DNA of 64,000 nt, from contig NZ_JACAWU010000002.1 in the NCBI RefSeq assembly GCF_013391635.1, positions 62,001-126,000 on the forward strand, written 5' to 3'. The translations under genes were made by a program, and so were the position numbers. This document shows positions 1 through 64,000 of this stretch, piece after piece. The notes beneath the pieces were generated by a model that saw only the letters and a list, made by a program, of their open reading frames with translations, made no database searches and was not told where the DNA came from. The DNA is from Natronomonas gomsonensis (GTDB lineage: Archaea > Halobacteriota > Halobacteria > Halobacteriales > Haloarculaceae). Position 1 is the stretch's first letter, and every line of letters begins with the position of its first letter.

Positions 1-234
1 CGGGACGAGCGTGTCGTGGGCGCCCGACAGAATCGAGATACCGAGCACGTCCACGTCCTCCTGAACCGCCGCCTGGACGATTTCGTCGGGCGATTTGTGC
101 AGTCCGGAGTAAATCACTTCGAAGCCGGCGTCGCGGAACGCCCGAGCGATGACGTGAGCGCCGCGGTCGTGGCCGTCGAGGCCGACCTTCGCCACCAGAC
201 ACCTAATCGTTCGCTGTTCTCCCTCTGTGCTCAT
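1..234 (-). CDS. mcmA2: Methylmalonyl-CoA mutase, C-terminal B12-binding subunit (partial)
   Basis: The gene begins at the ATG ending at 234 and runs off the left edge, so only the first 78 residues are visible. Residues 10-78 match the cobalamin-binding domain of methylmalonyl-CoA mutase, which is a separate small protein in archaea. The DxHxxG signature is D20-G-H22-D-R-G25, with H22 expected to ligand the cobalt. With the catalytic large subunit it would interconvert methylmalonyl-CoA and succinyl-CoA in propionate and branched-chain degradation. A TATA-like GTTAGAGTC about 27 bases upstream suggests a nearly leaderless transcript. A stand-alone B12-binding protein of another mutase is possible but less likely. 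Confidence 0.88.
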
Positions 235-411
235 ACCACACGATTCTGCGGGCAGGTGTTTGACTCTAACGGAGCGCTCGACGACTCTCGGCGGATTTCC
301 ACTAGTCCAACTGAAGTTGCGAACGACCGACGAACGTGTGTCGCATCCTCAGGGGGACCGCCGCTTCGATGGGTTTATGAATTCGGTCCGGATAGAAACG
401 GGTGCGTTCGA

Positions 412-483
412 GGGCTCGTAGATCAGTGGTAGATCATCCCCCTGGCACGGGGAAGGCCCCGGGTTCAAATCCCGGCGAGTCCA
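412..483 (+). tRNA. tRNA-Ala (anticodon GGC)
   Basis: A full cloverleaf can be drawn. The acceptor stem pairs 412-418 (GGGCTCG) with 476-482 (CGAGTCC), with one G-T wobble, and the discriminator is A483. The anticodon stem is TCCCC (437-441) with GGGGA (449-453), and the loop CTGGCAC places the anticodon GGC at 444-446. The T arm is CCGGG-TTCAAAT-CCCGG. The CCA end is not fully encoded. There is no sign of an intron. Confidence 0.95.
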
Positions 484-517
484 CTTCCTTCGGTCACTTC
501 GTTCCCTCAGTCAGCTG

Positions 518-565
518 ACTCGCCGGCCCTCGGGAAGCCTCCGACTTCGCTCGGTCCCGGCGAGT
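518..565. repeat. Inverted repeat and copy of the tRNA-Ala 3' end downstream of the tRNA
   Basis: ACTCGCCGG (518-526) is the exact reverse complement of CCGGCGAGT (557-565), giving a possible 9-bp stem. In addition, TCCCGGCGAGT at 555-565 exactly repeats the tRNA-Ala 3' end at 470-480. The element lies between the tRNA and the convergent oxidase gene. It could be a processing or termination structure, or a remnant of integration at the tRNA. No integrase is visible nearby. Confidence 0.5.
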
Positions 566-591
566 TCTATGGCGTAGCTGCCCCCGACTAC

Positions 592-1041
592 TTAGATACT
601 CGTCGAGGACTCCGTTCGAGCCGTCAACGACTCGGGGACGAGACGGTAGAACTCGAAGTCGACATCTGCTGGTGGTTGTCCGAAGATGTCGACGAGCGGA
701 ATCCGGACGCGTTCGAGGCCTTCGAGGGTCTCCGTCGCAATCGAGGCGTCGGTCGTCTCTTCGAGTCGCCCCTCGGCGACGACGCTCTGCCAAGTGTCGT
801 CGACAGTACCGTAGGTCACGAACGAGACTGGTCGGTCGAGGAGGTCGCTCTTCTCTCGGTCCTCGTCGGCGGCGAGTCGGAAGTAGAATGTCTCCTCGGC
901 GGCGTCGTACCCGTAAGAGACCGGAAGCGAGTGCGGCGCTTCGCCGCCGTCGGTCGGAAAGGAAATAACGCCCGTTCCGCCGTTGCCGAGGAATTCGTCT
1001 CGCTCGTCGTCGTCCATCGCCACGGAGTCCGGAGCTGTCAT
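592..1041 (-). CDS. Pyridoxamine 5'-phosphate oxidase family protein
   Basis: This 149-residue protein has the split-barrel flavin-binding fold seen in PNPOx-like proteins. The recognisable core runs from DEFLGNGGTGVISFPTDGG, through a strand LPVSYGYD, to SVVAEGRLEET near residue 100. Haloarchaea have many such small proteins, and they usually bind FMN, F420 or heme; the substrate here is unknown. I chose the ATG ending at 1041 because the minus-strand TATA-like TTTTTTAACG (1063-1072) is centred 27 bases upstream, giving a leaderless transcript. A longer upstream reading frame is open but Arg-rich and unlikely. Confidence 0.8.
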   Translation of the reverse strand: MTAPDSVAMDDDERDEFLGNGGTGVISFPTDGGEAPHSLPVSYGYDAAEETFYFRLAADEDREKSDLLDRPVSFVTYGTVDDTWQSVVAEGRLEETTDASIATETLEGLERVRIPLVDIFGQPPADVDFEFYRLVPESLTARTESSTSI

Positions 1042-1062
1042 ACGAACCGATACGGCGCGGAG

Positions 1063-1072
1063 CGTTAAAAAA
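1063..1072 (-). promoter_or_regulatory. TATA element for the PNPOx-like gene
   Basis: On the minus strand this reads TTTTTTAACG and is centred about 27 bases before the ATG ending at 1041, the spacing expected for a leaderless haloarchaeal transcript. Confidence 0.5.
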
Positions 1073-1220
1073 CGGGCCGGCGGTCTGGCGTCGCTCGTCG
1101 CAATCACGTGTGGCGTCGTTCGTCTCCTCGTCACGGTGTGGGAAATCCGTTCGGACGAAACGGGCCGAAGACAGCAGTTCGACAGGATTCGGCCCCCGAC
1201 GGAGTTTTGAGCGACTGTAC

Positions 1221-1228
1221 AATTATTA
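1221..1228 (+). promoter_or_regulatory. TATA element for the SLC13 carrier gene
   Basis: AATTATTA sits in an otherwise GC-rich leader, 33-40 bases before the ATG at 1261, which predicts a transcript leader of about 9 bases. Confidence 0.45.
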
Positions 1229-1260
1229 CCATCCTCTGCGTGTGTCCGCCGGGATTTCAG

Positions 1261-2775
1261 ATGTCGGACGACGAGGGGGCGTACACTCGGCTGCAACGGG
1301 TCGGGATAGTTCTCGGTCCGCTGTCGTTCCTCTTCGTGCAGTTCGGCGTCTCGCCGGCGAGTCTGTCACCGGCGGCGAATGCCGTGCTGGCGTGTACGCT
1401 CTGGATTGCGGTGTGGTGGATGACCGAGGCAGTTCCGATTCCAGTGACGAGCCTCCTTCCGATACTCCTGTTTCCGGCACTCGGTGTCACCAGCGTGACC
1501 GACGCTGCGGCCCCCTACGCGGACCCCGTCGTCTTTCTGTTTCTCGGTGGATTTCTGGTGGCTCTCGCCATCGAACGGTGGGGGCTCCATCGGCGCATCG
1601 CGCTCAACGTGTTGCTCCGTGCCGGCGAGGATGCGCGTCGGTTGATTTTCGGGTTCATGCTCGCAACGGCGTTTCTCTCGATGTGGGTCTCGAACACCGC
1701 AACGGCGATGATGATGGTTCCCATCGGGATGGCCGTCGTCGCCCAGCGGCAGGCGTTCCGAGCGCCGGATGACGCTACGCCGAGGTACTCGGTCTCGACG
1801 CTGGATGCACTCGAGGCGGGTGAAACCACGCTTAGGCAGTCGAATTTCGGCGTCGCGCTCATGCTCGGCATCGCCTACGGCGCCTCGATAGGCGGTGTCG
1901 CGACGCTCATCGGAACCCCACCGAACGCGATTCTCGCTGGAATCGCGAGTTCCTCTCTCGGCGTCGAAATCGGCTTCGTCGAGTGGATGCTGTTCGGCGT
2001 CCCGACGGCGCTCGTGTTCCTGCCCGTGGCGTGGCTCGCTTTGATTACCGTCTTTCCCCCCGACACCAGCGCGGTCTCCGCGGGTCGCTCCGTCGTCCGC
2101 GAGCAGATGGCTGCCCTCGGACCGATGAGTACGGGCGAACGACGCGTCGTCGTGGTGTTCGGCGTCGTCGTCTTCGGGTGGCTGCTTCGGCCGTTCGTCA
2201 TCGAACCGGTCGCGCCCGCAATCACCGACACCACGATTGCCCTCATAGGCGGCGTATTGGTGTTTCTGGTGCCCGTCGACCTCCGCCGCGGTGAGTTCCT
2301 CCTCGATTGGGAGGCAACCACTCGAGTCCCGTGGGGCGTGTTGCTCCTGTTCGGGGCGGGGTTTTCGCTCGCGCGGGCCTTCCAGTCCAGCGGACTCGAC
2401 CGCTGGATAGCGGGTGGGTTGTCCGGCCTACAGGGCGTCGATTTAGTCTGGGTTCTGCTCGCCGTCGCCGCGCTCGTCGTTTTCCTCACCGAAGTCACCT
2501 CGAACAGCGCGACGGCGTCGCTTTTTATCCCGGTGATGGTCTCTCTCGGGGCGTCGCTGGCTGCACCGTCGCTCGTGCTCATGGTGACCGTCGCGGTCGC
2601 CGCCTCGATGGCGTTTATGCTTCCGGTTGCGACGCCCCCGAACGCGATCGTCTTCGGAAGCGGCTATCTGTCCATCCCCAAGATGGTCCGCGTCGGTATC
2701 TGGCTGAACCTCCTCGGCATCCTGTTCGTGACCGCGATGGCGTACCTCTGGCTCCCGTTCGTGTGGGGTATCTGA
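1261..2775 (+). CDS. SLC13/DASS family anion symporter
   Basis: This is a 504-residue integral membrane protein with about 11-12 hydrophobic segments. It shows the internal duplication typical of the divalent anion:Na+ symporter family: a first SNT motif at residues 144-146 (SNTATAMMMVP) and a second SNS at 414-416 (SNSATASLF), each followed by a Pro-rich hairpin (GTPPNAI and ATPPNAI). It would import a dicarboxylate, sulfate or related anion with sodium across the cytoplasmic membrane; the substrate cannot be read from sequence. The ATG at 1261 starts MSDDEGAYTRLQ and follows a TATA element with suitable spacing. A longer upstream reading frame is not family-like. Confidence 0.9.
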   Translation: MSDDEGAYTRLQRVGIVLGPLSFLFVQFGVSPASLSPAANAVLACTLWIAVWWMTEAVPIPVTSLLPILLFPALGVTSVTDAAAPYADPVVFLFLGGFLVALAIERWGLHRRIALNVLLRAGEDARRLIFGFMLATAFLSMWVSNTATAMMMVPIGMAVVAQRQAFRAPDDATPRYSVSTLDALEAGETTLRQSNFGVALMLGIAYGASIGGVATLIGTPPNAILAGIASSSLGVEIGFVEWMLFGVPTALVFLPVAWLALITVFPPDTSAVSAGRSVVREQMAALGPMSTGERRVVVVFGVVVFGWLLRPFVIEPVAPAITDTTIALIGGVLVFLVPVDLRRGEFLLDWEATTRVPWGVLLLFGAGFSLARAFQSSGLDRWIAGGLSGLQGVDLVWVLLAVAALVVFLTEVTSNSATASLFIPVMVSLGASLAAPSLVLMVTVAVAASMAFMLPVATPPNAIVFGSGYLSIPKMVRVGIWLNLLGILFVTAMAYLWLPFVWGI

Positions 2776-2823
2776 TATCTGTTGACTCGGCGTCACCGTC
2801 GCCGACCGGACAGAGCGGGTCCG

Positions 2824-3477
2824 TTACGAACCGGTGTCGGTTACCGAACGCTGGCGGCGAACAAGAGCCGAAACCCCTCGCCTGAGACGCTGTGAAACCG
2901 CGTTGTCGGAGACTCCGAGGTCGTCTGCGAGTTCGGTGAGCGTCACCTCCCGTGGCACCTCGAAGTAGCCCGCATCGAGGGCGGCGTACAGGGTCTCGCG
3001 CTGAACGTCGGTCAGCGGTCCCTCCTCGTCTACTGTTTCGTTGCTGCTGTACACCTCACCGACCGAGAGGTCGATTCCGTAGTCGAGACACCACGCGTGG
3101 AACTCGCTGAGTCGGTCGTGGTCGGGGAATCGGAGTTCGAGCGACCACGAGGTACCGTCGCTCACCGCCTCGACGAGGACCGCATCGGATTCGACGAGCC
3201 CCTCGACGAACTCCTCGGCATCCGAGGTCCAGCCGACGCGGATGAGCGTATCGCACCCGAACGTATCGATGACTTCGAACCCCTCGACGTCGGGGTCTTC
3301 ACGGAGTGCCCGACTCGTGGCCTCGGTGTTTTGCTCCGCCACCCACAGATACGGCACGAGGCTCTCATCGAAGGCAGCGATGCGGTCCAACCTGACGGAG
3401 CTGCCGGAATGTTCGGCGAGCAGTCGTTCCAACACGAAATCAGATGCAGAAACGGAGACACTCACCCGGACGCTCAT
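2824..3477 (-). CDS. Bat-type HTH transcriptional regulator
   Basis: This 217-residue protein has the architecture of haloarchaeal bacterio-opsin-activator-like regulators. An N-terminal beta-rich sensor region covers residues 1-150. A C-terminal HTH covers about 155-208, with the typical LTDVQRETLYAALDAGYFEVPR linker start and a recognition helix near SDNAVSQRLRRG. It probably binds DNA and responds to an unknown signal. It stands alone between the convergent SLC13 gene and a separately transcribed membrane protein, so no target is obvious. Confidence 0.87.
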   Translation of the reverse strand: MSVRVSVSVSASDFVLERLLAEHSGSSVRLDRIAAFDESLVPYLWVAEQNTEATSRALREDPDVEGFEVIDTFGCDTLIRVGWTSDAEEFVEGLVESDAVLVEAVSDGTSWSLELRFPDHDRLSEFHAWCLDYGIDLSVGEVYSSNETVDEEGPLTDVQRETLYAALDAGYFEVPREVTLTELADDLGVSDNAVSQRLRRGVSALVRRQRSVTDTGS

Positions 3478-3560
3478 CGTTCACCCATCCCCTCCATCAC
3501 CCTGTACGATAGGATTGCCCAATCAATAAAATTCTTATTGCCGATTCAGCGACCGGTTGC

Positions 3561-4256
3561 TCAGTCGGTGATAGTGACGCCACCGAAAGCGACGAACCCG
3601 GAGACGACGATGTCGACCTCCCGGTTCGGGTCGGCACTCCGCGGTCTGTCGTCCGTCGCGCCGCCCAGAATCGGGATGACGTCCAACCGGACGTTCCACT
3701 CCCGGGGGACGACGATGTCGACGCCGCCGAACAGCGCGACTGCGTTGATGCGGGCGGGTCGGTCACCGATTTCTGCATCCCGGAGGTCGAGTTCCGTCCC
3801 ACCGAACACCGCCGTGAGGTCCGCCCCGGCGAACTGCTCGGAGGTACTGCGCCGCTCGGAGCCGCCGAACACTGCGAACGCCGAGACGCTGTCGTCGTCG
3901 ACCTCACGTACCCCCGTTCGGTACTGGCCGAGCAGTATCGAGAGGCCGAATGCGATGACGAGGAGGGGCCAGTACACGACGAGTTCGTCCCACGTCGCGT
4001 ATCCGAGGGCGAGGAGCTGCCACGCCGTCCCGATGCCGACGAGGACCACGGGACCGACGAGGTTCCGGAACCGGCTTCCAACTAGTGCCCACAGCCCGAC
4101 GACCACGAGGAGCGACGGGGCGTACCGAAGCAGGTCACCGGTTTCGAAGACACCGGTCGTATCGAGCAGTACGAGGATGCCGACGAGGACGACGAGGATG
4201 CCGAAGAGCAGTTGGCTCGTCGGGAGCCGCCGGGAGGGAGACGTTTCGGTTGCCAT
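3561..4256 (-). CDS. LiaF-like membrane protein with toastrack-type C-terminal repeats
   Basis: This protein has 231 residues. Four hydrophobic segments lie within residues 14-112. They are followed by a soluble beta-rich part with repeated FGG/LGG turns (AVFGGSE, AVFGGTELDL, ALFGGVDI, PILGGAT, AFGGVTI), the pattern of LiaF/DUF1707-type C-terminal domains. In bacteria such proteins act in envelope-stress sensing; the haloarchaeal role is not known. The ATG ending at 4256 is preceded by a TATA box at 4277-4285 with leaderless spacing, which rejects the longer frame upstream. Confidence 0.78.
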   Translation of the reverse strand: MATETSPSRRLPTSQLLFGILVVLVGILVLLDTTGVFETGDLLRYAPSLLVVVGLWALVGSRFRNLVGPVVLVGIGTAWQLLALGYATWDELVVYWPLLVIAFGLSILLGQYRTGVREVDDDSVSAFAVFGGSERRSTSEQFAGADLTAVFGGTELDLRDAEIGDRPARINAVALFGGVDIVVPREWNVRLDVIPILGGATDDRPRSADPNREVDIVVSGFVAFGGVTITD

Positions 4257-4276
4257 ACGAAGAAAACGGCGCGAAA

Positions 4277-4285
4277 CAATATAAC
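4277..4285 (-). promoter_or_regulatory. TATA element for the LiaF-like gene
   Basis: The minus strand reads GTTATATTG, centred about 27 bases before the ATG ending at 4256. It supports a leaderless transcript and the chosen start. Confidence 0.55.
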
Positions 4286-4344
4286 ACCGGTCGGTTAGTC
4301 TCGGAATCCAAGAACGACCGGTCGCTTCGGCCGCAGCTCTCGCG

Positions 4345-4803
4345 CTACTGGTCGTGTCGCTCGACACTGTCTTCGACTCTCGCGGCCATCTCATCGCGGG
4401 AAATCCGTCCCTCTAGGTACTCCTCTATCCACTCGGATTTCATCTGCCACGTCGCGACGAGCGTCCCATCGACGACGACGCGGGCGTCGAGTCGCTCGAC
4501 GGCCCATCCGCTCTCGCCGTACACGCGGTCGAAGAACGCTCTCGCGGCGGCGTCGATGCTGTTCCTGACGCTCTCCTCGGTCGGTTCGGCGGGTTCGTAC
4601 TCGAGGTTGACGTGAGATTCGTCGTCGACGGCGAGTTCGCGGACGGTGATTCCGTTCTCCGTCAGGGCCTCCCTGAACGCTTCCCGTCTGATGTCGCTGC
4701 TCTCGCTGTCGGGCGTTGCCGTCGTGTCATCGCGTCCGCTACAGCCTGCGAGGAAGGCACTGCTCGCTAGGGTCAGGCCGGCGAGATACTGGCGACGGCG
4801 CAT
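4345..4803 (-). CDS. Secreted lipoprotein of unknown function
   Basis: This 152-residue protein starts MRRRQYLAGLTLASSAFLAGC. It has a twin-arginine-like N-terminus and a lipobox ending at C21, as in Tat-exported haloarchaeal lipoproteins. The mature part is acidic with alternating strand and helix character and no family that I recognise. It is monocistronic, between the LiaF-like gene and a small divergent membrane protein gene. Confidence 0.75.
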   Translation of the reverse strand: MRRRQYLAGLTLASSAFLAGCSGRDDTTATPDSESSDIRREAFREALTENGITVRELAVDDESHVNLEYEPAEPTEESVRNSIDAAARAFFDRVYGESGWAVERLDARVVVDGTLVATWQMKSEWIEEYLEGRISRDEMAARVEDSVERHDQ

Positions 4804-4912
4804 ACCCGGGCACTCGCCGTCACGCTTTCGTAAGCGTTGTGCCTCTCATTGACGGGTCCTACCGCCGTCACTAGACGGCACGCTCTTGGCCGTCGCTCCC
4901 GGAACTGGGCGT

Positions 4913-5098
4913 ATGTACTCGAAAGTGCGTTCGCTTCTCGGTCGGTCCCTGCCAGTCGTCGGCACGCTGTATCTCGTCTACCTCGCCCTCCAGCCGCCGC
5001 CGGCACGCTACATGGGAATCGCGTGTCTGGCCATCGTCACGCCGTTTCTCGTCGGCTGGGTGGCCGGAAACGTCTTCGACGTTGGGCCGTGGAGCTAG
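4913..5098 (+). CDS. Small two-helix membrane protein
   Basis: This 61-residue protein starts MYSKVRSLLGRSLPVVG. It has two predicted membrane segments, at about residues 13-28 and 34-53. Its function is unknown. The stop codon overlaps the stop of the convergent downstream gene through the sequence ctag. An ATG-like start 27 bases upstream is possible, but the shorter form gives the cleaner membrane-protein N-terminus. Confidence 0.6.
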   Translation: MYSKVRSLLGRSLPVVGTLYLVYLALQPPPARYMGIACLAIVTPFLVGWVAGNVFDVGPWS

Positions 5099-5325
5099 GG
5101 TTTGTGCGTGAAGATGAACGCCTGTCCGTCCTCGACGCCGACACAGAGGTCGAGCTGTTTCGAGAGGTTGAGACTCGTGGGGTTCTGCTTGCAGACGACG
5201 AGGTCGTCGAAGGGCTCCTCGCAGGCTGGGCAGGCGACGGCGACCGTGTTCTGGTAGGACTTGATTGCGGGGTTCTCTTCTCGGGGCGTCAGCGACGCGA
5301 GGAGTTCGTCTGTATCGATGTCCAT
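5095..5325 (-). CDS. Small Cys-containing haloarchaeal protein (DUF7385-like, 'flagella cluster protein')
   Basis: This 76-residue soluble protein has the motif ACPACEEPFDDLVVC and a later DLCVG, a possible metal-binding knuckle. The layout resembles a conserved haloarchaeal family often annotated as a flagella cluster protein, from memory only. Its stop codon overlaps that of the convergent membrane-protein gene by 4 bases. Confidence 0.68.
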   Translation of the reverse strand: MDIDTDELLASLTPREENPAIKSYQNTVAVACPACEEPFDDLVVCKQNPTSLNLSKQLDLCVGVEDGQAFIFTHKP

Positions 5326-5409
5326 ACGTGGACAAACGGCGGGTTCCTATTCAATCTCGCGGGAGCTACGGCTTCGGAAACACAATTGAATTGACAAAAC
5401 GGGAATGCC

Positions 5410-5508
5410 TCAGTCGTCGTCTTCTATGCCGCGGTCCCAGACGTTCGACACCGACTCACCGGTCGGCGGTGTGTGGTCGACTTCTTTGAGGGTTGCTTTC
5501 TCTGTCAT
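5410..5508 (-). CDS. Putative 32-residue leaderless microprotein
   Basis: The frame encodes MTEKATLKEVDHTPPTGESV followed by SNVWDRGIEDDD, an acidic peptide of typical haloarchaeal composition. The minus-strand sequence CGTTAAGTACG at 5533-5543 is a good TATA element centred about 30 bases before the ATG, giving a leader of roughly 3 bases. It has no recognised domain. The clean ORF, acidic composition and correctly spaced promoter argue that it is real, but it may also be a remnant. Confidence 0.5.
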   Translation of the reverse strand: MTEKATLKEVDHTPPTGESVSNVWDRGIEDDD

Positions 5509-5532
5509 CGTGGCACGTTGTAGCACATCCGA

Positions 5533-5543
5533 CGTACTTAACG
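5533..5543 (-). promoter_or_regulatory. TATA element for the 32-residue ORF
   Basis: The minus strand reads CGTTAAGTACG, spaced for a transcript starting about 3 bases before the ATG ending at 5508. Confidence 0.45.
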
Positions 5544-5765
5544 GTTGATTGGAATCTCGTTTAATACATTATACCATATTAATATTTCTGTTATTCCTGC
5601 AGAATGGCGAATTAGAACACATATGGTTGGTGATAGGGGCATAACTACTCTAAAATTGGCCGGACAACGCAGTACGTGTGCAACTGTCGATTATCGAATT
5701 CGGGTACTACAGCGTATTCGAAGCTCGATACGACGCTTCGAACACGCGCTCTGAAACGGCCACGT

Positions 5766-5775
5766 CGCTTATTGT
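5766..5775 (+). promoter_or_regulatory. TATA-like element for the large pilin-like gene
   Basis: CGCTTATTGT is centred about 27 bases before the ATG at 5798, the spacing of a leaderless transcript. Confidence 0.45.
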
Positions 5776-5797
5776 CGTGTAACACGCGAAGGGGTGT

Positions 5798-7288
5798 ATG
5801 GACAGTCCACCGTCCCGTGTGGGCGACCGAGCGCAGTCGTCGCCCATCGGCATCGTGCTCATCCTCGGGATTACGCTCACGGGTGCGGTCGGACTCGCGG
5901 TTTTCGGTGGTGCCGCACTCGACGACGCCCAACAGGACTCCCGGGTCGGACAGGCCGAACAGTCGATGACGCAGTTCGACTCTCAGGCCGCCCAAGTCGC
6001 CTTGGGTGAATCCGACTCCCAGCGGGTACAGTTCGGGTCCAACAGCGGCCAGTACTCCGTCGACGAAGACGCCGGAAACGTCCGGCTGATTCACAAGAAC
6101 TGGAACGAGAGCAATACAACTGACCACGAGTACGAAATCTACAACGCGTCGCTCGGTTCTGTTGTCTACGAATCCGGCGACAGCGAACTCGCCTATCAGG
6201 GTGGCGGCGTCTGGCGGACCGACGACGACGGCGACGCACGACTCGTCTCCCCGCCGGAGTTCCACTATCGACGTGCGACGCTGACGTTCCCCATCGTCCG
6301 CGTTTCCGGCGATGACAGTGTCAGCGGCTCCGCGAGCGGCCGAATCTCCCGCGTGAAAACCGCAGACCGGATATTCGCCAATCAAAGTGAGACCTACCCC
6401 GACGGCAGCACGAAACTCCTGAACCCGGTCCAGAACGGGAACATGACTGTCGAAATAACGAGTCGGTACTGTGAGGGCTGGCGGGATTACTTCGAGGAGC
6501 GGACCGACGGTACGGTTTCCGACTGCGACAGCGACGGAACCGTCACCGCACAACTCGTCACGCTCGGGACGCAGGGTGCGTTCAACGTGCTTGACGGCCA
6601 AGAGCTGAACATCCGCGGCATGGAGAGCGGTCACTCGCTGGACGAACTTGAGATTACGTTCGTGGACTCCAGCGGGCAGAGCTCCGACTTCAACAACTTC
6701 GGGTGGTCGATGTACGGCGAGGACGACAACGGTACCGAAATCGAAATGTACGTCGAAAACAACGGGGGCGGTAATCTCGACTGTGATGCTGGTGAAACTT
6801 GGAACACGACAGTCGTCTTCTACTACAGCCCTAACAGCGGTGATGACTATCACACATGGGTCAACGACGAGAACAACGGGGATGGCAATTTCCAAATCGC
6901 CTGTAATGGTGACGACGAGCCGGAACTCACCGTCGACTTCACCAGTGGAAGTACCAACCTCACGTACAAGGATTATCGTGACTTGAATATAAAAAATGAC
7001 CTTCAGGCAGACCCTGATACCGACGGATTTAACGACACTGTCTCGTTTAGCGAACATTCCGACGACAACGCGAGTATCACGTATCCGGACGACCGGGATC
7101 AAGAACCGGCGGAATTACCGGTCAACCACTACTTCGCGATGGCCGATGACTTGGACATGGAAGTCTGGGAGCAAAACAACGCTAATATAGGCGACGACTC
7201 ACAGGGCCTCATCCAATACGAGGGCAACGGTGAAGTCGTCACGTTCCTCCACGTCACCGACAACCAGATTCGGGTCGAACTCGACTGA
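5798..7288 (+). CDS. Large pilin-like secreted protein (DUF7289-like)
   Basis: This 496-residue protein has a pilin-type N-terminus: basic residues, then RAQSSPIGIVLILGITLTG and a single hydrophobic helix at about residues 16-40. The remainder is a long acidic, Asn/Asp-rich extracellular part with several Cys residues and many N-x-S/T sequons. It is transcribed toward the PilB/PilC operon and ends 5 bases from the last gene of that operon. By context it is a candidate substrate or minor subunit of that filament or secretion system. Three-fold repeats of Asn-Gly-Asp stretches in 6710-6920 could bind calcium. Confidence 0.75.
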   Translation: MDSPPSRVGDRAQSSPIGIVLILGITLTGAVGLAVFGGAALDDAQQDSRVGQAEQSMTQFDSQAAQVALGESDSQRVQFGSNSGQYSVDEDAGNVRLIHKNWNESNTTDHEYEIYNASLGSVVYESGDSELAYQGGGVWRTDDDGDARLVSPPEFHYRRATLTFPIVRVSGDDSVSGSASGRISRVKTADRIFANQSETYPDGSTKLLNPVQNGNMTVEITSRYCEGWRDYFEERTDGTVSDCDSDGTVTAQLVTLGTQGAFNVLDGQELNIRGMESGHSLDELEITFVDSSGQSSDFNNFGWSMYGEDDNGTEIEMYVENNGGGNLDCDAGETWNTTVVFYYSPNSGDDYHTWVNDENNGDGNFQIACNGDDEPELTVDFTSGSTNLTYKDYRDLNIKNDLQADPDTDGFNDTVSFSEHSDDNASITYPDDRDQEPAELPVNHYFAMADDLDMEVWEQNNANIGDDSQGLIQYEGNGEVVTFLHVTDNQIRVELD

Positions 7289-7293
7289 CGCCG

Positions 7294-8061
7294 TCAGGTC
7301 AACTCCACGTCGATGCGGACCCGTGAGACCGCCAGCGAGTCGACAGTGAACCCATAACAGACGACTCGGTCGGTCGTCGCGTCGACGTTGGTCGTCTCAC
7401 AGTAGTCGCTCGAAGTACCCGTTGTGGCCTCGATTTCCCGCTCGAAGTACGACTCCCACACCGGCGCCCGCTCGGGATTGGTCCGCATCCGTATCGTCAC
7501 GTTCGTCGCGGGGCTTTGAGTGGTTAACAGCCGGCTGCTCTGTTTTTCGCCCCGAACGAGCGTCGTCGTCGACCCACCAACTCCTTGACCGCTCCCCCGT
7601 GCCGAAATGTATCGAACGACGGTTCGGTTGTCGGCAAAGAGGAAATCCGGCTCACGAATCATCACCGCGTTCCCGTCGTCGACTCGTATCACGGCACCCA
7701 ACTCGTAGACGATTTGGCTGCCAGTCCCCGAATCGTACCGAATCGCGACTGGGTTCGCCCCCGCAGCGGTGTCGATTCCCGACGCGTTAATCGTGGTCAG
7801 TCGGTTCGATGTCGTCGACAGCGAGGCCTCCGAGAGCTTGATTTCGGTCGCCCGGTTCGGCGCGTCACCGCTGGCGAGCTGTTCGAAGTTGTTCGCCATC
7901 ACGTCGAAGGCCCGCTCGGCGTTGTTGACGCGCTCGGCGTCACGCGTGGCGTCCAACCCACCGAACCCGCCGGCGTAGACGATGGTAACCGTCCCGATGA
8001 CGAGCGTGAACACGAGGACGAACCCGACGACCTCGCTGACCGCCCGCTCGTCGCTACTCAT
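7294..8061 (-). CDS. Pilin-like protein (DUF7289-like)
   Basis: This 255-residue protein starts MSSDERAVSEVVGFVLVFTL. The DERAVSE motif before a hydrophobic helix (about residues 10-30) is close to the archaeal pilin N-terminal domain cleaved by prepilin peptidase. The rest is an extracellular beta-rich domain with two Cys near the C-terminus. It is the last gene of the PilB/PilC operon and overlaps the previous gene by 8 bases. Its N-terminus resembles that of the convergent 5798-7288 protein, so the two may be paralogues. Confidence 0.8.
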   Translation of the reverse strand: MSSDERAVSEVVGFVLVFTLVIGTVTIVYAGGFGGLDATRDAERVNNAERAFDVMANNFEQLASGDAPNRATEIKLSEASLSTTSNRLTTINASGIDTAAGANPVAIRYDSGTGSQIVYELGAVIRVDDGNAVMIREPDFLFADNRTVVRYISARGSGQGVGGSTTTLVRGEKQSSRLLTTQSPATNVTIRMRTNPERAPVWESYFEREIEATTGTSSDYCETTNVDATTDRVVCYGFTVDSLAVSRVRIDVELT

Positions 8062-8512
8062 TCGACACCTCCAGTTCATCGTCGGCCGAGTCGTAGCTGA
8101 CGACCACCTCGCCACCCCCGACGCCGTTCGTCGCGAGGTCGGTCATCGAGGCGATGCCGACCGTGACCGTGACGTCCGGTCTGGCCGTCGACAGTTCGAG
8201 GTAGTACTCGGTTGGCCCACTGCCGTCGTCCTTGACGGTTATCGTGTACGACGATCCGACGATTCTGTCCGGAAGGTCACGTCGAATGGCAACGTCTTCG
8301 GCGCCGTTCGTTCGTGCGAGTCGGTCGGCGGCCGAGATGTCCGCCGACAGCTGTTGTCCGATTACCTGCAGCTGGTTTTCCGTCGTCTGTTGGCGCTGGT
8401 CGTCGACGTAGCCGGTCGCGGCGACCAACAGCCCGACGATGAGAATCGTCGTGATGCCGAGCGTCAACACGTAGCTGAACACCGGCGACACCGCACGGTC
8501 CCCCCCGGTCAT
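8054..8512 (-). CDS. Pilin-like protein (DUF7266-like)
   Basis: This 152-residue protein starts MTGGDRAVSPVFSYVLTLGI. The RAVSP motif and following hydrophobic helix are the hallmark of archaeal type IV pilin-like proteins. The remainder is a small beta-rich extracellular domain. The ATG overlaps the stop codon of the upstream gene (ATGA), which decides this start over one five codons earlier and suggests translational coupling. Confidence 0.8.
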   Translation of the reverse strand: MTGGDRAVSPVFSYVLTLGITTILIVGLLVAATGYVDDQRQQTTENQLQVIGQQLSADISAADRLARTNGAEDVAIRRDLPDRIVGSSYTITVKDDGSGPTEYYLELSTARPDVTVTVGIASMTDLATNGVGGGEVVVSYDSADDELEVSNE

Positions 8513-9576
8513 TTTACCACGCTCCATTCAGCCTCGATTTCGTCGCTCCCGTGGACGACGCCGTCACTTCGGAACTCGGCGTCGACGGTCACCGCGTGGA
8601 TGATGCTGCGCGCGCGCGGATTCGTAGCCGTACCCGGCCCGTAGTAGGGCGTCCGGTCGGCGCGCGTGTCGACGACGAGTTCGTAGGTTCCTCGCGCACG
8701 GTCAGTCTCTCCCAACAGTCCAAGTCCGGTCGCGCTCGTCCGAGCGTTCCGGTAGTGGATGTGGTGGTCCGTACCGACGACGCTCGTGTTGTAGAAGCCG
8801 AGTTCGGGACAGTTGGTGGCGTCGGTGCCGAATCGCGGCTCACGGAAATCGATGGTCGCACTCGACCCGGTCGCACCCGCGACACAGGAGTCAGAGACGA
8901 GCGCGCTCAGGTTCGACAGGGCACCGATGTCGTCGCCGGGGTCGACGACGTAGAGGTACACTTCACCGGCAGTGCCGTCCCGGAACATGTACACCTCCCA
9001 CGTTCCGCTGGGCGTCTCGACTGAGACGTGAAACGCGTTGTCGCTGACGGCAGCGAGGGGGTCGGAAAGCGTATCGAAGTCGGTGATATTGAGTAGACTC
9101 GCCCGGTCGATATCGAGGACGAACGGGCCGGCCTCGGTAGTGTCTTCGACGAGCGTCCAGTTCGCATCGCCGGCGAGGCTCCCACCCGCCGTGAGGTTCC
9201 GGGAGGCGTTCGTCTGCCGAATCTGTGTCCCCTCCGTCGTCGAGTTCAGTTCGGTCGACACGAGTCGACCCGTCCGGAGTTTCTCGGCGCGCTGTGAGTC
9301 GGCCCACAGCGTCAAGCCATCGACGAAGGCGTCGCGCACCACACCGTAGTCGTCGGTCGTCGCGTTTCGGTTCGCCGTGTCGATAAGCGATTGAACGTCT
9401 CCCTCGGTGACGTGACGCTGTTCGAGCGCCTCCCGCGGTTCGTCACTGGACTCCCGCGTCGAGAGGTTCTCGGTGTAGATGGCTCCGTTGACCACGAGCG
9501 CGAGTCCGATGAGGATGACGGCGATGAGGAGTCCGGTGACCAAGATGAGTTGGCCTCGCTGCCCTACATCCGCCAT
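8509..9576 (-). CDS. Pilus-operon membrane-anchored protein (DUF7261-like)
   Basis: This 355-residue protein starts MADVGQRGQLILVTGLLIAV. A single N-terminal hydrophobic helix (about residues 9-31) follows RGQ, as in pseudopilins. The large extracellular part has two Cys (SCVAG and NCPEL) that could form a disulfide. It sits in the middle of the PilB/PilC operon and overlaps the preceding gene by 13 bases and the next by 4. It is probably the largest accessory subunit of the filament. Confidence 0.78.
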   Translation of the reverse strand: MADVGQRGQLILVTGLLIAVILIGLALVVNGAIYTENLSTRESSDEPREALEQRHVTEGDVQSLIDTANRNATTDDYGVVRDAFVDGLTLWADSQRAEKLRTGRLVSTELNSTTEGTQIRQTNASRNLTAGGSLAGDANWTLVEDTTEAGPFVLDIDRASLLNITDFDTLSDPLAAVSDNAFHVSVETPSGTWEVYMFRDGTAGEVYLYVVDPGDDIGALSNLSALVSDSCVAGATGSSATIDFREPRFGTDATNCPELGFYNTSVVGTDHHIHYRNARTSATGLGLLGETDRARGTYELVVDTRADRTPYYGPGTATNPRARSIIHAVTVDAEFRSDGVVHGSDEIEAEWSVVK

Positions 9577-10145
9577 ACGACCACCTCGACGCGGACGACG
9601 TTGTACACCGACCCGCTGTTTCCGGTGTCCTCGGGGATGAAATCGCTGTAGTTTCCGGCGTTCTTGACGGTAGTTGACTCGTGGCCGGGCGCGGTCAGGT
9701 TGTCGTCGTCGAACAGGACCACCGTCCGACTCGCGCTGACCGCGTTGTCGCTCGGTTCTCCACGGTACACCATCGGGACCGCATCGTTCCCGTCGCCCGG
9801 ATACAGGAGGACGTTCACCGCGAGCCCCCGGCCACCGAACGACCGGTCGGTGATGTTGCCGAACTCGTTGGGAGGTTCGCCGTTGGTGTAGTAGATTCGC
9901 CGCTCGGCCTCGTCGAATTCGGCGGCGGTTTCGTTCCAGTACAGGACAGCGTCCTTCAGCACGCCTGCTTCCTCCGCGGCAGTGAGCACGCCCGCCGCGG
10001 AGGCGCGCTGTTGGTTCTCGATGTGTTGATTCGAGGTACTCGCCGACAGCGGCGTCACCGCCGTCACCTGCAGGGCGAACACGAGACTCGTCACTATCAA
10101 CACGGCGGCGATGACCGACTCCAAGGTGTAGGCTTGCCCACGCAT
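9564..10145 (-). CDS. Pilin-like protein (DUF7288-like)
   Basis: This 193-residue protein starts MRGQAYTLESVIAAVLIVTS. It has the pseudopilin-like pattern of a short basic start, Glu within the hydrophobic segment (the Glu5-like residue of type IV pilins), and a helix to about residue 28. The rest is extracellular. It lies one base after the previous gene of the operon. Confidence 0.78.
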   Translation of the reverse strand: MRGQAYTLESVIAAVLIVTSLVFALQVTAVTPLSASTSNQHIENQQRASAAGVLTAAEEAGVLKDAVLYWNETAAEFDEAERRIYYTNGEPPNEFGNITDRSFGGRGLAVNVLLYPGDGNDAVPMVYRGEPSDNAVSASRTVVLFDDDNLTAPGHESTTVKNAGNYSDFIPEDTGNSGSVYNVVRVEVVVWRM

Positions 10146-10146
10146 G

Positions 10147-10737
10147 TTACCACACGCTCACCCGGAGCGTTACGTCACACGACTGTACGTCGGCGCCGAA
10201 CGAACAGCCCGGGACAGTCATCACGCGGCGGGCGACGGTAATCGAGTCCGTGTCGGGTGGTTCCTCGCCGATTTGATACTTGCTGTCGGATTCGCAGGTA
10301 CCGGACTCTTCGTGGATGATGTCACCGTTGGAGTCGACACACACCACCCGATAACGGTCGCTGCCGGTCTTCTCGGGGTCGACGTGTAGCAACTCGATTC
10401 GGAGGTCGAGCCGGTCGCTGAGCCCCACCCGTTCGTTGAGGCCCGTCCCGTTGTACCCACAGCCGGCGGGAATGTCGGTGTAGTCCTGTTGCCCCTCGTC
10501 GAAGAACACCGTCGCACAGGTCTGGTTGACGACGAACGGTTCATCCGGGTTCCCCAACGCCCCCTCCGAGAGGTGACTCGCGACCCGGTCGGAGGCGACG
10601 CTTTGGTCCTGGTCGCCGTCGACGAACGGCGCTGTCAGCGAGGGGATGAACGTGAACACGAACGACACCGCGAGCAGGAAGATTCCCATCGCGATGGCGA
10701 AATCGAGCGTCGTCTGTGCGCGGGTTCGTGATGCCAT
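10147..10737 (-). CDS. Pilin-like protein (DUF7287-like)
   Basis: This 196-residue protein starts MASRTRAQTTLDFAIAMGIF, with RAQTTLDF before a hydrophobic helix (about residues 10-32), the class seen in archaeal pilus and arl operons. The extracellular part contains six Cys residues, some of which may form disulfides. It is the first gene after PilC, separated by 4 bases. Confidence 0.78.
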   Translation of the reverse strand: MASRTRAQTTLDFAIAMGIFLLAVSFVFTFIPSLTAPFVDGDQDQSVASDRVASHLSEGALGNPDEPFVVNQTCATVFFDEGQQDYTDIPAGCGYNGTGLNERVGLSDRLDLRIELLHVDPEKTGSDRYRVVCVDSNGDIIHEESGTCESDSKYQIGEEPPDTDSITVARRVMTVPGCSFGADVQSCDVTLRVSVW

Positions 10738-10741
10738 TCTA

Positions 10742-12763
10742 TTACACCATCATGAACACGATGAGCGCGAGCGTCGGCAACACGACGACGTACTTCAGTC
10801 CCGCCATGAGGCTCACGTCGCGGATGTAGCCGGCGATGAATCCCGAGATGATACCCTGCAGTGTGACCGCATGGAAGAACAACATGGTCAGCATCTCGAT
10901 GTCGAGGCCGCCGCCGAACTGTCCACCCCCGCCGCCTCCGCCGCTTTCGGCCTCGGAGGCCTGCTGGGTCAGTCCCGCCATCGTATCGAGGAACTCGACT
11001 TTCAGCAGGGCCATCACACCGAGCAGCGTGACGTAGGTCATGATGATGATGACCATCTGCATTCGCGTCTGCGACTTGCGGTTGCGCTCGATGTCGTCTT
11101 GGTTCTCGGAGGCCTGTGCGGCCGTCGAAAGCACCTGCGTAATCTGACTTGATGCCTCCTGAGCCTTCGAGATGAGCTTCACGGTCCGAGCCATCCGCGG
11201 GATGTGGTACTTGTTGTTGAACTCCCGGAGGGCCGTCTTGAGACTCGTCCCGTAGTTCACCTTCGCGTGCATCGTTCGGAACTCCTCGGCGAGCCGCCCC
11301 GAGGAGGTGTCGGCGACGATCTTCAGCGACTCCAGCAGCGTCATCCCGGTGTCGTTCGCGCTCGATAGCTTCCGGAGGTTATCCGAGAGGTTCTTCGTAA
11401 TCGAGTTCCGGGAACGGACGTTCCACTCGTGGAAGATCGTCAGCGGAATGAAGTTGACGTACAGCGGGAGATATATCAGGAAGAACGTCCCCCTGACGGG
11501 CGAACTCACGAGTCCATCGGACGTCGTCGGTGCGAAGCCCGCCATGATGCTAAAGGCGAGCAGCACCAAGGACGCGGGGAACGTAATCGCAAGCACTGCA
11601 AGCGGGTAATCCCGGAAGAACAGGTGGGGCTGTTTCAGCAGGTTCAGCGTGACGTAGGTCCCCTCCTTGGATTTGATTCGGTCGAAGATGCCGTAGCGGC
11701 CGGCGTAGCTCTCGGCGATACCGAGGTCGAACATCTTCTCGGATTCGTCGACGATTTCGCCGTCCTCGACCGAGAGGTAGCCGTCGCCGACCTCGTCTTG
11801 GACAACCGTCGAGACGAGAACGAGAAAGCCCACGCCGATGAGCGGAATCAGCCCGTAGACGGTGCCGTACAGCAGCATATCCTGAGCCTCCCCGAGCATC
11901 GACATGATGACGAGGATGATGATGAGGAGCAGGGGGAACAACGACAGCGTCATGTACATCTCGCCGAAGAGTTCCAGCGTCTCCAGAACCATCTGCTGTT
12001 CCTGCTTGGAGGTCCGCATGTGCTTTTCTTTCTGGTCTTCGAGGAACTTCTCCATGTCACCGCCCGAATTGATGATAGAGAGCATGTCCGTCAGGAACTG
12101 GCTCAACTCGTCCGAGGGCGTCTGTAGCGCCTGGTTCCTGACTGCCGTCCGGTAGTCGGTGTCGAAGTACTCCGTCTCGAGGACGATGGACTGGAACTCC
12201 TTTGCCACCTCGCCGTAGGTGTCGTCGGCTTTCGCCATCGCCTGGAGGATTTCGAGTTGGTTGAGGCCGCCGACCGACAGTGCGTACATGAACGACACCG
12301 AATCGGACAGCAGGACGTTGATTTCGCGTTTCCGGGCGTCGGAGTCGAGGTACGGTTTGGCGACCATCCCGCCGAAGGCCGACCCGAACCCGATGGAGCC
12401 GAAGAACAGCCCCGAGATGATGACGATGAACGGTATTTTCAGGGAGTTGACGATGGAGAGATACGGCTCGGGCATCGGCAACGCGAGGAAGGTGGGCGGC
12501 TCGGTGATGACGAACGTGACGAGTCCGTAGCCGAGCAGCGTCCCGACGACCCACAGCAGGAATCCGGTGATGACGCCCAACGCGAGCGACTTCGAGAGGT
12601 ATATTTCGACGGTTTCCGGGATACGTGCCTCTGCCAGTTTCGTCTCGAGGTTCGCGACGAAGTCGCTGTCGTCGTCGAACAGCCGCTGGTAGAGCGGGTA
12701 AAACAGGTCCGCGAGGATGTCCGTCCCGCCAGAGGAGGCCCCGCCCGCCGACTGGAGGCTCAT
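10742..12763 (-). CDS. pilC: PilC/TadC-type platform membrane protein of an archaeal type IV pilus
   Basis: This 673-residue multi-spanning membrane protein contains two type II secretion F (TadC/ArlJ-like) domains, at about residues 130-290 and 490-620. Each has a cytoplasmic helical region and is flanked by membrane segments. A Gly-rich run (GGGGGGGQFGGG) lies near residues 605-620. It forms the membrane platform on which the PilB ATPase acts to assemble pilin subunits. Its ATG overlaps the stop of pilB (ATGA), so the two are translationally coupled. The length is within the range of haloarchaeal PilC proteins. Confidence 0.9.
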   Translation of the reverse strand: MSLQSAGGASSGGTDILADLFYPLYQRLFDDDSDFVANLETKLAEARIPETVEIYLSKSLALGVITGFLLWVVGTLLGYGLVTFVITEPPTFLALPMPEPYLSIVNSLKIPFIVIISGLFFGSIGFGSAFGGMVAKPYLDSDARKREINVLLSDSVSFMYALSVGGLNQLEILQAMAKADDTYGEVAKEFQSIVLETEYFDTDYRTAVRNQALQTPSDELSQFLTDMLSIINSGGDMEKFLEDQKEKHMRTSKQEQQMVLETLELFGEMYMTLSLFPLLLIIILVIMSMLGEAQDMLLYGTVYGLIPLIGVGFLVLVSTVVQDEVGDGYLSVEDGEIVDESEKMFDLGIAESYAGRYGIFDRIKSKEGTYVTLNLLKQPHLFFRDYPLAVLAITFPASLVLLAFSIMAGFAPTTSDGLVSSPVRGTFFLIYLPLYVNFIPLTIFHEWNVRSRNSITKNLSDNLRKLSSANDTGMTLLESLKIVADTSSGRLAEEFRTMHAKVNYGTSLKTALREFNNKYHIPRMARTVKLISKAQEASSQITQVLSTAAQASENQDDIERNRKSQTRMQMVIIIMTYVTLLGVMALLKVEFLDTMAGLTQQASEAESGGGGGGGQFGGGLDIEMLTMLFFHAVTLQGIISGFIAGYIRDVSLMAGLKYVVVLPTLALIVFMMV

Positions 12764-15192
12764 CGGTCGGCTCCGTCCTCCTCCCCGCCGTCCGGCGCCG
12801 CCTCTCCGTCGCCGGTCGACTCCTCGGTCCCTCCGGCCGCGTCGAAGGAGAACCCGCCGGTGCTGAAGTCCTCGCCGTCGTCATCGTCGTCCGGCGGCTC
12901 GATGTCGTCCGCCTCCTCGATTTCGAGTACGCCGGCGATGCCCTCCTCGACTTCCTTGCCGCGGTAGCTATCCAGGAGGTCCGTCGCCTCGTCGAGAATC
13001 TCCTGACAGTGTTCGTGCATGTCCTCGCCGGCGGAGGGACGTGGCACCATCGCCTCCTTGTCGGGGTCGATGTCGATTTCGACCGACTCCATCTCCCGGA
13101 GGTCCTCCAGGGAGCGTTCGAGGTCGTCGTTGGCGATGATGGTGAGGATGCTCTCGGGGTCGTTGATGAACGCCTGCAGCGTCGCGGCGACCTGCGTGTA
13201 GGTGTTCAGTCCCTCGTCGATGAGGTACGCGAGGACGATTTTCCGCATGAAGATCTCCTCGTCGACTTCCTCGCGGGACCACCCGCGGTCGAACATGATT
13301 TCGTCCAGGGTGTTCGACTCGCCCATCTGGAGGAACTCGTCGCTTTCGGCCTGCCACTGGTAGACGTCCTGAACGTTGATTTCGTCGTTTTCGGGGTCGT
13401 AGTGGTTAATTTCGGTCAGCGACTTGTTCCGGCGGACCTTGTTGCCCTGCACCCGCGTCGAGGTCTGAATCGAGACGAGGTCCAGCGCCGTGAACATCGT
13501 CTTCGAGACGTTGATGGGGTCGGTGGTGAAGCGCTTGATGACCTCGCCGACGGAGTCGGCGTGGAACGTCGTCAGCGTGGTGTGACCGGTCGACATGACC
13601 TGGAACAGCGTCCGACCCTCCTCGCCCCGAATCTCACCCATGACGATGTACTCGGGTCGCTGTCGGAGTGCGGCCTCCAGCAGGTCGAACTCGTCGACGT
13701 CGCCTTTGTCGCCGTCGGAGAAGGAGGGTCGGGTGACGCTCGCAATCCAGTTCCGCTGGGGGAGTTCGACCTCCCGGGTGTCCTCGATGGAGACGATTTT
13801 CGCCTTCGAGGGGATAAAAAGCGACACCGCGTTCAGCGAGGTGGTCTTCCCGGATGCAGTACCCCCGGCGAAGATGAGCGACTTGTGGTTCTCGATACAG
13901 AGCCACAGGAAGGCCATCTCCTCCAGCGAGAAGGTGTTCCAATTGATGAGGTCGACGGGCGTAAAGGGCACGTCCTTGAACTGCCGGATGGTGTAGTTCG
14001 TTCCGTGGTCGGACACCTCCCGGCCGAGGGTCAACTGCGAGCGTGACCCGTCCGGCAGCGTCGCGTCGACCTGCGGGCTTCGCTTCGAAATCCCCTTCCC
14101 GGAGCGTTGGGCCATCTTCACGACGAAGTCGTCGAGTTCCTCCTCGCCGTGGTAGATGTTCGAGATAATCTGCTCGTAGTCTGAGTGATACACGAAGACA
14201 GGGGAGTTGTAGCCGTCACAGGAGATGTCCTCGATGTTGATGTCGTGTTTGATGCCGTCGATGCGCTCGAAGCCGATGAAGTCCCGCTTCAGGAGGTACA
14301 GTAGCTTCTCGATTTGGTACTCCGTCAGGGTGCTTGCGTCCTCCTCGATGATGGCGGGTTCCGGTCGGGCCTCGACGCCCTGCAGTTGTGTCGCCTCCGA
14401 GTCCCGCTCGCGCTCTTCGTCGTCGAGTCCGAGTATTCCTTTGACGCTATCGACGAAGGATTCGTCGTCGGGGGCCGCACCATCGTCGTAGAGGTCGTAT
14501 CGGTCGAGGAGGGCGTGGGTCTCCCGTTCGATGACGCTGGCGCGGGCGTCTTCGTCGCCCTCGACGACGACGTCGTCGCTGGAGTACTTGATTGCGGTTT
14601 TCAGTTTCCCGGAGAGGAACTCCCGGAGGTCGGACTCGATGGGGGTGAGATGCGGCTCGATGACGTAGTACTTCTTTTCGTTTTCCTTCTCGGAGTGGAA
14701 GATGATGACGAAGGCGTACGGTTTGTTCACCCAGTAGCGGTCGACCTCCCGGAAGTGGTGTTTCTTCTCCTGTGGGACGGCCTTCTCGAGGTCGTAGCGG
14801 TTGACGACGGTGGTGTTACCGTCGGCGTCGGCGAAGAAGGCGTCCTCGTCGAGTTCGGGGTTGACGCGGACGGTCCGCTCGTTTGCGATGTCGGTGAGTT
14901 GGGTGGAACCGAGGCCGGCAGCGCCGACGATTTCGCTCGTGTCCTCGGGGTCGAAGCCGAGGTACTCCGAGGGGTCGAACTCCTCGTCGGCGGGGGCGTT
15001 GCCCTGCTCGTCGTAAAAATACTCCTCCTTGAAATCCTCCCAGTCGTACTCACCGACGACTGCGGGGTCGGATTCTTCGGGTTCGGACGCCGAATCGGCC
15101 TCCGCCTCCAACTCCGCCGACTCCGCGTCGGTGGCGTCGACGGCCGGTCCCCCGGTACCGGCCTCTCCGCCGTCAGCGTCATCGATAGCCAT
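12760..15192 (-). CDS. pilB: PilB-type assembly ATPase of an archaeal type IV pilus
   Basis: This 810-residue cytoplasmic ATPase belongs to the type II/IV secretion (GspE/ArlI) family. The first 150 residues are strongly acidic. The Walker A motif GGTASGKT is at about residues 443-450, and a Walker B-like EYIVMGEIRGEE is at about 514-524. It should drive assembly of the pilin-like proteins encoded downstream. I chose the ATG ending at 15192 (MAIDDADGG); a GTG two codons earlier is also open. A TATA-like CTTTTTCAAAG is centred 27 bases upstream. It is the first gene of the seven-gene operon. Confidence 0.92.
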   Translation of the reverse strand: MAIDDADGGEAGTGGPAVDATDAESAELEAEADSASEPEESDPAVVGEYDWEDFKEEYFYDEQGNAPADEEFDPSEYLGFDPEDTSEIVGAAGLGSTQLTDIANERTVRVNPELDEDAFFADADGNTTVVNRYDLEKAVPQEKKHHFREVDRYWVNKPYAFVIIFHSEKENEKKYYVIEPHLTPIESDLREFLSGKLKTAIKYSSDDVVVEGDEDARASVIERETHALLDRYDLYDDGAAPDDESFVDSVKGILGLDDEERERDSEATQLQGVEARPEPAIIEEDASTLTEYQIEKLLYLLKRDFIGFERIDGIKHDINIEDISCDGYNSPVFVYHSDYEQIISNIYHGEEELDDFVVKMAQRSGKGISKRSPQVDATLPDGSRSQLTLGREVSDHGTNYTIRQFKDVPFTPVDLINWNTFSLEEMAFLWLCIENHKSLIFAGGTASGKTTSLNAVSLFIPSKAKIVSIEDTREVELPQRNWIASVTRPSFSDGDKGDVDEFDLLEAALRQRPEYIVMGEIRGEEGRTLFQVMSTGHTTLTTFHADSVGEVIKRFTTDPINVSKTMFTALDLVSIQTSTRVQGNKVRRNKSLTEINHYDPENDEINVQDVYQWQAESDEFLQMGESNTLDEIMFDRGWSREEVDEEIFMRKIVLAYLIDEGLNTYTQVAATLQAFINDPESILTIIANDDLERSLEDLREMESVEIDIDPDKEAMVPRPSAGEDMHEHCQEILDEATDLLDSYRGKEVEEGIAGVLEIEEADDIEPPDDDDDGEDFSTGGFSFDAAGGTEESTGDGEAAPDGGEEDGADR

Positions 15193-15213
15193 TACCACAC
15201 CCCTTTGCTGCCC

Positions 15214-15224
15214 CTTTGAAAAAG
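15214..15224 (-). promoter_or_regulatory. Promoter of the pilB operon
   Basis: The minus strand reads CTTTTTCAAAG, centred about 27 bases before the pilB ATG at 15192. It is the only clear promoter for the whole minus-strand pilus operon. Confidence 0.5.
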
Positions 15225-15335
15225 GTTTCCGGCCCCCTCAATGCCTGATTCGCGTGCGTGGGCGTGAACCCGCCGCGGCGGCCGGCCCAGAAGGTACGTT
15301 CGCCTTACTCGGCGGCTTCGGACGGTAGGAAGTCC

Positions 15336-16478
15336 CTACGAGACGAACCGCTCGAGTCGGTCCATCGCTTCTTTCAGTTCGTCGAGACCGGTCGCGTACG
15401 ACGCCCGGAGGTGTCCGTCGGCGCCCGCGCCGAAGGCGTTCCCCGGAACCATCGCGACCTGTTCGGCCTCCAGGAGTTCCTCGGCGAACTGTTCGGCGTC
15501 CTCGCCAGGGCACTCCGGGAAGACGTAGAACGCACCGGTCGCCTCGAAGCAGTCGATGCCCATCTCCTCGAACCGAGAGAGGACGAAGTTCCGACGACGG
15601 TTGTACTGGGCGCACATCTCCTCGACGTCTTCCCGGCAGTTCCGGAGTGCCTCGATGGCGGCGTACTGGGCGGTCGTCGGCGCCGATAGCATCGTGTACT
15701 GGTGGATGCGGTTCATCGCGGCGATGACCTCGCTCGGCCCCATCGCATAGCCCAGTCGGAGCCCGGTCATCGCGTAGGCCTTCGAGAACCCGTTGAACAC
15801 GACGGTTCGCTCGCGCATCCCGTCGAACTCCGCGATGGAGACGTGCTCGCCCTCGTAGGTGAGGTCGGCGTAGATTTCATCGGAGAGGACGGCCACGTCG
15901 TTCTCCCGGCAGAACTGCGCGATTTCGGCCAACTCCTCGCGGTTCATCGTCGCGCCGGTCGGGTTGTTCGGGAAGCAGTAGACGAGTAACTCTGCCTCGG
16001 CGGCGCCGGCCTCGTACAGTACCTCGGGGGTGAGTTTGAACTCGTCTTCGACGCGGGTCGGTACGTCGATTACCTCCCCGCCGGCGAAGGTGACGCCCGG
16101 TTTGTAGGAGACGTAACAGGGTTGGGCGACGGCGACGCTGTCGCCGGGGTTGACGAGCGCCCGGAACGCGATGTCCAGCGCCTCGCTGGCCCCCGCGGTG
16201 ACGAGGATTTCGTCGTCGGGGTCGTATTCGAGGTTCCAGCGGCGGGCGTCGCGGGCGATTTCCTCCCGGAGTTCCCGCATCCCGCGGTTTGCGGTGTAGG
16301 AGGTCTGGCCGCGTTCCAGCGAGGTGATGGCGGCTTCGCGGGCACCCCACGGCGCCGAGAAGTCGGGTTCGCCCACGCCCAGCGAGATGACGTCGTCCAT
16401 CTCCTCGGCGAGTTCGAAGAACCGGCGGATGCCGGAGGGCGGCACTTCGGCGACGCGGTCGGAGGGTCCCAGCGTCAT
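15336..16478 (-). CDS. Class I/II PLP-dependent aminotransferase
   Basis: This 380-residue protein belongs to fold-type I, the aspartate aminotransferase superfamily. Key residues visible are FPNNPTG (169-175), D200 and Y203 of the LSDEIYA segment, the Schiff-base lysine K233 in FNGFSKAYAMTG, and R241 in GLRLGY. A C-terminal RASYATG Arg could bind the substrate carboxylate. It probably transfers amino groups between an amino acid and 2-oxoglutarate, but the specificity is unknown. Its start overlaps the stop of the upstream Lrp gene (ATGA), so they form a coupled pair. Confidence 0.9.
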   Translation of the reverse strand: MTLGPSDRVAEVPPSGIRRFFELAEEMDDVISLGVGEPDFSAPWGAREAAITSLERGQTSYTANRGMRELREEIARDARRWNLEYDPDDEILVTAGASEALDIAFRALVNPGDSVAVAQPCYVSYKPGVTFAGGEVIDVPTRVEDEFKLTPEVLYEAGAAEAELLVYCFPNNPTGATMNREELAEIAQFCRENDVAVLSDEIYADLTYEGEHVSIAEFDGMRERTVVFNGFSKAYAMTGLRLGYAMGPSEVIAAMNRIHQYTMLSAPTTAQYAAIEALRNCREDVEEMCAQYNRRRNFVLSRFEEMGIDCFEATGAFYVFPECPGEDAEQFAEELLEAEQVAMVPGNAFGAGADGHLRASYATGLDELKEAMDRLERFVS

Positions 16479-16963
16479 GGCGTGACCGACAGGCGGTCGT
16501 CGTCACCGCCGTCGTCGAAGCGGTGGCCGCTCTGTTTGTAGGTTTCCATGATGTAGTGAGTGACCGTCTGGGTGATTTCGGGCAGTGGCGCGACCTTGTC
16601 GCTGATGAATCGCGACACTTCACGCATGTTGTCGCCCTCGACTTCCAGCGCGAAGTCGTAATCACCCGAGACGAGTCGAAGGCCCTGTACCTCGGGGAAG
16701 CCGGCGAGTCGTTCGGCCACGTCCCGATAGCTCGTTTCGCGGTCCAGCGTGACGTTCAACTCGACGTGGGCCTGCACCCGCTGGTCGTCGATTTCGTCCC
16801 AGTCGACGACGGCGGTGTAGCCCTGGATGACCCCCTCGGCCTCTAGCTCGTCGATGGTCGCCTCGACCTCGGCCTCGGTACGGCCCGTCAGGCGTGCGAG
16901 GTCCCCCGTGGAGTAGCGGGCGTTCTCACACAGCAACTCGAGGAGTTCGTCGGGTTGGTCCAT
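16475..16963 (-). CDS. Lrp/AsnC family transcriptional regulator
   Basis: This 162-residue protein has an N-terminal winged HTH (about residues 5-50) and a C-terminal RAM effector domain (about 70-145) with the pattern VSGDYDFALEVEGDNM. It probably senses an amino acid and controls the co-transcribed aminotransferase. The ATG ending at 16963 (MDQPDELLELL) is the family-like start; a longer frame upstream is not conserved-looking and runs through the promoter region. Confidence 0.9.
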   Translation of the reverse strand: MDQPDELLELLCENARYSTGDLARLTGRTEAEVEATIDELEAEGVIQGYTAVVDWDEIDDQRVQAHVELNVTLDRETSYRDVAERLAGFPEVQGLRLVSGDYDFALEVEGDNMREVSRFISDKVAPLPEITQTVTHYIMETYKQSGHRFDDGGDDDRLSVTP

Positions 16964-17039
16964 ACGGAATACGACGCTACTGCGAACTAAAACGTTGCGA
17001 GGCATCGCTACGCCGTCCCACGCCGACGGCGCTCTTAAT

Positions 17040-17115
17040 ATCACGAACGATAATGTGGTCTGGCATATAAGGTCATGCCTTGGTATATTATCTCTCGATA
17101 CTATTATTATCCCTA
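17040..17115. promoter_or_regulatory. AT-rich divergent control region between the Lrp gene and a small HTH-like gene
   Basis: The sequence contains several TATA-like stretches (GGCATATAAGG, TATATTATC, ACTATTATTATC) in GC-rich surroundings. It lies between the minus-strand Lrp gene and the plus-strand gene at 17133. The elements nearest 17100-17110 are correctly spaced for the plus-strand gene. Confidence 0.45.
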
Positions 17116-17132
17116 AGACCATCCGAACGAGT

Positions 17133-17321
17133 ATGAGTCAGCACGCGGTTCGAACGGCGATGGCGCTGTATCAGAACGGCACACTGGACCTGGACACGGC
17201 GGCCCGACAGGCCGGCGTCTCCCCGGAGCGTCTCTGCCGTGCTGTCGAGCGTTTCGGCGGTGTCAGCGCCACCCCGTGTGCCGACACCGACCCCGAACCG
17301 GTCGCCGTTCGCGCCGACTGA
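17133..17321 (+). CDS. Small HTH-like haloarchaeal protein (DUF7317-like)
   Basis: This 62-residue protein starts MSQHAVRTAMALYQNGTLDL. Its AALYQNGTLDLDTAARQAGVS-type sequence, ending SPERLCRAVER, resembles a single HTH as in UPF0175 antitoxin-like proteins. The tail is acidic. No toxin partner is adjacent. It is divergent from the Lrp gene. The DUF assignment is from memory. Confidence 0.65.
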   Translation: MSQHAVRTAMALYQNGTLDLDTAARQAGVSPERLCRAVERFGGVSATPCADTDPEPVAVRAD

Positions 17322-17366
17322 CGGAAACCCCAACCGGCTTCATACCCCGCCCGCCAACGGTCGGGC

Positions 17367-18617
17367 GTGTCGCGTAGCCACGCACCGCTCGTCGTCGGTC
17401 TCGTCTCCGGCTCCCACGTCGTCAACCACGCCTACCTGCTGCTTTTCCCGCCCGCATTCACGCTTTTAGGCGCCGACCTCGATGCCTCGCTCGGAGAGCT
17501 CGGAGTCGCCGTCGGCGTCGTCAGTCTTGTCGTCACCGCCGGCCAACTGCCGCTCGGCTACGTCTCCGACAGCTACAGTCACGCCGCAGTCCTCCTCGGT
17601 TCCCTCTCGGTCGGTACCCTCGGCTGTGCGATGGCCGCCGCAGCGCCGACCTACGAGTGGCTGCTCGTCGCCGCCGCCGTGATGGGTGTCGGCATCGCCG
17701 GCCACCACCCCGCACACTACCCGCTCCTCTCGGCGGCCGTCCCCGACGCCTACCGCTCGCGTGCCTACAGTGCTCACGGGTTCACCGGTGCCATCGGTCT
17801 CGCCGTCCCCTTCGCCGTCGTTCCGGCGAGCGTCGCCCTGGGATACGGTTGGCGGAGCGCCTTCGCCGCAATCGCCGTCCTCGGCGCCGTCTACACGGGG
17901 GTAGCCGCCGTCGCCGTTCGACGCGTTCCGACCTCGATTGCCCGCGCCGGTGCCCTCGCGAAGGACGACTCAGCCCCCGAATCGCTCGCCGGGCCGCCGT
18001 CGCTTTTCGGTCGACTCCGTTCGGCCGGCGGCCGCCTGCTCGCCTACGGCCGAACCATCGCTGGCTCTCCGATTATTCTGGTGTTGACGACGCTGTGGTT
18101 CGTCAACAGCGTCGCCGCGTGGGGGATTCGAACCTACGCCGCGACGCTTCTGGATTCGGGCTACGGACTCCCGTCGGAACCCGCGAACCTGGCCGCCAGC
18201 GCCATGCTCGTCGTCGGCGCGGTCGTCCTCCTCGGCGGCGGGTACGTCGCCGACCGAACGGGACCGCTGCCGCTCCTATACGCCGGCTACGGCTCGCTCG
18301 TCGTCCTCGCTGCCGTGTTGTCTTCGGTGGCCGTCCCGGTCGTCGCGGCGGTCGGCCTCGTGTTGGTGCTCGCGGCGACCATCGACCTCTCGCGGCCCGC
18401 CCGCTCGACGCTCACCGACCTCGCCTCCGAGCGCGGCGACGTGGGCAAGAACTTCGCGCTCATGACGGTCGGTATCTCCGGCGGCGGCGCGGTCGCCCCA
18501 CCCATCTTCGGCTACTTCATCGAAGCGTCCGGGGTCGGCGTCGCCTTCCTCGGCGTCGCCGCCACGGCCGCCGTCGCGCTGGGGCTGTCGGTTCTGCTTG
18601 CCACACTCGTCGAGTGA
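17367..18617 (+). CDS. MFS family transporter
   Basis: This 416-residue protein has about 12 predicted membrane helices and a central loop at about residues 180-225, the major facilitator fold. The GYVSDSY motif near residue 72 corresponds to the cytoplasmic loop between helices 2 and 3, and a second GYVADRTG lies near 293. The substrate is unknown. The start is GTG (17367-17369); a TATA-like CTTCATAC 26 bases upstream supports a leaderless transcript. Confidence 0.85.
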   Translation: MSRSHAPLVVGLVSGSHVVNHAYLLLFPPAFTLLGADLDASLGELGVAVGVVSLVVTAGQLPLGYVSDSYSHAAVLLGSLSVGTLGCAMAAAAPTYEWLLVAAAVMGVGIAGHHPAHYPLLSAAVPDAYRSRAYSAHGFTGAIGLAVPFAVVPASVALGYGWRSAFAAIAVLGAVYTGVAAVAVRRVPTSIARAGALAKDDSAPESLAGPPSLFGRLRSAGGRLLAYGRTIAGSPIILVLTTLWFVNSVAAWGIRTYAATLLDSGYGLPSEPANLAASAMLVVGAVVLLGGGYVADRTGPLPLLYAGYGSLVVLAAVLSSVAVPVVAAVGLVLVLAATIDLSRPARSTLTDLASERGDVGKNFALMTVGISGGGAVAPPIFGYFIEASGVGVAFLGVAATAAVALGLSVLLATLVE

Positions 18618-18665
18618 CGCCACCGAACCCGACAGCACTTTCCACGCCTCGCTTCGAGTGGCCCC

Positions 18666-19085
18666 ATGCAGTACCTCTGGTATGCACTCCTCGCGCTCGC
18701 CGCCTACACACTCGTCGCGCCGCTGACGAAACTCGCCACGCAGGAACTCCCCTCTGATACGGTCGCCTTCGTCACCAACGGCATCCTCGTCCTCGTCGCC
18801 CTCGGCGTTATGGTCGCTACCGACAAGCCGCTGGTCTCGGCGCTCACCCACGAACACGCGCCGTACATGTACGCCGCCGGCGGTTGCCTGGCGGTCGGCA
18901 TCCTCGCCTACTACCGGGCGCTGGCGGCCGGCCCCGTCAGCGTGGTCGTCCCCATCTTCGGCCTCTTTCTCGTCGCCAGTTCGGTTCTCGGCGTCGTCTT
19001 CCTCGAGGAGACGCTGACGCTCCGGAAGGGCGTCGGCATCCTGCTTGCGGTCGTCGCCGTCTTTTTGACGACCTTCGAGGGGTAG
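18666..19085 (+). CDS. Half-size EamA/DMT family membrane protein
   Basis: This 139-residue protein has about five membrane helices and a single EamA domain, ending in the typical FGLFLVASSVLGVVFLEETL motif followed by a last helix. Most EamA transporters carry two such domains, so this one probably works as a dimer, as small EamA and EmrE-like proteins do. It lies 48 bases after the MFS gene with its own TATA-like ACTTTCC. Confidence 0.82.
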   Translation: MQYLWYALLALAAYTLVAPLTKLATQELPSDTVAFVTNGILVLVALGVMVATDKPLVSALTHEHAPYMYAAGGCLAVGILAYYRALAAGPVSVVVPIFGLFLVASSVLGVVFLEETLTLRKGVGILLAVVAVFLTTFEG

Positions 19086-19121
19086 GGATGCGTTTAGGAC
19101 CGTGGCGGCCCAACTACGAGT

Positions 19122-19694
19122 ATGGTCGCACTGGAATCCGAATCGGACGTACTGGACCACGGGGATTTGGCCCCGGAGTTCGAACTGGAGGGAACCGACG
19201 GCGAGACGTACACGCTCGGTGACTTCGACGACCACGACGCCCTACTGGTCGTGTTCACCTGCAATCACTGTCCCTACGCGAAGGCGAAGTACGGCGCGAT
19301 GAACGATATTGCCGCGGATTACGAGGACGTTGCCGTCGTCGGCATCAACCCCAACGACGCCGAGGAATACCCCGAAGACTCCTTCGAGAAGATGGTCGAA
19401 TACGTCGAGCGCGGCGACATCGACATCACCGCCTACCTCCGGGACGACACACAGGAAGTCGCCGAAGCCTACGGCGCGGTGTGTACGCCGGACCCCTTCC
19501 TGTTCCGCAACGACAACGACGACTTCCGACTCGTCTATCACGGTCGGTTCGACGACGCGACGAACCCCGACGATGAGCCTTCCGGCAGACCCGGCTACGA
19601 GATTCGCGGTGCAATCGAGAGCGTCCTCGCTGGGGAAGTGCCCGAAGACGAGGAATACCCCTCCCGGGGTTGCTCCATCAAGTGGCGTGACTGA
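19122..19694 (+). CDS. Thioredoxin-fold peroxiredoxin/TlpA-like protein
   Basis: This 190-residue protein has a thioredoxin fold. The active-site motif CNHCPYAK (first Cys near residue 45) follows strand LLVVFT, and a cis-Pro loop CTPDPF lies near residue 122. The C-terminus GCSIKW is typical of a conserved group of thioredoxin family proteins in archaea and bacteria. It is cytoplasmic, with no signal peptide, and probably reduces disulfides or peroxides. The next gene begins 1 base after its stop. Confidence 0.86.
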   Translation: MVALESESDVLDHGDLAPEFELEGTDGETYTLGDFDDHDALLVVFTCNHCPYAKAKYGAMNDIAADYEDVAVVGINPNDAEEYPEDSFEKMVEYVERGDIDITAYLRDDTQEVAEAYGAVCTPDPFLFRNDNDDFRLVYHGRFDDATNPDDEPSGRPGYEIRGAIESVLAGEVPEDEEYPSRGCSIKWRD

Positions 19695-19695
19695 C

Positions 19696-20961
19696 GTGAC
19701 GGATCGGCCGGCCGTCGACGCCGACCGACTGTGGGCCGACCTCGAAGCGAACGGTGCCTTCGGTGCGGTCGTCGAAGAGCCGCCGGAGCGGTGGGGCCGA
19801 ACCGTCCGGTGTGGCACCGAATCGAACCGAGAGGCGCGTGAGCACCTCCTCGAACGGATGGCGGCGGCCGGACTCGACGTACGCGTCGACGCGGTCGGCA
19901 ACGTCGCCGGCCGGTGGACCCCCGAGAGTGCCGACCCCGAGGCTGCGCCTATCGCCGCCGGAAGTCACCTCGATTCGGTCCCGGAGGGCGGCATCTTCGA
20001 CGGCCCCCTCGGCGTCTACGCGGCGCTGGAAGCCGTCCGAGCGATGCAAGACGCAGGCCTCGACCCCAACCGGCCAATCGAAGTCGTCTCGTTCACCGAG
20101 GAGGAGGGCGGCCGGTTCGCCGACGGGTTGCTCGGCTCGTCGGTCGCCGTCGCCGCCCGAGGCGTCGACGAGGCGCTCGCACTCGAAGCCGACGACGGAA
20201 CGACCCTCGCTGCGGCGCTGGAGGATATCGGCTTCCGCGGCGAGGGGTGCCTCGCCGCCGCCGAGTGGGACGCGTGGCTCGAACTCCACGTCGAACAGCA
20301 CACCGAACTCGAAGCGGCCGGCGTCCCCGCGGGCGTCGTCACGGACATCACCGGCATCACCCACTGTGAGGTGACCATCGAGGGAGCGGCCGACCACGCG
20401 GGGTCGACGCCGATGGGTCAGCGAACGGATGCACTGGCGGCCGCGAGCGAGTTCGTCCTCGAAGTCGAGCGGGCCGCAGAAGCCCGGGCCGAAACCGACC
20501 CTGCCGCCGTCGGAACCGTCGGCAGTCTCGACGTGGCTCCGAACGCGACGAATGTCGTTCCCGGGCGAATCGAGGCGGGCCTCGACGTTCGAAGCACCGA
20601 CTACGAGTCGATGGAACACCTCGTCGGCGTCGCCCGCGAAGAACTGGGCCGCCTCGAGGCCGACCGCGGCGTCGACACCGCCCTCGAACGGCCGTTCGAC
20701 CTCGAACCGACGCCGATGGCCGAGCGATGTCGGACAGCGTTGCACGAGGCGGGCGAGGCCGCCGGAATCGAGACGCTGTCGCTTCACTCCGGGGCCGCCC
20801 ACGACTCGATGTACGTCGCGGGCGTCACCGACGCTGGGCTACTGTTCGCGCCGTCACGGAACGGCATCTCGCACAACCCCCGAGAGTGGACGAGCAAGGC
20901 CGACTGTGCTGACGCGACGCGCGTTCTCGCTGGGGCGCTCGCCGAGTTGGCGGGCGTCTAA
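19696..20961 (+). CDS. M20 family Zn-dependent amidohydrolase (N-carbamoyl-L-amino acid hydrolase type)
   Basis: This 421-residue protein matches allantoate amidohydrolase / N-carbamoyl-L-amino acid hydrolase. Visible metal-site elements are GSHLDSVPEGG and IFDGPLGVYA (first His and bridging Asp), FTEEEGGRF (Glu pair), and ELHVEQ (His ligand). GAADHAGSTPM belongs to the dimerisation domain, and SGAAHDSM near the C-terminus supplies the last His. It cleaves carbamoyl or ureido amides in hydantoin or purine degradation. The start is a GTG; I chose 19696, one base after the previous stop, over GTG at 19687. Confidence 0.88.
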   Translation: MTDRPAVDADRLWADLEANGAFGAVVEEPPERWGRTVRCGTESNREAREHLLERMAAAGLDVRVDAVGNVAGRWTPESADPEAAPIAAGSHLDSVPEGGIFDGPLGVYAALEAVRAMQDAGLDPNRPIEVVSFTEEEGGRFADGLLGSSVAVAARGVDEALALEADDGTTLAAALEDIGFRGEGCLAAAEWDAWLELHVEQHTELEAAGVPAGVVTDITGITHCEVTIEGAADHAGSTPMGQRTDALAAASEFVLEVERAAEARAETDPAAVGTVGSLDVAPNATNVVPGRIEAGLDVRSTDYESMEHLVGVAREELGRLEADRGVDTALERPFDLEPTPMAERCRTALHEAGEAAGIETLSLHSGAAHDSMYVAGVTDAGLLFAPSRNGISHNPREWTSKADCADATRVLAGALAELAGV

Positions 20962-21591
20962 TCAGAGCGTCTCGAACACCGTCTCGACGGCCCGTCGCTG
21001 GTGTTCGATGGAGAGACTCGGCGGGACGCTCCCGCCCCGGTGGGCGTTGTTTTCGCGGGCTTTGTCGGCCGCCATCGGCGGCGTGTACGGCAGGTGGAGG
21101 AACCCCGCCGGGGCGTCGCTGTCGCGGGCGTCGAGCGCCCCGAGCGTCGTGTAGGTGAGGTGATTGCAGAGATGCGTCCCCGCGGTGTTCGAGAGGCGCG
21201 CGGGGATGTCCTCGTCGAGGAGCGCCTCGACGCAGTCGCCGACCGGAAGCGTCGCAAACCGGGCGTCGGGACCGTCGGGGTCGATACGCTCGTTTTCGGG
21301 GTCGGCGTCGTCGTTGTCCGGGACCGTCACCGCGTCGTCGACGTTGACGGCGACCCGTTCGAGACAGACGCCGTTGCGGCCGCCGGCGAGGCCACTCATG
21401 ACGACTGCGTCGGGGTCGTGTTCGTCGAGCAACGCGGCCATCTCGTCGGCGGCGTCGGCGAAGACGACGGGCAGCACCTCGCCGACGACTTCGTGGCCCG
21501 CGACGCGGCGACCGTCGAAGGTCTCCGCGAGGGTCGCACTCGGATTGGTGTCGTGGTCGCCGAACGGTTCGTAGCCGGTGAGGAGGTACAT
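20962..21591 (-). CDS. pcp: Pyroglutamyl-peptidase I (C15 family)
   Basis: This 209-residue cysteine peptidase removes N-terminal pyroglutamate from peptides. The catalytic triad is visible: E78 in CLERVAVN, C142 in SNTAGTHLCN, and H166 in FLHLPYTP. The N-terminal GYEPFGDHDTNPS matches the family signature. It is cytosolic. Its stop codon lies directly next to the stop of the convergent amidohydrolase. The promoter is shared with the divergent mscS gene. Confidence 0.93.
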   Translation of the reverse strand: MYLLTGYEPFGDHDTNPSATLAETFDGRRVAGHEVVGEVLPVVFADAADEMAALLDEHDPDAVVMSGLAGGRNGVCLERVAVNVDDAVTVPDNDDADPENERIDPDGPDARFATLPVGDCVEALLDEDIPARLSNTAGTHLCNHLTYTTLGALDARDSDAPAGFLHLPYTPPMAADKARENNAHRGGSVPPSLSIEHQRRAVETVFETL

Positions 21592-21612
21592 ACCGTCGAG
21601 ACGGCTGCCACC

Positions 21613-21620
21613 TTTTTAAA
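21613..21620. promoter_or_regulatory. Bidirectional TATA element between pcp and mscS
   Basis: TTTTTAAA is the only AT-rich element in the 50-base gap. Its centre is 25-26 bases from the pcp ATG (21591) and 25-26 bases from the mscS GTG (21642), so one symmetric TATA could serve both leaderless genes. Confidence 0.6.
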
Positions 21621-21641
21621 CTCCGCCGCCGACGTTCGGGC

Positions 21642-22601
21642 GTGAACCGTCGTCTCGGCTACGGGTTGCTGTTGCTCGCCGGCCTCTTCACCGCCGCCTC
21701 TGGAGCAGTCCGGGGATTCGCCTTCGCCCCGCTGTCGGGAACCTACTTCGAGGTGCCGCTGGACGTACTCCTCGCACAGGGGTTGCTCGTCGCGGCGGTC
21801 GGATTCGCCGCCTACGGTGCGTACCTCCTCGTGTTCGGCTTCGCGGCCTCGCGGACGACGAACAAGCGCCGTCTGCACGACCTCCGGAACGTCCTCCGGT
21901 TCGTGTTCATCGCCGCCGCCCTCGTCGGCGTGTTAGCGGTCGCCACCCGACAGTACGTCGGCCTGCTGTTCTCGCTCGGTATCGTCGGGTTCGCGGTTAC
22001 CTTCGCGCTCCAACAGCCGCTGTTCTCGCTCATCGGCTGGTTCTACATCATGGTCAAGCGGCCGTATCAGGTCGGCGACCGCGTCTCCATCGAGGGGTCG
22101 AAAGGCGACGTCGTCGAGGTCGACTTCCTCGTGACGACGCTGTGGGAAATCAACGGCGAATTGGTCTCCTCACACCAGCCCTCCGGACGCATCATCACGC
22201 TCCCCAACAGCGTCGTCCTCTCCTCGCACGTCCACAACTACTCCTGGGAGGGGTTCCCGTTCGTCTGGAACGAACTGACCGTACAGGTCGCCTTCGAGAC
22301 CGACCTCGAATTCGCACGGGAACTGATGGTCGAGGAGGCCGACGACTACCTCGGAGACCGGATGGCCGAGCGCATCGCAGCCTACCGGGAGCGACTCGCC
22401 GAGACCCCTGTCGAACTCGAAGTGCGAGACCGTCCGACGGTGAACGTCGTCCAACAGGAGTCGTGGGTGGAGTTGCGACTGCGGTATCTCGTCCACCCAC
22501 GGCAGGGCTCTCGGGTCCGCAACGAACTGTACGAGCGCATCCTCGGGCGGATGAACGACAACCCCGACCGGGTGGCGTTCCCGGTGAGTCGGAGTCGCTG
22601 A
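21642..22601 (+). CDS. MscS family mechanosensitive channel
   Basis: This 319-residue protein has three to four N-terminal membrane helices. The pore helix is at about residues 105-130 (LGIVGFAVTFALQQPLFSLI), followed by the beta domain signature RPYQVGDRVSIEG and LPNSVVLSS. It releases osmolytes on hypo-osmotic shock. The start is GTG at 21642, supported by the bidirectional TATA element. The region after about residue 180 is the alpha/beta C-terminal domain. Confidence 0.92.
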   Translation: MNRRLGYGLLLLAGLFTAASGAVRGFAFAPLSGTYFEVPLDVLLAQGLLVAAVGFAAYGAYLLVFGFAASRTTNKRRLHDLRNVLRFVFIAAALVGVLAVATRQYVGLLFSLGIVGFAVTFALQQPLFSLIGWFYIMVKRPYQVGDRVSIEGSKGDVVEVDFLVTTLWEINGELVSSHQPSGRIITLPNSVVLSSHVHNYSWEGFPFVWNELTVQVAFETDLEFARELMVEEADDYLGDRMAERIAAYRERLAETPVELEVRDRPTVNVVQQESWVELRLRYLVHPRQGSRVRNELYERILGRMNDNPDRVAFPVSRSR

Positions 22602-22650
22602 TTCGCCGGCCACCCGCACGCTTTTCGTCGCGCCCGACGACGACGCGGGT

Positions 22651-23307
22651 ATGACTGTCCCTGACGACATCGAGACGTTCGCCGCGACCGTCGGCCCGGA
22701 ACCGGACGACGTACTGCGAGCGATGGACGACCGCGCCGAGGAGACCGGCTTTCCGACCGTCGGCCCAGCCGTCGGCGGCTGGCTCCAGCAGCTGGCCGGC
22801 TTCGTCGGTGCCGAACGCGTCTTCGAGTTCGGTTCGGGGTACGGCTACTCCGCCTACTGGTTCGCGCGAGCGCTTCCCGACGACGGCGAAATCGTCCTCA
22901 CCGAAATCGACGTCGATGAACTCGACGACGCCCGTGAGAACCTCGCGGCGGGCGGCTTCGAGGACATCGCTCGCTTCGAGTTGGGCGACGCTATCGACAT
23001 CGTCGACGACTACGACGGTCCCTTCGATTTGGTCCTCATCGACAACGAGAAGGACCGCTACGTCGAGGCCTTCGAAGCCGTCCGCTCGAAGGTTCCGGTC
23101 GGCGGTGTCGTCGTCGCCGACAACATGACCGCCGGTCCCTTCGACTTCGAGGAGATACACCGCCTCGTCGTCGAGGGCGGCGAGTCGGACAACGACATGG
23201 CGACCGGGGTCGCGGCCTACCTCGACCACGTCCGTTCGGACGACGCCTTCGAGACGACGCTGCTGCCGCTCGGTGAGGGGGTGGCGGTGACACGCCGCGT
23301 CGCGTAA
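22651..23307 (+). CDS. SAM-dependent O-methyltransferase (COMT-like, family 3)
   Basis: This 218-residue protein has the Rossmann methyltransferase fold of catechol/caffeoyl-CoA O-methyltransferases. Motif I is VFEFGSGYGYSAYWF (residues 57-71), an acidic SAM-ribose residue follows in ILTEID, and a metal-binding type LIDNEKDRY lies near residue 130. The substrate is unknown. A TATA-like CTTTTCG 27 bases upstream suggests leaderless transcription. Confidence 0.85.
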   Translation: MTVPDDIETFAATVGPEPDDVLRAMDDRAEETGFPTVGPAVGGWLQQLAGFVGAERVFEFGSGYGYSAYWFARALPDDGEIVLTEIDVDELDDARENLAAGGFEDIARFELGDAIDIVDDYDGPFDLVLIDNEKDRYVEAFEAVRSKVPVGGVVVADNMTAGPFDFEEIHRLVVEGGESDNDMATGVAAYLDHVRSDDAFETTLLPLGEGVAVTRRVA

Positions 23308-23398
23308 ACGTCAATCGGTAACCTCTCGTCTGTTTTTGCCGGTAGTGACATGATTCGACGTGGCAAGAACCAAGTCACGGTCGTTCGTACTGACAGCT

Positions 23399-25048
23399 AT
23401 GCCAGGAGGCACTGACCAGACGCTTCGACCCTTCCTGTGGCGTGCGGCGAACCTGTATCCGGACAAGGAAATCGTCTCACGGACACACGAAGGCATCGAA
23501 CGGTACACGTACAGCGAATACGACGACCGAACGGCGCAACTCGCCAACGCCCTCGAGGCCCACGGCATCGAGGAGGGCGACCGCGTAGCGACGTTCTGTT
23601 GGAACCACCACCGGCACTTCGAGACGTACTTCGCGGTGCCGACCATCGGCGCTCAGCTACACACCATCAACCCGCTGTTGCCCGACGAGCACATCCAGTA
23701 CATCGTCGACAACGCCGACGACCAGCTCATCTTCGTCGACGACTCGCTGGCGCCGAAACTGGCGCAAGCGGCCGCCGACGCTCCCGAGTTCGAGGGCGTC
23801 GACTTCGTCGTGATGTCCTCGACCGAGACGGAGACGCTCGATGCGACCCCCTACGAGGAGTTCGTCGAGGGTCACTCCACGGAGTACGACTGGCCGGTCC
23901 TCGACGAGGACCAGCCCGCCGGCATGTGTTACACCTCGGGGACGACGGGCAACCCGAAGGGCGTCGAGTACACCCACAAGATGCTGTGGAGCCACACGAT
24001 GGCGACGCTGACGCCACAAGGCATCCCGATGGCCGACGAGGACGTGGTGATGCCCGTCGTCCCGATGTTCCACGTCAACGCGTGGGGGATGCCGTTTACG
24101 GCGACGGCCGCGGGTGCGAAACACGTCTATCCCGGCCCATCGCCGGACCCCGAGGACATCGTCCACCTCATCGAGGAGGAGGGCGTCACGATTTCGGCGG
24201 GCGTTCCCACCGTCTGGCTCGGCCTGATGGACTACGCCGAGGACAACGACGTGGACCTCTCGACGCTGGATACGGTCATCGTCGGCGGCTCCGCGGCACC
24301 GGAGTCGATGATTCGGTGGTTCGACGACCGCGACGTGGAACTGCTCCACGCGTGGGGGATGACCGAGATGTCGCCGCTGGGGTCGGTCTCCCAACTGAAG
24401 GGCGGCCTGCAGGACGCCGACTACGAGACGCAACTGAAACACCGCAAGAAGCAGGGACTGATGGTCCCCGGCATCGAGTTCAAGGTCATCGACGAGAACG
24501 ACGAGGAAATCGCCTGGGACGGCGAGGAGTTCGGCGAACTGTGGGTTCGCGGCCCGTGGGTCACCAAGGAGTACTTCATGCGGCCGGAGGCCAACGAGGA
24601 GGACTTCGAGGACGGCTGGCTGAAAACCGGTGACGTGGTCACCGTCGACGACGAGGGGTACATCCAAATCGTCGACCGCGCGAAGGACGTCATCAAATCC
24701 GGCGGGGAGTGGATTTCCTCCGTCGAGTTGGAGAACGCCATCATGGCCCACGACGACGTGGCCGAGGCCGCCGTCGTTGGCGTCCCCCACGAGAAGTGGC
24801 AGGAGCGGCCGGTTGCCTTCGTCGTTGCCGGCGAGGATGCCGACACGGACACTCTCGACGAGGAAATCATGGACCTCCTGCGTGAGGACTACCCCAAGTG
24901 GTGGCTGCCGGACGCCATCGAGTACATCGACGAGGTACCGAAAACCGCCACGGGCAAGTTCTCGAAGAAGGACATCCGCGAACGGTACACCGACGGGTCG
25001 CTCGTCGAGGGAAGCGTCCCCGAGGAAGCCGCCCCGGACGACGACTAG
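23399..25048 (+). CDS. Acyl-CoA synthetase (AMP-forming, fatty-acid type)
   Basis: This 549-residue enzyme activates a carboxylic acid to its CoA thioester with ATP. The phosphate-binding loop [11 protein letters not shown] starts at about residue 178. [34 protein letters not shown] and the C-terminal catalytic lysine in [11 protein letters not shown] all match. It most resembles medium/long-chain or alkyl acid ligases. The ATG at 23399 ([14 protein letters not shown]) is the family-like start; a GTG 13 codons earlier is also open. It heads a fatty-acid module with the next genes. Confidence 0.9.
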
Positions 25049-25062
25049 TACCGGAAACTCTT

Positions 25063-25080
25063 TCCCCAATTTTCTTTCCG
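25063..25080 (+). terminator. T-rich terminator after the acyl-CoA synthetase gene
   Basis: The sequence TCCCCAATTTTCTTTCC begins 15 bases after the stop codon. Archaeal termination uses such T-rich tracts, and the next gene has its own promoter. Confidence 0.45.
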
Positions 25081-25098
25081 ACAGGCAATAGCCGGCGC

Positions 25099-25110
25099 TC
25101 TATATTTAAC
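25099..25110 (+). promoter_or_regulatory. TATA element for the acyl-CoA dehydrogenase gene
   Basis: TCTATATTTAAC is a strong haloarchaeal TATA element centred about 32 bases before the ATG at 25137, predicting a leader of about 5 bases. Confidence 0.6.
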
Positions 25111-25136
25111 GCTGGAAGACCTACTGTAGAGGTAGC

Positions 25137-26291
25137 ATGGAACTGTTAGACGAAACCGTCGTTCCGGAGCACGCCCGAGCGGTCAAACAGGAGGCCCGGG
25201 AGTTCGCCGCCGAGTACATCGAGCCGAACGCGGCCGACTACTACGAGACCGGTGAGTACCCCTGGGAGGTACTGGAGGCCGGGATGGACGCCGGCCTCGT
25301 CGCACAGGACATCGGCGAGGAGTACGGCGGTCGCGGCTTCGACGTCCACGAGATACTCGCCATCGCCGAGGAGTTCTACCGCGCGGACGCCGGTATCGCC
25401 CTGACGCTACAGTTGGCGAGTTTCGGGACGAAAATCACCGAAGAATACGGCTCCGAGGAACAGAAAGAGCAGTACCTCCGGCCGGTCGCCGAGAACGACC
25501 AGCTGTCGGGGTTGGCCGTCTCGGAACCCGAAACCGGCTCGGACCTCGCGGGCATGGAGACCACCGCGGACAAAGACGGCGACGAGTGGGTACTGAACGG
25601 CGAGAAGTACTGGGTCGGCAACGGCGTCGAAGCCGACTGGGTCACGGTGTACGCCCGGACCGGCGACGATTCGGACGACCCCTACAGCAACTTCTCGCTG
25701 TTTATCGTCCCCACCGACACCGACGGCTACGACGCCGAACATATCCCCGAGAAGATGGGGTTCCGCGCCTCCAAACAGGCCCACATCGAGTTCAACGACG
25801 CACGCATCCCCGAGGAGAACATCATCGGCGCCGAGGGAACTGGCTTCTACATGCTCGCGGAGTTCTTCAATTACGGCCGCGTCGTCGTCGGCGGTCACGG
25901 CCTCGGCCTGGCCGCAGCGGCCATCGAAGAGACCGCCGACTTCGTCCACGGCCGGAAGGCCTTCGACCGCAACGTCAGCGAGTTCCAGAAGGTCCAACAC
26001 ATCCTCGCGGACATGCTGACGGAATTCAACGCCGCCCGGACGCTCAACTGGCAAGCGGCCGACCGCGTTGCCGAGAAGGACAACGCCGGCCTGTGGGCCG
26101 CACAGGCGAAGGTGAAATCCACCGAGACGGCGAACATGTGTGCCGAACGCGGGATGCAGCTCCACGGCGGCCGCTCGGTGCTGGTCGAGAACCGCATCTC
26201 CCGTGTGTACCGCGACGTTCGGATTCCCGTCATCTACGAGGGCGCAAACGAGATTCAGCGCAACCTCATCTTCGGGCAGGCCCAGTGGTAG
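25137..26291 (+). CDS. Acyl-CoA dehydrogenase
   Basis: This 384-residue flavoprotein introduces the 2,3 double bond in acyl-CoA. Family signature 1 is AVSEPETGSDLAGME near residue 124. The C-terminal YEGANEIQRNL near residue 365 contains the expected catalytic Glu and the FAD-binding segment. Electrons would go to electron transfer flavoprotein, which is not in this window. It follows the acyl-CoA synthetase gene with its own promoter, consistent with a beta-oxidation module. Confidence 0.92.
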   Translation: MELLDETVVPEHARAVKQEAREFAAEYIEPNAADYYETGEYPWEVLEAGMDAGLVAQDIGEEYGGRGFDVHEILAIAEEFYRADAGIALTLQLASFGTKITEEYGSEEQKEQYLRPVAENDQLSGLAVSEPETGSDLAGMETTADKDGDEWVLNGEKYWVGNGVEADWVTVYARTGDDSDDPYSNFSLFIVPTDTDGYDAEHIPEKMGFRASKQAHIEFNDARIPEENIIGAEGTGFYMLAEFFNYGRVVVGGHGLGLAAAAIEETADFVHGRKAFDRNVSEFQKVQHILADMLTEFNAARTLNWQAADRVAEKDNAGLWAAQAKVKSTETANMCAERGMQLHGGRSVLVENRISRVYRDVRIPVIYEGANEIQRNLIFGQAQW

Positions 26292-26333
26292 CGACGCGAC
26301 AAGGCTCTTTGAGGGGGCGCCCCTAACGGGCGT

Positions 26334-27125
26334 ATGGACATTGACGTCCTCGACCGTGGCCGTATCCACGCTGATTTGAACTTCGCTTTGGACGGCGAAG
26401 TCGCCGCCGTCCACAGCGACCCCAACCCCGACCTCCAGTACACCGAGTTCGCCGTCTGGAACCTCGTCGTCGACCACCCCGAGGCGACGATTCTGTGGGA
26501 CACCGGCTCCCACCCGGAGGCGGCCGACGGCTACTGGCCCGGCCCGCTGTACGAAGCCTTCGCCCACCCCGACGCCGAAGACCGGGACCTCGAAACCGCC
26601 CTCTCGGATGTCGGCTACGCGGTCGAGGACATCGACTGTGTGATTCAGTCACACCTCCATCTCGATCACGCCGGCGGCCTGTATCACTTCGATGGAACGG
26701 ACGTGCCCATCTACGTCCACCGCCGGGAACTCGAACACGCCTACCTGTCGGCGAAATCGACGGCTGGCGGCAACGCCTACCTCGCCTCCGATTTCGACCA
26801 CGAGTTGAACTGGCAAGTCGTCGACCAGCCGCGATACCAACTGTTCGACGGCGTCGAGTTACTGCACCTGCCGGGACACACCCCCGGACTGCTCGGCGCG
26901 CTGTTCGAACGCGAACGCCGGGAGAACGTCCTCGTCGCCGGTGACGAGGCGTTTCTCGCGCCCAACTACGAGGAAGGACGGTCGATGGGCGCCAGCCTGC
27001 TGTACGATTCCCGCGCCTACGAGGAGAGCCGCGAGTTCCTGAAGGACCTCGAACGGCGCTACGACGCCCGCGTCATCTACGGCCACGACCCCGAGCAGTT
27101 CGAGCGGATTCGCGACGGGCTCTAG
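26334..27125 (+). CDS. Metallo-beta-lactamase-fold hydrolase, N-acyl homoserine lactonase-like
   Basis: This 263-residue protein has the HxHxDH motif as SHLHLDHAGG (H107, H109, D111, H112), a further His in LPGHTPG, an Asp in VAGDEAFL and a final His in IYGHDPEQ. The length and N-terminal layout match AttM/AiiB-type lactonases rather than glyoxalases. It hydrolyses a lactone or ester of unknown identity. It lies 42 bases after the acyl-CoA dehydrogenase. Its stop overlaps the stop region of the convergent KaiC-like gene by 4 bases. Confidence 0.85.
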   Translation: MDIDVLDRGRIHADLNFALDGEVAAVHSDPNPDLQYTEFAVWNLVVDHPEATILWDTGSHPEAADGYWPGPLYEAFAHPDAEDRDLETALSDVGYAVEDIDCVIQSHLHLDHAGGLYHFDGTDVPIYVHRRELEHAYLSAKSTAGGNAYLASDFDHELNWQVVDQPRYQLFDGVELLHLPGHTPGLLGALFERERRENVLVAGDEAFLAPNYEEGRSMGASLLYDSRAYEESREFLKDLERRYDARVIYGHDPEQFERIRDGL

Positions 27126-27667
27126 CGCGGCTGCCAGCCTTCGGGGGCGCCCGGTGCGTCGACTCGGGCGCGCTCGCCGTCGGCGTCGAGTTCGATGCGG
27201 CCGTCGAACAACTGTTCGAACGTTCGGACGGTCTGTTCGTGGTGGGCGTCGGGCGTCATCGCGAACACGCCGAGGCCGTCGTTGCGGCGGATGTGGGCCG
27301 TCAGTACGCTGAGAAACCGGAATACGGAGGCGTCCTCGGCGTAGTACAACAGCGTCGTCACCGAGTCGATGAAGACGGCCGGGGACGACGAGCGCTTCAG
27401 GAACTCCGAGACGGGCATCGAAATCCCCGTCAGGTCTCCCGGCGTGCTCACGCCGTCGCTCGTCGGCGTACAGTAGAGCACCGACGACAGCGACGCCGTC
27501 GCCTCGGTCGGCGTCGCGTCCTCGCCGTGTGTCGCCGAGACGAGCAGTGTCTCGTCGGCTCGGTCGGCGCCGACGGCGTTGCTGAACGCCGTCACGCCGC
27601 CCATGGGTGGCGCATACAGGATGTAGCTGCTGGCTTCGCCGGCGAGCCACTCGGAGATAGATGCCAC
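27122..27667 (-). CDS. KaiC/RAD55-like protein lacking a functional Walker A (DUF7504-like)
   Basis: This 181-residue protein has the RecA/KaiC-like core. A Walker B-like strand AVFIDSVTTLLYY is at about residue 95. At the Walker A position it reads YAPPMGGVTAFS and lacks the GK[ST] triad, so nucleotide hydrolysis is doubtful. Such haloarchaeal proteins may be regulatory. The start is GTG (27667). A TATA-like ACTTTGCG is 28 bases upstream. It lies 63 bases downstream of the RND exporter gene on the same strand and may be co-regulated. Confidence 0.72.
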   Translation of the reverse strand: MASISEWLAGEASSYILYAPPMGGVTAFSNAVGADRADETLLVSATHGEDATPTEATASLSSVLYCTPTSDGVSTPGDLTGISMPVSEFLKRSSSPAVFIDSVTTLLYYAEDASVFRFLSVLTAHIRRNDGLGVFAMTPDAHHEQTVRTFEQLFDGRIELDADGERARVDAPGAPEGWQPR

Positions 27668-27730
27668 GTGTTCTCTCCTACGAAGACGCCACGCAAAGTG
27701 TTTTCTGCACGTCGAAGTGCCGTTGTTTTC

Positions 27731-30196
27731 TCACGCCGAGGCGTCGTCGAACACCCGCGCCCAGATGACCAGCACCGACGGCAACACGAACAGCGAGGCG
27801 AGATACGAGTAGAAGACCGACATCCCGGTGAGGACGCCGAACTGGCCGATGGCGGGGAAGATAGACAACACCAGCACGCCGATGCCGAACACCGTCGTCA
27901 GCATGCTCCCGGTCAGCGCCCCGCCGGTGCCGCGGACGGTCTTCTCGAGTGCCTCGTAGACGCCGCGGTCGCGTTCCTCGTACTCGTCGGCGAAACGGTG
28001 GACGATGTGGACCGAGTAGTCGATGCCGAGACCGATGGTAATCGCGAGGATGGTCGCGGTGAAGGCGTTGAACGACAGGCCGAACAGCCGCATCGACCCG
28101 GCGACCATCGCGACGGTCACGATGATGGGCGCGATGTTCGCCAAGCCGAGGGAAGCACGCCCGAGCAACAGCCAGTAGATGAACACGAGGAAGACGGCGG
28201 TTCCACCGAGGGCGACCGCAAGGCTCACGACGGCCGACTGGAGGATGATGTCGGAGACGGCCTGAAAGACGACGGTGTTGCCGGTCGCCGTCGCATCGAA
28301 ACGCTGGCGGTCGGCGATGTCCCGGGCGTCGTTCGTAATCTCCTGTTGGGTAGCGTCGGATTCCACCGAGTAGACGATTCGGGCACTCCGGCGGTCTTCG
28401 GTCATGTACTGGGCGGCCTGTCCGCTCGCCGGAGAGTCGTACAGGTAGTCGTACACGTCGCCGAGGTTCCGGTCGGGAACCCCGTCGTCGTCGATGTCGT
28501 TGCGGTCGACGAGGCGCCGGAACTCGGGGTCGCGCTCGGCGTGGTCGTCGATGACCGTGATGATGCTCGTCTCGGAGGCGTACCGGCCGTCCCGGACGAA
28601 GGCATCGGGTGGGTCCTCGCCGGCACGACGCATCGATTCGAGCGCCGCTGGCTGTTCTATCGGCCCCTCGACGTACACCGTCACCGTGTCGGTCTGTCCG
28701 GATTCGAAGTTCTCTTCGAGGAAGCTGATGGTCGCTGTGACGGTGTACTCACCCGGCGCGAGGGGTTCGGGGACGTAGTCGTAGTACCCCGGTGGGTTCT
28801 CCGGCGGGAGGAAGTCCTCGTCCTCGAAGGTGGTGTCGATGCCGGTCGCGTAGCCGGCGGCCACACCGCTGACGAGCAACAGCGCGACGACGAAGGCAAT
28901 CGGGGCGATTCGGGCGATTTTGACGCCGATGGTCTGGAAGCCGCCGAGCATCGACCCCTCCGAACCGAGGGGCGTGGTGGCGAACGTCGGAATCGGGTAC
29001 CGCTCTCGAGCGTGGTCGAGTTTCACCTTCGCCGCCGGCAGGAATATCCCGAACACCAGGAAGGTGAACACGATGCCGACGGCGGCGACGATGCCGAACT
29101 CGCGTATCGGCGGGAGGTCGCTCGTGAGGTTCGCCAGGAAGCCGATGACGGTCGTCCCCGTCACGATGAAGAAGGCGACCAACACCTGGTCGGTCGTCGT
29201 CGACATCGACTCGACGATGCCGAACCCCTTGACCTGCTCTTCGCGATAGCGGTTCACCGCGTGGATGCCGAAGTCGATACCGACCGCCAACAGCAGCGGT
29301 GGCACCGAAATCAGTATCTGGCTGAACGGAATGCCGACCAGCCCCATGAACCCGAACGTCCAAACCAAGGCGATGAGCAACGAGACCACGCCCAAAAGCA
29401 GGTCGGCGAGGTCGCGGTAGGCGACGAACAGGAACAGCGTGATGAGCAACACCGCCGCCGGGATGACGAGCGCGAGGGTGTCGCCGATGACGGCGCCGAA
29501 TTCCGCGGCGGTGATACCGGCACCGAAGACCGTGATGTCGCTCCCGACCGAGTTCGCGATAGTTCGAGCCTCCTGTTGAATCGGCGTCAACGGACTGGAG
29601 CCACCCTGTCCCGCGCTACTGGAGAGCCCCGACGGGATGTCGTGGCTCACGACGCCGATAGTCGCCGACGCCGATGCCGACTGGCGATTGTAGTCGTTCG
29701 ACAACAGCCCGGAGAAACGCGGGTTCGTCTCGTCTGCCCGTCGCACCGCACGCTGTATCTCGGTGTCGGTCGCCGCCTCGATGGCCTGCTGTTGTTGTTC
29801 GGGCGTCGTCGCTTGTGGGTCGAGTTGCTGGGCGACGATGCCGGCGGCGCTCGAGGTACTCGAGACGCGCAACCCCGGCCGGTCGGCCATCTGCTCTTGG
29901 ACCTCCAGCATCCGGAGCATCGCGTCCCGCGAGAGGACGTTCTCGCTGTCCTGTATCAGTTGGGTGCTGCCGCTGTCGGCGCCGAACGCCGGCGAGAACT
30001 TCTGGTTGACCTCGTCGAGCGCTTCCTGTGCCGGCGTGTTCTCGGCGAACTGCTGGGTGCCGGCGCTCGTCGAGACGCCACCGAGACCGACCACGAACAG
30101 CCCCGTGACCAGCAGGAACGCGATGATGACCGTCCCCGGCCGTTCGGTGATGTAGTGGTCGAGCCGGTCGATGTACGGCTGGTAGTCGACCGCCAT
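27731..30196 (-). CDS. RND superfamily exporter (MMPL/COG1033 type)
   Basis: This 821-residue protein has two repeated halves, each with one helix, a large extracellular loop and a five-helix bundle, giving about 12 helices. The conserved GIDFGIHAVNRYREE (mid-protein) and GIDYSVHIVHRFADE (C-terminal half) are the Asp-containing transmembrane motifs of MMPL/HpnN-type transporters. It would export a lipid or amphipathic substrate by proton or sodium motive force. Its start directly follows the stop of the COG1361 protein gene, so the two form an operon under the TetR operator. Confidence 0.92.
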   Translation of the reverse strand: MAVDYQPYIDRLDHYITERPGTVIIAFLLVTGLFVVGLGGVSTSAGTQQFAENTPAQEALDEVNQKFSPAFGADSGSTQLIQDSENVLSRDAMLRMLEVQEQMADRPGLRVSSTSSAAGIVAQQLDPQATTPEQQQQAIEAATDTEIQRAVRRADETNPRFSGLLSNDYNRQSASASATIGVVSHDIPSGLSSSAGQGGSSPLTPIQQEARTIANSVGSDITVFGAGITAAEFGAVIGDTLALVIPAAVLLITLFLFVAYRDLADLLLGVVSLLIALVWTFGFMGLVGIPFSQILISVPPLLLAVGIDFGIHAVNRYREEQVKGFGIVESMSTTTDQVLVAFFIVTGTTVIGFLANLTSDLPPIREFGIVAAVGIVFTFLVFGIFLPAAKVKLDHARERYPIPTFATTPLGSEGSMLGGFQTIGVKIARIAPIAFVVALLLVSGVAAGYATGIDTTFEDEDFLPPENPPGYYDYVPEPLAPGEYTVTATISFLEENFESGQTDTVTVYVEGPIEQPAALESMRRAGEDPPDAFVRDGRYASETSIITVIDDHAERDPEFRRLVDRNDIDDDGVPDRNLGDVYDYLYDSPASGQAAQYMTEDRRSARIVYSVESDATQQEITNDARDIADRQRFDATATGNTVVFQAVSDIILQSAVVSLAVALGGTAVFLVFIYWLLLGRASLGLANIAPIIVTVAMVAGSMRLFGLSFNAFTATILAITIGLGIDYSVHIVHRFADEYEERDRGVYEALEKTVRGTGGALTGSMLTTVFGIGVLVLSIFPAIGQFGVLTGMSVFYSYLASLFVLPSVLVIWARVFDDASA

Positions 30197-32164
30197 CTAT
30201 CGCCGCCGACGGAGCCGCAGTGCCAGCGGTGCGAGCGGGACGAGCAACAGCGGGGCGAACCCGAGTGCGCTCGTGGGGGCAACCGACCCGAACAGCCCGC
30301 CGCTGGACTCCTGGACCGAGACTGGTACGCGATAGCTCTCCGAGAGCCGCGTCTCACCGGACGAATCGACGTACTGGAAGTCGACGGAGACCGGGTAGTC
30401 CTTCTGCATCGCCGACCCGGACGCCGACACGCGGAACGGCACCTCGACCGTCTCGCCGGGTTCGAGTTCGTCGATGTATGCCTCGTCGTCGCTCGTCGAC
30501 AGCGGCGAGGAGGCGAACAGTTTCGCCGACACGTCGGTGACGGTTTCGTTTCGCTGGTTCGTCACGGCGAGGACGATACGGCTCTCTTCGCCCGCCGAGA
30601 CGTTCGTGTTCCGGGCCTCGACGCCGAAGACATCGCGGCGCGGCTCGACCGACTGGCGGAACTGAATCGCGTCGGCCTGCCGTTCGTCGTCGTCGAGCGT
30701 CTCGTAGTTCGTCCGAAGCGAGAACTGCCGCGGTCCCGAGCGGGCTGCGCTCGCGACCTCCACGTCGAAGGAAACGTCGACCGATTCGCCCGAATCGAGG
30801 TCGCCCAACGCGACCTGAGGTTCGAGCACTTCGACGTTCTGGTTCGGTGGGTCCAGCGTCACGACGACGTTTTCGACCGCGTTGGGGCCCACGTTGGTGA
30901 ACGTCCCGCGGAGCGTTCCGTCCTGTGAGACCCGGAGTGAGGAGTCGACGTTCTCGAAGGTGAACGTCTGATCGTCGTCGGGGGCGACGCCGACGGTGTT
31001 ACGCTGGGTCGCGCCGGTCGTCTCGCCGGTGTCGTAGCCGATGGCCATATCGACGGCGTACCCACGGGTGCGTGCGTTTTCGGCGAACTGCCCGCCGACG
31101 GTCACAGTGCGCTGTTCGCCCGGTGCGATGCTACCGATGTAGGCGCTGGCCGAGTTGCTCGCGGCGCCGAACGTGAACCCGGCCTCCCGGGAAGTGAGGT
31201 CGACTGTTACGTCCTCGAGTGACTCCTCACCGGTGTGTTCGAGCGTGATGCCGATTTCGCCTTGCTCGCCGGGACCGGCCGTCGAATCGACTTCGGCGAC
31301 GGCGAGGACGCCGCCGGTGTCGGGGGTGACACCGACCGTCGAACGACTCGTGAACGGCACGTCGTCGTCGTCGGTGTACTCGACCGACAGCGATGCCGGT
31401 AACGCCCGGATGCCGGCGCCGTCGGTGACGCTCCCTGACAGCGTGACGGTTCGGTTCTCGCCGGGTTCCCAGCGGTCGACGTAGGCTTCACTGGAGCCCG
31501 AAGTGCCCAACTGGAGGTCCTCAGTGAGCGATTCGAGGCTGACGACCGCGTCGTTGGCGGCTGCCTCACCCGTGTTCGTCAAATCGAGTTCGACGGCCCC
31601 GCTGTCGCCCGGGGCGGGGGCGCTCACGTCTCGAATCTCGAAGTCGGCCTCCTCGTCGACGACGACTTCGACGGTGCGGCGGACGCTGACGCTCTCGTCG
31701 CGCTGTGAGAAACCACCGCGTTCGCCCACGAACGGCGTGTACTTGTATCGGACCCGAACCGGGACCTCGTAGGTTCCGGGGTCGGCATCCTCGGCGACGG
31801 TGAGTTGAACTACCTCGGGTATCGCGGCGCCGTCTTGGACGTTCCCGACGGCGGTTTCACCGCTTCGAGCAGTGATTGGGCCGTCGTCGAGCGGTTCGAT
31901 GGTCAGCCCACGGGCCGTCGTGGCGCGTTGCTCCACCTGAGGATTGCTGCTCCCCGACTGTATCTCGCCGCGGTTGATGACGCTCACCTGCAGTTGCGTC
32001 GTCTCACCTGCGGAGAGGCGATTGTCGCCGGCGGTGAGCGAGATTTCTGGTTCGCCGGTGACGTTGGCGGCGGCCGGCGCGGCGAAAAGTGGCGCGAAAA
32101 CCGAGGCAAAAAGGGCAATCGAGAGGACGACAGCGGCAATGCGGGACGCTTCCGGTGGGGACAT
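30197..32164 (-). CDS. COG1361/CARDB-like surface protein, partner of the RND exporter
   Basis: From the ATG ending at 32164 the protein has 655 residues. It has a signal peptide with a hydrophobic run (IAAVVLSIALFASVFAPLFA), repeated beta-sandwich units (each with a pattern like LEPGETVEVPF and VTNxGxE), and a C-terminal membrane helix plus RLRRRR. Such NEW1/CARDB proteins are commonly encoded with COG1033 exporters in archaea and probably act as an extracellular adaptor. A longer start at 32338 is open and fits the TATA spacing, but its first 58 residues are Arg-rich and precede the signal peptide. Confidence 0.85.
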   Translation of the reverse strand: MSPPEASRIAAVVLSIALFASVFAPLFAAPAAANVTGEPEISLTAGDNRLSAGETTQLQVSVINRGEIQSGSSNPQVEQRATTARGLTIEPLDDGPITARSGETAVGNVQDGAAIPEVVQLTVAEDADPGTYEVPVRVRYKYTPFVGERGGFSQRDESVSVRRTVEVVVDEEADFEIRDVSAPAPGDSGAVELDLTNTGEAAANDAVVSLESLTEDLQLGTSGSSEAYVDRWEPGENRTVTLSGSVTDGAGIRALPASLSVEYTDDDDVPFTSRSTVGVTPDTGGVLAVAEVDSTAGPGEQGEIGITLEHTGEESLEDVTVDLTSREAGFTFGAASNSASAYIGSIAPGEQRTVTVGGQFAENARTRGYAVDMAIGYDTGETTGATQRNTVGVAPDDDQTFTFENVDSSLRVSQDGTLRGTFTNVGPNAVENVVVTLDPPNQNVEVLEPQVALGDLDSGESVDVSFDVEVASAARSGPRQFSLRTNYETLDDDERQADAIQFRQSVEPRRDVFGVEARNTNVSAGEESRIVLAVTNQRNETVTDVSAKLFASSPLSTSDDEAYIDELEPGETVEVPFRVSASGSAMQKDYPVSVDFQYVDSSGETRLSESYRVPVSVQESSGGLFGSVAPTSALGFAPLLLVPLAPLALRLRRRR

Positions 32165-32342
32165 ACATCGATACAGTCCCGCTGTCCACTTAGTTACCCG
32201 TCCAACGAGGGGAGAACCCGTCCGCACGTCGGAAGCAGCCGCTTTCCGATGCCGCTTCTCGTGGGGGGTTCCGCCTCCGTTCGGTCCCGGTTCCCGCTGG
32301 GGTCGGTCGCCGTCGGCTTCGCGACGGATTCGGCTCATGGAC

Positions 32343-32362
32343 TACCTACCGTTCGGTAGGTA
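32343..32362. promoter_or_regulatory. Palindromic operator, probable TetR binding site
   Basis: The 20-base element is a perfect inverted repeat of 9-base arms, TACCTACCG and CGGTAGGTA, around a central TT. It overlaps the minus-strand TATA-like CATAATTA (32361-32368) that should start transcription of the COG1361/RND operon. The TetR gene ends at 32404, 41 bases away. Binding here would block TFB/TBP access, a standard repression geometry. Confidence 0.8.
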
Positions 32363-32403
32363 ATTATGGGTTCTGATTCCGGCGTTTCTCCACGACCGTC
32401 GGG

Positions 32404-33057
32404 TCACACCCGACTGCCCTCGCCGTCGGCCACGAGACGACTGTCGATATACGCATCCAGTTCTGTGCGCGCCGATTCGAGTGCTCCTTCGTCGCTGGTC
32501 GCTGCACGGAAGATGACTCCTTCGATGTTGTACAGCAAGTATTCGGCGACACCGTGGCTGTCGACTGGCTGAAAGACGCCCTCCTCGATACCGCGGTCGA
32601 TCAAGCCGGCCAGTTCGGCCTCGATGCGCCGTTCGCTCTCGGTGAAGTGCTGTCGGTAGGCCTCGTCGTGTGCCGCTTGGGCTCGGAGTTCGACGTACGC
32701 GCGGGCGAAATCGGGCGTCATGAACGTGGCCTCCTCGTCGCCGGCGGCATCGGAGACGTTCAGGAAAAACGAGTCGAGGGCGGTCCGGAGGTCCTGTTCG
32801 GCGTCGCCGTGTTCATCGAGGGGAAACACGTCGACCAGCCGCTCCGTCAGGAAATCGAGAAACGCCTTCAGCAGGTCGTCCTTCCCGTCGTAGTGGTAGT
32901 ACAGCGACGCTTTCTTGATGCCGACCCGGTCGGCGACGCGTTGCATCGAGAGGCCGTCGTAGCCGCGCACACAGAGGATTCCGTAGGTCGCCCTCATTAT
33001 CGACTGGCGGGTGTCCTCCGGGTCCGACGGGAAGATTTCGACTGGTTCGTGGGGCAT
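32404..33057 (-). CDS. TetR/AcrR family transcriptional regulator
   Basis: This 217-residue protein has an N-terminal TetR HTH at about residues 15-62. The typical sequence ILCVRGYDGLSMQRVADRVG is followed by KASLYYHYDGKDDLL. The C-terminal ligand domain is helical. It probably represses the downstream COG1361/RND exporter operon through the palindrome at 32343-32362 and is released by an exported lipophilic compound. The DICT-domain gene lies 68 bases upstream on the same strand. Confidence 0.92.
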   Translation of the reverse strand: MPHEPVEIFPSDPEDTRQSIMRATYGILCVRGYDGLSMQRVADRVGIKKASLYYHYDGKDDLLKAFLDFLTERLVDVFPLDEHGDAEQDLRTALDSFFLNVSDAAGDEEATFMTPDFARAYVELRAQAAHDEAYRQHFTESERRIEAELAGLIDRGIEEGVFQPVDSHGVAEYLLYNIEGVIFRAATSDEGALESARTELDAYIDSRLVADGEGSRV

Positions 33058-33125
33058 GGCTATCTACTGGCTGCTGTCTCGGGGACGGTCTGTCGGTCCG
33101 TTCCACCGAGTCCGTTGGGAGTCAT

Positions 33126-33848
33126 CTACTGCTCGACGAGGCCGTACGTCGATTCGAGGTGGTCGATGATCCAATCGACCGTGTCGGGGTCGTAGGTCCA
33201 GAAGCCGTAGAACGCACGCGGTTCCCGCTCCTCGGCGAGCAGCGCACACTTGTTGACGTTGACGCCGGCGCCGTCGTAGACGACGAACCACGACCGCTCG
33301 ATCTCGTCGGCACGTTCGACGTGAATCGTGAGGTCGGTGTCGTGTTCCGGCACGTCGGTGTCCGGAGCACCGTAGGCGTGGACGTTGAGACTCCCCTTCT
33401 CGGCGAGTTGCTCGTAGATGTCCATCTGGTCTTCGAGGATGGAGAGCTGTTGGAACCCCGAGTGGAGCGTCCCCTTCCCGACGCGCCACGCGCGGTCCTC
33501 GATTTCCCGAGAGGCGGCGACCATCTGCTCGATGTCGTAGGAGGTGAACATCGTCTCGTCGAGATGGTCGAGGATGGGGCGGTACGCCTCGCCGTCGAAC
33601 CCCGGGTCGGTTTCGCTGTCGTCCGGGTCCAGCACCTCCTGGAGGTTCGCAGCCGTGACGAACGTGTCGTCCTCGGAGAGGACGACGAACGAGGTGGGCT
33701 TGCCGCTGGGCGTCCGCTCGGCTGACACCGAGAGGTTCCGGTCTCGGAACTGCTCCCGGAGCGAGGAAGCGGCGCTGTCGGGTGCGTTGTAAACCGTGAG
33801 CCGCTTCTCGTGGTCCTCGACCCCCGTAATAAGCTCGCTGAGAGACAT
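33126..33848 (-). CDS. DICT sensory domain protein
   Basis: This 240-residue protein starts MSLSELITGVEDHEKRLTVY, the typical beginning of haloarchaeal DICT-domain (diguanylate cyclase/two-component-associated) proteins. It has no DNA-binding or enzymatic motif that I can see, so it may act as a sensor partner. The ATG at 33848 is preferred over a GTG six codons earlier because the TATA element CTTATTAC at 33877-33884 places transcription start near 33853. Confidence 0.82.
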   Translation of the reverse strand: MSLSELITGVEDHEKRLTVYNAPDSAASSLREQFRDRNLSVSAERTPSGKPTSFVVLSEDDTFVTAANLQEVLDPDDSETDPGFDGEAYRPILDHLDETMFTSYDIEQMVAASREIEDRAWRVGKGTLHSGFQQLSILEDQMDIYEQLAEKGSLNVHAYGAPDTDVPEHDTDLTIHVERADEIERSWFVVYDGAGVNVNKCALLAEEREPRAFYGFWTYDPDTVDWIIDHLESTYGLVEQ

Positions 33849-33876
33849 TCGCTCTAGGTTTACCACGCAATTCCGA

Positions 33877-33884
33877 GTAATAAG
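33877..33884 (-). promoter_or_regulatory. TATA element for the DICT gene
   Basis: The minus strand reads CTTATTAC, about 32 bases from the ATG at 33848. It leaves a leader of about 5 bases and excludes the upstream GTG start. Confidence 0.55.
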
Positions 33885-33964
33885 CCTGTGGTCGCGTCGT
33901 CACGGACGGCCCGCGCTCGGCCACCTCGAGTGTCACGTCCCGACCAAAACCCAACCACCTCGGC

Positions 33965-33978
33965 GGTGTTTAAACACC
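33965..33978. promoter_or_regulatory. Perfect 14-base palindrome between the DICT and porAB genes
   Basis: GGTGTTTAAACACC is its own reverse complement. It lies in the divergent gap, about 97 bases before the porA ATG and 117 bases from the DICT ATG. It is followed by an AT-rich stretch to 34018. The palindrome suggests a dimeric regulator site for porAB, but no cognate factor is known to me. Confidence 0.55.
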
Positions 33979-34074
33979 TTTATCATTATTAATCCATGCT
34001 AATACGTAGCAAACGCTTTAGTCCGCGGCCGACCAACCCACGGTAAGGCGCCCGACGTGGGCGCAGTGATAGAT

Positions 34075-35964
34075 ATGACACAGGAACTCGTCTGGCGAAT
34101 CGCGGGAGGTTCCGGCGACGGAATCGACTCGACGAGCCAGAACTTCGCGAAGGCGCTGATGCGGTCGGGACTGGACGTATTCACCCATCGACACTACCCG
34201 TCGCGCATCCGCGGCGGCCACACGTACGTCGAAATCCGTGCCGGTCCCGAACCGGTACGCTCCCGCGGCGACGGCTACAACTTCCTGTTAGCGCTGGGTG
34301 ACTCCTTCGCCCGCAATCCACAGGAAGACGCCTACTACGGCAACGAGGAGGTGAAACCGCTCGCCGAGAACCTCGACGAACTCCGTGAGGGCGGCGTCAT
34401 CGTCTACGACGAAGGGCTCGTCGACATCGAAGACGTACCCGACTTCGAACAGCGCGTCGAGGAGAACGGCTGGCACGTCTACCCGATGGACCTCCGGGCC
34501 ATCGCACGCGAACACGGCCGGGAAGTGATGCGCAACACCGCCGGCGTCGGTGCGACCGCGGCGCTCCTCGAATACGACATGGAGCACATCCAGGGGCTCA
34601 TGGAAGACCGGATGAGCGGCGAGGTGCTCCAGGCGAACCTCGACATCCTCCAGATGGTGTACGACGAGGTCGAGGAGATGGAGTTCTCCCACGACCTCCG
34701 GATGCCCACGGGAAGCCACGACGAAGAGCAGGTGTTGCTCTCGGGGTCGAACGCCATCGCCTACGGCGCAATCGACGAGGGCTGTCGGTTCATCGCCGGC
34801 TACCCCATGACGCCGTGGACGGAGGTGTTCACGCTGATGACCCAACACCTCCCCGAAATCGGCGGCATCTCCGAGCAGGTCGAAGACGAAATCGCCGCCG
34901 CGGCGCTGGCGCTCGGCGCCTCCCACGCTGGCGTGAAGGCCATGTCCGGCTCCTCGGGCGGCGGCTTCGCGCTGATGTCGGAACCGCTCGGTCTCGCGGA
35001 GATGACCGAAACGCCCGTCGTGTTGGTCGAGGCGATGCGGGCCGGCCCCTCGACGGGGATGCCGACGAAACCCGAACAGGCCGACCTCGAACACGTCCTC
35101 TACACGAGTCAGGGCGACTCCTGTCGGGTCGTCTTCGCGCCCGGCAACGTCGCCGAAGCCTACGACCAGACCCGTGCTGCCTTCCGAATCGCCTACGACT
35201 ACCAACTGCCGGCTATCGTCCTCTACGACCAGAAACTCTCCGGGGAACTCCGGAACGTCGACGAGTCCTTCTTCGACCGCGAGCCGAACCCCGACCTCGG
35301 GGCCACGCTCACCGAGGAGGAAATCGCCGAAGCCGCCCACCACGCCTCTGGAAAGTTCCAGCGGTTCCAACACGACCCCGACAACGACAAGGGCGTTTCG
35401 CCCCGGTCAATTCCGGGCCAGAAGGACGGCCGGTTCCTCGCGACCGGTAACGAACACACTCCCGAGGGACACATCAGCGAAGACCCGAACAACCGGGTCG
35501 CACAACTCAGTCGACGGAGACGGAAGCTCGAATCCATCCGCGAGGAACTCGACGCCGAGGAATCGAGCCATCAAACGTATCACGGCCCCGACGACGCCGA
35601 CTACGGCATCATCACCTTCGGCAGCCAGCAGGGGACCGTCCTCGAAGCCCTCGACCGGCTGACCGACGCCGGTCACGACGTGCGCGCGATGGGCGTCTCG
35701 GACATGATGCCGTTCCCAGAGGCCGAGATGACCGAGTTCCTCGAGTCGGTCGAGCAGGCGATGGTCGTCGAGATGAACGGCTCCGCGCAGTTCCGCGGGC
35801 TGATACAGAAGGAGTTGGGGCGGTTCGGGCCGAAACTGAACAGTCTGCTGAAGTACAACGGTGACCCCTTCGAGCCTCACGAGGTCGTCGAGGGGTTCGA
35901 AGCGATTATCGAGGGCGACGAACCCGCGCCGACGACGGAGTTCGTCCCCGCGGCAGGTGATTGA
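34075..35964 (+). CDS. porA: 2-oxoacid:ferredoxin oxidoreductase, alpha (fused gamma-alpha) subunit
   Basis: This 629-residue subunit begins MTQELVWRIAGGSGDGIDST, the gamma-domain signature. The gamma domain covers about residues 1-190, the TPP pyrimidine-binding domain about 210-450 (GYPMTPWTE; SGSSGGGFALM), and the C-terminal domain to the end. The haloarchaeal enzyme oxidatively decarboxylates pyruvate or another 2-oxoacid to the CoA ester and reduces ferredoxin. The length (629, with a 311-residue partner) fits the pyruvate enzyme better than the shorter 2-oxoglutarate form as I remember them, but the substrate is not proven. Confidence 0.87.
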   Translation: MTQELVWRIAGGSGDGIDSTSQNFAKALMRSGLDVFTHRHYPSRIRGGHTYVEIRAGPEPVRSRGDGYNFLLALGDSFARNPQEDAYYGNEEVKPLAENLDELREGGVIVYDEGLVDIEDVPDFEQRVEENGWHVYPMDLRAIAREHGREVMRNTAGVGATAALLEYDMEHIQGLMEDRMSGEVLQANLDILQMVYDEVEEMEFSHDLRMPTGSHDEEQVLLSGSNAIAYGAIDEGCRFIAGYPMTPWTEVFTLMTQHLPEIGGISEQVEDEIAAAALALGASHAGVKAMSGSSGGGFALMSEPLGLAEMTETPVVLVEAMRAGPSTGMPTKPEQADLEHVLYTSQGDSCRVVFAPGNVAEAYDQTRAAFRIAYDYQLPAIVLYDQKLSGELRNVDESFFDREPNPDLGATLTEEEIAEAAHHASGKFQRFQHDPDNDKGVSPRSIPGQKDGRFLATGNEHTPEGHISEDPNNRVAQLSRRRRKLESIREELDAEESSHQTYHGPDDADYGIITFGSQQGTVLEALDRLTDAGHDVRAMGVSDMMPFPEAEMTEFLESVEQAMVVEMNGSAQFRGLIQKELGRFGPKLNSLLKYNGDPFEPHEVVEGFEAIIEGDEPAPTTEFVPAAGD

Positions 35965-35966
35965 TT

Positions 35967-36902
35967 ATGAGTGCGTTCAACGCAATCGGAGAGAACCGAG
36001 AGGTAGAGCGCGAGGAGTTCACGCCCGGCATCGAGCCACAGGCGACGTGGTGTCCCGGCTGTGGTGACTTCGCCGTCCTGAAGTCGCTGAAAGGTGCCAT
36101 GTCCGACCTCGGAAAGAGCCCCGACGAGATACTGCTCGCGACGGGCATCGGCTGTTCGGGCAAACTGAGCAGCTACTTCGAGAGCTACGGCTTCCACACC
36201 ATCCACGGGCGGTCGCTGCCCATCGCACGGGCGGCCAAACTCGCCAATCCCGACCTCGAAGTCGTCGCCGCGGGCGGCGACGGCGACGGCTACGGCATCG
36301 GTGGCAACCACTTCATGCACACCGCTCGGGAGAACCACGACATGACCTACATCGTGTTCAACAACGAGATCTTCGGGCTGACGAAGGGCCAGACCTCGCC
36401 CACCAGCCCGAAGGGTCACAAATCGAAGACCCAACCCCACGGGTCGGCGAAGGACCCGATTCGCCCGCTGTCGCTGGCGCTGACCTCGGGAGCTTCCTAC
36501 ATCGCCCGAACCGCCGCTGTCAATCCGAACCAGGCACAGGAAATCCTCACCGAGGCCATCGAACACGACGGCTTCGCTCACGTCGACTTCCTCACCCAGT
36601 GTCCGACCTGGAACAAGGACGCCAAACAGTACGTCCCCTACGTTGACGTCCAGCAAAACGACGACTACGACTTCGACATCACGGACCGCAAGGAAGCCGC
36701 CGAGATGATGTACGAGACCGAGTCGGCGCTGTACGAGGGGAAAGTGCTGACTGGTCGGTTCTACCACGACGAGGACCGCCACTCCTACGGCTCCGAGAAG
36801 CGCTCCGTCGGCGAGATGCCCGACGAGCCGCTGGCCGAACGCTACCACGACGACGACTACGAGTGGGAGCGCAGCTACGACCTGCTCGACGCCCACAAGT
36901 AG
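35967..36902 (+). CDS. porB: 2-oxoacid:ferredoxin oxidoreductase, beta subunit
   Basis: This 311-residue subunit binds thiamine diphosphate through GDGDGYGIGG...NN. It also has the cysteines C29 and C32 (WCPGCG), C63 (GIGCSG) and a later Cys in LTQCPTW, which hold the [4Fe-4S] cluster. It pairs with PorA, from which it is separated by only 2 bases, so the pair is one operon. Start ATG is 35967 (MSAFNAIGENREV); an upstream TTG in the same frame is less likely. Confidence 0.9.
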   Translation: MSAFNAIGENREVEREEFTPGIEPQATWCPGCGDFAVLKSLKGAMSDLGKSPDEILLATGIGCSGKLSSYFESYGFHTIHGRSLPIARAAKLANPDLEVVAAGGDGDGYGIGGNHFMHTARENHDMTYIVFNNEIFGLTKGQTSPTSPKGHKSKTQPHGSAKDPIRPLSLALTSGASYIARTAAVNPNQAQEILTEAIEHDGFAHVDFLTQCPTWNKDAKQYVPYVDVQQNDDYDFDITDRKEAAEMMYETESALYEGKVLTGRFYHDEDRHSYGSEKRSVGEMPDEPLAERYHDDDYEWERSYDLLDAHK

Positions 36903-36974
36903 CGGGCCTGCTTCAAACTCCCGCAAACCGCCGGGACCCCGAACTTTACACCTCGACCGTTCGACTTCTCGACA

Positions 36975-38363
36975 ATGCGTTTACACTGGCACCGGCGGGA
37001 CCTCCGGGTCGCCGACAACCGCGGCCTCGCCGACCCCGCCGACCCGGCGGCTGGCGTCTTCGTCTTCGACGAGGAGGTTCTGGCCCACGCCGCCCCACCA
37101 CGGGTGGCATTCATGCTCGACGCCCTCGAGTCGTTGCGCGAGGCCTACCGAAACCGCGGCTCGGAGCTGTTCGTCCGCCACGGCGACCCGGCGACGGTGC
37201 TGCCGGCGCTGGCCGCCGACCACGGCGCCGATGTCGTCTCCTGGAACCGCGATTACTCCGGGCTGGCACAGCGGCGCGACGACCACGTCTCCGAGGAACT
37301 GAAAGATGATAGCGTGACGCCACAGAAGTTCCACGACGCCATCTGTCACGAACCCGGTTCCATCACGACCAACGCTGGCGACCCGTACTCGGTGTACACC
37401 TACTTCTGGAAGAAGTGGCGCGACCGCGAGAAGGACGACCCCCGAGCGGCGCCTGCGTTCGCCGAGGCAACCGACGACGAGCCGATTCCGACGCTTGCGG
37501 AGTTGGGGTTCGAGCAGCCGTCCGCCGACGTTCCCCCCGCGAGCACCGAGGCTGCTCGGGGGCGACTCGATGCGTTCCTCGATGCGGACGTGTTCCGCTA
37601 CGACGAGCGACGGGACTATCCCGCCGATGGCTGTACCTCGCGGCTCTCACCGCATCTGAAGTTCGGCACTATCGGCATCCGGGAGGTGGACGAACTGGTT
37701 CGGGAGGTTCGGGATTCGGTTTCCGGCGAGAAGCGCGAGTCGGTCACCGAGTTCCGCTCGCAGTTGGCGTGGCGGGAGTTCTACACCCACGTCCTCTACT
37801 TCAATCCCGAGGTGGTGACGGAGAATTACAAGTCGTACGAGAACGACATCGAGTGGGAAGACGACGAGGAACTGATTTCGGCGTGGAAACGCGGTGAGAC
37901 GGGGTATCCCATCGTCGATGCGGGGATGCGACAACTGCGCAAGGAGGCGTTCATGCACAACCGCGTGCGCATGATAGTCGCCTCGTTCCTGACCAAGGAC
38001 CTCCGCTGTGACTGGCGGCACGGCTACGACCACTTCCGAGAGCAGTTGGTCGACCACGATACCGCGAACGACAACGGCGGCTGGCAGTGGGCCGCCTCGA
38101 CGGGCACCGACGCCCAACCGTACTTCCGCATCTTCAACCCGATGACGCAGGGCGAACGCTACGACCCCGACGCCGAGTACATCCGCGAGTACGTACCCGA
38201 ACTCCGCGATGTCGACCCCGAAATCGTCCACTCCTGGCACGAGTGTTCGCCGACACAGCGGGCCAACGCCGCACCCGACTATCCCGCCCCGATAGTCGAC
38301 CACAGCGAGCGCCGCGAGGAGGCGTTGGCGATGTTCGAGCGGGCGAGGGGCGAGGACGACTGA
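36975..38363 (+). CDS. phr: Class I CPD photolyase/cryptochrome family protein
   Basis: This 462-residue protein starts MRLHWHRRDLRVADNRGLAD. An N-terminal antenna-binding alpha/beta domain covers about residues 1-130, and a helical FAD domain covers about 200-450. The FAD-domain signatures TGYPIVDAGMRQL, MHNRVRMIVASFLTKDL, GWQWAASTGTDAQPYFRIFNP and the W-triad segment are present. It repairs UV cyclobutane pyrimidine dimers with light. A TATA-like CTTTACAC lies 28 bases upstream. Confidence 0.93.
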   Translation: MRLHWHRRDLRVADNRGLADPADPAAGVFVFDEEVLAHAAPPRVAFMLDALESLREAYRNRGSELFVRHGDPATVLPALAADHGADVVSWNRDYSGLAQRRDDHVSEELKDDSVTPQKFHDAICHEPGSITTNAGDPYSVYTYFWKKWRDREKDDPRAAPAFAEATDDEPIPTLAELGFEQPSADVPPASTEAARGRLDAFLDADVFRYDERRDYPADGCTSRLSPHLKFGTIGIREVDELVREVRDSVSGEKRESVTEFRSQLAWREFYTHVLYFNPEVVTENYKSYENDIEWEDDEELISAWKRGETGYPIVDAGMRQLRKEAFMHNRVRMIVASFLTKDLRCDWRHGYDHFREQLVDHDTANDNGGWQWAASTGTDAQPYFRIFNPMTQGERYDPDAEYIREYVPELRDVDPEIVHSWHECSPTQRANAAPDYPAPIVDHSERREEALAMFERARGEDD

Positions 38364-38473
38364 GCAACGCGAACGAACCCGCAAACAGCGAGCGGTGTCT
38401 CCGGTAACGGAACCCCAACCGGCCGCAGTCTGGTGGTCTATCTCGTGTGGTGTGGTACCACCCTTCCACGAAG

Positions 38474-38480
38474 TTTTAAC
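38474..38480 (+). promoter_or_regulatory. Probable TATA element for the superoxide dismutase gene
   Basis: TTTTAAC lies 40-46 bases before the sod ATG (38520), predicting a short leader. A second candidate, GATTAGTG at 38493-38500, would give a leaderless transcript. Which is used cannot be told. Confidence 0.35.
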
Positions 38481-38519
38481 AGCTATCCAGACGATTAGTG
38501 TAATTAGAGGTCGATATAA

Positions 38520-39125
38520 ATGCCCGAACATTCCAATCCCGAACTGCCGCCGCTCCCGTACGACTACGACGCGCTCGAACCGTCCCTCTCCGAGCAGGTC
38601 CTGACGTGGCATCACGACACCCACCACCAGGGCTACGTAAACGGTCTCGAGTCGGCCGAGGAGACGCTTGCGGAGAACCGCGAAGCCGGCGACTTCGGTT
38701 CGTCCGGCGGCGCCATCCGCAACGTGACCCACAACGGTAGCGGTCACTATCTCCACACGCTGTTCTGGGAGAACATGGACCCCAACGGCGGTGGGGAGCC
38801 CTCGGGCGACCTCGCCGACCGCATCGCCGAGGACTTCGGCTCCTACGAGGGCTGGAAGGGCGAGTTCGAGGCTGCCGCGGGCGCCGCAGGCGGCTGGGCC
38901 CTGCTCGTCTACGACCCGGTTGCCGACCAACTGCGCAACCTCGTCGTCGACAAGCACGACCAGGGTGCCCTCTGGGGCAGCCACCCCATCCTCGCGCTCG
39001 ACGTCTGGGAGCACTCCTACTACTACGACTACGGTCCGGACCGCGGAAGCTTCATCGACGCCTTCTTCGACGTCGTCGACTGGGACAACGTCGCAGAGCA
39101 GTACGAGAAGGCCATCCAGCAGTAG
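38520..39125 (+). CDS. sod: Mn/Fe superoxide dismutase
   Basis: This 201-residue cytosolic enzyme converts superoxide to peroxide and oxygen. Metal ligands visible are H31 in TWHHDTHH, H79 in GHYLHTLFW, and Asp and His in LALDVWEHSYYYDY. The length and sequence are typical of the archaeal Mn-type enzyme. It is monocistronic, with a T6 tract shortly after the stop. Confidence 0.96.
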   Translation: MPEHSNPELPPLPYDYDALEPSLSEQVLTWHHDTHHQGYVNGLESAEETLAENREAGDFGSSGGAIRNVTHNGSGHYLHTLFWENMDPNGGGEPSGDLADRIAEDFGSYEGWKGEFEAAAGAAGGWALLVYDPVADQLRNLVVDKHDQGALWGSHPILALDVWEHSYYYDYGPDRGSFIDAFFDVVDWDNVAEQYEKAIQQ

Positions 39126-39144
39126 AACCGTAGTCACACCATCG

Positions 39145-39155
39145 ATATTTTTTCG
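39145..39155 (+). terminator. T-rich terminator after sod
   Basis: Six T residues (39148-39153) within GATATTTTTTC lie about 25 bases after the sod stop and before the convergent RAD55-like gene. This is a plausible archaeal termination signal. Confidence 0.5.
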
Positions 39156-39180
39156 AGCGGCATCGTCCGTAGCGACAGCG

Positions 39181-40095
39181 CTACCAGTGTTTTCGGCCGA
39201 CCTTCTTCGTCGCCTTCGCCCGGAAGCCGTCGTCGTCGACGATGGAGTCGAACACCTCCTGTCGCTCGGTGTCGAGTGCGCCGCCGAAGGAACCGACTCG
39301 GACGGTTCGGTAGGTCGTATAGCCCTCGTCGTTGGAGTAGAAGTACACAGAGCCGTGCAGCAGTCCGTTGATTGTCGTGTCCTCCCGGACAGACCCTGCC
39401 CGTCGGTCCAACTTGACGTAGGCGACGGTACCCCAGTTGACGACCGCCTCTCGCAACCCCATCAGAAAGGCGAGTTCGCTGCCCGTCGTGAGGCCGAACT
39501 CCGTCGCTCGTTCGAAGTCCGACAGCGAATCGACGACGATGAGGTCGTCGGAGGCATCCACGAGTCGGTCGCTGAGGTCGTCGAGGAACTCCTGGAACGT
39601 CTCCGGTTCGGGCTCCGATTCCACGACCGTCTCGTGATGTTCCTCCTCGGATTCTTCGATGTCCTCGTCACGCCGTCTGGCGTTGTACAGTCCCTCGGGA
39701 ACCGGCAACAGGTCCATGAACCGCTGTGAGAAGTCGGCGACGGTGGTGTGGTCGGCGAGTACGTCGAACTGCTCGTCGCTGAGGACGGCGTCCATCGCGC
39801 TGTAGACGTGTTCGCGGTCGTGTGAGAGCGTCAGATACGTCACCGATTCGGGGATGTGCTCGGCACGGTCGCTCAATTGGCTGGGGACCTGTTCGGGAGC
39901 GTGTTTTGCGGCCATCAATCGCGCGAGACTCGTGTACGTGAAGGGGTCACCGCCCGCGTCGGGGGCGCCGGCGAGCAACACCGAACTCCCCGTGGGGATG
40001 CCCCGGAGCGGCCCGTCGAGTCCACGAACCCCGAACGGGATATACGACACTTCCTCGCTGATGCGGCGCGCCTCCGTCGACGACGATGGGCTCAT
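39181..40095 (-). CDS. RAD55/KaiC-like protein with degenerate Walker A
   Basis: This 304-residue protein has a RecA-like fold. At the Walker A position it reads LAGAPDAGGDPFTYTSL and lacks GK[ST]. The Walker B-like strand DLIVVDSLSDF is near residue 195. A strongly acidic insert (EESEEEHHETVVESEPEPETF) is near residue 160. Haloarchaea carry several such proteins, sometimes annotated HTR-like or RAD55 family. The function is unknown; DNA repair is not implied. Confidence 0.76.
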   Translation of the reverse strand: MSPSSSTEARRISEEVSYIPFGVRGLDGPLRGIPTGSSVLLAGAPDAGGDPFTYTSLARLMAAKHAPEQVPSQLSDRAEHIPESVTYLTLSHDREHVYSAMDAVLSDEQFDVLADHTTVADFSQRFMDLLPVPEGLYNARRRDEDIEESEEEHHETVVESEPEPETFQEFLDDLSDRLVDASDDLIVVDSLSDFERATEFGLTTGSELAFLMGLREAVVNWGTVAYVKLDRRAGSVREDTTINGLLHGSVYFYSNDEGYTTYRTVRVGSFGGALDTERQEVFDSIVDDDGFRAKATKKVGRKHW

Positions 40096-40158
40096 ACTGC
40101 CGACGAAACATCCGAGACGCAAACGTGTTTTGGGGCCCCTCGTCGCGGGTAACGAACG

Positions 40159-40168
40159 CATAAAAGGG
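40159..40168 (+). promoter_or_regulatory. TATA element for the DUF5827-like gene
   Basis: GCATAAAAGG is centred about 26 bases before the ATG at 40189, giving a leaderless transcript for a two-gene operon. Confidence 0.5.
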
Positions 40169-40188
40169 CCGGTCACCTACCGGCGGCT

Positions 40189-40452
40189 ATGCCACGACCG
40201 CGTGAGGAGTTCGACGACATCCGCGACTTCGAGTTCTACGACCCCGAGGAGGTACTGGAACCGGACCAGCTCTACACCGTCTACGAAATCGCCCGTCTGT
40301 TGCAGGGGGTCGAACCGGACCGCGACCTCGACCCCGGGACCGAAGATATCTTGCTGAACTGGGCCATCCCGTGGATGCTCGACCATAGCGAGTCGTTCGT
40401 CTTCGCCGAACCCGCTGCCGACGACGAACCGGGGTACTACGGCCTCGCATGA
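40189..40452 (+). CDS. Conserved haloarchaeal protein (DUF5827-like)
   Basis: This 87-residue acidic soluble protein starts MPRPREEFDDIRDFEFYDPE. The pattern FEFYDPEEVLEPDQLYTVYEIARLL is that of a small haloarchaeal family of unknown function, from memory. Its stop overlaps the next ATG by 4 bases, so it is coupled to the P-loop ATPase gene. Confidence 0.75.
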   Translation: MPRPREEFDDIRDFEFYDPEEVLEPDQLYTVYEIARLLQGVEPDRDLDPGTEDILLNWAIPWMLDHSESFVFAEPAADDEPGYYGLA

Positions 40453-41258
40453 AACTGCTCGTCGCCGGTTCAGCGGAAGTCGACGCCGGCAAGACGACGT
40501 TCACCTCGGGGCTCATCGAACGCACCGGCGCCCGCGGGTTCAAGCCGCGAGCGGGCAACGGCTACTGGTACGACCACGACGACTACCGACGGGCCGTCGC
40601 CGACGGGCGACTGTACGGCAAGGACTCGAAACGACTCGCCGCCGCCTCGCCCGGGGACATCGACCCTGAGGCAATCAACCCCATCCATCGGCTGTGGATT
40701 CCACGTCCCGGCTCCGGAAAGGGACTGCTCGGCCGAGAGGGGCGGGCGTTCGTCGTCGACCGCATCACGCAATCCGACGGAGACCGCTACGTCGTCAACG
40801 GTACAATCGAGATACCGCCGGCGGCGAAACGACACCTCCCGCTGGAAGACGCCCCCCACGTCGAGTCGTTGCCGGAACTCAACGGCCTGATGGCCGAACT
40901 CCACGCCCCGGCGCTGGACGCGCTGGGTGAGGAAATCGACCAACGCGAGTCCGCCGTCGTCGAATCCTACGCCGACATCGCCCGACCGCTGTCGGCGTTC
41001 GTCCCCGACGCCGTCGCGGTGGTCGAACCGCGCCGCTGTCGAATCTTCGACGGCGAGCGCTACGCGAAGGCCTGCGACGTTGCAAGCGGCAGCGCCCACG
41101 AGGGGCGCCTCGAAGAGCGCGTCGAACACGTCGTCGAGTTACTCGACCCGCTGTCGACGGCGACGCTGCCGGCGCTGTCCGGCCGGGAGCGCGAGGACCC
41201 CGGTATCGTCGCCAACGCTTACGCCGACACCTACGATGAGTTGTTGGCGGCGGTGTAG
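40449..41258 (+). CDS. Predicted P-loop ATPase/GTPase (COG4028-like)
   Basis: This 269-residue protein starts MKLLVAGSAEVDAGKTTFTS, a Walker A of the form [A]xxxxGKT (residues 9-16). The middle holds WIPRPGSGKGLL and the C-terminal part is helical. The resemblance to an archaeal predicted P-loop family (COG4028) is from memory. It may be a kinase or regulatory NTPase. It is the second gene of a two-gene operon with the DUF5827-like gene. Confidence 0.72.
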   Translation: MKLLVAGSAEVDAGKTTFTSGLIERTGARGFKPRAGNGYWYDHDDYRRAVADGRLYGKDSKRLAAASPGDIDPEAINPIHRLWIPRPGSGKGLLGREGRAFVVDRITQSDGDRYVVNGTIEIPPAAKRHLPLEDAPHVESLPELNGLMAELHAPALDALGEEIDQRESAVVESYADIARPLSAFVPDAVAVVEPRRCRIFDGERYAKACDVASGSAHEGRLEERVEHVVELLDPLSTATLPALSGREREDPGIVANAYADTYDELLAAV

Positions 41259-41296
41259 CCGGACAGACGTTGAATCGCCAGTGAATTCCGTTTTCC

Positions 41297-41677
41297 TTAG
41301 GGCGTAAACACGGAATACGAGCCGCTGGCCCGCGCAACGACGGTCCCGTCGTTGCGCAGTTCGGATTCGAGATATGCGACTGACTTTCCGTCCCGGAGGA
41401 GGTCCGTCTCACATATCACGTCGCCCGAACGGACGGGTTCGAAGTAACTGATTTTGACTTCGATGGTGGCACAGCGTTGGCCTTCGTCCAGTTTGGGGTA
41501 CAGCGCCCCTCCCATGCCGGTGTCGGCCATCGCGTACAGGACGGCGCCGTGAACGACGTCGTGGGGGTTCTTCAGGTCGTCGGACACCTCGACCACGCCG
41601 CGGCTGTACCCGGGTTCGATATCGGTGAACTCCAGACCAACGAGGTCGGAAAATCCCTGTGGCGTTCCTGACGGCAT
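41297..41677 (-). CDS. PaaI family hotdog-fold thioesterase
   Basis: This 126-residue protein has the hotdog thioesterase core NPHDVVHGAVLYAMADTGMG, where the HG and acidic residue form the active site. It hydrolyses an acyl-CoA, possibly a phenylacetyl or other aromatic one as in PaaI. The start ATG ending at 41677 (MPSGTPQGFSDLVGL) is the family-like start; a longer fused frame upstream is an artefact of the open GC-rich frame. Confidence 0.85.
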   Translation of the reverse strand: MPSGTPQGFSDLVGLEFTDIEPGYSRGVVEVSDDLKNPHDVVHGAVLYAMADTGMGGALYPKLDEGQRCATIEVKISYFEPVRSGDVICETDLLRDGKSVAYLESELRNDGTVVARASGSYSVFTP

Positions 41678-41771
41678 GACTCCATAACTCGGCGAGTGCT
41701 GTGTTAAATATACCCACGAAACGGAGGTGGCTCCGTGCGTTTCTCTCTCGTCGCGGCCCCGATAGGAAGGT

Positions 41772-42356
41772 TCAGCCCATCCGTGCGGATTGGGCGGCGA
41801 GTTCGATGTGGTACAGCGGGTCGGTCTCGACGGCCGGCCCGTGGCCGACGTACATCGCTTCGAGGTCGTCGTCGACGGTCTCCAGCAGGTAATCGATGCT
41901 CTCGACGAGCGCCTCGCGGTCGCCCTCTGCGAGGTCGGTTCGTCCGAACCCGCCGTTGGCGAAGACGAGGTCGCCGGCGAACAGGATGCCCCCCTCCCGT
42001 GAGTACAGACAGAGGTGGTCGTTTTTGTGGCCGGGCGTGTGCAGCGCGAGGTGGTCGTCGTCGCCGATGGTGAGGGTGTCCCCATCGTCGATGGCGTGAT
42101 CGACGAGTTCGTGTTCGGGGTCGAACCCCCACACGTCGACGTCGAAAGCGTCGACGACAGCCCCGACGTTGCCGACGTGGTCGGGATGGGTGTGGGTCAA
42201 CACGAGGGCATCGAGGCCCGTCCCGGCGGATTCGATTCGCTCGACGGCGTCGAAGTCGTTGCCGGCATCGACGAGGACGGTCCGCTCGCCGTCGACGAGG
42301 AAGGCGTTGCTCGTAAAGGAGCGAACCCCCTGTGCGATGTTCCGTACGGTGGTCAT
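41772..42356 (-). CDS. MBL-fold hydrolase (glyoxalase II-like)
   Basis: This 194-residue metallo-beta-lactamase-fold protein has THTHPDHVGN (H55, H57, D59, H60), a later HTPGHKNDH and LFAGDLVF, and a final VGHGPAVET. It matches the small archaeal hydroxyacylglutathione hydrolase-like group. Haloarchaea use other thiols, so the natural substrate is unknown. Divergent from the GIDE-domain gene. Confidence 0.86.
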   Translation of the reverse strand: MTTVRNIAQGVRSFTSNAFLVDGERTVLVDAGNDFDAVERIESAGTGLDALVLTHTHPDHVGNVGAVVDAFDVDVWGFDPEHELVDHAIDDGDTLTIGDDDHLALHTPGHKNDHLCLYSREGGILFAGDLVFANGGFGRTDLAEGDREALVESIDYLLETVDDDLEAMYVGHGPAVETDPLYHIELAAQSARMG

Positions 42357-42424
42357 TGCCGGCGCTTGTCGGCCGGGCGGTTTGTGCCTTTCCACCGCTC
42401 GACGGGTTCGAACGACGCCAGAAT

Positions 42425-42432
42425 TTATACTA
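42425..42432 (+). promoter_or_regulatory. TATA element for the GIDE-domain gene
   Basis: TTTATACT is centred about 25 bases before the ATG at 42453, indicating a leaderless transcript. A GGAGGT just before the ATG would then lie outside the transcript. Confidence 0.55.
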
Positions 42433-42452
42433 TCTCCCATTCGTGAGGAGGT

Positions 42453-43703
42453 ATGCGGGGGTCAACGGACGGTCTCTGGGCGGAGAAGGATTTGGGGTTC
42501 GTCGTCGTGTTGCTGGTCGTCGGCCTCATCGCGGGCGCGGCGGGTGGGACGCATGTCCTCCAGCACAATCTGGCGATACAGGAGAACCAACCGACCGACG
42601 CTACCGTCGAATCGACCGGCGTCGACCGCCGAGTAATCGAGAACGACGACGGCCCCGACGACTACGAGTACCGGCCCGTCGTCGAGTACAGCTACACGGT
42701 CGGCGGCGAGACGTACACCCACGACAACGTCTTCCCGGGGTCGTTCCGCCGGTGGAGCGACTCCCGCTCGTGGGCCCAGTCCGTCGCCAGCGACTATCAA
42801 GCCGGGCAGTCGGTCGAGGCCCAGTACAACCCCAACGACGCCAGTGAGGCGTACATCCGAAACGACGGCTGGCCGAGCGGCTGGCTCGTCACGGTCGGCT
42901 ACGCGCTGTTCGTGTTGGTATCTGGCGTCTTCCTCATCCGGAAGGGGTTCAGGCGGCGAAAACAGCGGGAACTGATGGAGGATACGCCGACCGAGCAGGC
43001 AGAATCGCTGTCGATGGGGCCCTCCGAGGTCGCGGGCGTCGCCCGCCCGGGCCCGTCGGGGGCGGCGACTGCACCGTTCTCCGACGAGGAGTGTATCGTC
43101 TCCACGTGGGAGGTACTGGAGTACGACGAGGGTGACGACGACGAGAGCGGGTCGTGGAACCACGTCGCCTCGGGACTCGACGGCGTCCCCTTCTACGTCG
43201 ACGACGGCACGGGGTCGGTGCTGGTCGAACCGCACGACGACGCCCGCTACGAAATCGATCCGGACGGCGAGACGACGATACGGGTCGACGCCGATGAAAC
43301 GCCACCCGGGCCGATAGCGTCGTTCATCGACACCACGAGCGGTGTCAGTCGGGTTTCCGAATCCTCGAGTGGGGCCGGGGCCTCCGAGGGCGACCGGAAG
43401 TACCGACAGAACCTCATCACGCCGGGCGAGGACGTGTTCGTCTTCGGGACCGTCCAGCCCAGAGCCGAGGCCGACAGTGGAACTTCGAACGCCGAAAACC
43501 TCGTCATTCGGAAGGTGCCCGAGGGGGATGCGACCCAGGAACCGATGTTCATGATTGCCGACGAGCCACAGTCGGAACTGGTTTCGGAGCGACGGTGGGC
43601 GCTGTGGCGCGTCCCGGCCGGCGTCGTCGCCATCGTCGTCGGGGTCGGATTGCTGCTCGGCACGTTCGGCCCGTTGGTCGGCCTCGAACTGCCGGTTCTG
43701 TAG
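42453..43703 (+). CDS. Membrane protein with DUF3592 and GIDE domains
   Basis: This 416-residue protein has three predicted membrane helices: about 17-36, 148-166 and 393-412. The extracytoplasmic DUF3592-like domain is about residues 37-145 (VEYSYTVGGETYTHDNVFPG). The cytoplasmic region about 205-375 matches the GIDE/BAM fold first described in the mitochondrial ligase MUL1, with no RING. The following gene encodes LemA, and the GIDE-LemA pairing is a known association of envelope or membrane maintenance proteins. The precise role is unknown. Confidence 0.78.
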   Translation: MRGSTDGLWAEKDLGFVVVLLVVGLIAGAAGGTHVLQHNLAIQENQPTDATVESTGVDRRVIENDDGPDDYEYRPVVEYSYTVGGETYTHDNVFPGSFRRWSDSRSWAQSVASDYQAGQSVEAQYNPNDASEAYIRNDGWPSGWLVTVGYALFVLVSGVFLIRKGFRRRKQRELMEDTPTEQAESLSMGPSEVAGVARPGPSGAATAPFSDEECIVSTWEVLEYDEGDDDESGSWNHVASGLDGVPFYVDDGTGSVLVEPHDDARYEIDPDGETTIRVDADETPPGPIASFIDTTSGVSRVSESSSGAGASEGDRKYRQNLITPGEDVFVFGTVQPRAEADSGTSNAENLVIRKVPEGDATQEPMFMIADEPQSELVSERRWALWRVPAGVVAIVVGVGLLLGTFGPLVGLELPVL

Positions 43704-43734
43704 CTGCCGGTCTCGGGCCCGCCTTCGGGTAAGT

Positions 43735-43742
43735 TTCTTAAC
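43735..43742 (+). promoter_or_regulatory. TATA-like element for the lemA gene
   Basis: TTCTTAAC is centred about 28 bases before the ATG at 43766, so lemA may be transcribed both from its own leaderless promoter and by read-through. Confidence 0.5.
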
Positions 43743-43765
43743 GCCGGTCGTTGCATTCGGACAGC

Positions 43766-44371
43766 ATGGTAAACGTCCTCACTCTTGTCGGTGCGGTGGT
43801 GGTCGTCCTCGCCGCCGCCGTCGTCGCGGCGTACGTCGTTTCGCTGTACAACCGACTCGTCCGGGTCGACGAGCGGGTCAAGAACGCGTGGGCGGACATC
43901 GACGTGTTGCTCAAACAGCGGCAGGATGCCCTCGAAAAGCTCGTCGACACGGCCCAGCGGGCGATGGACTTCGAGGAGGACCTGCTGTCGGATATCGTCG
44001 AAGCCCGCGAGCAGGCCCAGCGGGCCGAGACGCCAGAAGAGGAGGCTGCGGCCGGAGAGACCATCAAAGGTGCGCTCGGACAACTGAACGTCCGGGCGGA
44101 GGACCACCCCGAACCGCAGGCGGTCCAGAACCTCCAGTCGCTTCAGGACGAAATCGCCCGCATCGAAGAGCAAATCGCGGACCGACGGGAGGTGTACAAC
44201 GAGTCGGTGACGGCCCACAATCAGTTGATTCGACAGATGCCGTACGTCGTGTTAGCCGGGCCGCTCGGGTTTACCGCCCACGAACTGTACGACCCACCCG
44301 CATCCGAGACCGAGGACGTGGATGTCGGAACGATGTTCAGCGACGCGGACCCCGACACCGCCGCCGACTGA
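43766..44371 (+). CDS. LemA family protein
   Basis: This 201-residue protein starts MVNVLTLVGAVVVVLAAAVV with one membrane helix. The cytoplasmic coiled-coil region holds the LemA signature SLYNRLVRVDERVKNAWADI near residue 30 and an ENL...ALEKLVDTAQ-type pattern. LemA proteins are membrane-anchored with unknown biochemical role. The preceding GIDE gene ends 62 bases upstream. Confidence 0.88.
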   Translation: MVNVLTLVGAVVVVLAAAVVAAYVVSLYNRLVRVDERVKNAWADIDVLLKQRQDALEKLVDTAQRAMDFEEDLLSDIVEAREQAQRAETPEEEAAAGETIKGALGQLNVRAEDHPEPQAVQNLQSLQDEIARIEEQIADRREVYNESVTAHNQLIRQMPYVVLAGPLGFTAHELYDPPASETEDVDVGTMFSDADPDTAAD

Positions 44372-44410
44372 GGGTTCGATGGTCGAATTGGCGGCGTCAG
44401 TTCCCGACTC

Positions 44411-44418
44411 CTTTTAGG
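44411..44418 (+). promoter_or_regulatory. TATA element for hisF
   Basis: CTTTTAGG is centred about 31 bases before the hisF ATG (44446). Between them lies an inverted repeat GGCGTC-GTACG-GACGCC (44423-44439), which could be a control site. Confidence 0.5.
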
Positions 44419-44445
44419 AACGGGCGTCGTACGGACGCCTATCAA

Positions 44446-45261
44446 ATGACGCTCACGAAGCGGATTATCCCCTGTATCGACGTGGATTTGGACGACGACG
44501 GCAACGCCGCCGTCTACACCGGGGTCAACTTCGAGGACCTCGAGTACACCGGCGACCCCGTCGAACTCGCGAAGAAGTACAACGAGGCGGGCGCCGACGA
44601 GTTCGTCTTCCTCGACATCACGGCCTCTGCGGAGGGTCGAGAGACGATGCTCGAAACCGTCTCGGCGGTCGCCGACGAGTGTTTCATCCCGCTGACCGTC
44701 GGCGGCGGCATCCGGACGAAAGCCGACATCAAGGAGACGCTGCGAGCCGGCGCCGACAAGGTCTCTATCAACACCGGCGCCCTAGAGCGCCCCGAGTTGG
44801 TCGAGGAGGGTGCCGAAGCCTTCGGCAGTCAGTGTATCGTTATCTCCGTCGACGCTCGACGGCGCTACGACGAGGCCGGCGAGTACTACGCCGAGGTCGA
44901 CGGCGAGTCCTGCTGGTTCGAGTGTACCGTCAAGGGCGGCCGCGAGGGAACCGACATCGACGTGGTGGAGTGGGCCCGCGAGGCGGCCGACCGCGGCGCA
45001 GGCGAGTTGTTCGTCAACTCCATCGACGCCGACGGCACGAAGGACGGCTACGACATCCCGCTGACGAAGGCGGTCTGTGACAACGTCCCGACGCCGGTCA
45101 TCGCCTCCTCGGGCTGTGGCTCGCCCGCCCACATGGAGGAGGTGTTCACCGAAGCCAACGCTGACGCGGCGCTTGCGGCCTCGATCTTCCACTTCGAGGA
45201 GTACTCTGTCGACGAGGTCAAACGGTACCTCGACGAGCAGGGCATTCCGATGCGAATCTGA
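44446..45261 (+). CDS. hisF: Imidazole glycerol phosphate synthase, cyclase subunit
   Basis: This 271-residue TIM-barrel enzyme closes the imidazole ring in histidine biosynthesis using ammonia from HisH. The catalytic Asp residues are D12 in PCIDVD and D136 in SVDARRR. It starts [20 protein letters not shown]. HisH is not in this window; haloarchaea often keep his genes scattered. The convergent rhodanese gene starts immediately after its stop codon. Confidence 0.96.
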
Positions 45262-46017
45262 CTACGGCTCTGTCACGGTTCCGCCAGTGAGTTCCGACAG
45301 CGGTGCGAGGAGTTCGTACTCCGGGGTTTCGAGTCGGATTTCGCTGTCTTCGGTGAGTCCGCCGAAGTGCAGCGTCATCTCGTAGCTGCCGTCGTCGTCG
45401 ACGAAAGCGGCCTCCCGTTGGTCAGTGGGTTCGTGAGCGGCGTAGACGGTGGCTCCAGCGTGGACGGGGTCGGTTCGGCCGGCGATGGTATAGGAGTCGA
45501 CGCTGTTCTGTATCTCCGAGCCGACTGCGGGGTACTCCCGTTCGAGCCACTCGAAGAACCCCTCGTCGATGACGTACACGTTCTCGTAGCCGGCTTCGAT
45601 GAGTGCGGCCGCCCGAAGCGACGAGAGATGGTGTGGACAGCCACAGTAACAGACGATGCGGTCCTCGCGCGGCCACGACTCGACGGGGTCGTTCGTCCGG
45701 CCCTCCGGTGCGGGACTCCAGGCGGCGCCTTCGATGTGGGCGCGCTCGTATTGACCCTCGCCGCGGGCGTCGGCGAAGCGCGCCTCTCGCCGCCGATACC
45801 AGTTGTAGGTCACTTCGATGGGCGCCAGCGGTACCGCGGTCCCTTCGACGTCGATGCGTTCGAAGGCGTCCGTGTCGACGGCCATCGGTTCGGGGGTGTC
45901 GTCGGATTCGGGCGGATAGCCGTCGTTGGTCGTTCCGCCGTCGCCGTTGCCGCCGAGACACCCCGCGAGTGCGACCGTTGCGGCTCCGGTCGAGACGAGA
46001 AACCTCCGTCGCTGCAT
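45262..46017 (-). CDS. Rhodanese-domain lipoprotein
   Basis: This 251-residue protein starts MQRRRFLVSTGAATVALAGC, a twin-arginine and lipobox signal with C20 as the lipid anchor. A rhodanese fold follows (about residues 55-165). The Cys of VCYCGCPHHLSS is the likely active site (C125). The C-terminal part (about 170-251) looks beta-rich and unrelated. It may transfer sulfur outside the cell, or be a structural sensor. A TATA site is not obvious. Confidence 0.82.
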   Translation of the reverse strand: MQRRRFLVSTGAATVALAGCLGGNGDGGTTNDGYPPESDDTPEPMAVDTDAFERIDVEGTAVPLAPIEVTYNWYRRREARFADARGEGQYERAHIEGAAWSPAPEGRTNDPVESWPREDRIVCYCGCPHHLSSLRAAALIEAGYENVYVIDEGFFEWLEREYPAVGSEIQNSVDSYTIAGRTDPVHAGATVYAAHEPTDQREAAFVDDDGSYEMTLHFGGLTEDSEIRLETPEYELLAPLSELTGGTVTEP

Positions 46018-46068
46018 ACGCGTCGCTCGGAGTGGAAGATGCAAAGCGGTTTCGGGGAGAAACGGCAG

Positions 46069-46353
46069 TCAGGCTGCGGATTCGAAGGCGTCGCGGAACG
46101 CGGTGGTTTTATCTTTGACACCGCCGGTGGCCTCCTCGAGTGCATCGAGGGGTGCAATCGTGTCGTCGGTCTTGATCGTGACGACTGGGTCGGTCTGACC
46201 GCCGGACTGCTCGGGGTTCATGTCGTAGGTGGCCGCCGTGACGCCCTCGACTTCGAGCAGGGCGCCCTTCAGCACGTTCATGAACGTGTGGTCTTCGCCC
46301 TGAATCTCGATGGACAGTTCGTTCTCCAAGTTCTCGATGACGCGTAGTTCCAT
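46069..46353 (-). CDS. rpoL: DNA-directed RNA polymerase subunit L (Rpo11)
   Basis: This 94-residue protein starts [20 protein letters not shown] and carries the archaeal Rpb11-like [15 protein letters not shown] motif. It forms the assembly platform with subunit D in RNA polymerase. It is monocistronic, between the rhodanese gene and the divergent SDR gene. Confidence 0.94.
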
Positions 46354-46445
46354 TGGGTACCCTTAGACGTATCGGGCGTATGAGCGTTACGAAGGCGCTT
46401 GGCTTCGGTAGGTGGCTTTTTGCTGGCGCCGGACGCGGAGGCGGT

Positions 46446-47201
46446 ATGGAACTCGACCTCTCGGGGCGAACTGCCGTCGTCACTGGTGGCTCCCGCGGTA
46501 TCGGCCGGGCAATCGCGTTGGGGTTCGCCGACGCCGGCGCGAACGTCGTTCCGCTGGCACGGACCGAAGACGCCGTCGAGACAGTCGTCGAGGAGGTTCG
46601 CGACCGCGGCGTCGAGAGCCGCGTCGAAACGCTCGACGTGGCCGACACCGACGCCGTCGAGGCCTGCTTCGACCGCATCGCCGAGGACCTCGGCATCGAT
46701 ATCGTCGTCAACAACGCCGGTATCAACCCCGACGATGCACTGGGAACGCCGGCGGCCGTCTCCGAGGAGGGATTCGACTCGGTGCTGGACGTGAACCTCG
46801 GAGGGGCGTTCGCCTGTGCTCGCGCCGCCGAGTCGTCGCTGAAGGACGCTGGCGGCACCCTGTTGAACGTCGCTTCGGTCGGCGGAATCGTCGGCCTTCC
46901 CCGGCAACACCCCTACGTCGCCTCCAAACACGGGCTGGTCGGGCTGACGAAGAGCCTCGCACTCGACTGGGCGCCCGACGTGCGGGTGAACTGTCTGGCG
47001 CCGGGGTACGTCGCAACGGACCTCACGACCGACCTCCAGGAGAACGACGACTTGCGTGCGTCCATCGAGGCTCGCACCCCGTTGAACCGCTTTGCGGATC
47101 CCGAGGAAATCGCCGGGCCGGCGGTGTTTCTGGCCAGCGACCTCGCCTCGTATGCAACCGGCGAGACGCTGGCGGTCGACGGCGGGTGGACTGCTCGTTG
47201 A
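46446..47201 (+). CDS. Short-chain dehydrogenase/reductase (FabG-like)
   Basis: This 251-residue oxidoreductase has GGSRGIGRA (NAD(P) binding, residues 14-22), NNAG (89-92), S144, Y157 and K161 (YVASK). It probably reduces or oxidises a 3-oxoacyl or alcohol substrate. Start ATG at 46446; a longer frame upstream reads through the promoter of rpoL. Confidence 0.9.
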   Translation: MELDLSGRTAVVTGGSRGIGRAIALGFADAGANVVPLARTEDAVETVVEEVRDRGVESRVETLDVADTDAVEACFDRIAEDLGIDIVVNNAGINPDDALGTPAAVSEEGFDSVLDVNLGGAFACARAAESSLKDAGGTLLNVASVGGIVGLPRQHPYVASKHGLVGLTKSLALDWAPDVRVNCLAPGYVATDLTTDLQENDDLRASIEARTPLNRFADPEEIAGPAVFLASDLASYATGETLAVDGGWTAR

Positions 47202-47325
47202 ACTGTCACGTAGTTCGTTTTCCGAGATATGTGAACGTCCTCCGGAATGACTACAGGTGTTGATTAAATTTGCCGGGAATTACCATCGGTAGTCCAGATC
47301 CGACTTTTCTCTAACAGCGTATCGT

Positions 47326-47352
47326 CTGGAAACCAGCAGCACATTTATGATG
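47326..47352 (+). promoter_or_regulatory. Promoter of the Liv-type ABC operon
   Basis: The TATA element ACATTTATGA (47341-47350) is centred about 35 bases before the ATG at 47380. Directly upstream, CTGG-AAA-CCAG (47326-47336) forms a small inverted repeat in the position of a BRE/operator. Confidence 0.5.
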
Positions 47353-47379
47353 GTTGTCCCATAAGGACGGATAGCGGTA

Positions 47380-48711
47380 ATGGTTAACAATAATAATGGC
47401 AGCCGACGGTCGAACGGTTCACGAACAAACAGCGCTCTCGGGGTCAATCGACGCTCGTTCCTGAGGGCGACGGGTGCAGGGGCCGTGGGGACTGCTTTGG
47501 CGGGTTGTCTGGGCGGCGGTAACGGGAACGGTAACGGCGGCGGTGGCGTTCCTGACACCGTCACCCTCGGCGCTCTCGGTCCGGCGGACTCACCGATGGG
47601 CGAATCCATCCTGAACAGCGCCGAACTCGCCGTCAGCGAAATCAACGACGATGGCGGCATCGCTGGCGCCGACGTGGAGCTCTCGACGAAGGACACGAAG
47701 GACCAGCCCGGGACGACCCGGGAAGTGTATCAGGAGTTGACGACCGGCGAGGAGGTAGACGCCACGCTCGGCATCTTCGGTTCCGAGAGCCTGTTGTCGA
47801 TTATGGGTAACATCGCCCAGCAACAGACGGTCCACCTCACGGCCGGTGCCGCGACGCCGGAGGCGCCCGCCCTCGTCGAGGAGGACTACGAGACGAACAA
47901 GTACTGGTTCCGAGTCGGCCCCATCAACTCCGTGTTCCTCGGGGAATCCCAGGTCCAGTTCGCCGCGGACCGCTTCGAGCAGATGGGCTGGGAGAAGGTC
48001 GCCTTCATCGCGGAGGACTACAAGTGGACCGAGCCGATTACCGACGAGATTTCCGACCGACTGGAGGAGGAGGCTGGTGTCGAAGTGACCGAAGTCCGCC
48101 GTGTCTCGGAGGGCACCGAGGACTTCACGCCGATTTACGACGACCTCGAGTCCGACGAGGTCGACGGCGCCTACACGGCTTTGGCACACATCGGGACGAC
48201 GGCGCTCGTCCAGTGGGCCAAACAGTCACGGGAGTTCGGCTTCGGTGGCATTCACGTCCCGACGCAGCTGCCGTCGTTCTACGAGGCGACCGACGGAGCT
48301 GCTATTTCGACGTTCTCACAGACGACGGCGACGGCCAACTCCGAGGTCACGGAAAAGACCGTTCCATATGCTGACGCCTACCAGGAGGAGTACGACAGCC
48401 TCCCGGTGTACACCGGCTACTCGGCGTACGACGCGGTGTACATGATAAAGGAAGCCATCGAGGCGACCGAGAGTGTCAACGGCGACGACCTCGTGACCGA
48501 ACTGGAGGAGATGTCTTACACCGGCACCGGTGGGAACATCGAGTTCTTCGGTCCGGATGGGGAATTCCCCCACGACGTTCGATACGGCGCCGACTACTCT
48601 CAGGGTGTCTACTTCCAATGGCAGGCCGACGAAAACGGCGAGGGCCACCAGCGCGTCCTCTGGCCCGACGACCTGCAGGAAGTCGACTACCAAGCGCCAC
48701 CGTGGGCCTAA
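47380..48711 (+). CDS. livK: Branched-chain amino acid-type ABC importer, binding protein
   Basis: This 443-residue lipoprotein has a twin-arginine signal (NRRSFLRATG near residue 24) and lipobox ending at C43. The mature part is a type I periplasmic-binding fold of LivK type, with SAELAVSEINDDGGIAGADV near residue 75. It captures the substrate outside the cell and delivers it to the LivH/LivM permeases. The substrate may be a branched-chain amino acid, amide or fatty/aromatic acid; specificity is unknown. Confidence 0.9.
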   Translation: MVNNNNGSRRSNGSRTNSALGVNRRSFLRATGAGAVGTALAGCLGGGNGNGNGGGGVPDTVTLGALGPADSPMGESILNSAELAVSEINDDGGIAGADVELSTKDTKDQPGTTREVYQELTTGEEVDATLGIFGSESLLSIMGNIAQQQTVHLTAGAATPEAPALVEEDYETNKYWFRVGPINSVFLGESQVQFAADRFEQMGWEKVAFIAEDYKWTEPITDEISDRLEEEAGVEVTEVRRVSEGTEDFTPIYDDLESDEVDGAYTALAHIGTTALVQWAKQSREFGFGGIHVPTQLPSFYEATDGAAISTFSQTTATANSEVTEKTVPYADAYQEEYDSLPVYTGYSAYDAVYMIKEAIEATESVNGDDLVTELEEMSYTGTGGNIEFFGPDGEFPHDVRYGADYSQGVYFQWQADENGEGHQRVLWPDDLQEVDYQAPPWA

Positions 48712-48717
48712 TCTACG

Positions 48718-49581
48718 ATGGTAGACGTTCTCAGTGTTGCGACGAACGTCCTCATGTTGGGGGCGTTGTACTCGCTGATAGCCATCGGCTTCACGCTCAT
48801 CTTCGGAGTCGGGGGCGTATTGAACCTCTCACACGGGGCCACCATCACTGTTGGTGCGTACAGCGCCTACGCCGTCGAGGCAGCATCCGGAAGCATCCTC
48901 CTCGGTGCTCTGGCTGCTGCAGTCGTCGGAGGCGCCTTCTCGCTGGGCCTGTACAAGGGGCTCATCAGTAAGGTTCGGCACAATCCAGTCACCGTGCTCA
49001 TCTTGACGCTCGTCGTCGCCATCATCGTCGAGCAGTTGGCATTGGTGGTCTTCGGGGGACAGGACCTATCTGTCCGGTCGATTATCGACGGTTCGGTGGT
49101 CATCCTCGGCGACAGCATCCAGATTAACCGTATCCTCGTATTCGTGCTGTCGTGGGTGCTCATCGGTGGCTTGTTCTACTTCGTCAACCGGACGCGAACC
49201 GGCAAGGCCATCCTCGCGACCTCGATGTCCGATAAGGGGGCCGCTCTCGCCGGCATCGACTCCGAGCAGGTGTACACCTACACGTGGGTACTCGCCGGCG
49301 CACTCGCTGGTCTCGCGGGGCTGTTCCTCGCGTCGTTCCAGACGGCGAACCCGCTAATGGGCCGCAACCCGCTTCTGCTGTCGTTCGCCATCGTCGTGTT
49401 GGGCGGGCTCGGCAGCATCCGCGGGAGCGTCATCGGCGCCTACCTCATCAGTTTCCTCGACCAGATGACGATTCAGTTCCTCAGCGAACGGCTCGCTGGG
49501 GTTTCGGCGCTGGTCGTGTTGGTGCTCGTATTGCTCATCAGACCGAAGGGCCTCTTCGGCCGCGAACTGGTGGAGGAGTGA
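48718..49581 (+). CDS. livH: Branched-chain amino acid-type ABC importer, permease LivH
   Basis: This 287-residue membrane protein has about eight helices and the LivH signature MLGALYSLIAIGFTLIFGVG, plus the cytoplasmic EAA-like loop ALAGIDSEQVYTYTWVLAGA. It follows livK by 6 bases and livM starts directly after its stop. Confidence 0.92.
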   Translation: MVDVLSVATNVLMLGALYSLIAIGFTLIFGVGGVLNLSHGATITVGAYSAYAVEAASGSILLGALAAAVVGGAFSLGLYKGLISKVRHNPVTVLILTLVVAIIVEQLALVVFGGQDLSVRSIIDGSVVILGDSIQINRILVFVLSWVLIGGLFYFVNRTRTGKAILATSMSDKGAALAGIDSEQVYTYTWVLAGALAGLAGLFLASFQTANPLMGRNPLLLSFAIVVLGGLGSIRGSVIGAYLISFLDQMTIQFLSERLAGVSALVVLVLVLLIRPKGLFGRELVEE

Positions 49582-50733
49582 ATGTCGGGGCAGACTCAAT
49601 CCGATTTGAAATCGTGGGGTGACATCCTCAACCCGATGAAGATGCAGCGCCACCAGCAACTCGGCCTGCTCGGCATCGGGGCACTGTTCGTTCTGCCACT
49701 CGTCATCCCGGCGATTTACGCGATTTACCTCGCAGCGGCGCTGTTCTTCGCGACGTTCGTGATGAGCTGGGACTTCGTCTCCGGCTACACCGGCGAGATA
49801 TCCTTCGGTCACGGGCTGTTCTTCGGGGTCGGCGGCTACACCTCGGGGATGTTGAACCTGCATATGGGTATCGACCCGTGGATTGCGGCGCCACTCGGTG
49901 CGGTCGCTGCGGGTCTCGCGGGGTTGCTCATCGGCTTCCCGTCGCTACGCGTCAAGGGGCCGTACTTCTCGCTCATCACGCTCGTGACGCCGATTATCCT
50001 CATCTCCGTGTTCCGGTTCTTCCCGGACCTGACCGGTGGGGAACTCGGTCTCGTGAGCGTCGGCACCGTCGAGAAGTTCGGCGCCATCGGGCCGATACCG
50101 TCGCCCGGATTCGACCCGTACTCGGGGTACTACCTCGCGCTGTTCGTGTTCCTGTTCGCACTGGTCGTCTTCGTCGCCATCACCCGCTCGGATGCGGGGA
50201 TGGTGTTCACGGCCATCCGTGCCGACGAGATATCCGTCGCGGCGACCGGCAAGAACCCCGCGAAGTTCAAACTGTTCGCCTTCGTCCTCTCGGGGCTAAT
50301 CGGCGGCCTCGCGGGCGCGATGTACGGCCACAGCGTCGGCGGTTTCAACGTCTCGGAACTGTTGGCGCTCATCATCAGCATCGAGGTCATCGTCGCCGCC
50401 ATCCTCGGCGGCATCGGCACCATCACTGGTGCCGCAATCGGTGGCCTGTTCTTCTACCTGCTTCGGGTGTTCATCCGGAACATCGAGTTCACGATTCCCA
50501 TCGTCGACGTCCCGGTTGGCGAGATCTACTTCCTACTGTTCGGCATCGTGACACTCGGCTTCCTGTTTTACCTGCCGGAGGGAATCGTCCCCCGGCTGGT
50601 CGGCGAGTGGCGCGCTCGCACGGAACCACAGACGGGTGAAGCGGTCGCCGACGGCGGCAAGAGCCGCGGCGAACGCATCGTCGAGGAGTGGACCGACGAC
50701 CTCCGCGAGATCTTCGGAGGTGAGCGTCGATGA
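49582..50733 (+). CDS. livM: Branched-chain amino acid-type ABC importer, permease LivM
   Basis: This 383-residue protein has about ten helices. The LivM features FGHGLFFGVGGYTSGM and the EAA-like loop AIRADEISVAATGKNP are visible. The C-terminal part is a 50-residue cytoplasmic tail rich in charged residues. Its stop overlaps the livG start by 4 bases. Confidence 0.92.
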   Translation: MSGQTQSDLKSWGDILNPMKMQRHQQLGLLGIGALFVLPLVIPAIYAIYLAAALFFATFVMSWDFVSGYTGEISFGHGLFFGVGGYTSGMLNLHMGIDPWIAAPLGAVAAGLAGLLIGFPSLRVKGPYFSLITLVTPIILISVFRFFPDLTGGELGLVSVGTVEKFGAIGPIPSPGFDPYSGYYLALFVFLFALVVFVAITRSDAGMVFTAIRADEISVAATGKNPAKFKLFAFVLSGLIGGLAGAMYGHSVGGFNVSELLALIISIEVIVAAILGGIGTITGAAIGGLFFYLLRVFIRNIEFTIPIVDVPVGEIYFLLFGIVTLGFLFYLPEGIVPRLVGEWRARTEPQTGEAVADGGKSRGERIVEEWTDDLREIFGGERR

Positions 50734-51536
50734 GCAGCGACGCCCAATCCGGCGACGCCGAGCCACCGGCGGAGTCGGTCGACGATTCCCGTAATTTCGA
50801 CCCCGACGACGGCGTGTTGGTCGCGGACGGTCTCACCAAACGCTTCGGTGGGCTGACCGCCGTCGACGACCTCTCGTTTGCGGTCGAAGAACAGGAGATA
50901 CTCGGCTTTATCGGCCCGAACGGCGCCGGGAAGTCGACGACGTTCAACTGTATCACCGGCCGCTACCCACCGACGGAGGGGACAGTGTACTACCGCGGCG
51001 AGGACGTCACCGGCCTTCCCGCCTACGAGATGGTTGGGAAGGGCTTGGCGCGAACGTTCCAGGAGTTCCGGCCCTTCGAGGACCGGACCATCCTCGCCAA
51101 CGTCCAGACGGCGCTGGTTCCCGACCGACTGTTCTCGACGAGCGGCCTGCGCGGAGAGACGCGAGCACAGGCTATCGACCTGTGTCAACGCGTCGGGCTG
51201 AGCGAGGAGATGCACCGGATGCCCGACGAACTCCCCCACGCGGGGATGCTCCGGTTGGAACTCGCCCGTGCGATGGCGACCGACCCCGACATGATGCTCA
51301 TCGACGAACCCTTCGCGGGGCTGGCAGAGGGCGAAATCGGCCAGATTTCGAGTCTGCTGACCGAACTCCGCGAGGAGGGAACGACGCTCGTCGTCGTCGA
51401 CCACAACATGCGCGGATTGCTGAACCTCATCGACAGAGCCATCGTCATCAACTTCGGCGAACTGCTCGCGGAGGGGACGCCCGAGGAAATCCGGGAAAAC
51501 CCGGACGTCCAGGAGGCGTACCTCGGCAGCGAGTAG
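50730..51536 (+). CDS. livG: Branched-chain amino acid-type ABC importer, ATPase LivG with variant signature motif
   Basis: This 268-residue ABC ATPase has Walker A GPNGAGKST, Walker B MMLIDEPFAGL, D-loop AGLAEGE and H-switch VVDHNM, all intact. The LivG-type motif LARTFQEFRPFEDRTILANV is also present. The ABC signature region reads LPHAGMLRLELARAMA, where LivG proteins normally have L(A/S)YGQQRRLEIARA, so the Gly is shifted and Ala replaces it. No LivF gene follows. Confidence 0.9.
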   Translation: MSSDAQSGDAEPPAESVDDSRNFDPDDGVLVADGLTKRFGGLTAVDDLSFAVEEQEILGFIGPNGAGKSTTFNCITGRYPPTEGTVYYRGEDVTGLPAYEMVGKGLARTFQEFRPFEDRTILANVQTALVPDRLFSTSGLRGETRAQAIDLCQRVGLSEEMHRMPDELPHAGMLRLELARAMATDPDMMLIDEPFAGLAEGEIGQISSLLTELREEGTTLVVVDHNMRGLLNLIDRAIVINFGELLAEGTPEEIRENPDVQEAYLGSE

Positions 51537-51578
51537 GGAATCGCCCTTTCGATGAGCAATCGTAACTGAACGGCGACA

Positions 51579-51590
51579 TTATATTTTCGG
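51579..51590 (+). terminator. T-rich tract after livG
   Basis: TTATATTTTCGG lies about 43 bases after the livG stop and before the next promoter, so it may end the operon. Confidence 0.35.
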
Positions 51591-51640
51591 CGTTAACTCC
51601 AAAACGGAGGTTGGCAAACGCTGGTCAACCCTGTGGCAAC

Positions 51641-51648
51641 ACTTTAGC
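51641..51648 (+). promoter_or_regulatory. TATA element for the crotonase-family gene
   Basis: ACTTTAGC is centred about 31 bases before the ATG at 51676, giving a leader of about 4 bases. It excludes the ATG at 51661. TTGGCAAA (51611-51618) and TGGCAA (51634-51639) lie just upstream. Confidence 0.5.
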
Positions 51649-51675
51649 CGGTGGCCTCGCATGTCGAGACGTATC

Positions 51676-52467
51676 ATGAGTGACCCAGTACTCCTCGACA
51701 TCGAGGAGGGTGTCGCGACGATAACGCTGAACCGACCCGACAACCGCAACGCGCTCTCCGAGGAGATGTCCGGAGCCATCGTCGACGCCGTCGACGAGGT
51801 CGAGGACTCCGACGAGGCCCGCTGTCTCGTCGTCACCGGCAAGGAGGGGACGTTCTGTGCCGGCGGCGACGTGAACTCCATGGTCGAGTTGATGAGTGGG
51901 ACGGCCGAACTCCACGAGGCCGTCGAGGGCATCCAACACGACACGAGTCGAGCCATCCAGCGCGTCGCGGAGTTCCACCTTCCGACCATCGCTAAGGTCG
52001 ACGGGACGGCCTACGGGGCCGGTGCGAACCTCGCTATCGCCGCCGACGTGACACTCGCCTCAGCCGACGCGAAGATTTCTTTCGGCTTCCGACAGGTCGG
52101 TCTCGCAATCGACACCGGCACGTCGTATCTCCTGCCGCGACAGGTCGGCGCCAGCAAGGCGAAAGAACTCGTCTTCACCGGCGAACTACTCGACGCCGAG
52201 GAGGCCGGCGACCTCGGACTGTTCAACCACGTCTACGAGGAGGACTTCGAACAGCAGGTCGAGGAGTTCATCGAACCCATCGCCACCGGGCCGACCGTTG
52301 CGCTTCGCACCTCGAAGAAGCTCATCGAACAGGGGTTCAACGCCAGTCTGAAGGACGCCCTCGACAACGAGGCAGCCGCCCAAGCCGCGGTCTTCGCGAC
52401 CGACGACCACGTCGAGGGGGCCAACGCGTTCATGGAGGGGCGACAGCCCGAGTTCGAAGGCAAGTAA
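51676..52467 (+). CDS. Crotonase family protein, PaaG/isomerase-like
   Basis: This 263-residue protein has the crotonase fold with both oxyanion-hole motifs, FCAGGDVNSM and GTAYGAGANLAIAAD. The two catalytic Glu residues of classical enoyl-CoA hydratase are missing: the first is N118 and the second is Q140. Instead it has GLAIDTGTSYLLPR with D146, matching the catalytic Asp motif of PaaG-type isomerases. It is therefore probably an isomerase or another crotonase activity, not a standard hydratase. It lies upstream of an acyl-CoA dehydrogenase. Confidence 0.84.
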   Translation: MSDPVLLDIEEGVATITLNRPDNRNALSEEMSGAIVDAVDEVEDSDEARCLVVTGKEGTFCAGGDVNSMVELMSGTAELHEAVEGIQHDTSRAIQRVAEFHLPTIAKVDGTAYGAGANLAIAADVTLASADAKISFGFRQVGLAIDTGTSYLLPRQVGASKAKELVFTGELLDAEEAGDLGLFNHVYEEDFEQQVEEFIEPIATGPTVALRTSKKLIEQGFNASLKDALDNEAAAQAAVFATDDHVEGANAFMEGRQPEFEGK

Positions 52468-52522
52468 CGGCTCGACAGAGAGTGTCTATCACTCGGTAAA
52501 GAACTTAACACTGTTGTACCGT

Positions 52523-52542
52523 TTGGCAAATCTATTTTGCAA
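52523..52542 (+). promoter_or_regulatory. Promoter of the second acyl-CoA dehydrogenase gene with TTGGCAAA motif
   Basis: TTGGCAAA (52523-52530) precedes a TATA-like CTATTTTGC (52532-52540) centred about 27 bases before the ATG at 52563. TTTTGCAA (52535-52542) is roughly inverse to TTGGCAAA. The same TTGGCAAA occurs upstream of the crotonase gene. Confidence 0.45.
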
Positions 52543-52562
52543 CGGGAAACTAGCGTCGGGAT

Positions 52563-53708
52563 ATGGCGTTCCAAGTTTCGGCCGAGCACGAAGCGATTCG
52601 CGAGGCCGTCCGCAAGTTCGGACAGGAAGAAATCAAGCCCGTCGCCCGCGAGCACGACGAAAACGGGGAGTACCCCGAGGAACTCCGCGAGAAGGCGGCG
52701 GAGTTGGACTTCGTCGCGCCGCACATCCCGATGGAGTACGACGGCGCGGGGATGGACATGCTGTCCCGATGTATCGTCACCGAGGAACTGTGGCGAGCGG
52801 ACCCCGGCATCGGGTCTGCGGTCGGGTCGGCCGGCTTCGGCTCCTCGATGATTCTGGAGTACGGCGACGAGTGGATGAAAGAGGAGTGGCTGCCGAAAAT
52901 CGCCAACGGCGACTCGGCGTCGTGTTCCTGTATCTCCGAACCGGCCCACGGTTCGAACGTGGCGGGCATCGAGACGGTCGCCGAAGAGGACGGCGACGGC
53001 TACGTCCTCAACGGCAACAAGATGTGGATTACCAACGGCACCGTTGCCGACGTGGCGGTCGTGATGACGAAAACCGACCCCGACGCCGACCCTGCCCACC
53101 GCGGCATCACCGCCTTCCTCGTCCCCACCGACGACCCCGGGTTCAAGCCATCGAAAATCGACAACAAACTCGGCATCCGCGCCTCCGACCTCGCTGAGGT
53201 CGTCATCGACGACGTCCGCGTCCCCGAGGAGAACATCATCGGCACGAAAAACGAGGGGTTCTACCAGTTGATGGACTTCTTCGCCTCCGGTCGGACGAGC
53301 GTCGCCTCTCAGGCGGTCGGCGCGGCACAGGGCGCACTCGACGCCGCCGTCGACTACGCCAACGACCGCGAACAGTTCGGCCAGAAAATCAAGGAGTTCC
53401 AGGCCATCGAACACAAGGTCGCCGAGATGGCGACCGACGTGGAGGCCGCCCGCTCGCTGACCTACCGTGCGGCCAGCCACGTCGAGGGCGACAAGGACGA
53501 CACCGCCGTCCGACTGGCGTCGATGGCGAAACTGTTCGCCTCCGAACACGCCGTCGACGTCGCCGACGAGGCGATTCAGGTACACGGCGGCGCGGGCTAC
53601 GTCTCCGACCACCCCGTCGAGCGCATCTACCGCGACGCTCGCATCACGAAAATCTACGAGGGCACCTCGGAAATCCAGAAGAACATCATCTCCGACCGCG
53701 TTCTATGA
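52563..53708 (+). CDS. Acyl-CoA dehydrogenase
   Basis: This 381-residue flavoprotein is of the acyl-CoA dehydrogenase family. The signature region reads CISEPAHGSNVAGIE, and the C-terminal YEGTSEIQKNI holds the expected catalytic Glu near residue 365. It differs from the 25137-26291 enzyme in the HGSN variant of the signature, so it may prefer another acyl chain such as a branched or aromatic one. The next gene overlaps its stop by 4 bases. Confidence 0.91.
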   Translation: MAFQVSAEHEAIREAVRKFGQEEIKPVAREHDENGEYPEELREKAAELDFVAPHIPMEYDGAGMDMLSRCIVTEELWRADPGIGSAVGSAGFGSSMILEYGDEWMKEEWLPKIANGDSASCSCISEPAHGSNVAGIETVAEEDGDGYVLNGNKMWITNGTVADVAVVMTKTDPDADPAHRGITAFLVPTDDPGFKPSKIDNKLGIRASDLAEVVIDDVRVPEENIIGTKNEGFYQLMDFFASGRTSVASQAVGAAQGALDAAVDYANDREQFGQKIKEFQAIEHKVAEMATDVEAARSLTYRAASHVEGDKDDTAVRLASMAKLFASEHAVDVADEAIQVHGGAGYVSDHPVERIYRDARITKIYEGTSEIQKNIISDRVL

Positions 53709-54571
53709 CGGGGCCGACACACGAGGAGTGGTCCGAGGCTCAGGAGTCGACGACGGTCACCGTCGACGGCCACGACCTCGAAGTCGCCTACCGTGACGAA
53801 GGCCCCGAGGACGGGGACCCGCTCGTCTTCCTCCACGGCATCCCGACGTGGTCGTTCCTGTGGCGGCACGTCACCCCCGCTTTCGAGGACGACTACCGCG
53901 TCGTCGTTCCCGACATGCTGGGGTACGGCAACTCCGACGCCCACGACGGCTTCGACCGCTCGATTCGTGCCCAAGAGGCGATGATCGGCGAACTGCTCGA
54001 GGACCTCGGCCTCGGCGACGTGACGCTCGTCGCCCACGACATCGGCGGCGGCGTGGCGCTTCGCTTCGCCGCCCACACCGACCGCGTGGAGCGCCTCGTC
54101 GCCTCGAACATCGTCTGCTACGATTCCTGGCCCGTCGAGTTCATCAGTAATCTCGGCCTGCCGGCGACGACCGACCTCGACGACGAGGAGTTCGAGGCGA
54201 AACTGGATTTCGCCTTCGCGGAGGGTGCCTACGGCGACGCCGACCCCGCCTTCGTCGAGGGGATGAAAGAACCGTGGCTTCGTGAGGGTGGCAAACGCGC
54301 CATCTCGCGGGCGGCGGTGGCGACGAACACCAACCACACGACCGAAATCCCCTACGAGGACATCGACACCGAACTGCTGTGTCTGTGGGCCGAAGACGAC
54401 GTGATGCAGCCCATCGAGTACGGCGAACGGCTCGCCGACGAACTCGGTGGCGAGGTGTCGCGACTCCCGGAGGCGTTCCACTGGGTCGTCGAGGACGTTC
54501 CGGAGGCCTACCGGGCGGAACTCCGGTCGTTCCTGACCGAAAACACCAGTAGCCCGGGCGGTGGGGCGTGA
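53705..54571 (+). CDS. Alpha/beta hydrolase, haloalkane dehalogenase/epoxide hydrolase-like
   Basis: This 288-residue protein has the oxyanion motif HGIPTWSFLWR (residues 44-54) and nucleophile elbow VAHDIGGG with Asp at D112, so it belongs to the Asp-nucleophile branch (dehalogenases and epoxide hydrolases). The residue after the nucleophile is Ile rather than Trp, the first halide-stabilising residue, which speaks against true dehalogenase activity. Catalytic His is probably in FHWVVEDVPE. It is coupled to the acyl-CoA dehydrogenase gene by ATGA. Confidence 0.84.
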   Translation: MTGPTHEEWSEAQESTTVTVDGHDLEVAYRDEGPEDGDPLVFLHGIPTWSFLWRHVTPAFEDDYRVVVPDMLGYGNSDAHDGFDRSIRAQEAMIGELLEDLGLGDVTLVAHDIGGGVALRFAAHTDRVERLVASNIVCYDSWPVEFISNLGLPATTDLDDEEFEAKLDFAFAEGAYGDADPAFVEGMKEPWLREGGKRAISRAAVATNTNHTTEIPYEDIDTELLCLWAEDDVMQPIEYGERLADELGGEVSRLPEAFHWVVEDVPEAYRAELRSFLTENTSSPGGGA

Positions 54572-54573
54572 GT

Positions 54574-55092
54574 ATGGAGCGCACATCACCCGATTGGGAG
54601 TTCAAGGAACGCGACGTGTTGGTGCTTCGGGAGCTCTCGCGGGACCCTCAACTGTCCTCGCGGGATCTTGCGCGCATCCTCGACGAGAAGTACGGCATCG
54701 ACGTCTCACACGTCACCGTCTCGGAGTCGATTCGGGGGATGCGCGAGGAGGGCGTCTTCCGTGAGGCCATCATCCCCAACGAGGAGTACTTCCACTTCGC
54801 GCTGTTCGAGTTCAAGTTCAATCCCGAGAACTTCGCCAAGGAGTGGCGGTCGGCCATGGAGTTCATCCGCGATTCGCCGAACACGCTGTTTTATTTCCTC
54901 TCGGATGGGGAGTACCAGTGGAAGTCGGTGATGATGTTTCCGACGAGAGATGCCCAATCGCAGTGGATTCACGAGTTCTACAAGCGACACGGCGAGGCCG
55001 TCCACAACCTCCGCAACTCCGTCGTGACGAACGTGTTGAAGTTCCGCACCGACCCCGAGATACTCGAGAGCCTCCACGACGCCGACCGGTAG
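54574..55092 (+). CDS. Winged-helix transcriptional regulator
   Basis: This 172-residue protein has an N-terminal winged HTH (residues about 10-60) with VLRELSRDPQLSSRDLARIL and VSHVTVSESIRGMREEGVF, and a C-terminal region with FALFEFKFNPENF similar to Lrp/AsnC RAM domains. It starts 2 bases after the hydrolase stop (an upstream GTG is possible), so it is in the same operon as the acyl-CoA dehydrogenase and probably regulates it. Confidence 0.8.
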   Translation: MERTSPDWEFKERDVLVLRELSRDPQLSSRDLARILDEKYGIDVSHVTVSESIRGMREEGVFREAIIPNEEYFHFALFEFKFNPENFAKEWRSAMEFIRDSPNTLFYFLSDGEYQWKSVMMFPTRDAQSQWIHEFYKRHGEAVHNLRNSVVTNVLKFRTDPEILESLHDADR

Positions 55093-55096
55093 TCCG

Positions 55097-55279
55097 ATGG
55101 ACGACGACGACCCGTTCCGAATCGTCGGCCTCGTCGTCGCGGCGTTCGCCGCCGTCTTCGTCGCTATCCTACTGTTGGTGCAGTTCGGTGGCAATGCCGG
55201 CGGCGTCGTGACGCTCCCGGCGTTTCTCGCGGTGCCGGTCGTCGCCGTCGGTATCTACCTGCTGGTCAAAAATCGATAG
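55097..55279 (+). CDS. Small membrane protein
   Basis: This 60-residue protein starts MDDDDPFRIVGLVVAAFAAV and has two predicted helices, at about residues 8-28 and 36-56. It is 4 bases after the regulator stop, so it could be part of the operon. Its function is unknown. Confidence 0.6.
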   Translation: MDDDDPFRIVGLVVAAFAAVFVAILLLVQFGGNAGGVVTLPAFLAVPVVAVGIYLLVKNR

Positions 55280-55282
55280 TCC

Positions 55283-55837
55283 CTAGCCGAGGATGTACGC
55301 CGTCCACGGGTAGCGCTCGATGAGCGGTTGGCCGTCGATTTCGTACTGCTCGATGTAGGCGTCGAGGCCGAGAATTCGGCCGGCGCCGAAGGCAGCCACC
55401 GACAGGAAGACGAGCATGTACGCGAAGTCGCCGTTGATGTAGCCGTGACTGATGTCCCAGTTGCCGAGATAGAACATCAGCATCAACACCGCGCCCCAGA
55501 ACGCCGCCAGCCGCGTCAGGCCGCCGACGATGAGTCCCAGCCCGATGAGTACCTCGCCCCACGGGACGGCGATGTTCGCGAACTCGACGAGCGCCGGCGT
55601 GTTGCCCATGGCGACGAACAGGTCCGCGACGGGGCTGCCGTTCGCCGGCGGCGCGTTCTGGAGATAGCCTGCGGCGCTGAAATCCCCTGCGAGAACCTTA
55701 CTGGCGCCGCTCTGGAGGAACGCCACTCCCATCATCAATCGGAGTGCGAGAATGAACCAGACGCTGAGTGTGTGGAGCCGTCCCTCCGCGGTGAAGCCGG
55801 CGAGCGTACTTCGGAGTTGTACTTCTTGTGATACCAT
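55283..55837 (-). CDS. DoxX family membrane protein
   Basis: This 184-residue protein has four membrane helices and the DoxX family features LRLMMGVAFLQSGASKVLAG and FLGPALVEF-like loop, with FANIAVPWGEVLIGLGLIVGG. DoxX proteins are quinol oxidase- or thiosulfate-related or of unknown function. It is convergent with the small membrane gene; the promoter at 55863-55870 is strong. Confidence 0.85.
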   Translation of the reverse strand: MVSQEVQLRSTLAGFTAEGRLHTLSVWFILALRLMMGVAFLQSGASKVLAGDFSAAGYLQNAPPANGSPVADLFVAMGNTPALVEFANIAVPWGEVLIGLGLIVGGLTRLAAFWGAVLMLMFYLGNWDISHGYINGDFAYMLVFLSVAAFGAGRILGLDAYIEQYEIDGQPLIERYPWTAYILG

Positions 55838-55862
55838 ACTAATCAGGTTTCAGACGCATTTG

Positions 55863-55870
55863 ACTTAAAT
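55863..55870 (-). promoter_or_regulatory. TATA element for the DoxX gene
   Basis: The minus strand reads ATTTAAGT, centred about 30 bases before the ATG ending at 55837, with a leader of about 3 bases. Confidence 0.6.
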
Positions 55871-56035
55871 ATTGGTGCGATTGTTGCCTCTTTTTGCTCC
55901 GGTACCGATGTAAATGGCAGCTAAATTGTACTTTTTGACGGTGGCTGGTCGGGACTGTACGCGTTCGATTGAGGAACTCGAAGTTCCCACTAGAGAGCGT
56001 TGGGGCTTTTGACCCCACCGACCCTACGGTCGGCA

Positions 56036-56806
56036 ATGGCTCCACTCGATAGTTCGTCGGGTCCAATCGATGCGGTCGCCGGTCGTATTCCGTCGCCCGT
56101 GCTTGCCGTCCTCACCGCCCTCCTCCTTGCTGTTGTGGGCCTCGGTGGTGGAAGTCTCATCGGGCTCGCCGTCGCGCAGGCGCTCGGCTCCGCCGGCATC
56201 GACCTCCCGCTGCTCGCGTCGACGGTCCTCTCGACGGTGTTGTTGCAAGGTATCACGTTCTTCGGCCTCTCGGCGCTGTATCTCCGGTATCGCGGTTTCG
56301 ACCTCGAATACGTCGGGGTCCGGACCCCGGACCTCGAAGGGTGGATTTACGTCGGGGCGGGGTACGTCCTCGCGTTCGTGACGGCCATCACGATGATTTT
56401 CGTCGTCGTGTTCCTGCTCGGGTTGACGCCCGCACAGAATCGGGCGGGTGAACTCGGCCAGCAGGACCCTCGCATCTTCCTCGTCCTCATCGTCCTCGCG
56501 TTCGTCCTCATCGGTCCCGGCGAGGAGCTGCTGTTCCGTGGCATCATCCAGAGCCGCCTTCGAGAGACGTTCTCTGCGCCCGTCGGTATCGCCGTGGCGA
56601 CGGCTATCTTCGCCGCCGCCCACGCGGGGTCGCTCAGCGGGCCCACCTCGGGCGTCGCGCTCACGATTACGCTGCTGTTCTTCCCCGGCCTCGTCTTCGC
56701 GATTACCTACGAGATGACCGACAACGTCGTCGTTCCGGCGATTATCCACGGATTGTACAACGCGACGCTGTTCGCGTTGGCGTACGTCTCGACTGTCGCG
56801 GGGTGA
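56036..56806 (+). CDS. CPBP family intramembrane metalloprotease
   Basis: This 256-residue membrane protein has about eight helices and the CPBP (Rce1/CAAX-like) motifs: GPGEELLFRGIIQSRLRE near residue 160 with the Glu pair, AAAHAGSL with a His, and IIHGLYNATLF with the final His/Asn. It cleaves a membrane or prenyl-type substrate of unknown identity. Start ATG at 56036 is supported by a TATA-like GCTTTTGA 26 bases upstream. Confidence 0.88.
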   Translation: MAPLDSSSGPIDAVAGRIPSPVLAVLTALLLAVVGLGGGSLIGLAVAQALGSAGIDLPLLASTVLSTVLLQGITFFGLSALYLRYRGFDLEYVGVRTPDLEGWIYVGAGYVLAFVTAITMIFVVVFLLGLTPAQNRAGELGQQDPRIFLVLIVLAFVLIGPGEELLFRGIIQSRLRETFSAPVGIAVATAIFAAAHAGSLSGPTSGVALTITLLFFPGLVFAITYEMTDNVVVPAIIHGLYNATLFALAYVSTVAG

Positions 56807-56809
56807 GGA

Positions 56810-57394
56810 TTACGTCGAATTCTCCAGCAGTTCGTCGGCGGCCGCTCGGTCCCGAACGAGTCGCCTGTCGCGTTCCTCACAGGCCTCCAACAGCCTCACG
56901 AGCGAAGGCAGCGCCACCGGCCGGTAGTCGAGTAATTCCACGCCGACGTTGACGCGCTTCTCGTCGGTTCGAACGAAGGGGTACTCCTTCGGGTGATTGT
57001 TGTGGTGGTGGCCGTGGAGTACCCACCCGTTCCACCACTCTGGAGTATCCTCGGGACGATGGGTACAGTAGAAGCGGTAGTCGCCGGCTTCCAGCACGCA
57101 GGCCGAGACGACCGGGGAGCCGACGTCCTCGGGGTCGAGTGCGGCGTCGTGGTTCCCCCGAACGAGGACCGCGGAGTCGGACAGTCGACCCAGCCACTCG
57201 CCGGTCTTCTCGGCGTCCCGCATCGCCATCGCCACGTCGCCGAGGTGATACAGCGTGTCGTCGGGGTCGACGGTTTCGTGAAACCGCGAGAGCAGCACGT
57301 CGTGCATCTCGCCGACCGACGTGAACGGGCGGTCGCAGTAGCCGATGATGTTGTCGTGGTCGAAGTGGTGGTCGGAAATCAGATAGCGCGTCAT
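56810..57394 (-). CDS. Calcineurin-like metallophosphoesterase
   Basis: This 194-residue protein starts MTRYLISDHHFDHDNIIGYC. The metal-binding motifs are SDHHFDH, LGDV, RGNHD and HGHHHNN. It is a small phage/bacterial-type phosphoesterase with unknown substrate, likely a phosphodiester. It is convergent with the CPBP gene, 3 bases from its stop. Confidence 0.87.
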   Translation of the reverse strand: MTRYLISDHHFDHDNIIGYCDRPFTSVGEMHDVLLSRFHETVDPDDTLYHLGDVAMAMRDAEKTGEWLGRLSDSAVLVRGNHDAALDPEDVGSPVVSACVLEAGDYRFYCTHRPEDTPEWWNGWVLHGHHHNNHPKEYPFVRTDEKRVNVGVELLDYRPVALPSLVRLLEACEERDRRLVRDRAAADELLENST

Positions 57395-57464
57395 CGAATC
57401 CCCCGCCGAGGGGTTCGACGCGGGGAAAATAAGCCTTCTTCGGGCGTGTGAGTCGATGCCGTGG

Positions 57465-58733
57465 TCAGGCCAACGCCGACCCGGCGCGGATGAGCGTCTC
57501 CTCCTCGAAGGCCGGACCGACGAGCTGGAGGCCGACCGGCCCCTCGTCAGTTTCGCCCGCCGGCACCGAAATAGCCGGGAGGTTCGCGAGGTTGACCGGG
57601 ACGGTGTTGGCGTCGGCGAGGTACATCTGGAGTGGGTCGTCGAGGCTCTCGCCCATCTCGAACGGCGGGACGGGCATTGTCGGGGAGGCTAACACGTCGA
57701 CAGTCTCGAAGGCTTCGTCGAAGTCCTGTTTCACCCACGCTCGGGCGTCTTGGGCCTGCTTGTAGTACTTGTCGTGATACCCCGCCGAGAGGGCGTAGGT
57801 CCCAAGCAGGATGCGGCGCTTGACCTCCTCGCCGAATCCCTCCTCGCGGGCGTTGGCGAAGGACTCGTTCCAGTTGCCCTCGTAGCCACCCGATTTCCCG
57901 TAGCGAACGCCGTCGAAGCGCGCGAGATTCGACGATGCTTCAGACATGGCGATGACGTAGTACGCCTGGACGGCGGTTTCGACGGACGGAAGCGACACCT
58001 CCTCGGTCGTCGCGCCCTGCTCGCGGAGGTCATCGAGCGCTGCCTCGAAGGTCTCTCGAACGCCCTCGTCGGCACCCTCCAGCAGTTCGGTGGGAACGCC
58101 GACGGTGAGGCCGTCGACGTCGCCGTCGGCGGCGTCGGCGTAGTTCGAGTTCGCACCTTCCTCGCGGGTGGTTCCGTCGTTGGGGTCGGGGCCGGCGATG
58201 GCGTCGAGCACTGCGGCGGCGCCCTCGACGGTCGGCGCCAGCGGGCCGATTTGTTCCAGCGAGTTGGCGTAGGCGACGAGTCCGTAGCGGGAGACGAGGC
58301 CGTAGGTCGGCTTGATGCCGACGACGCCACAGAAGGCGGCGGGACAGCGGACCGATCCACCGGTGTCAGAGCCGAGTGCAGCGTCGGCCTCGCCCGAAGC
58401 GACGGCCGCGGCAGAGCCACCCGAGGACCCACCCGGGACACGGCCCTCGGCGGCGGGGTTTTCCGTCGCCCCGAACGCGGAGGTTTCGGTGGTCGTCCCC
58501 ATCCCGAACTCGTCCATGTTGGTCTTGCCGACGATGGTCGCGCCGGCGGCCTTCAGTCGCTCGACGACGGTGGCGTCGTACGGCGGCACGTAGTCGTCGA
58601 GCATCGCCGAGCCACAGGTGGTGCGGACGCCCTCGGTGGAGATGTTGTCCTTGACGGCGACGGTGACGCCGTCGAGGGGGCCGTCGTCGGTCGGTTCGAT
58701 GGTCGCTTCGGTGATGAACGCGTTGTAGCTCAT
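57465..58733 (-). CDS. gatA: Aspartyl/glutamyl-tRNA amidotransferase subunit A
   Basis: This 422-residue amidase belongs to the GatCAB complex that amidates misacylated Asp- or Glu-tRNA. The Ser-cisSer-Lys triad is visible as AVKDNIS (K28), the GGSSGGSAAAV loop, and GSDTGGSVRCPA. The length is shorter than bacterial GatA but normal for haloarchaea. Its ATG overlaps the gatC stop by 4 bases. Confidence 0.95.
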   Translation of the reverse strand: MSYNAFITEATIEPTDDGPLDGVTVAVKDNISTEGVRTTCGSAMLDDYVPPYDATVVERLKAAGATIVGKTNMDEFGMGTTTETSAFGATENPAAEGRVPGGSSGGSAAAVASGEADAALGSDTGGSVRCPAAFCGVVGIKPTYGLVSRYGLVAYANSLEQIGPLAPTVEGAAAVLDAIAGPDPNDGTTREEGANSNYADAADGDVDGLTVGVPTELLEGADEGVRETFEAALDDLREQGATTEEVSLPSVETAVQAYYVIAMSEASSNLARFDGVRYGKSGGYEGNWNESFANAREEGFGEEVKRRILLGTYALSAGYHDKYYKQAQDARAWVKQDFDEAFETVDVLASPTMPVPPFEMGESLDDPLQMYLADANTVPVNLANLPAISVPAGETDEGPVGLQLVGPAFEEETLIRAGSALA

Positions 58734-58999
58734 GAAACCTTCGGCCCCTTGAAGTAGCCGTCCTCGGTTTCGGGAGCGTTCTCCAGCGCCTCCTCCTGAG
58801 AGAGGCTCTCTCGGACCTCGTCGGGTCGCATCACGTTCGCCAACTCGGCCTCGCGTTCGACTTCGGGCACGTCGTCGAGCGCCTCGAAGTACTCGAGGAT
58901 GTCGCCGAACTGCTCGGTGAACAGTTCGACTTCCTCGTCGTCGAGGTCGACCCGGGCCAGCGAAGCGACGTGGCGGACCTCCTCGTCGTCGACAGTCAT
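58730..58999 (-). CDS. gatC: Aspartyl/glutamyl-tRNA amidotransferase subunit C
   Basis: This 89-residue protein starts MTVDDEEVRHVASLARVDLD and has the GatC helical pattern with DVPEVEREAELANVMRPDEV. It clamps GatA to GatB. gatC and gatA overlap by 4 bases. GatB is not in this window. A TATA-like CTTAGTGA lies about 27 bases upstream. Confidence 0.93.
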   Translation of the reverse strand: MTVDDEEVRHVASLARVDLDDEEVELFTEQFGDILEYFEALDDVPEVEREAELANVMRPDEVRESLSQEEALENAPETEDGYFKGPKVS

Positions 59000-59127
59000 G
59001 TTCCCGAGTGGGCGTGGGATGTCACTAAGGGTTTCGAATGGTTCGCTCGACGCACTCGCCGCGGTGACCGTCGGTGCCGAACGGAGTGAGAACCGCAAAC
59101 CATCCGGAGAGACCGTCCGAGGCCCAA

Positions 59128-59137
59128 ATGTTTAAGT
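59128..59137 (+). promoter_or_regulatory. Promoter of the TFB gene
   Basis: The BRE-like CGAGGCCCAAA is followed by ATGTTTAAGT at 59128-59137, the TATA element. The start codon lies about 67 bases downstream, so this gene has a real leader of about 40 bases, unlike most neighbours. Confidence 0.6.
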
Positions 59138-59199
59138 TGTAGCCGCGGCAACAAAAAACACGGCCGGTTCTTTCAGCAACTGCTGACTTCACACCCAAA

Positions 59200-60174
59200 A
59201 TGACCGATTCCACCGTCAGACGCTTCCAGGAGGAGAACGCCCGCGACGAGAACGAACGGGAGGACGAGGAGGAAGACGAACTCGTCTGTCCGGAGTGTGG
59301 GGGGCGACTCGAATCCGACACCGAACGCGGCGAGACCGTCTGCAGCGAGTGCGGACTGGTCGTCGAGGAGGACGAAATCGACCGCGGGCCGGAGTGGCGC
59401 GCCTTCGACTCCGCCGAGAAAGACGAGAAATCCCGGGTCGGCGCGCCGACGACGAAGATGATGCACGACGAGGGGCTGTCGACGAACATCGGCTGGCAGG
59501 ACAAAGACGCCTACGGCAACTCCCTGTCGAGTCGCCAGCGCCAGAAGATGCAACGCCTGCGGACGTGGAACGAGCGGTTCCGCACCCGTGACTCCAAGGA
59601 GCGCAACCTCAAGCAGGCACTCGGCGAAATCGACCGCATGGCGAGCGCGCTCGGCCTCCCCGAGAACGTCCGGGAAACCGCCTCGGTCATCTACCGCCGA
59701 GCGCTCGACGACGACCTTCTGCCCGGCCGCTCCATCGAGGGCGTGGCCACGGCATCGCTGTACGCCGCCGCCCGACAGGCCGGGACGCCCCGTAGCCTCG
59801 ACGAGGTGGCGAACGTCTCCCGCGTCGGGAAGGACGAAATCGCCCGCACCTACCGCTACGTCGCCCGCGAGTTGGGTCTCGAAATCGAACCCGCCGACCC
59901 GAAGAGCTACGTCCCACGGTTCGCAAGCGACCTCGAACTCTCCGACGAGGCCGAACGACGCGCACGCCAACTGCTCGATAGCGCTCAAAAGGCGGGCATC
60001 CACTCCGGGAAATCGCCAGTCGGGCTCGCCGCCGCCGCGGTGTACGCCGCCTCGCTTCTGACCAACGAGAAGGTCACCCAAAACGAGGTCAGCGAAGTGG
60101 CCGACATCTCTGAGGTCACCATCCGCAACCGGTATCACGAACTGCTCGAAGCCGAAGAGGGACTCCAATCCTGA
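59200..60174 (+). CDS. tfb: Transcription initiation factor IIB
   Basis: This 324-residue general transcription factor has a zinc ribbon with C30, C33, C48, C51 (VCPECGG and CSECG). A B-reader/linker (GPEWRAF) follows near residue 64, then two cyclin repeats at about 125-215 and 225-310. It bridges TBP-bound promoters and RNA polymerase. Haloarchaea have several TFB paralogues; which one this is cannot be told from the window. Confidence 0.95.
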   Translation: MTDSTVRRFQEENARDENEREDEEEDELVCPECGGRLESDTERGETVCSECGLVVEEDEIDRGPEWRAFDSAEKDEKSRVGAPTTKMMHDEGLSTNIGWQDKDAYGNSLSSRQRQKMQRLRTWNERFRTRDSKERNLKQALGEIDRMASALGLPENVRETASVIYRRALDDDLLPGRSIEGVATASLYAAARQAGTPRSLDEVANVSRVGKDEIARTYRYVARELGLEIEPADPKSYVPRFASDLELSDEAERRARQLLDSAQKAGIHSGKSPVGLAAAAVYAASLLTNEKVTQNEVSEVADISEVTIRNRYHELLEAEEGLQS

Positions 60175-60198
60175 GTTACTATTGACAGTTTCGGGCAG

Positions 60199-60206
60199 GT
60201 ATAATG
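60199..60206 (+). promoter_or_regulatory. TATA element for the universal stress protein gene
   Basis: GTATAATG is centred about 30 bases before the ATG at 60232, giving a leader of about 3 bases. Confidence 0.55.
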
Positions 60207-60231
60207 ATGGGGGCCTTCGTAGGGCGAATGT

Positions 60232-60627
60232 ATGACGGATATCCTACTCGCCGTCGACGACGACGAAGGCCGCGCACAGCTACAAGCCGAAGCGGTTGCG
60301 GACCTCGATTGGGCCGACGGCAGCACGACCGTGACCGTCGCTCACGTCTTCACCGACAACGTCGAGGGCGCCTCGATTAGCCAGTTCGCGCCGGCACGCG
60401 TCGCCCGCGACATCCTCGAGGAGAACGGTATCGAGGTGGCGCTCGAAGAGAGCAGCGGCGACCCCGCCGACCAAATCGTCGGTCTCGCGAAGCGACGTGA
60501 CGCCGACCTCGTCTGTGTCGCCGGTCGCAAGCGTTCGCCCGCCGGGAAAGCCGTCTTCGGTAGCGTCTCACAGACGGTGATGCTCGACAGCGAGATTCCG
60601 GTCTTGTTCTGTCCGTTCGAGGTGTAA
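60232..60627 (+). CDS. Universal stress protein (UspA family)
   Basis: This 131-residue protein starts MTDILLAVDDDEGRAQLQAE. The ATP-binding type motif G-2x-G-9x-G(S/T) appears as VAGRKRSPAGKAVFGSVSQTV near the C-terminus. It may bind ATP and respond to stress. It is downstream of tfb but has its own promoter. Confidence 0.88.
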   Translation: MTDILLAVDDDEGRAQLQAEAVADLDWADGSTTVTVAHVFTDNVEGASISQFAPARVARDILEENGIEVALEESSGDPADQIVGLAKRRDADLVCVAGRKRSPAGKAVFGSVSQTVMLDSEIPVLFCPFEV

Positions 60628-60660
60628 GTAGTCCCTCTACGTCGGATACCGACGCTTGCC

Positions 60661-61728
60661 TTACTCCACGAGCGAGTCGATGTACTGTCCGACGTGGTCG
60701 TCCATCCGGCGTTTGAAGCCGGCCTGCCGAGCGAGGCGGTCCAACTCCCGGGAGACCAGGCTCCCGTACTGGACGGCCTTTTTTTCCCGCGTCCGGACCG
60801 ACTCCGGCAGGAAGTCCGCTGCCCGCCTGAGCGCGACTTTCCGTTCCTCGCCGTCGACCAGGAGGTGGCCCGGAAGCCGAAGCGCCGCGGCCACGACGCG
60901 GTCGTCCAACAGCGGCGCGATGGGTTCGACGCCGGCCGCACGGAGTGTCAACACGTCTCGCTCCAACTGCGCCGGTAGCGAGGCGATGACCTCCCGCGTC
61001 GCCCCGCGGACGGTCTCGGCATCGACGCGGGGGTCCTCGGGCGCTTTCGCCACCTTCGCGTAGCCGCCGAACAGTTCGTCGGCACCCTGCCCGACCGCGA
61101 GGCGGTCGTGGCCGTCGGCGGCGACGCGTTCGGCGACGAGATACAGCGGCAGTGCGATGGCGATGTCCATCGGGTTGGACCGACCGGTCGCGGCGACGAG
61201 TTCGGGGACCGCCCGTTCGAGGCCCGCGTGGCTGAACTCGACGACGGTGAGTTCGCGGCCGAGCGTCTCTGCGGCCGACCGCGCTGCCTCGACGTCGTGG
61301 CTCCCCTCGAAGCCGCCGACGTACAGCGGGCCGTCGAGTCGGTCGGCGAGTATCGCGGAGTCGAGGCCGCCCGAGAAGGCGATGGCCGGCGTCGACTCGA
61401 CGGAATCGACCGACCCCATCACCGCGGTTCGGACCTCGCTCACCGCCCGCTCGTCGTCGGCGTAGGGGTCGGGATTGGGTAGCGTCCACACCTGTGTGTC
61501 GCCGTCGTCGTCCCGCAGGTGGCCCGCTGGGATGGGGTCGGGGTCGTCGAGGTCGGTCGGGTCGAACGACCACGCCGTGTGGTCGTCGGCTTCCGAAAAG
61601 AGTGGATATCGCCCGAGCACGTCGCGGACGAGCGACCCCTCGAGTTCGCCGGCGAATCCTTGCGTTCCCGGCAGGGGGTCACGAGCGTCGAGTGCGCGCT
61701 GGACGACGGCGGCGTCCGCGCCGTCCAT
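60661..61728 (-). CDS. Asparagine synthase-like protein lacking most of the glutaminase domain
   Basis: This 355-residue protein has the PP-loop ATP pyrophosphatase domain of asparagine synthetase B, with FSGGLDSAILADRL near residue 119. Only residues 25-60 (GELEGSLVRDVLGRYPLF) resemble the end of the class II glutaminase domain; the N-terminal Cys and most of that domain are absent. It would therefore use ammonia or a different donor or substrate. The ATG at 61728 overlaps the stop of the upstream PHP gene (TGATG). Confidence 0.83.
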   Translation of the reverse strand: MDGADAAVVQRALDARDPLPGTQGFAGELEGSLVRDVLGRYPLFSEADDHTAWSFDPTDLDDPDPIPAGHLRDDDGDTQVWTLPNPDPYADDERAVSEVRTAVMGSVDSVESTPAIAFSGGLDSAILADRLDGPLYVGGFEGSHDVEAARSAAETLGRELTVVEFSHAGLERAVPELVAATGRSNPMDIAIALPLYLVAERVAADGHDRLAVGQGADELFGGYAKVAKAPEDPRVDAETVRGATREVIASLPAQLERDVLTLRAAGVEPIAPLLDDRVVAAALRLPGHLLVDGEERKVALRRAADFLPESVRTREKKAVQYGSLVSRELDRLARQAGFKRRMDDHVGQYIDSLVE

Positions 61729-62405
61729 CACCATGGCAGCATCGAGGCGACGCGTCGTTTCACGCCGCCGCTGAACTGCTGGATGCTGATGAACCACGGC
61801 GTCCGTTTACCGACGACGCTCGTCCGCCCCTCGACGATGGCGTCGAGGATGCTGTCGACGCTCTGGTGGTAGGCGTCGACCTCCGTGACGGCTTGTCCGA
61901 CCATCTCGGCGATGTGGGCGTCGCTGCCGGCAGTCATCGGCAGGCCGTACTCGCGAGCGAACTGTTCGGCCTGGCGGTTCGAGCGCCCCGTAAACAGCCG
62001 CGAGTTGTACACCTCGATGGCGTCTGCCTCGGCGAGCTGTTCGCGGGTGATGTGTGGTGCGACGCCGTGTCTGGATTTCTGGAACGGATGGGGGACGACG
62101 GCGATACCCTCGGCATCGTGAATGCGGTCGAGTGTCTCGTCGAAGCTCTTGCCGGCGGGTATCAACTCCTCGACACCCAACGCGAGGATGTGTCCGGCAG
62201 CGCTGGAGACCTCCATCCCCGGAATGCCGACGAGGCCGTACTCCTGGGCCTTGGCCGCGGCTTCGAGGGAGGCGTCGATTTCGTCGTGGTCGGTGATCGC
62301 GAGCGCGTCGAGTCCCACGGCTTCGGCCTGCTCTAACAGTAACTCGATGGGGTCCCGCCCATCGTACGACAACTCGGAATGTGAGTGGAGCTCGACCGAC
62401 AGCAC
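61728..62405 (-). CDS. PHP domain phosphoesterase
   Basis: This 225-residue protein starts MLSVELHSHSELSYDGRDPI. The PHP metal-binding motifs are ELHSHSE, ITDHDE, VPHPFQ and AGSDAHI. It hydrolyses a phosphoester such as a nucleotide or polynucleotide 3' end; the substrate is unknown. It is coupled to the asparagine synthase-like gene by overlapping stop and start codons. Confidence 0.88.
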   Translation of the reverse strand: MLSVELHSHSELSYDGRDPIELLLEQAEAVGLDALAITDHDEIDASLEAAAKAQEYGLVGIPGMEVSSAAGHILALGVEELIPAGKSFDETLDRIHDAEGIAVVPHPFQKSRHGVAPHITREQLAEADAIEVYNSRLFTGRSNRQAEQFAREYGLPMTAGSDAHIAEMVGQAVTEVDAYHQSVDSILDAIVEGRTSVVGKRTPWFISIQQFSGGVKRRVASMLPW

Positions 62406-62872
62406 GGACGGGGGTTGACGGGCGGGTGAGAAAAGCGCCTCGGTTACTGGTCTGTGAACCGGCCCCCGACGAGCGCATCGCTCGCGACCACTGAACGGTC
62501 CCGAAACGGTGGACCCCGGCCGGCACTACACCGCAGAGCGAGGGACAGCAACAGCGCCTACAGCAGTGGAACACTTCGGCTCGGCCTCAACGACGGTGTC
62601 ATCTACGCCTTCGGCATCACAATCGAACACGACTGGGTCGAGCAGTTGAAAATACGGACGGGGAATCGGTGAGCTACGGAACGGTGAAAGTCAGCAGCCA
62701 CCCGATTCACAAGACACTGATACGTAGCGGTTGAGACGCAATTTCCTGCGAGAGTGCCTTGGAATACTTTCAAATCTGGGCGTTTTCGTTTGCAAATCCG
62801 TAGTGGAGATGCTCTCTGAAGCGTGGTATTCTAGGGGCAACTGCATTAGATGACCCCTCCGATGATACATCT
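62406..62872. other. Non-coding region upstream of the permease gene
   Basis: This 467-base stretch has no convincing gene. An open frame at 62454-62672 is Arg-rich with no family. Part of 62730-62860 is richer in A/T (TTTCAAATCTGGGCGTTTTC). A TATA-like GCATTAGA at 62843-62850 is correctly spaced for the permease ATG at 62873. The left part may hold the promoter of the PHP/asparagine synthase pair. Confidence 0.5.
62843..62850 (+). promoter_or_regulatory. TATA-like element for the permease gene
   Basis: GCATTAGA is centred about 27 bases before the ATG at 62873, indicating a leaderless transcript. Confidence 0.45.
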
Positions 62873-64000
62873 ATGCAGGCGACGGTACTCGATGGAGTCC
62901 TCGAAGCCCTCCGCATCGGGGTCGGATTTCTCTGGACGGCGGCGTGGGCAATCATCATGGGCCTCACGGTTACGAGTCTCGTTCAGGTCTACGTCTCCAA
63001 GGAGCGAATGGCGCAGGTCCTCGGTGATGGCGACTTGGGCGGTCTCACCAAAGCGACCGTGTTCGGGGCGGCAAGCAGTGGGTGTAGTTTCGGTGCCGTC
63101 GCTATCGGGAAGGGGCTGTTCAAGAAGGGTGCTCACGCGGTGAACTTTCTGGCGTTCATGTTCGCGTCGACGAATCTCATCGTCGAACTCGGGTTGATGA
63201 TCCTGATTCTGCTGGGCTGGGAGTTCCTACTCGCCGAACTGCTCGGCGGCCTCATCCTCATCGCCGTCATGGCCGTCATCGTCCACCTTACGCTTCCCGA
63301 GAACCTCTTCGGTGAGGTCAGACAGACACTCAACGAACGCGACCGCGAGTCAGGCGTCACCGAGGACCCCACCTGCGGGATGGAAGGGAAAAAGGAGTAC
63401 ACGCTCACGACTGACGGGGGTGAAACGCTGCAGTTCTGCTCGGAAGGCTGTATGGAGACCTATCTCCAGGAGACATCGAGCAGCGGCGGGTGGCGCGACG
63501 AACTGCTGTCGTGGGGTGGCTGGTACAAGGTCGCAAACCAGTATCGCAAGGAGTGGTCGATGATTTGGAAGGACGTCATCGCGGGCTTTCTCATCTCCGG
63601 GTTCGTCATCGTCTTCGTCCCACAGTGGGTCTGGAACACCCTGTTCATCCAGGGCGACGGCCTGCTCGTGACCGCCGAGAACGCGATTATGGGTGTCGCC
63701 ATCGCCGTCATCAGCTTCGTCGGCAGTATGGGCAACGTCCCCTTCGCCGTTGCGCTGTGGGGTGGCGGAATCAGCTTCGCCGGCGTCATCGCGTTCGTCT
63801 ACGCCGACCTCATCACGATTCCCGTGTTGAACGTCTACCGCAAGTACTACGGCTGGAAAATCATGCTGTACATCCTCGGCGTCTTCTTCGTGACGATGGC
63901 ATTTACCGGCTTTCTCATGGAGTTGCTGTTCGACGCGCTTGGTATCATCCCCGATTTGGCCGGTGGGGAGACGGCGACCGAGCAGACGTACTTCGAACTC
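62873..64000 (+). CDS. Permease (DUF318/ArsP-like) with inserted YHS metal-binding domain (partial)
   Basis: The gene runs off the right edge; 376 residues are visible. It begins MQATVLDGVLEALRIGVGFL. The conserved transport motif SSGCSFGAVAIGKGLFKKGA lies around C71. Two groups of membrane helices are joined by a soluble segment at residues 150-215. That segment contains a YHS-type domain (about 164-200) with DPTCGM (C168) and FCSEGC (C189, C193). YHS domains bind metals in Cu/heavy-metal ATPases, so this is probably a metal or metalloid exporter, with arsenic, copper or zinc as candidates. Confidence 0.85.
   Translation, partial: MQATVLDGVLEALRIGVGFLWTAAWAIIMGLTVTSLVQVYVSKERMAQVLGDGDLGGLTKATVFGAASSGCSFGAVAIGKGLFKKGAHAVNFLAFMFASTNLIVELGLMILILLGWEFLLAELLGGLILIAVMAVIVHLTLPENLFGEVRQTLNERDRESGVTEDPTCGMEGKKEYTLTTDGGETLQFCSEGCMETYLQETSSSGGWRDELLSWGGWYKVANQYRKEWSMIWKDVIAGFLISGFVIVFVPQWVWNTLFIQGDGLLVTAENAIMGVAIAVISFVGSMGNVPFAVALWGGGISFAGVIAFVYADLITIPVLNVYRKYYGWKIMLYILGVFFVTMAFTGFLMELLFDALGIIPDLAGGETATEQTYFEL

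Follow-up and report, generated by a model that had tools for sequence, protein, structure and literature searches.

A putative surface pilus locus of haloarchaea pairs a conserved motor with exchangeable filament genes

A locus in Natronomonas gomsonensis probably builds a surface type IV filament in which a conserved motor serves an exchangeable recognition module, most plausibly displayed at the tip. Its motor is strongly conserved, whereas the six filament proteins are swapped between species as one unit and bear swappable outer domains; this pattern suggests a pilus for recognition or adhesion, with an outer end under pressure to change. The locus is probably the copy, in this salt-loving archaeon, of a known, almost universal and experimentally neglected haloarchaeal surface filament, the PilB4/pil-2 pilus, which is present in about 94% of sampled haloarchaea and has no known function.

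Motor and prepilins at one locus

Within the 64,000-nucleotide stretch of DNA analyzed (the window), the locus comprises a minus-strand operon of pilB, pilC, and five pilin genes, together with a sixth pilin gene convergent on the plus strand. The PilB4-type assembly ATPase (12760–15198, 812 aa, likely internal ATG start at 15192) is followed by a PilC4-type membrane platform (10742–12763, 673 aa) and by genes for pilins of the DUF7287 (10147–10737), DUF7288 (9564–10145), DUF7261 (8509–9576, pilin-like), DUF7266 (8054–8527, likely ATG start at 8512), and DUF7289 (7294–8115, likely ATG start at 8061) families. The convergent gene, at 5798–7288, encodes a large modular pilin. ORF coordinates and strands agree with those of the sequence-only reading that first drew attention to the operon, and its spacings of 4, 1, 13, 4, and 8 bases are reproduced with the internal starts of the DUF7266 and DUF7289 genes. 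The same gene order occurs in about 110 loci across the class, so the arrangement is not due to chance; the order 7287-7288-(7261)-7266-7289 within the motor operon is also seen in Haloferax, Halobacterium, Natrialba, Halorussus, and others.

Both the cognate assembly ATPase and the platform expected of a type IV filament machine are encoded. PilB contains a T2SSE domain (PF00437, E = 2e-30, residues 370–583) flanked by N- and C-terminal extensions, with PilB3_C above the Pfam cut-off and PilB3_N under it, and its best PDB match is the archaeal GspE 2oap over residues 250–686 (FlaI, 4ii7, was also matched). Relatives of this ATPase are 783–1469 aa long, and the PilB3 orthologue of the same genome, a separate gene at locus L067, is 541 aa (all lengths are those of maximal ORFs). 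PilC matches T2SSF in two stretches (PF00482, E = 4e-28). PilB is 65–76% identical to its orthologues across the class and at most 44% identical to paralogues in its own genome, where a profile search found seven further T2SSE ATPase matches. The corresponding values for PilC are 59–81% and at most 33%, which places the ATPase and platform in a distinct orthologous group. One Peptidase_A24 (PibD) match in the genome (E = 3e-13) indicates that a prepilin peptidase is present.

The DUF assignments of the sequence-only reading were all borne out by Pfam above curated cut-offs: DUF7287 (PF23958, E = 7e-36), DUF7288 (PF23959, E = 5e-63), DUF7261 (PF23922, E = 5e-9), DUF7266 (PF23928, E = 1e-33), and DUF7289 (PF23960, E = 1e-52). 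The convergent protein joins a DUF7289 stem (PF23960, E = 1e-28, residues 11–251) to a DUF7308 head (PF23985, E = 5e-40, residues 271–475). The pilin-like N terminus proposed for these proteins holds in all six families, each of which keeps a class III prepilin site before the hydrophobic tract in most or nearly all homologues. This motif is present in 113/113 homologues of DUF7287 (site R-A/Q-T-T-L-D, with Asp at +5 also in 113/113), 112/114 of DUF7288 (R-G/Q-A, with a Glu invariant in 114/114), 97/100 of DUF7261, 101/110 of DUF7266 (a PilA-like RAVSP site, with a weak Pilin_N match), 115/117 of DUF7289 (RAVSE), and 51/60 of the convergent pilin. Predicted folds of DUF7288 (a 57-residue helix, 3–59, with a beta-sheet head; pLDDT 88.5) and DUF7266 (a long helix, 15–73, and 7 strands; pLDDT 92.9) are lollipop-like, as would suit a pilin, in which an alpha-1 helix of about 50 residues carries a beta-rich head. 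Foldseek searches of these two models against the PDB gave no match at E ≤ 0.001 (best E 1.4 and 0.2, respectively), with the Natrinema PilA2 pilus (8gi2) listed only at E = 0.61, and we claim no structural kinship from them. DUF7266 is our candidate for the major pilin.

Motor and pilins also occur together. Among 194 haloarchaeal genomes, 182 have both pilC and a cassette marker, 7 have neither, and only 5 have one alone; a PilC orthologue is found in 184/194 (E ≤ 1e-120). The idea of a shared machine had been staked on such co-occurrence with pilB/pilC, and these counts support treating motor and cassette as one machine, as well as the view of the pilins as distinct, minor-subunit-like components of a multi-component filament.

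Exchange of the cassette and of its outer heads

Filament genes are replaced between close relatives behind a nearly unchanged motor. In Haloferax larsenii and H. elongans, PilC is 98.8% identical and DUF7288 only about 29%, with similarity ending at the pilC stop codon. Across 134 close pairs (PilC at least 84% identical), DUF7288 falls below 45% in 16, drawn from Haloferax, Halorussus, and one Haloarculaceae genus, and in those 16 the other pilins, where present, diverge equally. Exchange breakpoints coincide with the pilC stop codon on one side and fall past the convergent gene on the other; in other genera this gene is exchanged jointly with the five operon pilins. At the level of sequence comparison, the six pilins thus travel together as one unit, with the motor conserved. 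Extra whole cassettes lacking a motor are often present in Haloarculaceae, and a DUF7288 tree in which many inner branches are weak places several of these orphan cassettes and the motor-adjacent ones as old, separate types. Per-gene presence counts undercount DUF7287, since some maximal ORFs overlap pilC, and no frequency was taken from them. Searches of the open-access literature on haloarchaeal pilin hypervariability turned up no account of cassettes being exchanged at this locus, and searches of the same literature under these DUF names yielded no paper.

A second, finer exchange affects the outer heads. Across the cassette, DNA identity between the window and Natronomonas sp. CBA1123 is 95%, interrupted only at 6646–7228, the plus-strand segment encoding the variable head of the convergent pilin (approximately residues 283–478). 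There the head is 43% identical to that of CBA1123 but 73% identical to that of a more distant species (locus L190), although the stem is 91–92% identical to both. Relatedness of the head is thus reversed relative to the flanks, as head replacement would produce. A search of 391 genomes for the donor found nothing closer than a sister species, the 73% relative lying outside those 391. In Natrialba and one Haloarculaceae genus the locally variable part is instead the DUF7261 head, with local loss of DNA similarity in three locus pairs (L094/L095, L096/L097, and L170/L171). Relatives of the convergent protein carry CARDB, VWA, and PPC domains.

Proposed function and alternatives

These patterns can be drawn together in a model of assembly. 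After insertion through their hydrophobic helices, the six prepilins would be processed by the genome's one PibD peptidase, and the PilB ATPase would assemble them on the PilC platform. One co-adapted set, made up of the five operon pilins, would provide the filament and its initiating or tip complex, and the convergent modular pilin would display its bulky outer domain for adhesion or recognition, probably at the tip or close to it. In this model the motor is a conserved common base, the six filament genes are a compatibility unit swapped together, and the outer heads, on the sixth protein and on DUF7261, are exchanged or diversified locally. In a more ambitious form, which we hold tentatively and at somewhat less than even confidence, the locus would be a recognition device polymorphic at two levels, with a fixed motor, swappable six-gene cassettes (some stored without a motor elsewhere in the genome), and a swappable head carried either by the large tip pilin or by DUF7261, driven by escape from viruses or by self/non-self choice of partners.

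An ATPase, a platform, and several different pilins make up an operon plan common to type II secretion systems (T2SS) and Gram-positive ComG, and DUF7261 and the DUF7308 protein are large for pilins. The locus could on these grounds encode a short pseudopilus acting as a T2SS-like protein secretion piston, with no long surface filament. We consider this unlikely, and less likely than a surface type IV pilus: Pfam recognized no secretion-specific component in the operon, a piston needs neither hypervariable, exchanged outer heads nor the adhesin-type domains of relatives, and the literature (PMC4858521) places PilB4/pil-2 among type IV pili. The pseudopilus-type secretion machine offered by the sequence-only reading gained no positive evidence.

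Another motor, such as PilB3-PilC3, could be the main assembler of these pilins, leaving this motor accessory and its link to the cassette positional rather than functional; this too is rather improbable. Orphan cassettes with no adjoining motor exist, and PilB3 can substitute for PilB1 in H. volcanii (PMC6491452). However, 7 of the 10 genomes without this PilC also lack the cassette, and exchanged cassettes stay at this motor's locus. A filament for taking up DNA, for natural transformation or as food, seems very improbable, even though the system is near-universal and its gene plan resembles the comGA-GB plus five pilins of Gram-positive ComG. The genome lacks a ComEC-type Competence domain (no match to PF03772; a control search was positive in 10 bacteria and in no archaea, so archaea may have a different channel), and head variability suits varying recognition partners better than DNA. 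Least probable is that the differences between close relatives reflect fast substitution rather than block exchange: pilins do outpace PilC everywhere (median DUF7288 identity is 67% among pairs with PilC at least 84% identical), but flanks of 93–96% DNA identity give way at the pilC stop to a cassette at the level of unrelated sequence, H. mucosum and H. elongans have one common cassette type (about 70–77%) against other Haloferax, and the relatedness of heads runs opposite to that of flanks.

Under the preferred reading, a surface filament for recognition or adhesion, the filament is delimited by the pattern of exchange as a unit of six proteins, two of which, the sixth protein and DUF7261, stand out as the subunits most likely to face outside. 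Natural paired alleles (H. larsenii with H. elongans, and the window species with CBA1123) make adhesion, choice of mating partner, and virus receptor use testable. In H. gibbonsii, pilB4 and pilC4 transcripts fall upon infection with HFTV1 (PMC12542753), which makes the question of viruses concrete.

Relation to known pilus systems

Architecture and exclusion suggest that the locus belongs to the PilB4/pil-2 kind of haloarchaeal pilus and is equivalent to HVO_1160 and OE1347R. The claim that the system and its role were undescribed holds for the function but is not supported for the system. In Halobacterium salinarum R1, pil-2 (OE1347R to OE1332R) comprises seven co-transcribed ORFs, three of them FlaFind-positive, and is restricted to haloarchaea as the second system beside the PilB3-like pil-1; the pilC2 gene of R1 contains an in-frame stop, and the function of pil-2 was called questionable (PMC4292770). 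Like the window locus, pil-2 combines PilB, PilC, and small pilin genes. Halobacterium relatives show PilB-PilC-DUF7287-DUF7288-DUF7266-DUF7289 and a convergent protein, but lack the DUF7261 present here.

In the available text of Makarova et al. 2016 (PMC4858521), PilB4-PilC4 of Haloferax volcanii (HVO_1160; clade 2, Fig. 4B) has an ATPase extended by Halobacteria-specific N- and C-terminal regions, an operon carrying its own pilins, and a duplicated 250–550 aa pilin, arCOG02911, which probably corresponds to DUF7289/DUF7308. The window ATPase is likewise extended at both ends, with pilins in the motor operon; that text describes neither block exchange nor head variation. A profile search found a DUF7288 match in H. 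volcanii, where pilB4 and pilC4 are expressed (PMC4371748). No filament has been seen for the PilB4/pil-2 system. The PilB3-PilC3/PilA adhesion pili of Haloferax share a homologous motor and class III prepilins but differ in that their motor operon lacks pilins and belongs to a separate orthologous group.

Two more distant systems resemble the proposed display of a variable module. A hypervariable Ig-domain module has been described in Thermococcales (PMC8416519), an archaeal surface module with a hypervariable protein; the likeness is one of description. Streptococcus sanguinis PilB is an adhesive, modular vWA pilin whose tip position was shown (PMC8179133). It is bacterial and no sequence relation is claimed, but it too carries a large functional module on a pilin stem, and vWA occurs in some relatives of the convergent protein, for which a position at the tip would be the counterpart.

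Gene content and pilin signatures

Pfam assignments and gene layout confirm the operon described in the sequence-only reading. An assembly ATPase (T2SSE), a platform protein (T2SSF) and five tightly spaced or overlapping small genes (DUF7287, DUF7288, DUF7261, DUF7266 and DUF7289) lie on the minus strand of this haloarchaeal chromosome (7294-15198), and a sixth gene (DUF7289+DUF7308; 5798-7288, plus strand) is convergent to them. Because Pfam places the proteins in these families, the DUF names given in that reading are all correct. Pfam cross-hits suggest two pilin sub-lineages, 7287/7288 and 7266/7289/7308, with DUF7261 standing apart. Among named relatives, Natronomonas sp. CBA1123 is the nearest (PilC 97% identical). 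Directly upstream of pilB are aminotransferase and Lrp/AsnC-type regulator genes (15336-17122); many Haloarculaceae loci, as well as those of Natronomonas and Halococcus, have the same pair before pilB.

All six families carry pilin signatures. Scored at the alignment column of the window's own site in homologues from ~110 loci, the prepilin motif [KRDE][GA][ALIFQMVED][ILMVTAS] is present in 113/113 DUF7287, 112/114 DUF7288, 97/100 DUF7261, 101/110 DUF7266, 115/117 DUF7289 and 51/60 DUF7308-type homologues, with a hydrophobic tract after it in every case. Two invariant acidic residues, Asp at +5 in DUF7287 and Glu in DUF7288 (+6 counted from Gln), bring to mind the Glu found at +5 in bacterial pilins. 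The genome (3.38 Mb of sequence) encodes one PibD-type prepilin peptidase. AlphaFold2 models of DUF7288 and DUF7266 predict a helix of >50 residues with a beta-rich head, a layout described as universal for type IV pilins (PMC8179133); neither model significantly matched a solved structure.

Association of motor and cassette

Of 194 genomes sampled from the class, 185 contain DUF7288 and 184 a close PilC homologue (E <= 1e-120). The two occur together in 182 and are both missing from 7, which span several families; 3 genomes have only DUF7288, and 2 that are Halococcus-like have only PilC (Fisher's exact test, P = 2e-9, phylogeny ignored). The order PilB-PilC-7287-7288-7261-7266-7289 recurs with few exceptions, often with the convergent large pilin alongside. 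Halobacteriaceae lack DUF7261, the Natrialbaceae loci seen lack the convergent gene, and in Halococcus PilB-PilC is retained alongside one larger protein of DUF7289-like type. At Halococcus-type loci (L142 7851-13652, L145, L187 and L188) this protein, of 530-647 aa, replaces the five-pilin cassette, and a Big_1 Ig domain is present at L187. The Halococcus wall is unusual and rigid, and cassette loss may therefore be linked to it. A strongly diverged system in another genome (L189, G174; PilC ~30% identical) still has a cassette with unchanged gene order, in which there are apparently two DUF7289-like genes and no DUF7261 was found. Elsewhere an in-frame stop breaks the pilC orthologue (L177, genome G140), or the orthologue is fragmented and DUF7288 is also absent (genome G157), recalling the in-frame stop reported in pilC2 of Hbt. 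salinarum R1 (PMC4292770).

Within the window's family, two or three DUF7288 genes occur in 27/41 of the genomes sampled, and two copies of the PilC orthologue in only one (counted by hand). Each extra cassette is a complete five-gene set that lies in tandem or at a distant site lacking PilB/PilC. A single motor may thus serve two types of filament. The window's own genome also holds a stand-alone paralogue of the convergent pilin (L073 7429-8850; contig C2 ~595.4-596.9 kb), with a stem 44% identical, no match to the head and no other cassette genes detected in the 15 kb covered, and a second motor locus with diverged PilB/PilC (L070 7266-11376; contig C1 ~1.06 Mb) and DUF7289- and DUF7266-like genes nearby.

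Exchange of cassettes and heads

Among 134 locus pairs with PilC >= 84% identical (pairs not being independent events), DUF7288 is <45% identical in 16, which belong to Haloferax, Halorussus and one Haloarculaceae genus; where both loci have DUF7261, DUF7266 and DUF7289, identities are just as low for these. H. larsenii and H. elongans DNA is 93.6% identical until two bases past the pilC stop, where similarity disappears (the H. larsenii contig ends shortly beyond, and the comparison covers the pilC side). Between H. prahovense and H. mucosum similarity is lost exactly at the pilC end and returns ~400 bases beyond the convergent gene, while two further loci (L173 and L180) are 96.4% identical until 4 bases before the pilC stop, with similarity again returning beyond the convergent gene. 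H. mucosum and H. elongans have a second cassette type in common, about 70-77% identical. At the level of sequence, these comparisons show a pilin block that behaves as an exchangeable unit. Given breakpoints at the pilC end and beyond the convergent gene, all six pilin genes, the convergent one included, travel together, which is independent evidence for one functional unit.

Exchange also appears to act on single heads. At DNA level the cassette region is 95% identical between the window and CBA1123 except at 6646-7228, which codes for the convergent protein's DUF7308 head. In a three-way comparison, window and CBA1123 (L191) are 95% identical in the flanks and 91% in the stem, yet head identity is 43% with CBA1123 versus 73% with a more distant species (L190) whose flanks are only 91% identical to the window; the final 18 residues are conserved again. 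This relatedness, opposite to that of flanks and stem, fits head replacement in CBA1123. In Natrialba pairs and one Haloarculaceae pair (L170/L171), similarity is lost locally inside DUF7261 and neighbouring pilins are conserved. Convergent proteins of Haloarculaceae reach 700 to ~2,200 aa (maximal ORFs) and carry CARDB, VWA or PPC domains, in most cases on a pilin-type N-terminus. At L172-L179 and L182-L184, the convergent genes adjoin motor-adjacent cassettes and encode pilin-like proteins of ~1,300-2,200 aa with CARDB, VWA and PPC domains.

Proposed filament and known systems

Most likely, PilB and PilC would assemble PibD-cut pilins into a filament on the cell surface. The filament and its initiating complex would be made of the small pilins, and the large modular pilin, in some lineages together with DUF7261, would present a variable outer surface. 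A bacterial parallel is the S. sanguinis tip pilin that bears a vWA module. A secretion pseudopilus has less support, as does a DNA-uptake device, a domain search having found no ComEC domain in the window's own genome. The variation could be driven by virus escape or partner recognition; the fall in pilB4/pilC4 transcripts in H. gibbonsii infected by HFTV1 (PMC12542753) is only suggestive of a virus link. We found no description of cassette and head exchange at the PilB4/pil-2 locus in the open-access literature, and such exchange makes pilus function testable.

Motor/cassette co-occurrence, recurrent order and joint exchange of six genes support the proposal in the sequence-only reading of a shared machine. 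In architecture the system is one already on record, as PilB4 (PMC4858521) and pil-2 (PMC4292770). Makarova et al. 2016 place H. volcanii PilB4 among clade 2 ATPases, with Halobacteria-specific N- and C-terminal additions, and describe its own pilin set and a 250-550 aa pilin prone to duplication (PMC4858521). The window ATPase has 812 aa, whereas the PilB3 orthologue of the same genome (L067) has 541 aa. Losensky et al. report pil-2 of Hbt. salinarum as seven co-transcribed ORFs, three of them FlaFind-positive, found in haloarchaea only (PMC4292770). From matching architecture and by exclusion, we conclude that the window locus is a member of the known PilB4/pil-2 system.

Follow-up and report, generated by a model that had tools for sequence, protein, structure and literature searches.

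What controls an MMPL-type exporter operon that lies just downstream of a TetR gene in a haloarchaeon, and does the inverted repeat between them act as its switch? The locus lies in a stretch of 64,000 nucleotides from Natronomonas gomsonensis, which we call the window. Its TetR-family repressor (217 aa; 32404..33057, minus strand) has an N-terminal helix-turn-helix (Pfam TetR_N, 44.9 bits, cut-off 24) and a C-terminal ligand/dimer domain (TetR_C_6, 46.7 bits, cut-off 27). The nearest solved chain, and the closest solved TetR by sequence, is 3crj_A ('Transcription regulator', E 3.1e-29), which we take to be a Haloarcula TetR protein. From the TetR fold, residues 47-56 are presumably the recognition helix; in helix comparisons this stretch, IKKASLYYHY (32890..32919, minus strand), is unlike all other collected helices except that of the related genome G194 (IEKASLYYHY).

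The first gene of the exporter operon encodes a CARDB/NEW3 repeat protein ('COG1361', 713 aa; 30197..32338, minus strand, alternative start ATG 32164). Its product exceeds the Pfam cut-offs for NPCBM_assoc (62.1 bits) and CARDB (47.3 bits), reaches 21.8 bits against the putative S-layer model NF033506 (cut-off 110), and has a strong hydrophobic stretch at 63-93 and another near the C-terminus. The MMPL/RND-type exporter that follows (821 aa; 27731..30196, minus strand) contains the duplicated MMPL membrane domain in two stretches (Pfam MMPL, 124.9 bits, cut-off 20.5). Its best NCBIfam match, HAE3 (TIGR00921), scores 218.7 bits against a curated cut-off of 351.9; it is the closest named subfamily, but the exporter is not assigned to it. 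A DUF7504 gene (27122..27667, minus strand) may close the operon, and a DICT-domain gene (33126..33866, minus strand) upstream of tetR marks the same slot in relatives: the DICT, MMPL, DUF7504 and MBL-fold genes keep their places in G194, G201, G195 and G207. The MBL-fold gene (26334-27125) is convergent with the exporter operon, a position kept in these four relatives, and its product most resembles AhlS-type N-acyl homoserine lactonases (147.1 bits, cut-off 475).

An earlier note on this DNA had described a perfect inverted repeat with centre TT that overlaps a TATA-like box and lies 41 bases from the TetR stop codon, and the sequence bears this out. The palindrome TACCTACCG-TT-CGGTAGGTA occupies 32343..32362 (no strand assigned), its arms (32343-32351 and 32354-32362) are complementary at 9/9 positions, it shares 2 bases with the TATA-like box CATAATTA of the exporter operon (32361..32368, minus strand), and 41 bases separate it from the stop codon of the TetR coding sequence (33057-32404, minus). 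Along the minus strand, the TATA-like box (32368-32361) is followed by the palindrome, four bases, and the operon's first ATG (32338-32336). With this ATG as +1, the palindrome spans approximately -5 to -24 and the TATA box is centered at about -26/-27.

This arrangement fits a simple mechanism. TetR would bind the 20-bp site between the TATA box and the start and, once bound, would sterically block initiation at the exporter promoter; a ligand could then release TetR and lift repression of an MMPL/COG1361 operon that probably acts in export. The transcript would start leaderless near ATG 32338, which is plausible given that 72% of protein-coding transcripts in Haloferax volcanii are leaderless (PMC4983044). 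It is also conceivable that TetR activates this promoter or acts as a dual regulator in the manner of FasR, which is the best NCBIfam match of the protein. We regard this as quite unlikely, as the match (38.2 bits) is far below its cut-off of 330, like the other family matches of this TetR, and a protein bound between the TATA box and the start would obstruct initiation rather than assist it.

The leaderless geometry depends on where COG1361 translation begins. Comparing G201 with the window genome (G000), the first 58 codons differ at 10/13/16 sites at codon positions 1/2/3, and the remainder of the gene at 31/28/136. Because the first 58 codons do not have the third-position bias of the rest, the start codon, and hence the leaderless geometry, is not certain. 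Either the start is doubtful or this segment (32165-32338) evolves fast; the internal ATG at 32164 sits before the strong hydrophobic stretch, and the reading frame of the N-terminal extension is kept in G201.

Is the palindrome itself exceptional? If perfect palindromes with a gap of 0-8 and arms of 9 bases or more are counted, the window holds eight, and 20 first-order Markov copies average 5.45; this class is thus not rare by itself, and the roughly five expected by chance per window count against the operator reading. When the 65-base tetR-exporter intergenic stretch was shuffled, 44 of 40001 shuffles held such a palindrome. The case for an operator is built on comparative evidence, not on palindrome rarity. 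Among 146 family genomes, four contain the TACCTACCG motif at up to 2 mismatches. Three of them, all Natronomonas-type (the window genome, G194 and G201), have it exactly and at the promoter of this exporter; all 20/20 bases are identical while the surrounding bases diverge, and the TATA-like box reads CATAATTA, CATATTTA or GATAATTA. The fourth (G215, 2 mismatches) has its site beside no TetR, COG1361 or MMPL relative.

These data also bear on whether the palindrome could have arisen by chance or could form a terminator hairpin for tetR. Both the chance-level frequency of such palindromes in the window and the position just past the tetR stop speak for this, yet no T-run follows on the minus strand, the sequence is exact in three genomes, and G201 retains it without tetR. 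We consider the idea very improbable and reject it on conservation, even though the palindrome alone is statistically unremarkable in the window.

A search of the window's own genome at up to 3 mismatches found no copy besides 32343-32362, and so no further TetR target; neither the motif nor its halves occur in the 203 bases upstream of tetR, so that self-regulation by a TACCTACCG site is not indicated. Unlike the window site, the shared intergenic sites of divergent relatives suggest self-regulation. The degenerate pattern ACCKACCGNNCGGTMGGT matched in 5 of 194 class genomes. Two of these matches resemble promoter sites, namely that of the window and that in G104 (L006); at the other three, tblastn found no TetR, COG1361 or MMPL relative. 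The G104 site (L006, 1501-1518) is a perfect palindrome, ACCGACCG-AA-CGGTCGGT, between TetR and MMPL genes, yet the TetR there has an LSKST-type helix. Closer relatives of the window TetR (E up to 1e-44) were found in 10 of 391 class genomes; the window aside, only G194 (93%) exceeds 48% identity, and the remaining eight have KSKSL or LSKST helices. A contig scan returned 18 loci, the nearest in Natronomonas sp. CBA1123 (L067).

How common is the pairing itself? We surveyed 67 loci, which are the 69 highest-scoring MMPL-orthologue rows (down to 1024 bits) minus a second copy in G240 and minus G252, whose coordinates and score are the same as those of G251. TetR genes were located with a profile of 40 TetR sequences from the surveyed loci, the window TetR and the TetR of L093; matches to L093-type TetRs (L093, L126-L128) depend on the inclusion of L093 in this profile. 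A repeat-protein relative lies within the fetched stretch at 67/67 loci. TetR adjoins the exporter at 48 loci, 45 of them divergent and three co-directional (the window, G194 and L181, the last matching as a fragment of ~60 residues), and was found at none of the other 19. In G242:C1:2107331-2112341, as well as in G245, G246 and G249, two MMPL genes stand in tandem, and no TetR was found beside the repeat protein.

Three classes of exact palindrome occur in the promoter regions of these 67 loci: CGANCGAA-NN-TTCGNTCG at 22, TGANTGAA-NN-TTCANTCA at nine and TACCTACCG-NN-CGGTAGGTA at three. Operator class and recognition helix agree at 32/32 loci having both, an association that does not amount to 32 independent events, since the species compared are related. 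The xSKST helix goes with CGANCGAA-NN-TTCGNTCG (22/22), KSKSL with TGANTGAA-NN-TTCANTCA (8/8) and [K/E]KAS with the TACCTACCG type (2/2). We also searched eight paralogous loci, where all four with a KSTSL helix carry the TGATTGAA type and the four with KSVS or KSES have no exact motif. Counting against the operator reading, 33 of the 67 promoter regions lack an exact motif of the three classes, although 16 of these loci have a TetR (nine of the 16 with an xSKST-type helix). TetR at most related loci, together with the class/helix agreement, indicates that the pairing extends widely across the family. The window carries a recoded version of this common module, with tetR and the exporter co-directional.

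Our evidence comprises sequence, geometry, conservation, gene neighbourhood and the co-variation of operator class with helix. From these sequence comparisons, it seems highly probable that the adjacent TetR uses the palindrome as its operator and directly represses the exporter promoter. The earlier note had predicted such repression of the MMPL exporter from the geometry, and comparison lends strong support to one part of that prediction, a TetR operator positioned where it would block the promoter; binding and repression are themselves what TetR would be expected to do there.

In close relatives, the regulator at this slot has been lost or exchanged. In G201 (L087 7283-7371), tetR is cut to its first 20 codons, which join the TATA box at ATAAT, and the operator is intact with arms 12 bases long. 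As ATAAT occurs on both sides in the window, this would fit a deletion of ~633 bases between short repeats in G201, which may be recent because both sides of the junction are still recognisable. The retained operator counts against the operator reading, because long retention without a binder is not expected. In G195 (L092 5373-5530), the orthologous exporter sits beside a slot without tetR and its promoter carries TGATTGAACGTTCAATCA, an operator of the type that belongs to a paralogous TetR. G195 has only two TGATTGAACGTTCAATCA sites at up to 1 mismatch, one at the exporter promoter and one at the paralogous TetR/exporter; the window genome, G194 and G201 have the site at the paralogue only, and G207 has none at this threshold. 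The simplest reading of these sequences is that the paralogous TetR has captured the G195 exporter. In G207 (L093 6855-7469), the slot is occupied by a different TetR, divergently oriented and with the helix GIGTSTFYQFF, and similar TetRs are present in L126-L128.

It is worth asking whether these relatives point instead to a different regulator that reads the palindrome in trans, with the adjacent TetR acting elsewhere. A perfect and even longer palindrome (12-base arms) persists in G201 without tetR, and in G195 one operator is apparently common to exporter and paralogue, as such a regulator would predict. Against it, the motif accompanies only the window TetR lineage or what remains of it, the KAS helix is absent from the G201 TetR relatives examined (L089, L105 and L124), and the G201 deletion may be recent, its junction sides being recognisable. 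We find a regulator in trans improbable.

Together, these loci could form a live regulator-replacement series beside an exporter within one archaeal genus: the original TetR with a recoded operator in the window and G194, an orphan operator in G201, capture through a new operator in G195 and, in G207, replacement by an unrelated TetR, along with a TetR operator code that the recognition helix would reveal throughout the module. We give this interpretation about an even chance of being correct. Close relatives in which the regulator has been lost, swapped or captured make the rewiring of transcription factors and their sites testable in archaea. The module is a widespread, uncharacterised archaeal exporter for which short single-site operators can now be defined, and in high-salt hosts such 20-bp operators may prove useful as inducible parts when a ligand has been found.

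How does this locus compare with known systems? TetR-controlled MMPL exporters are known in bacteria, and the nearest case by function is ActR of Streptomyces coelicolor, where, as in the window, a TetR-family repressor lies beside an MMPL-type RND exporter (ActII). The ActR and ActII genes are divergent and their operator differs from the window's. Similarity to this bacterial system is low: the window TetR reaches 25.8 bits against 2opt (the ActR chain), and the exporter 132.6 bits against the actII MMPL model TIGR00833 (cut-off 874.7). Among the literature listings searched, which cover few subscription papers, we found no publication on an archaeal MMPL exporter under TetR control and none that links COG1361 with RND. 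The earlier note's view that such a system had not been described holds only weakly, in that no archaeal publication was found yet TetR-MMPL pairs abound in the family (48/67). The sole characterised archaeal TetR met in the literature searched is FadRSa of Sulfolobus acidocaldarius, a TetR-family repressor with a dyad-symmetric 16-bp motif, released by acyl-CoA (PMC6449355). FadRSa resembles the window TetR as an archaeal TetR-family repressor with a short dyad-symmetric site, the role of the window's operator being predicted; it differs in controlling a fatty-acid gene cluster rather than an exporter, through another operator (PMC6449355). Also close are the divergent TetR/COG1361-MMPL loci of the family, which have the same three genes and operator-like palindromes in the promoter region. 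Their operators are of the CGANCGAA or TGANTGAA type, whereas in the window tetR is upstream and co-directional and the operator is TACCTACCG. The system is ordinary in kind; the recoding of its operator and the turnover series are its interesting part.
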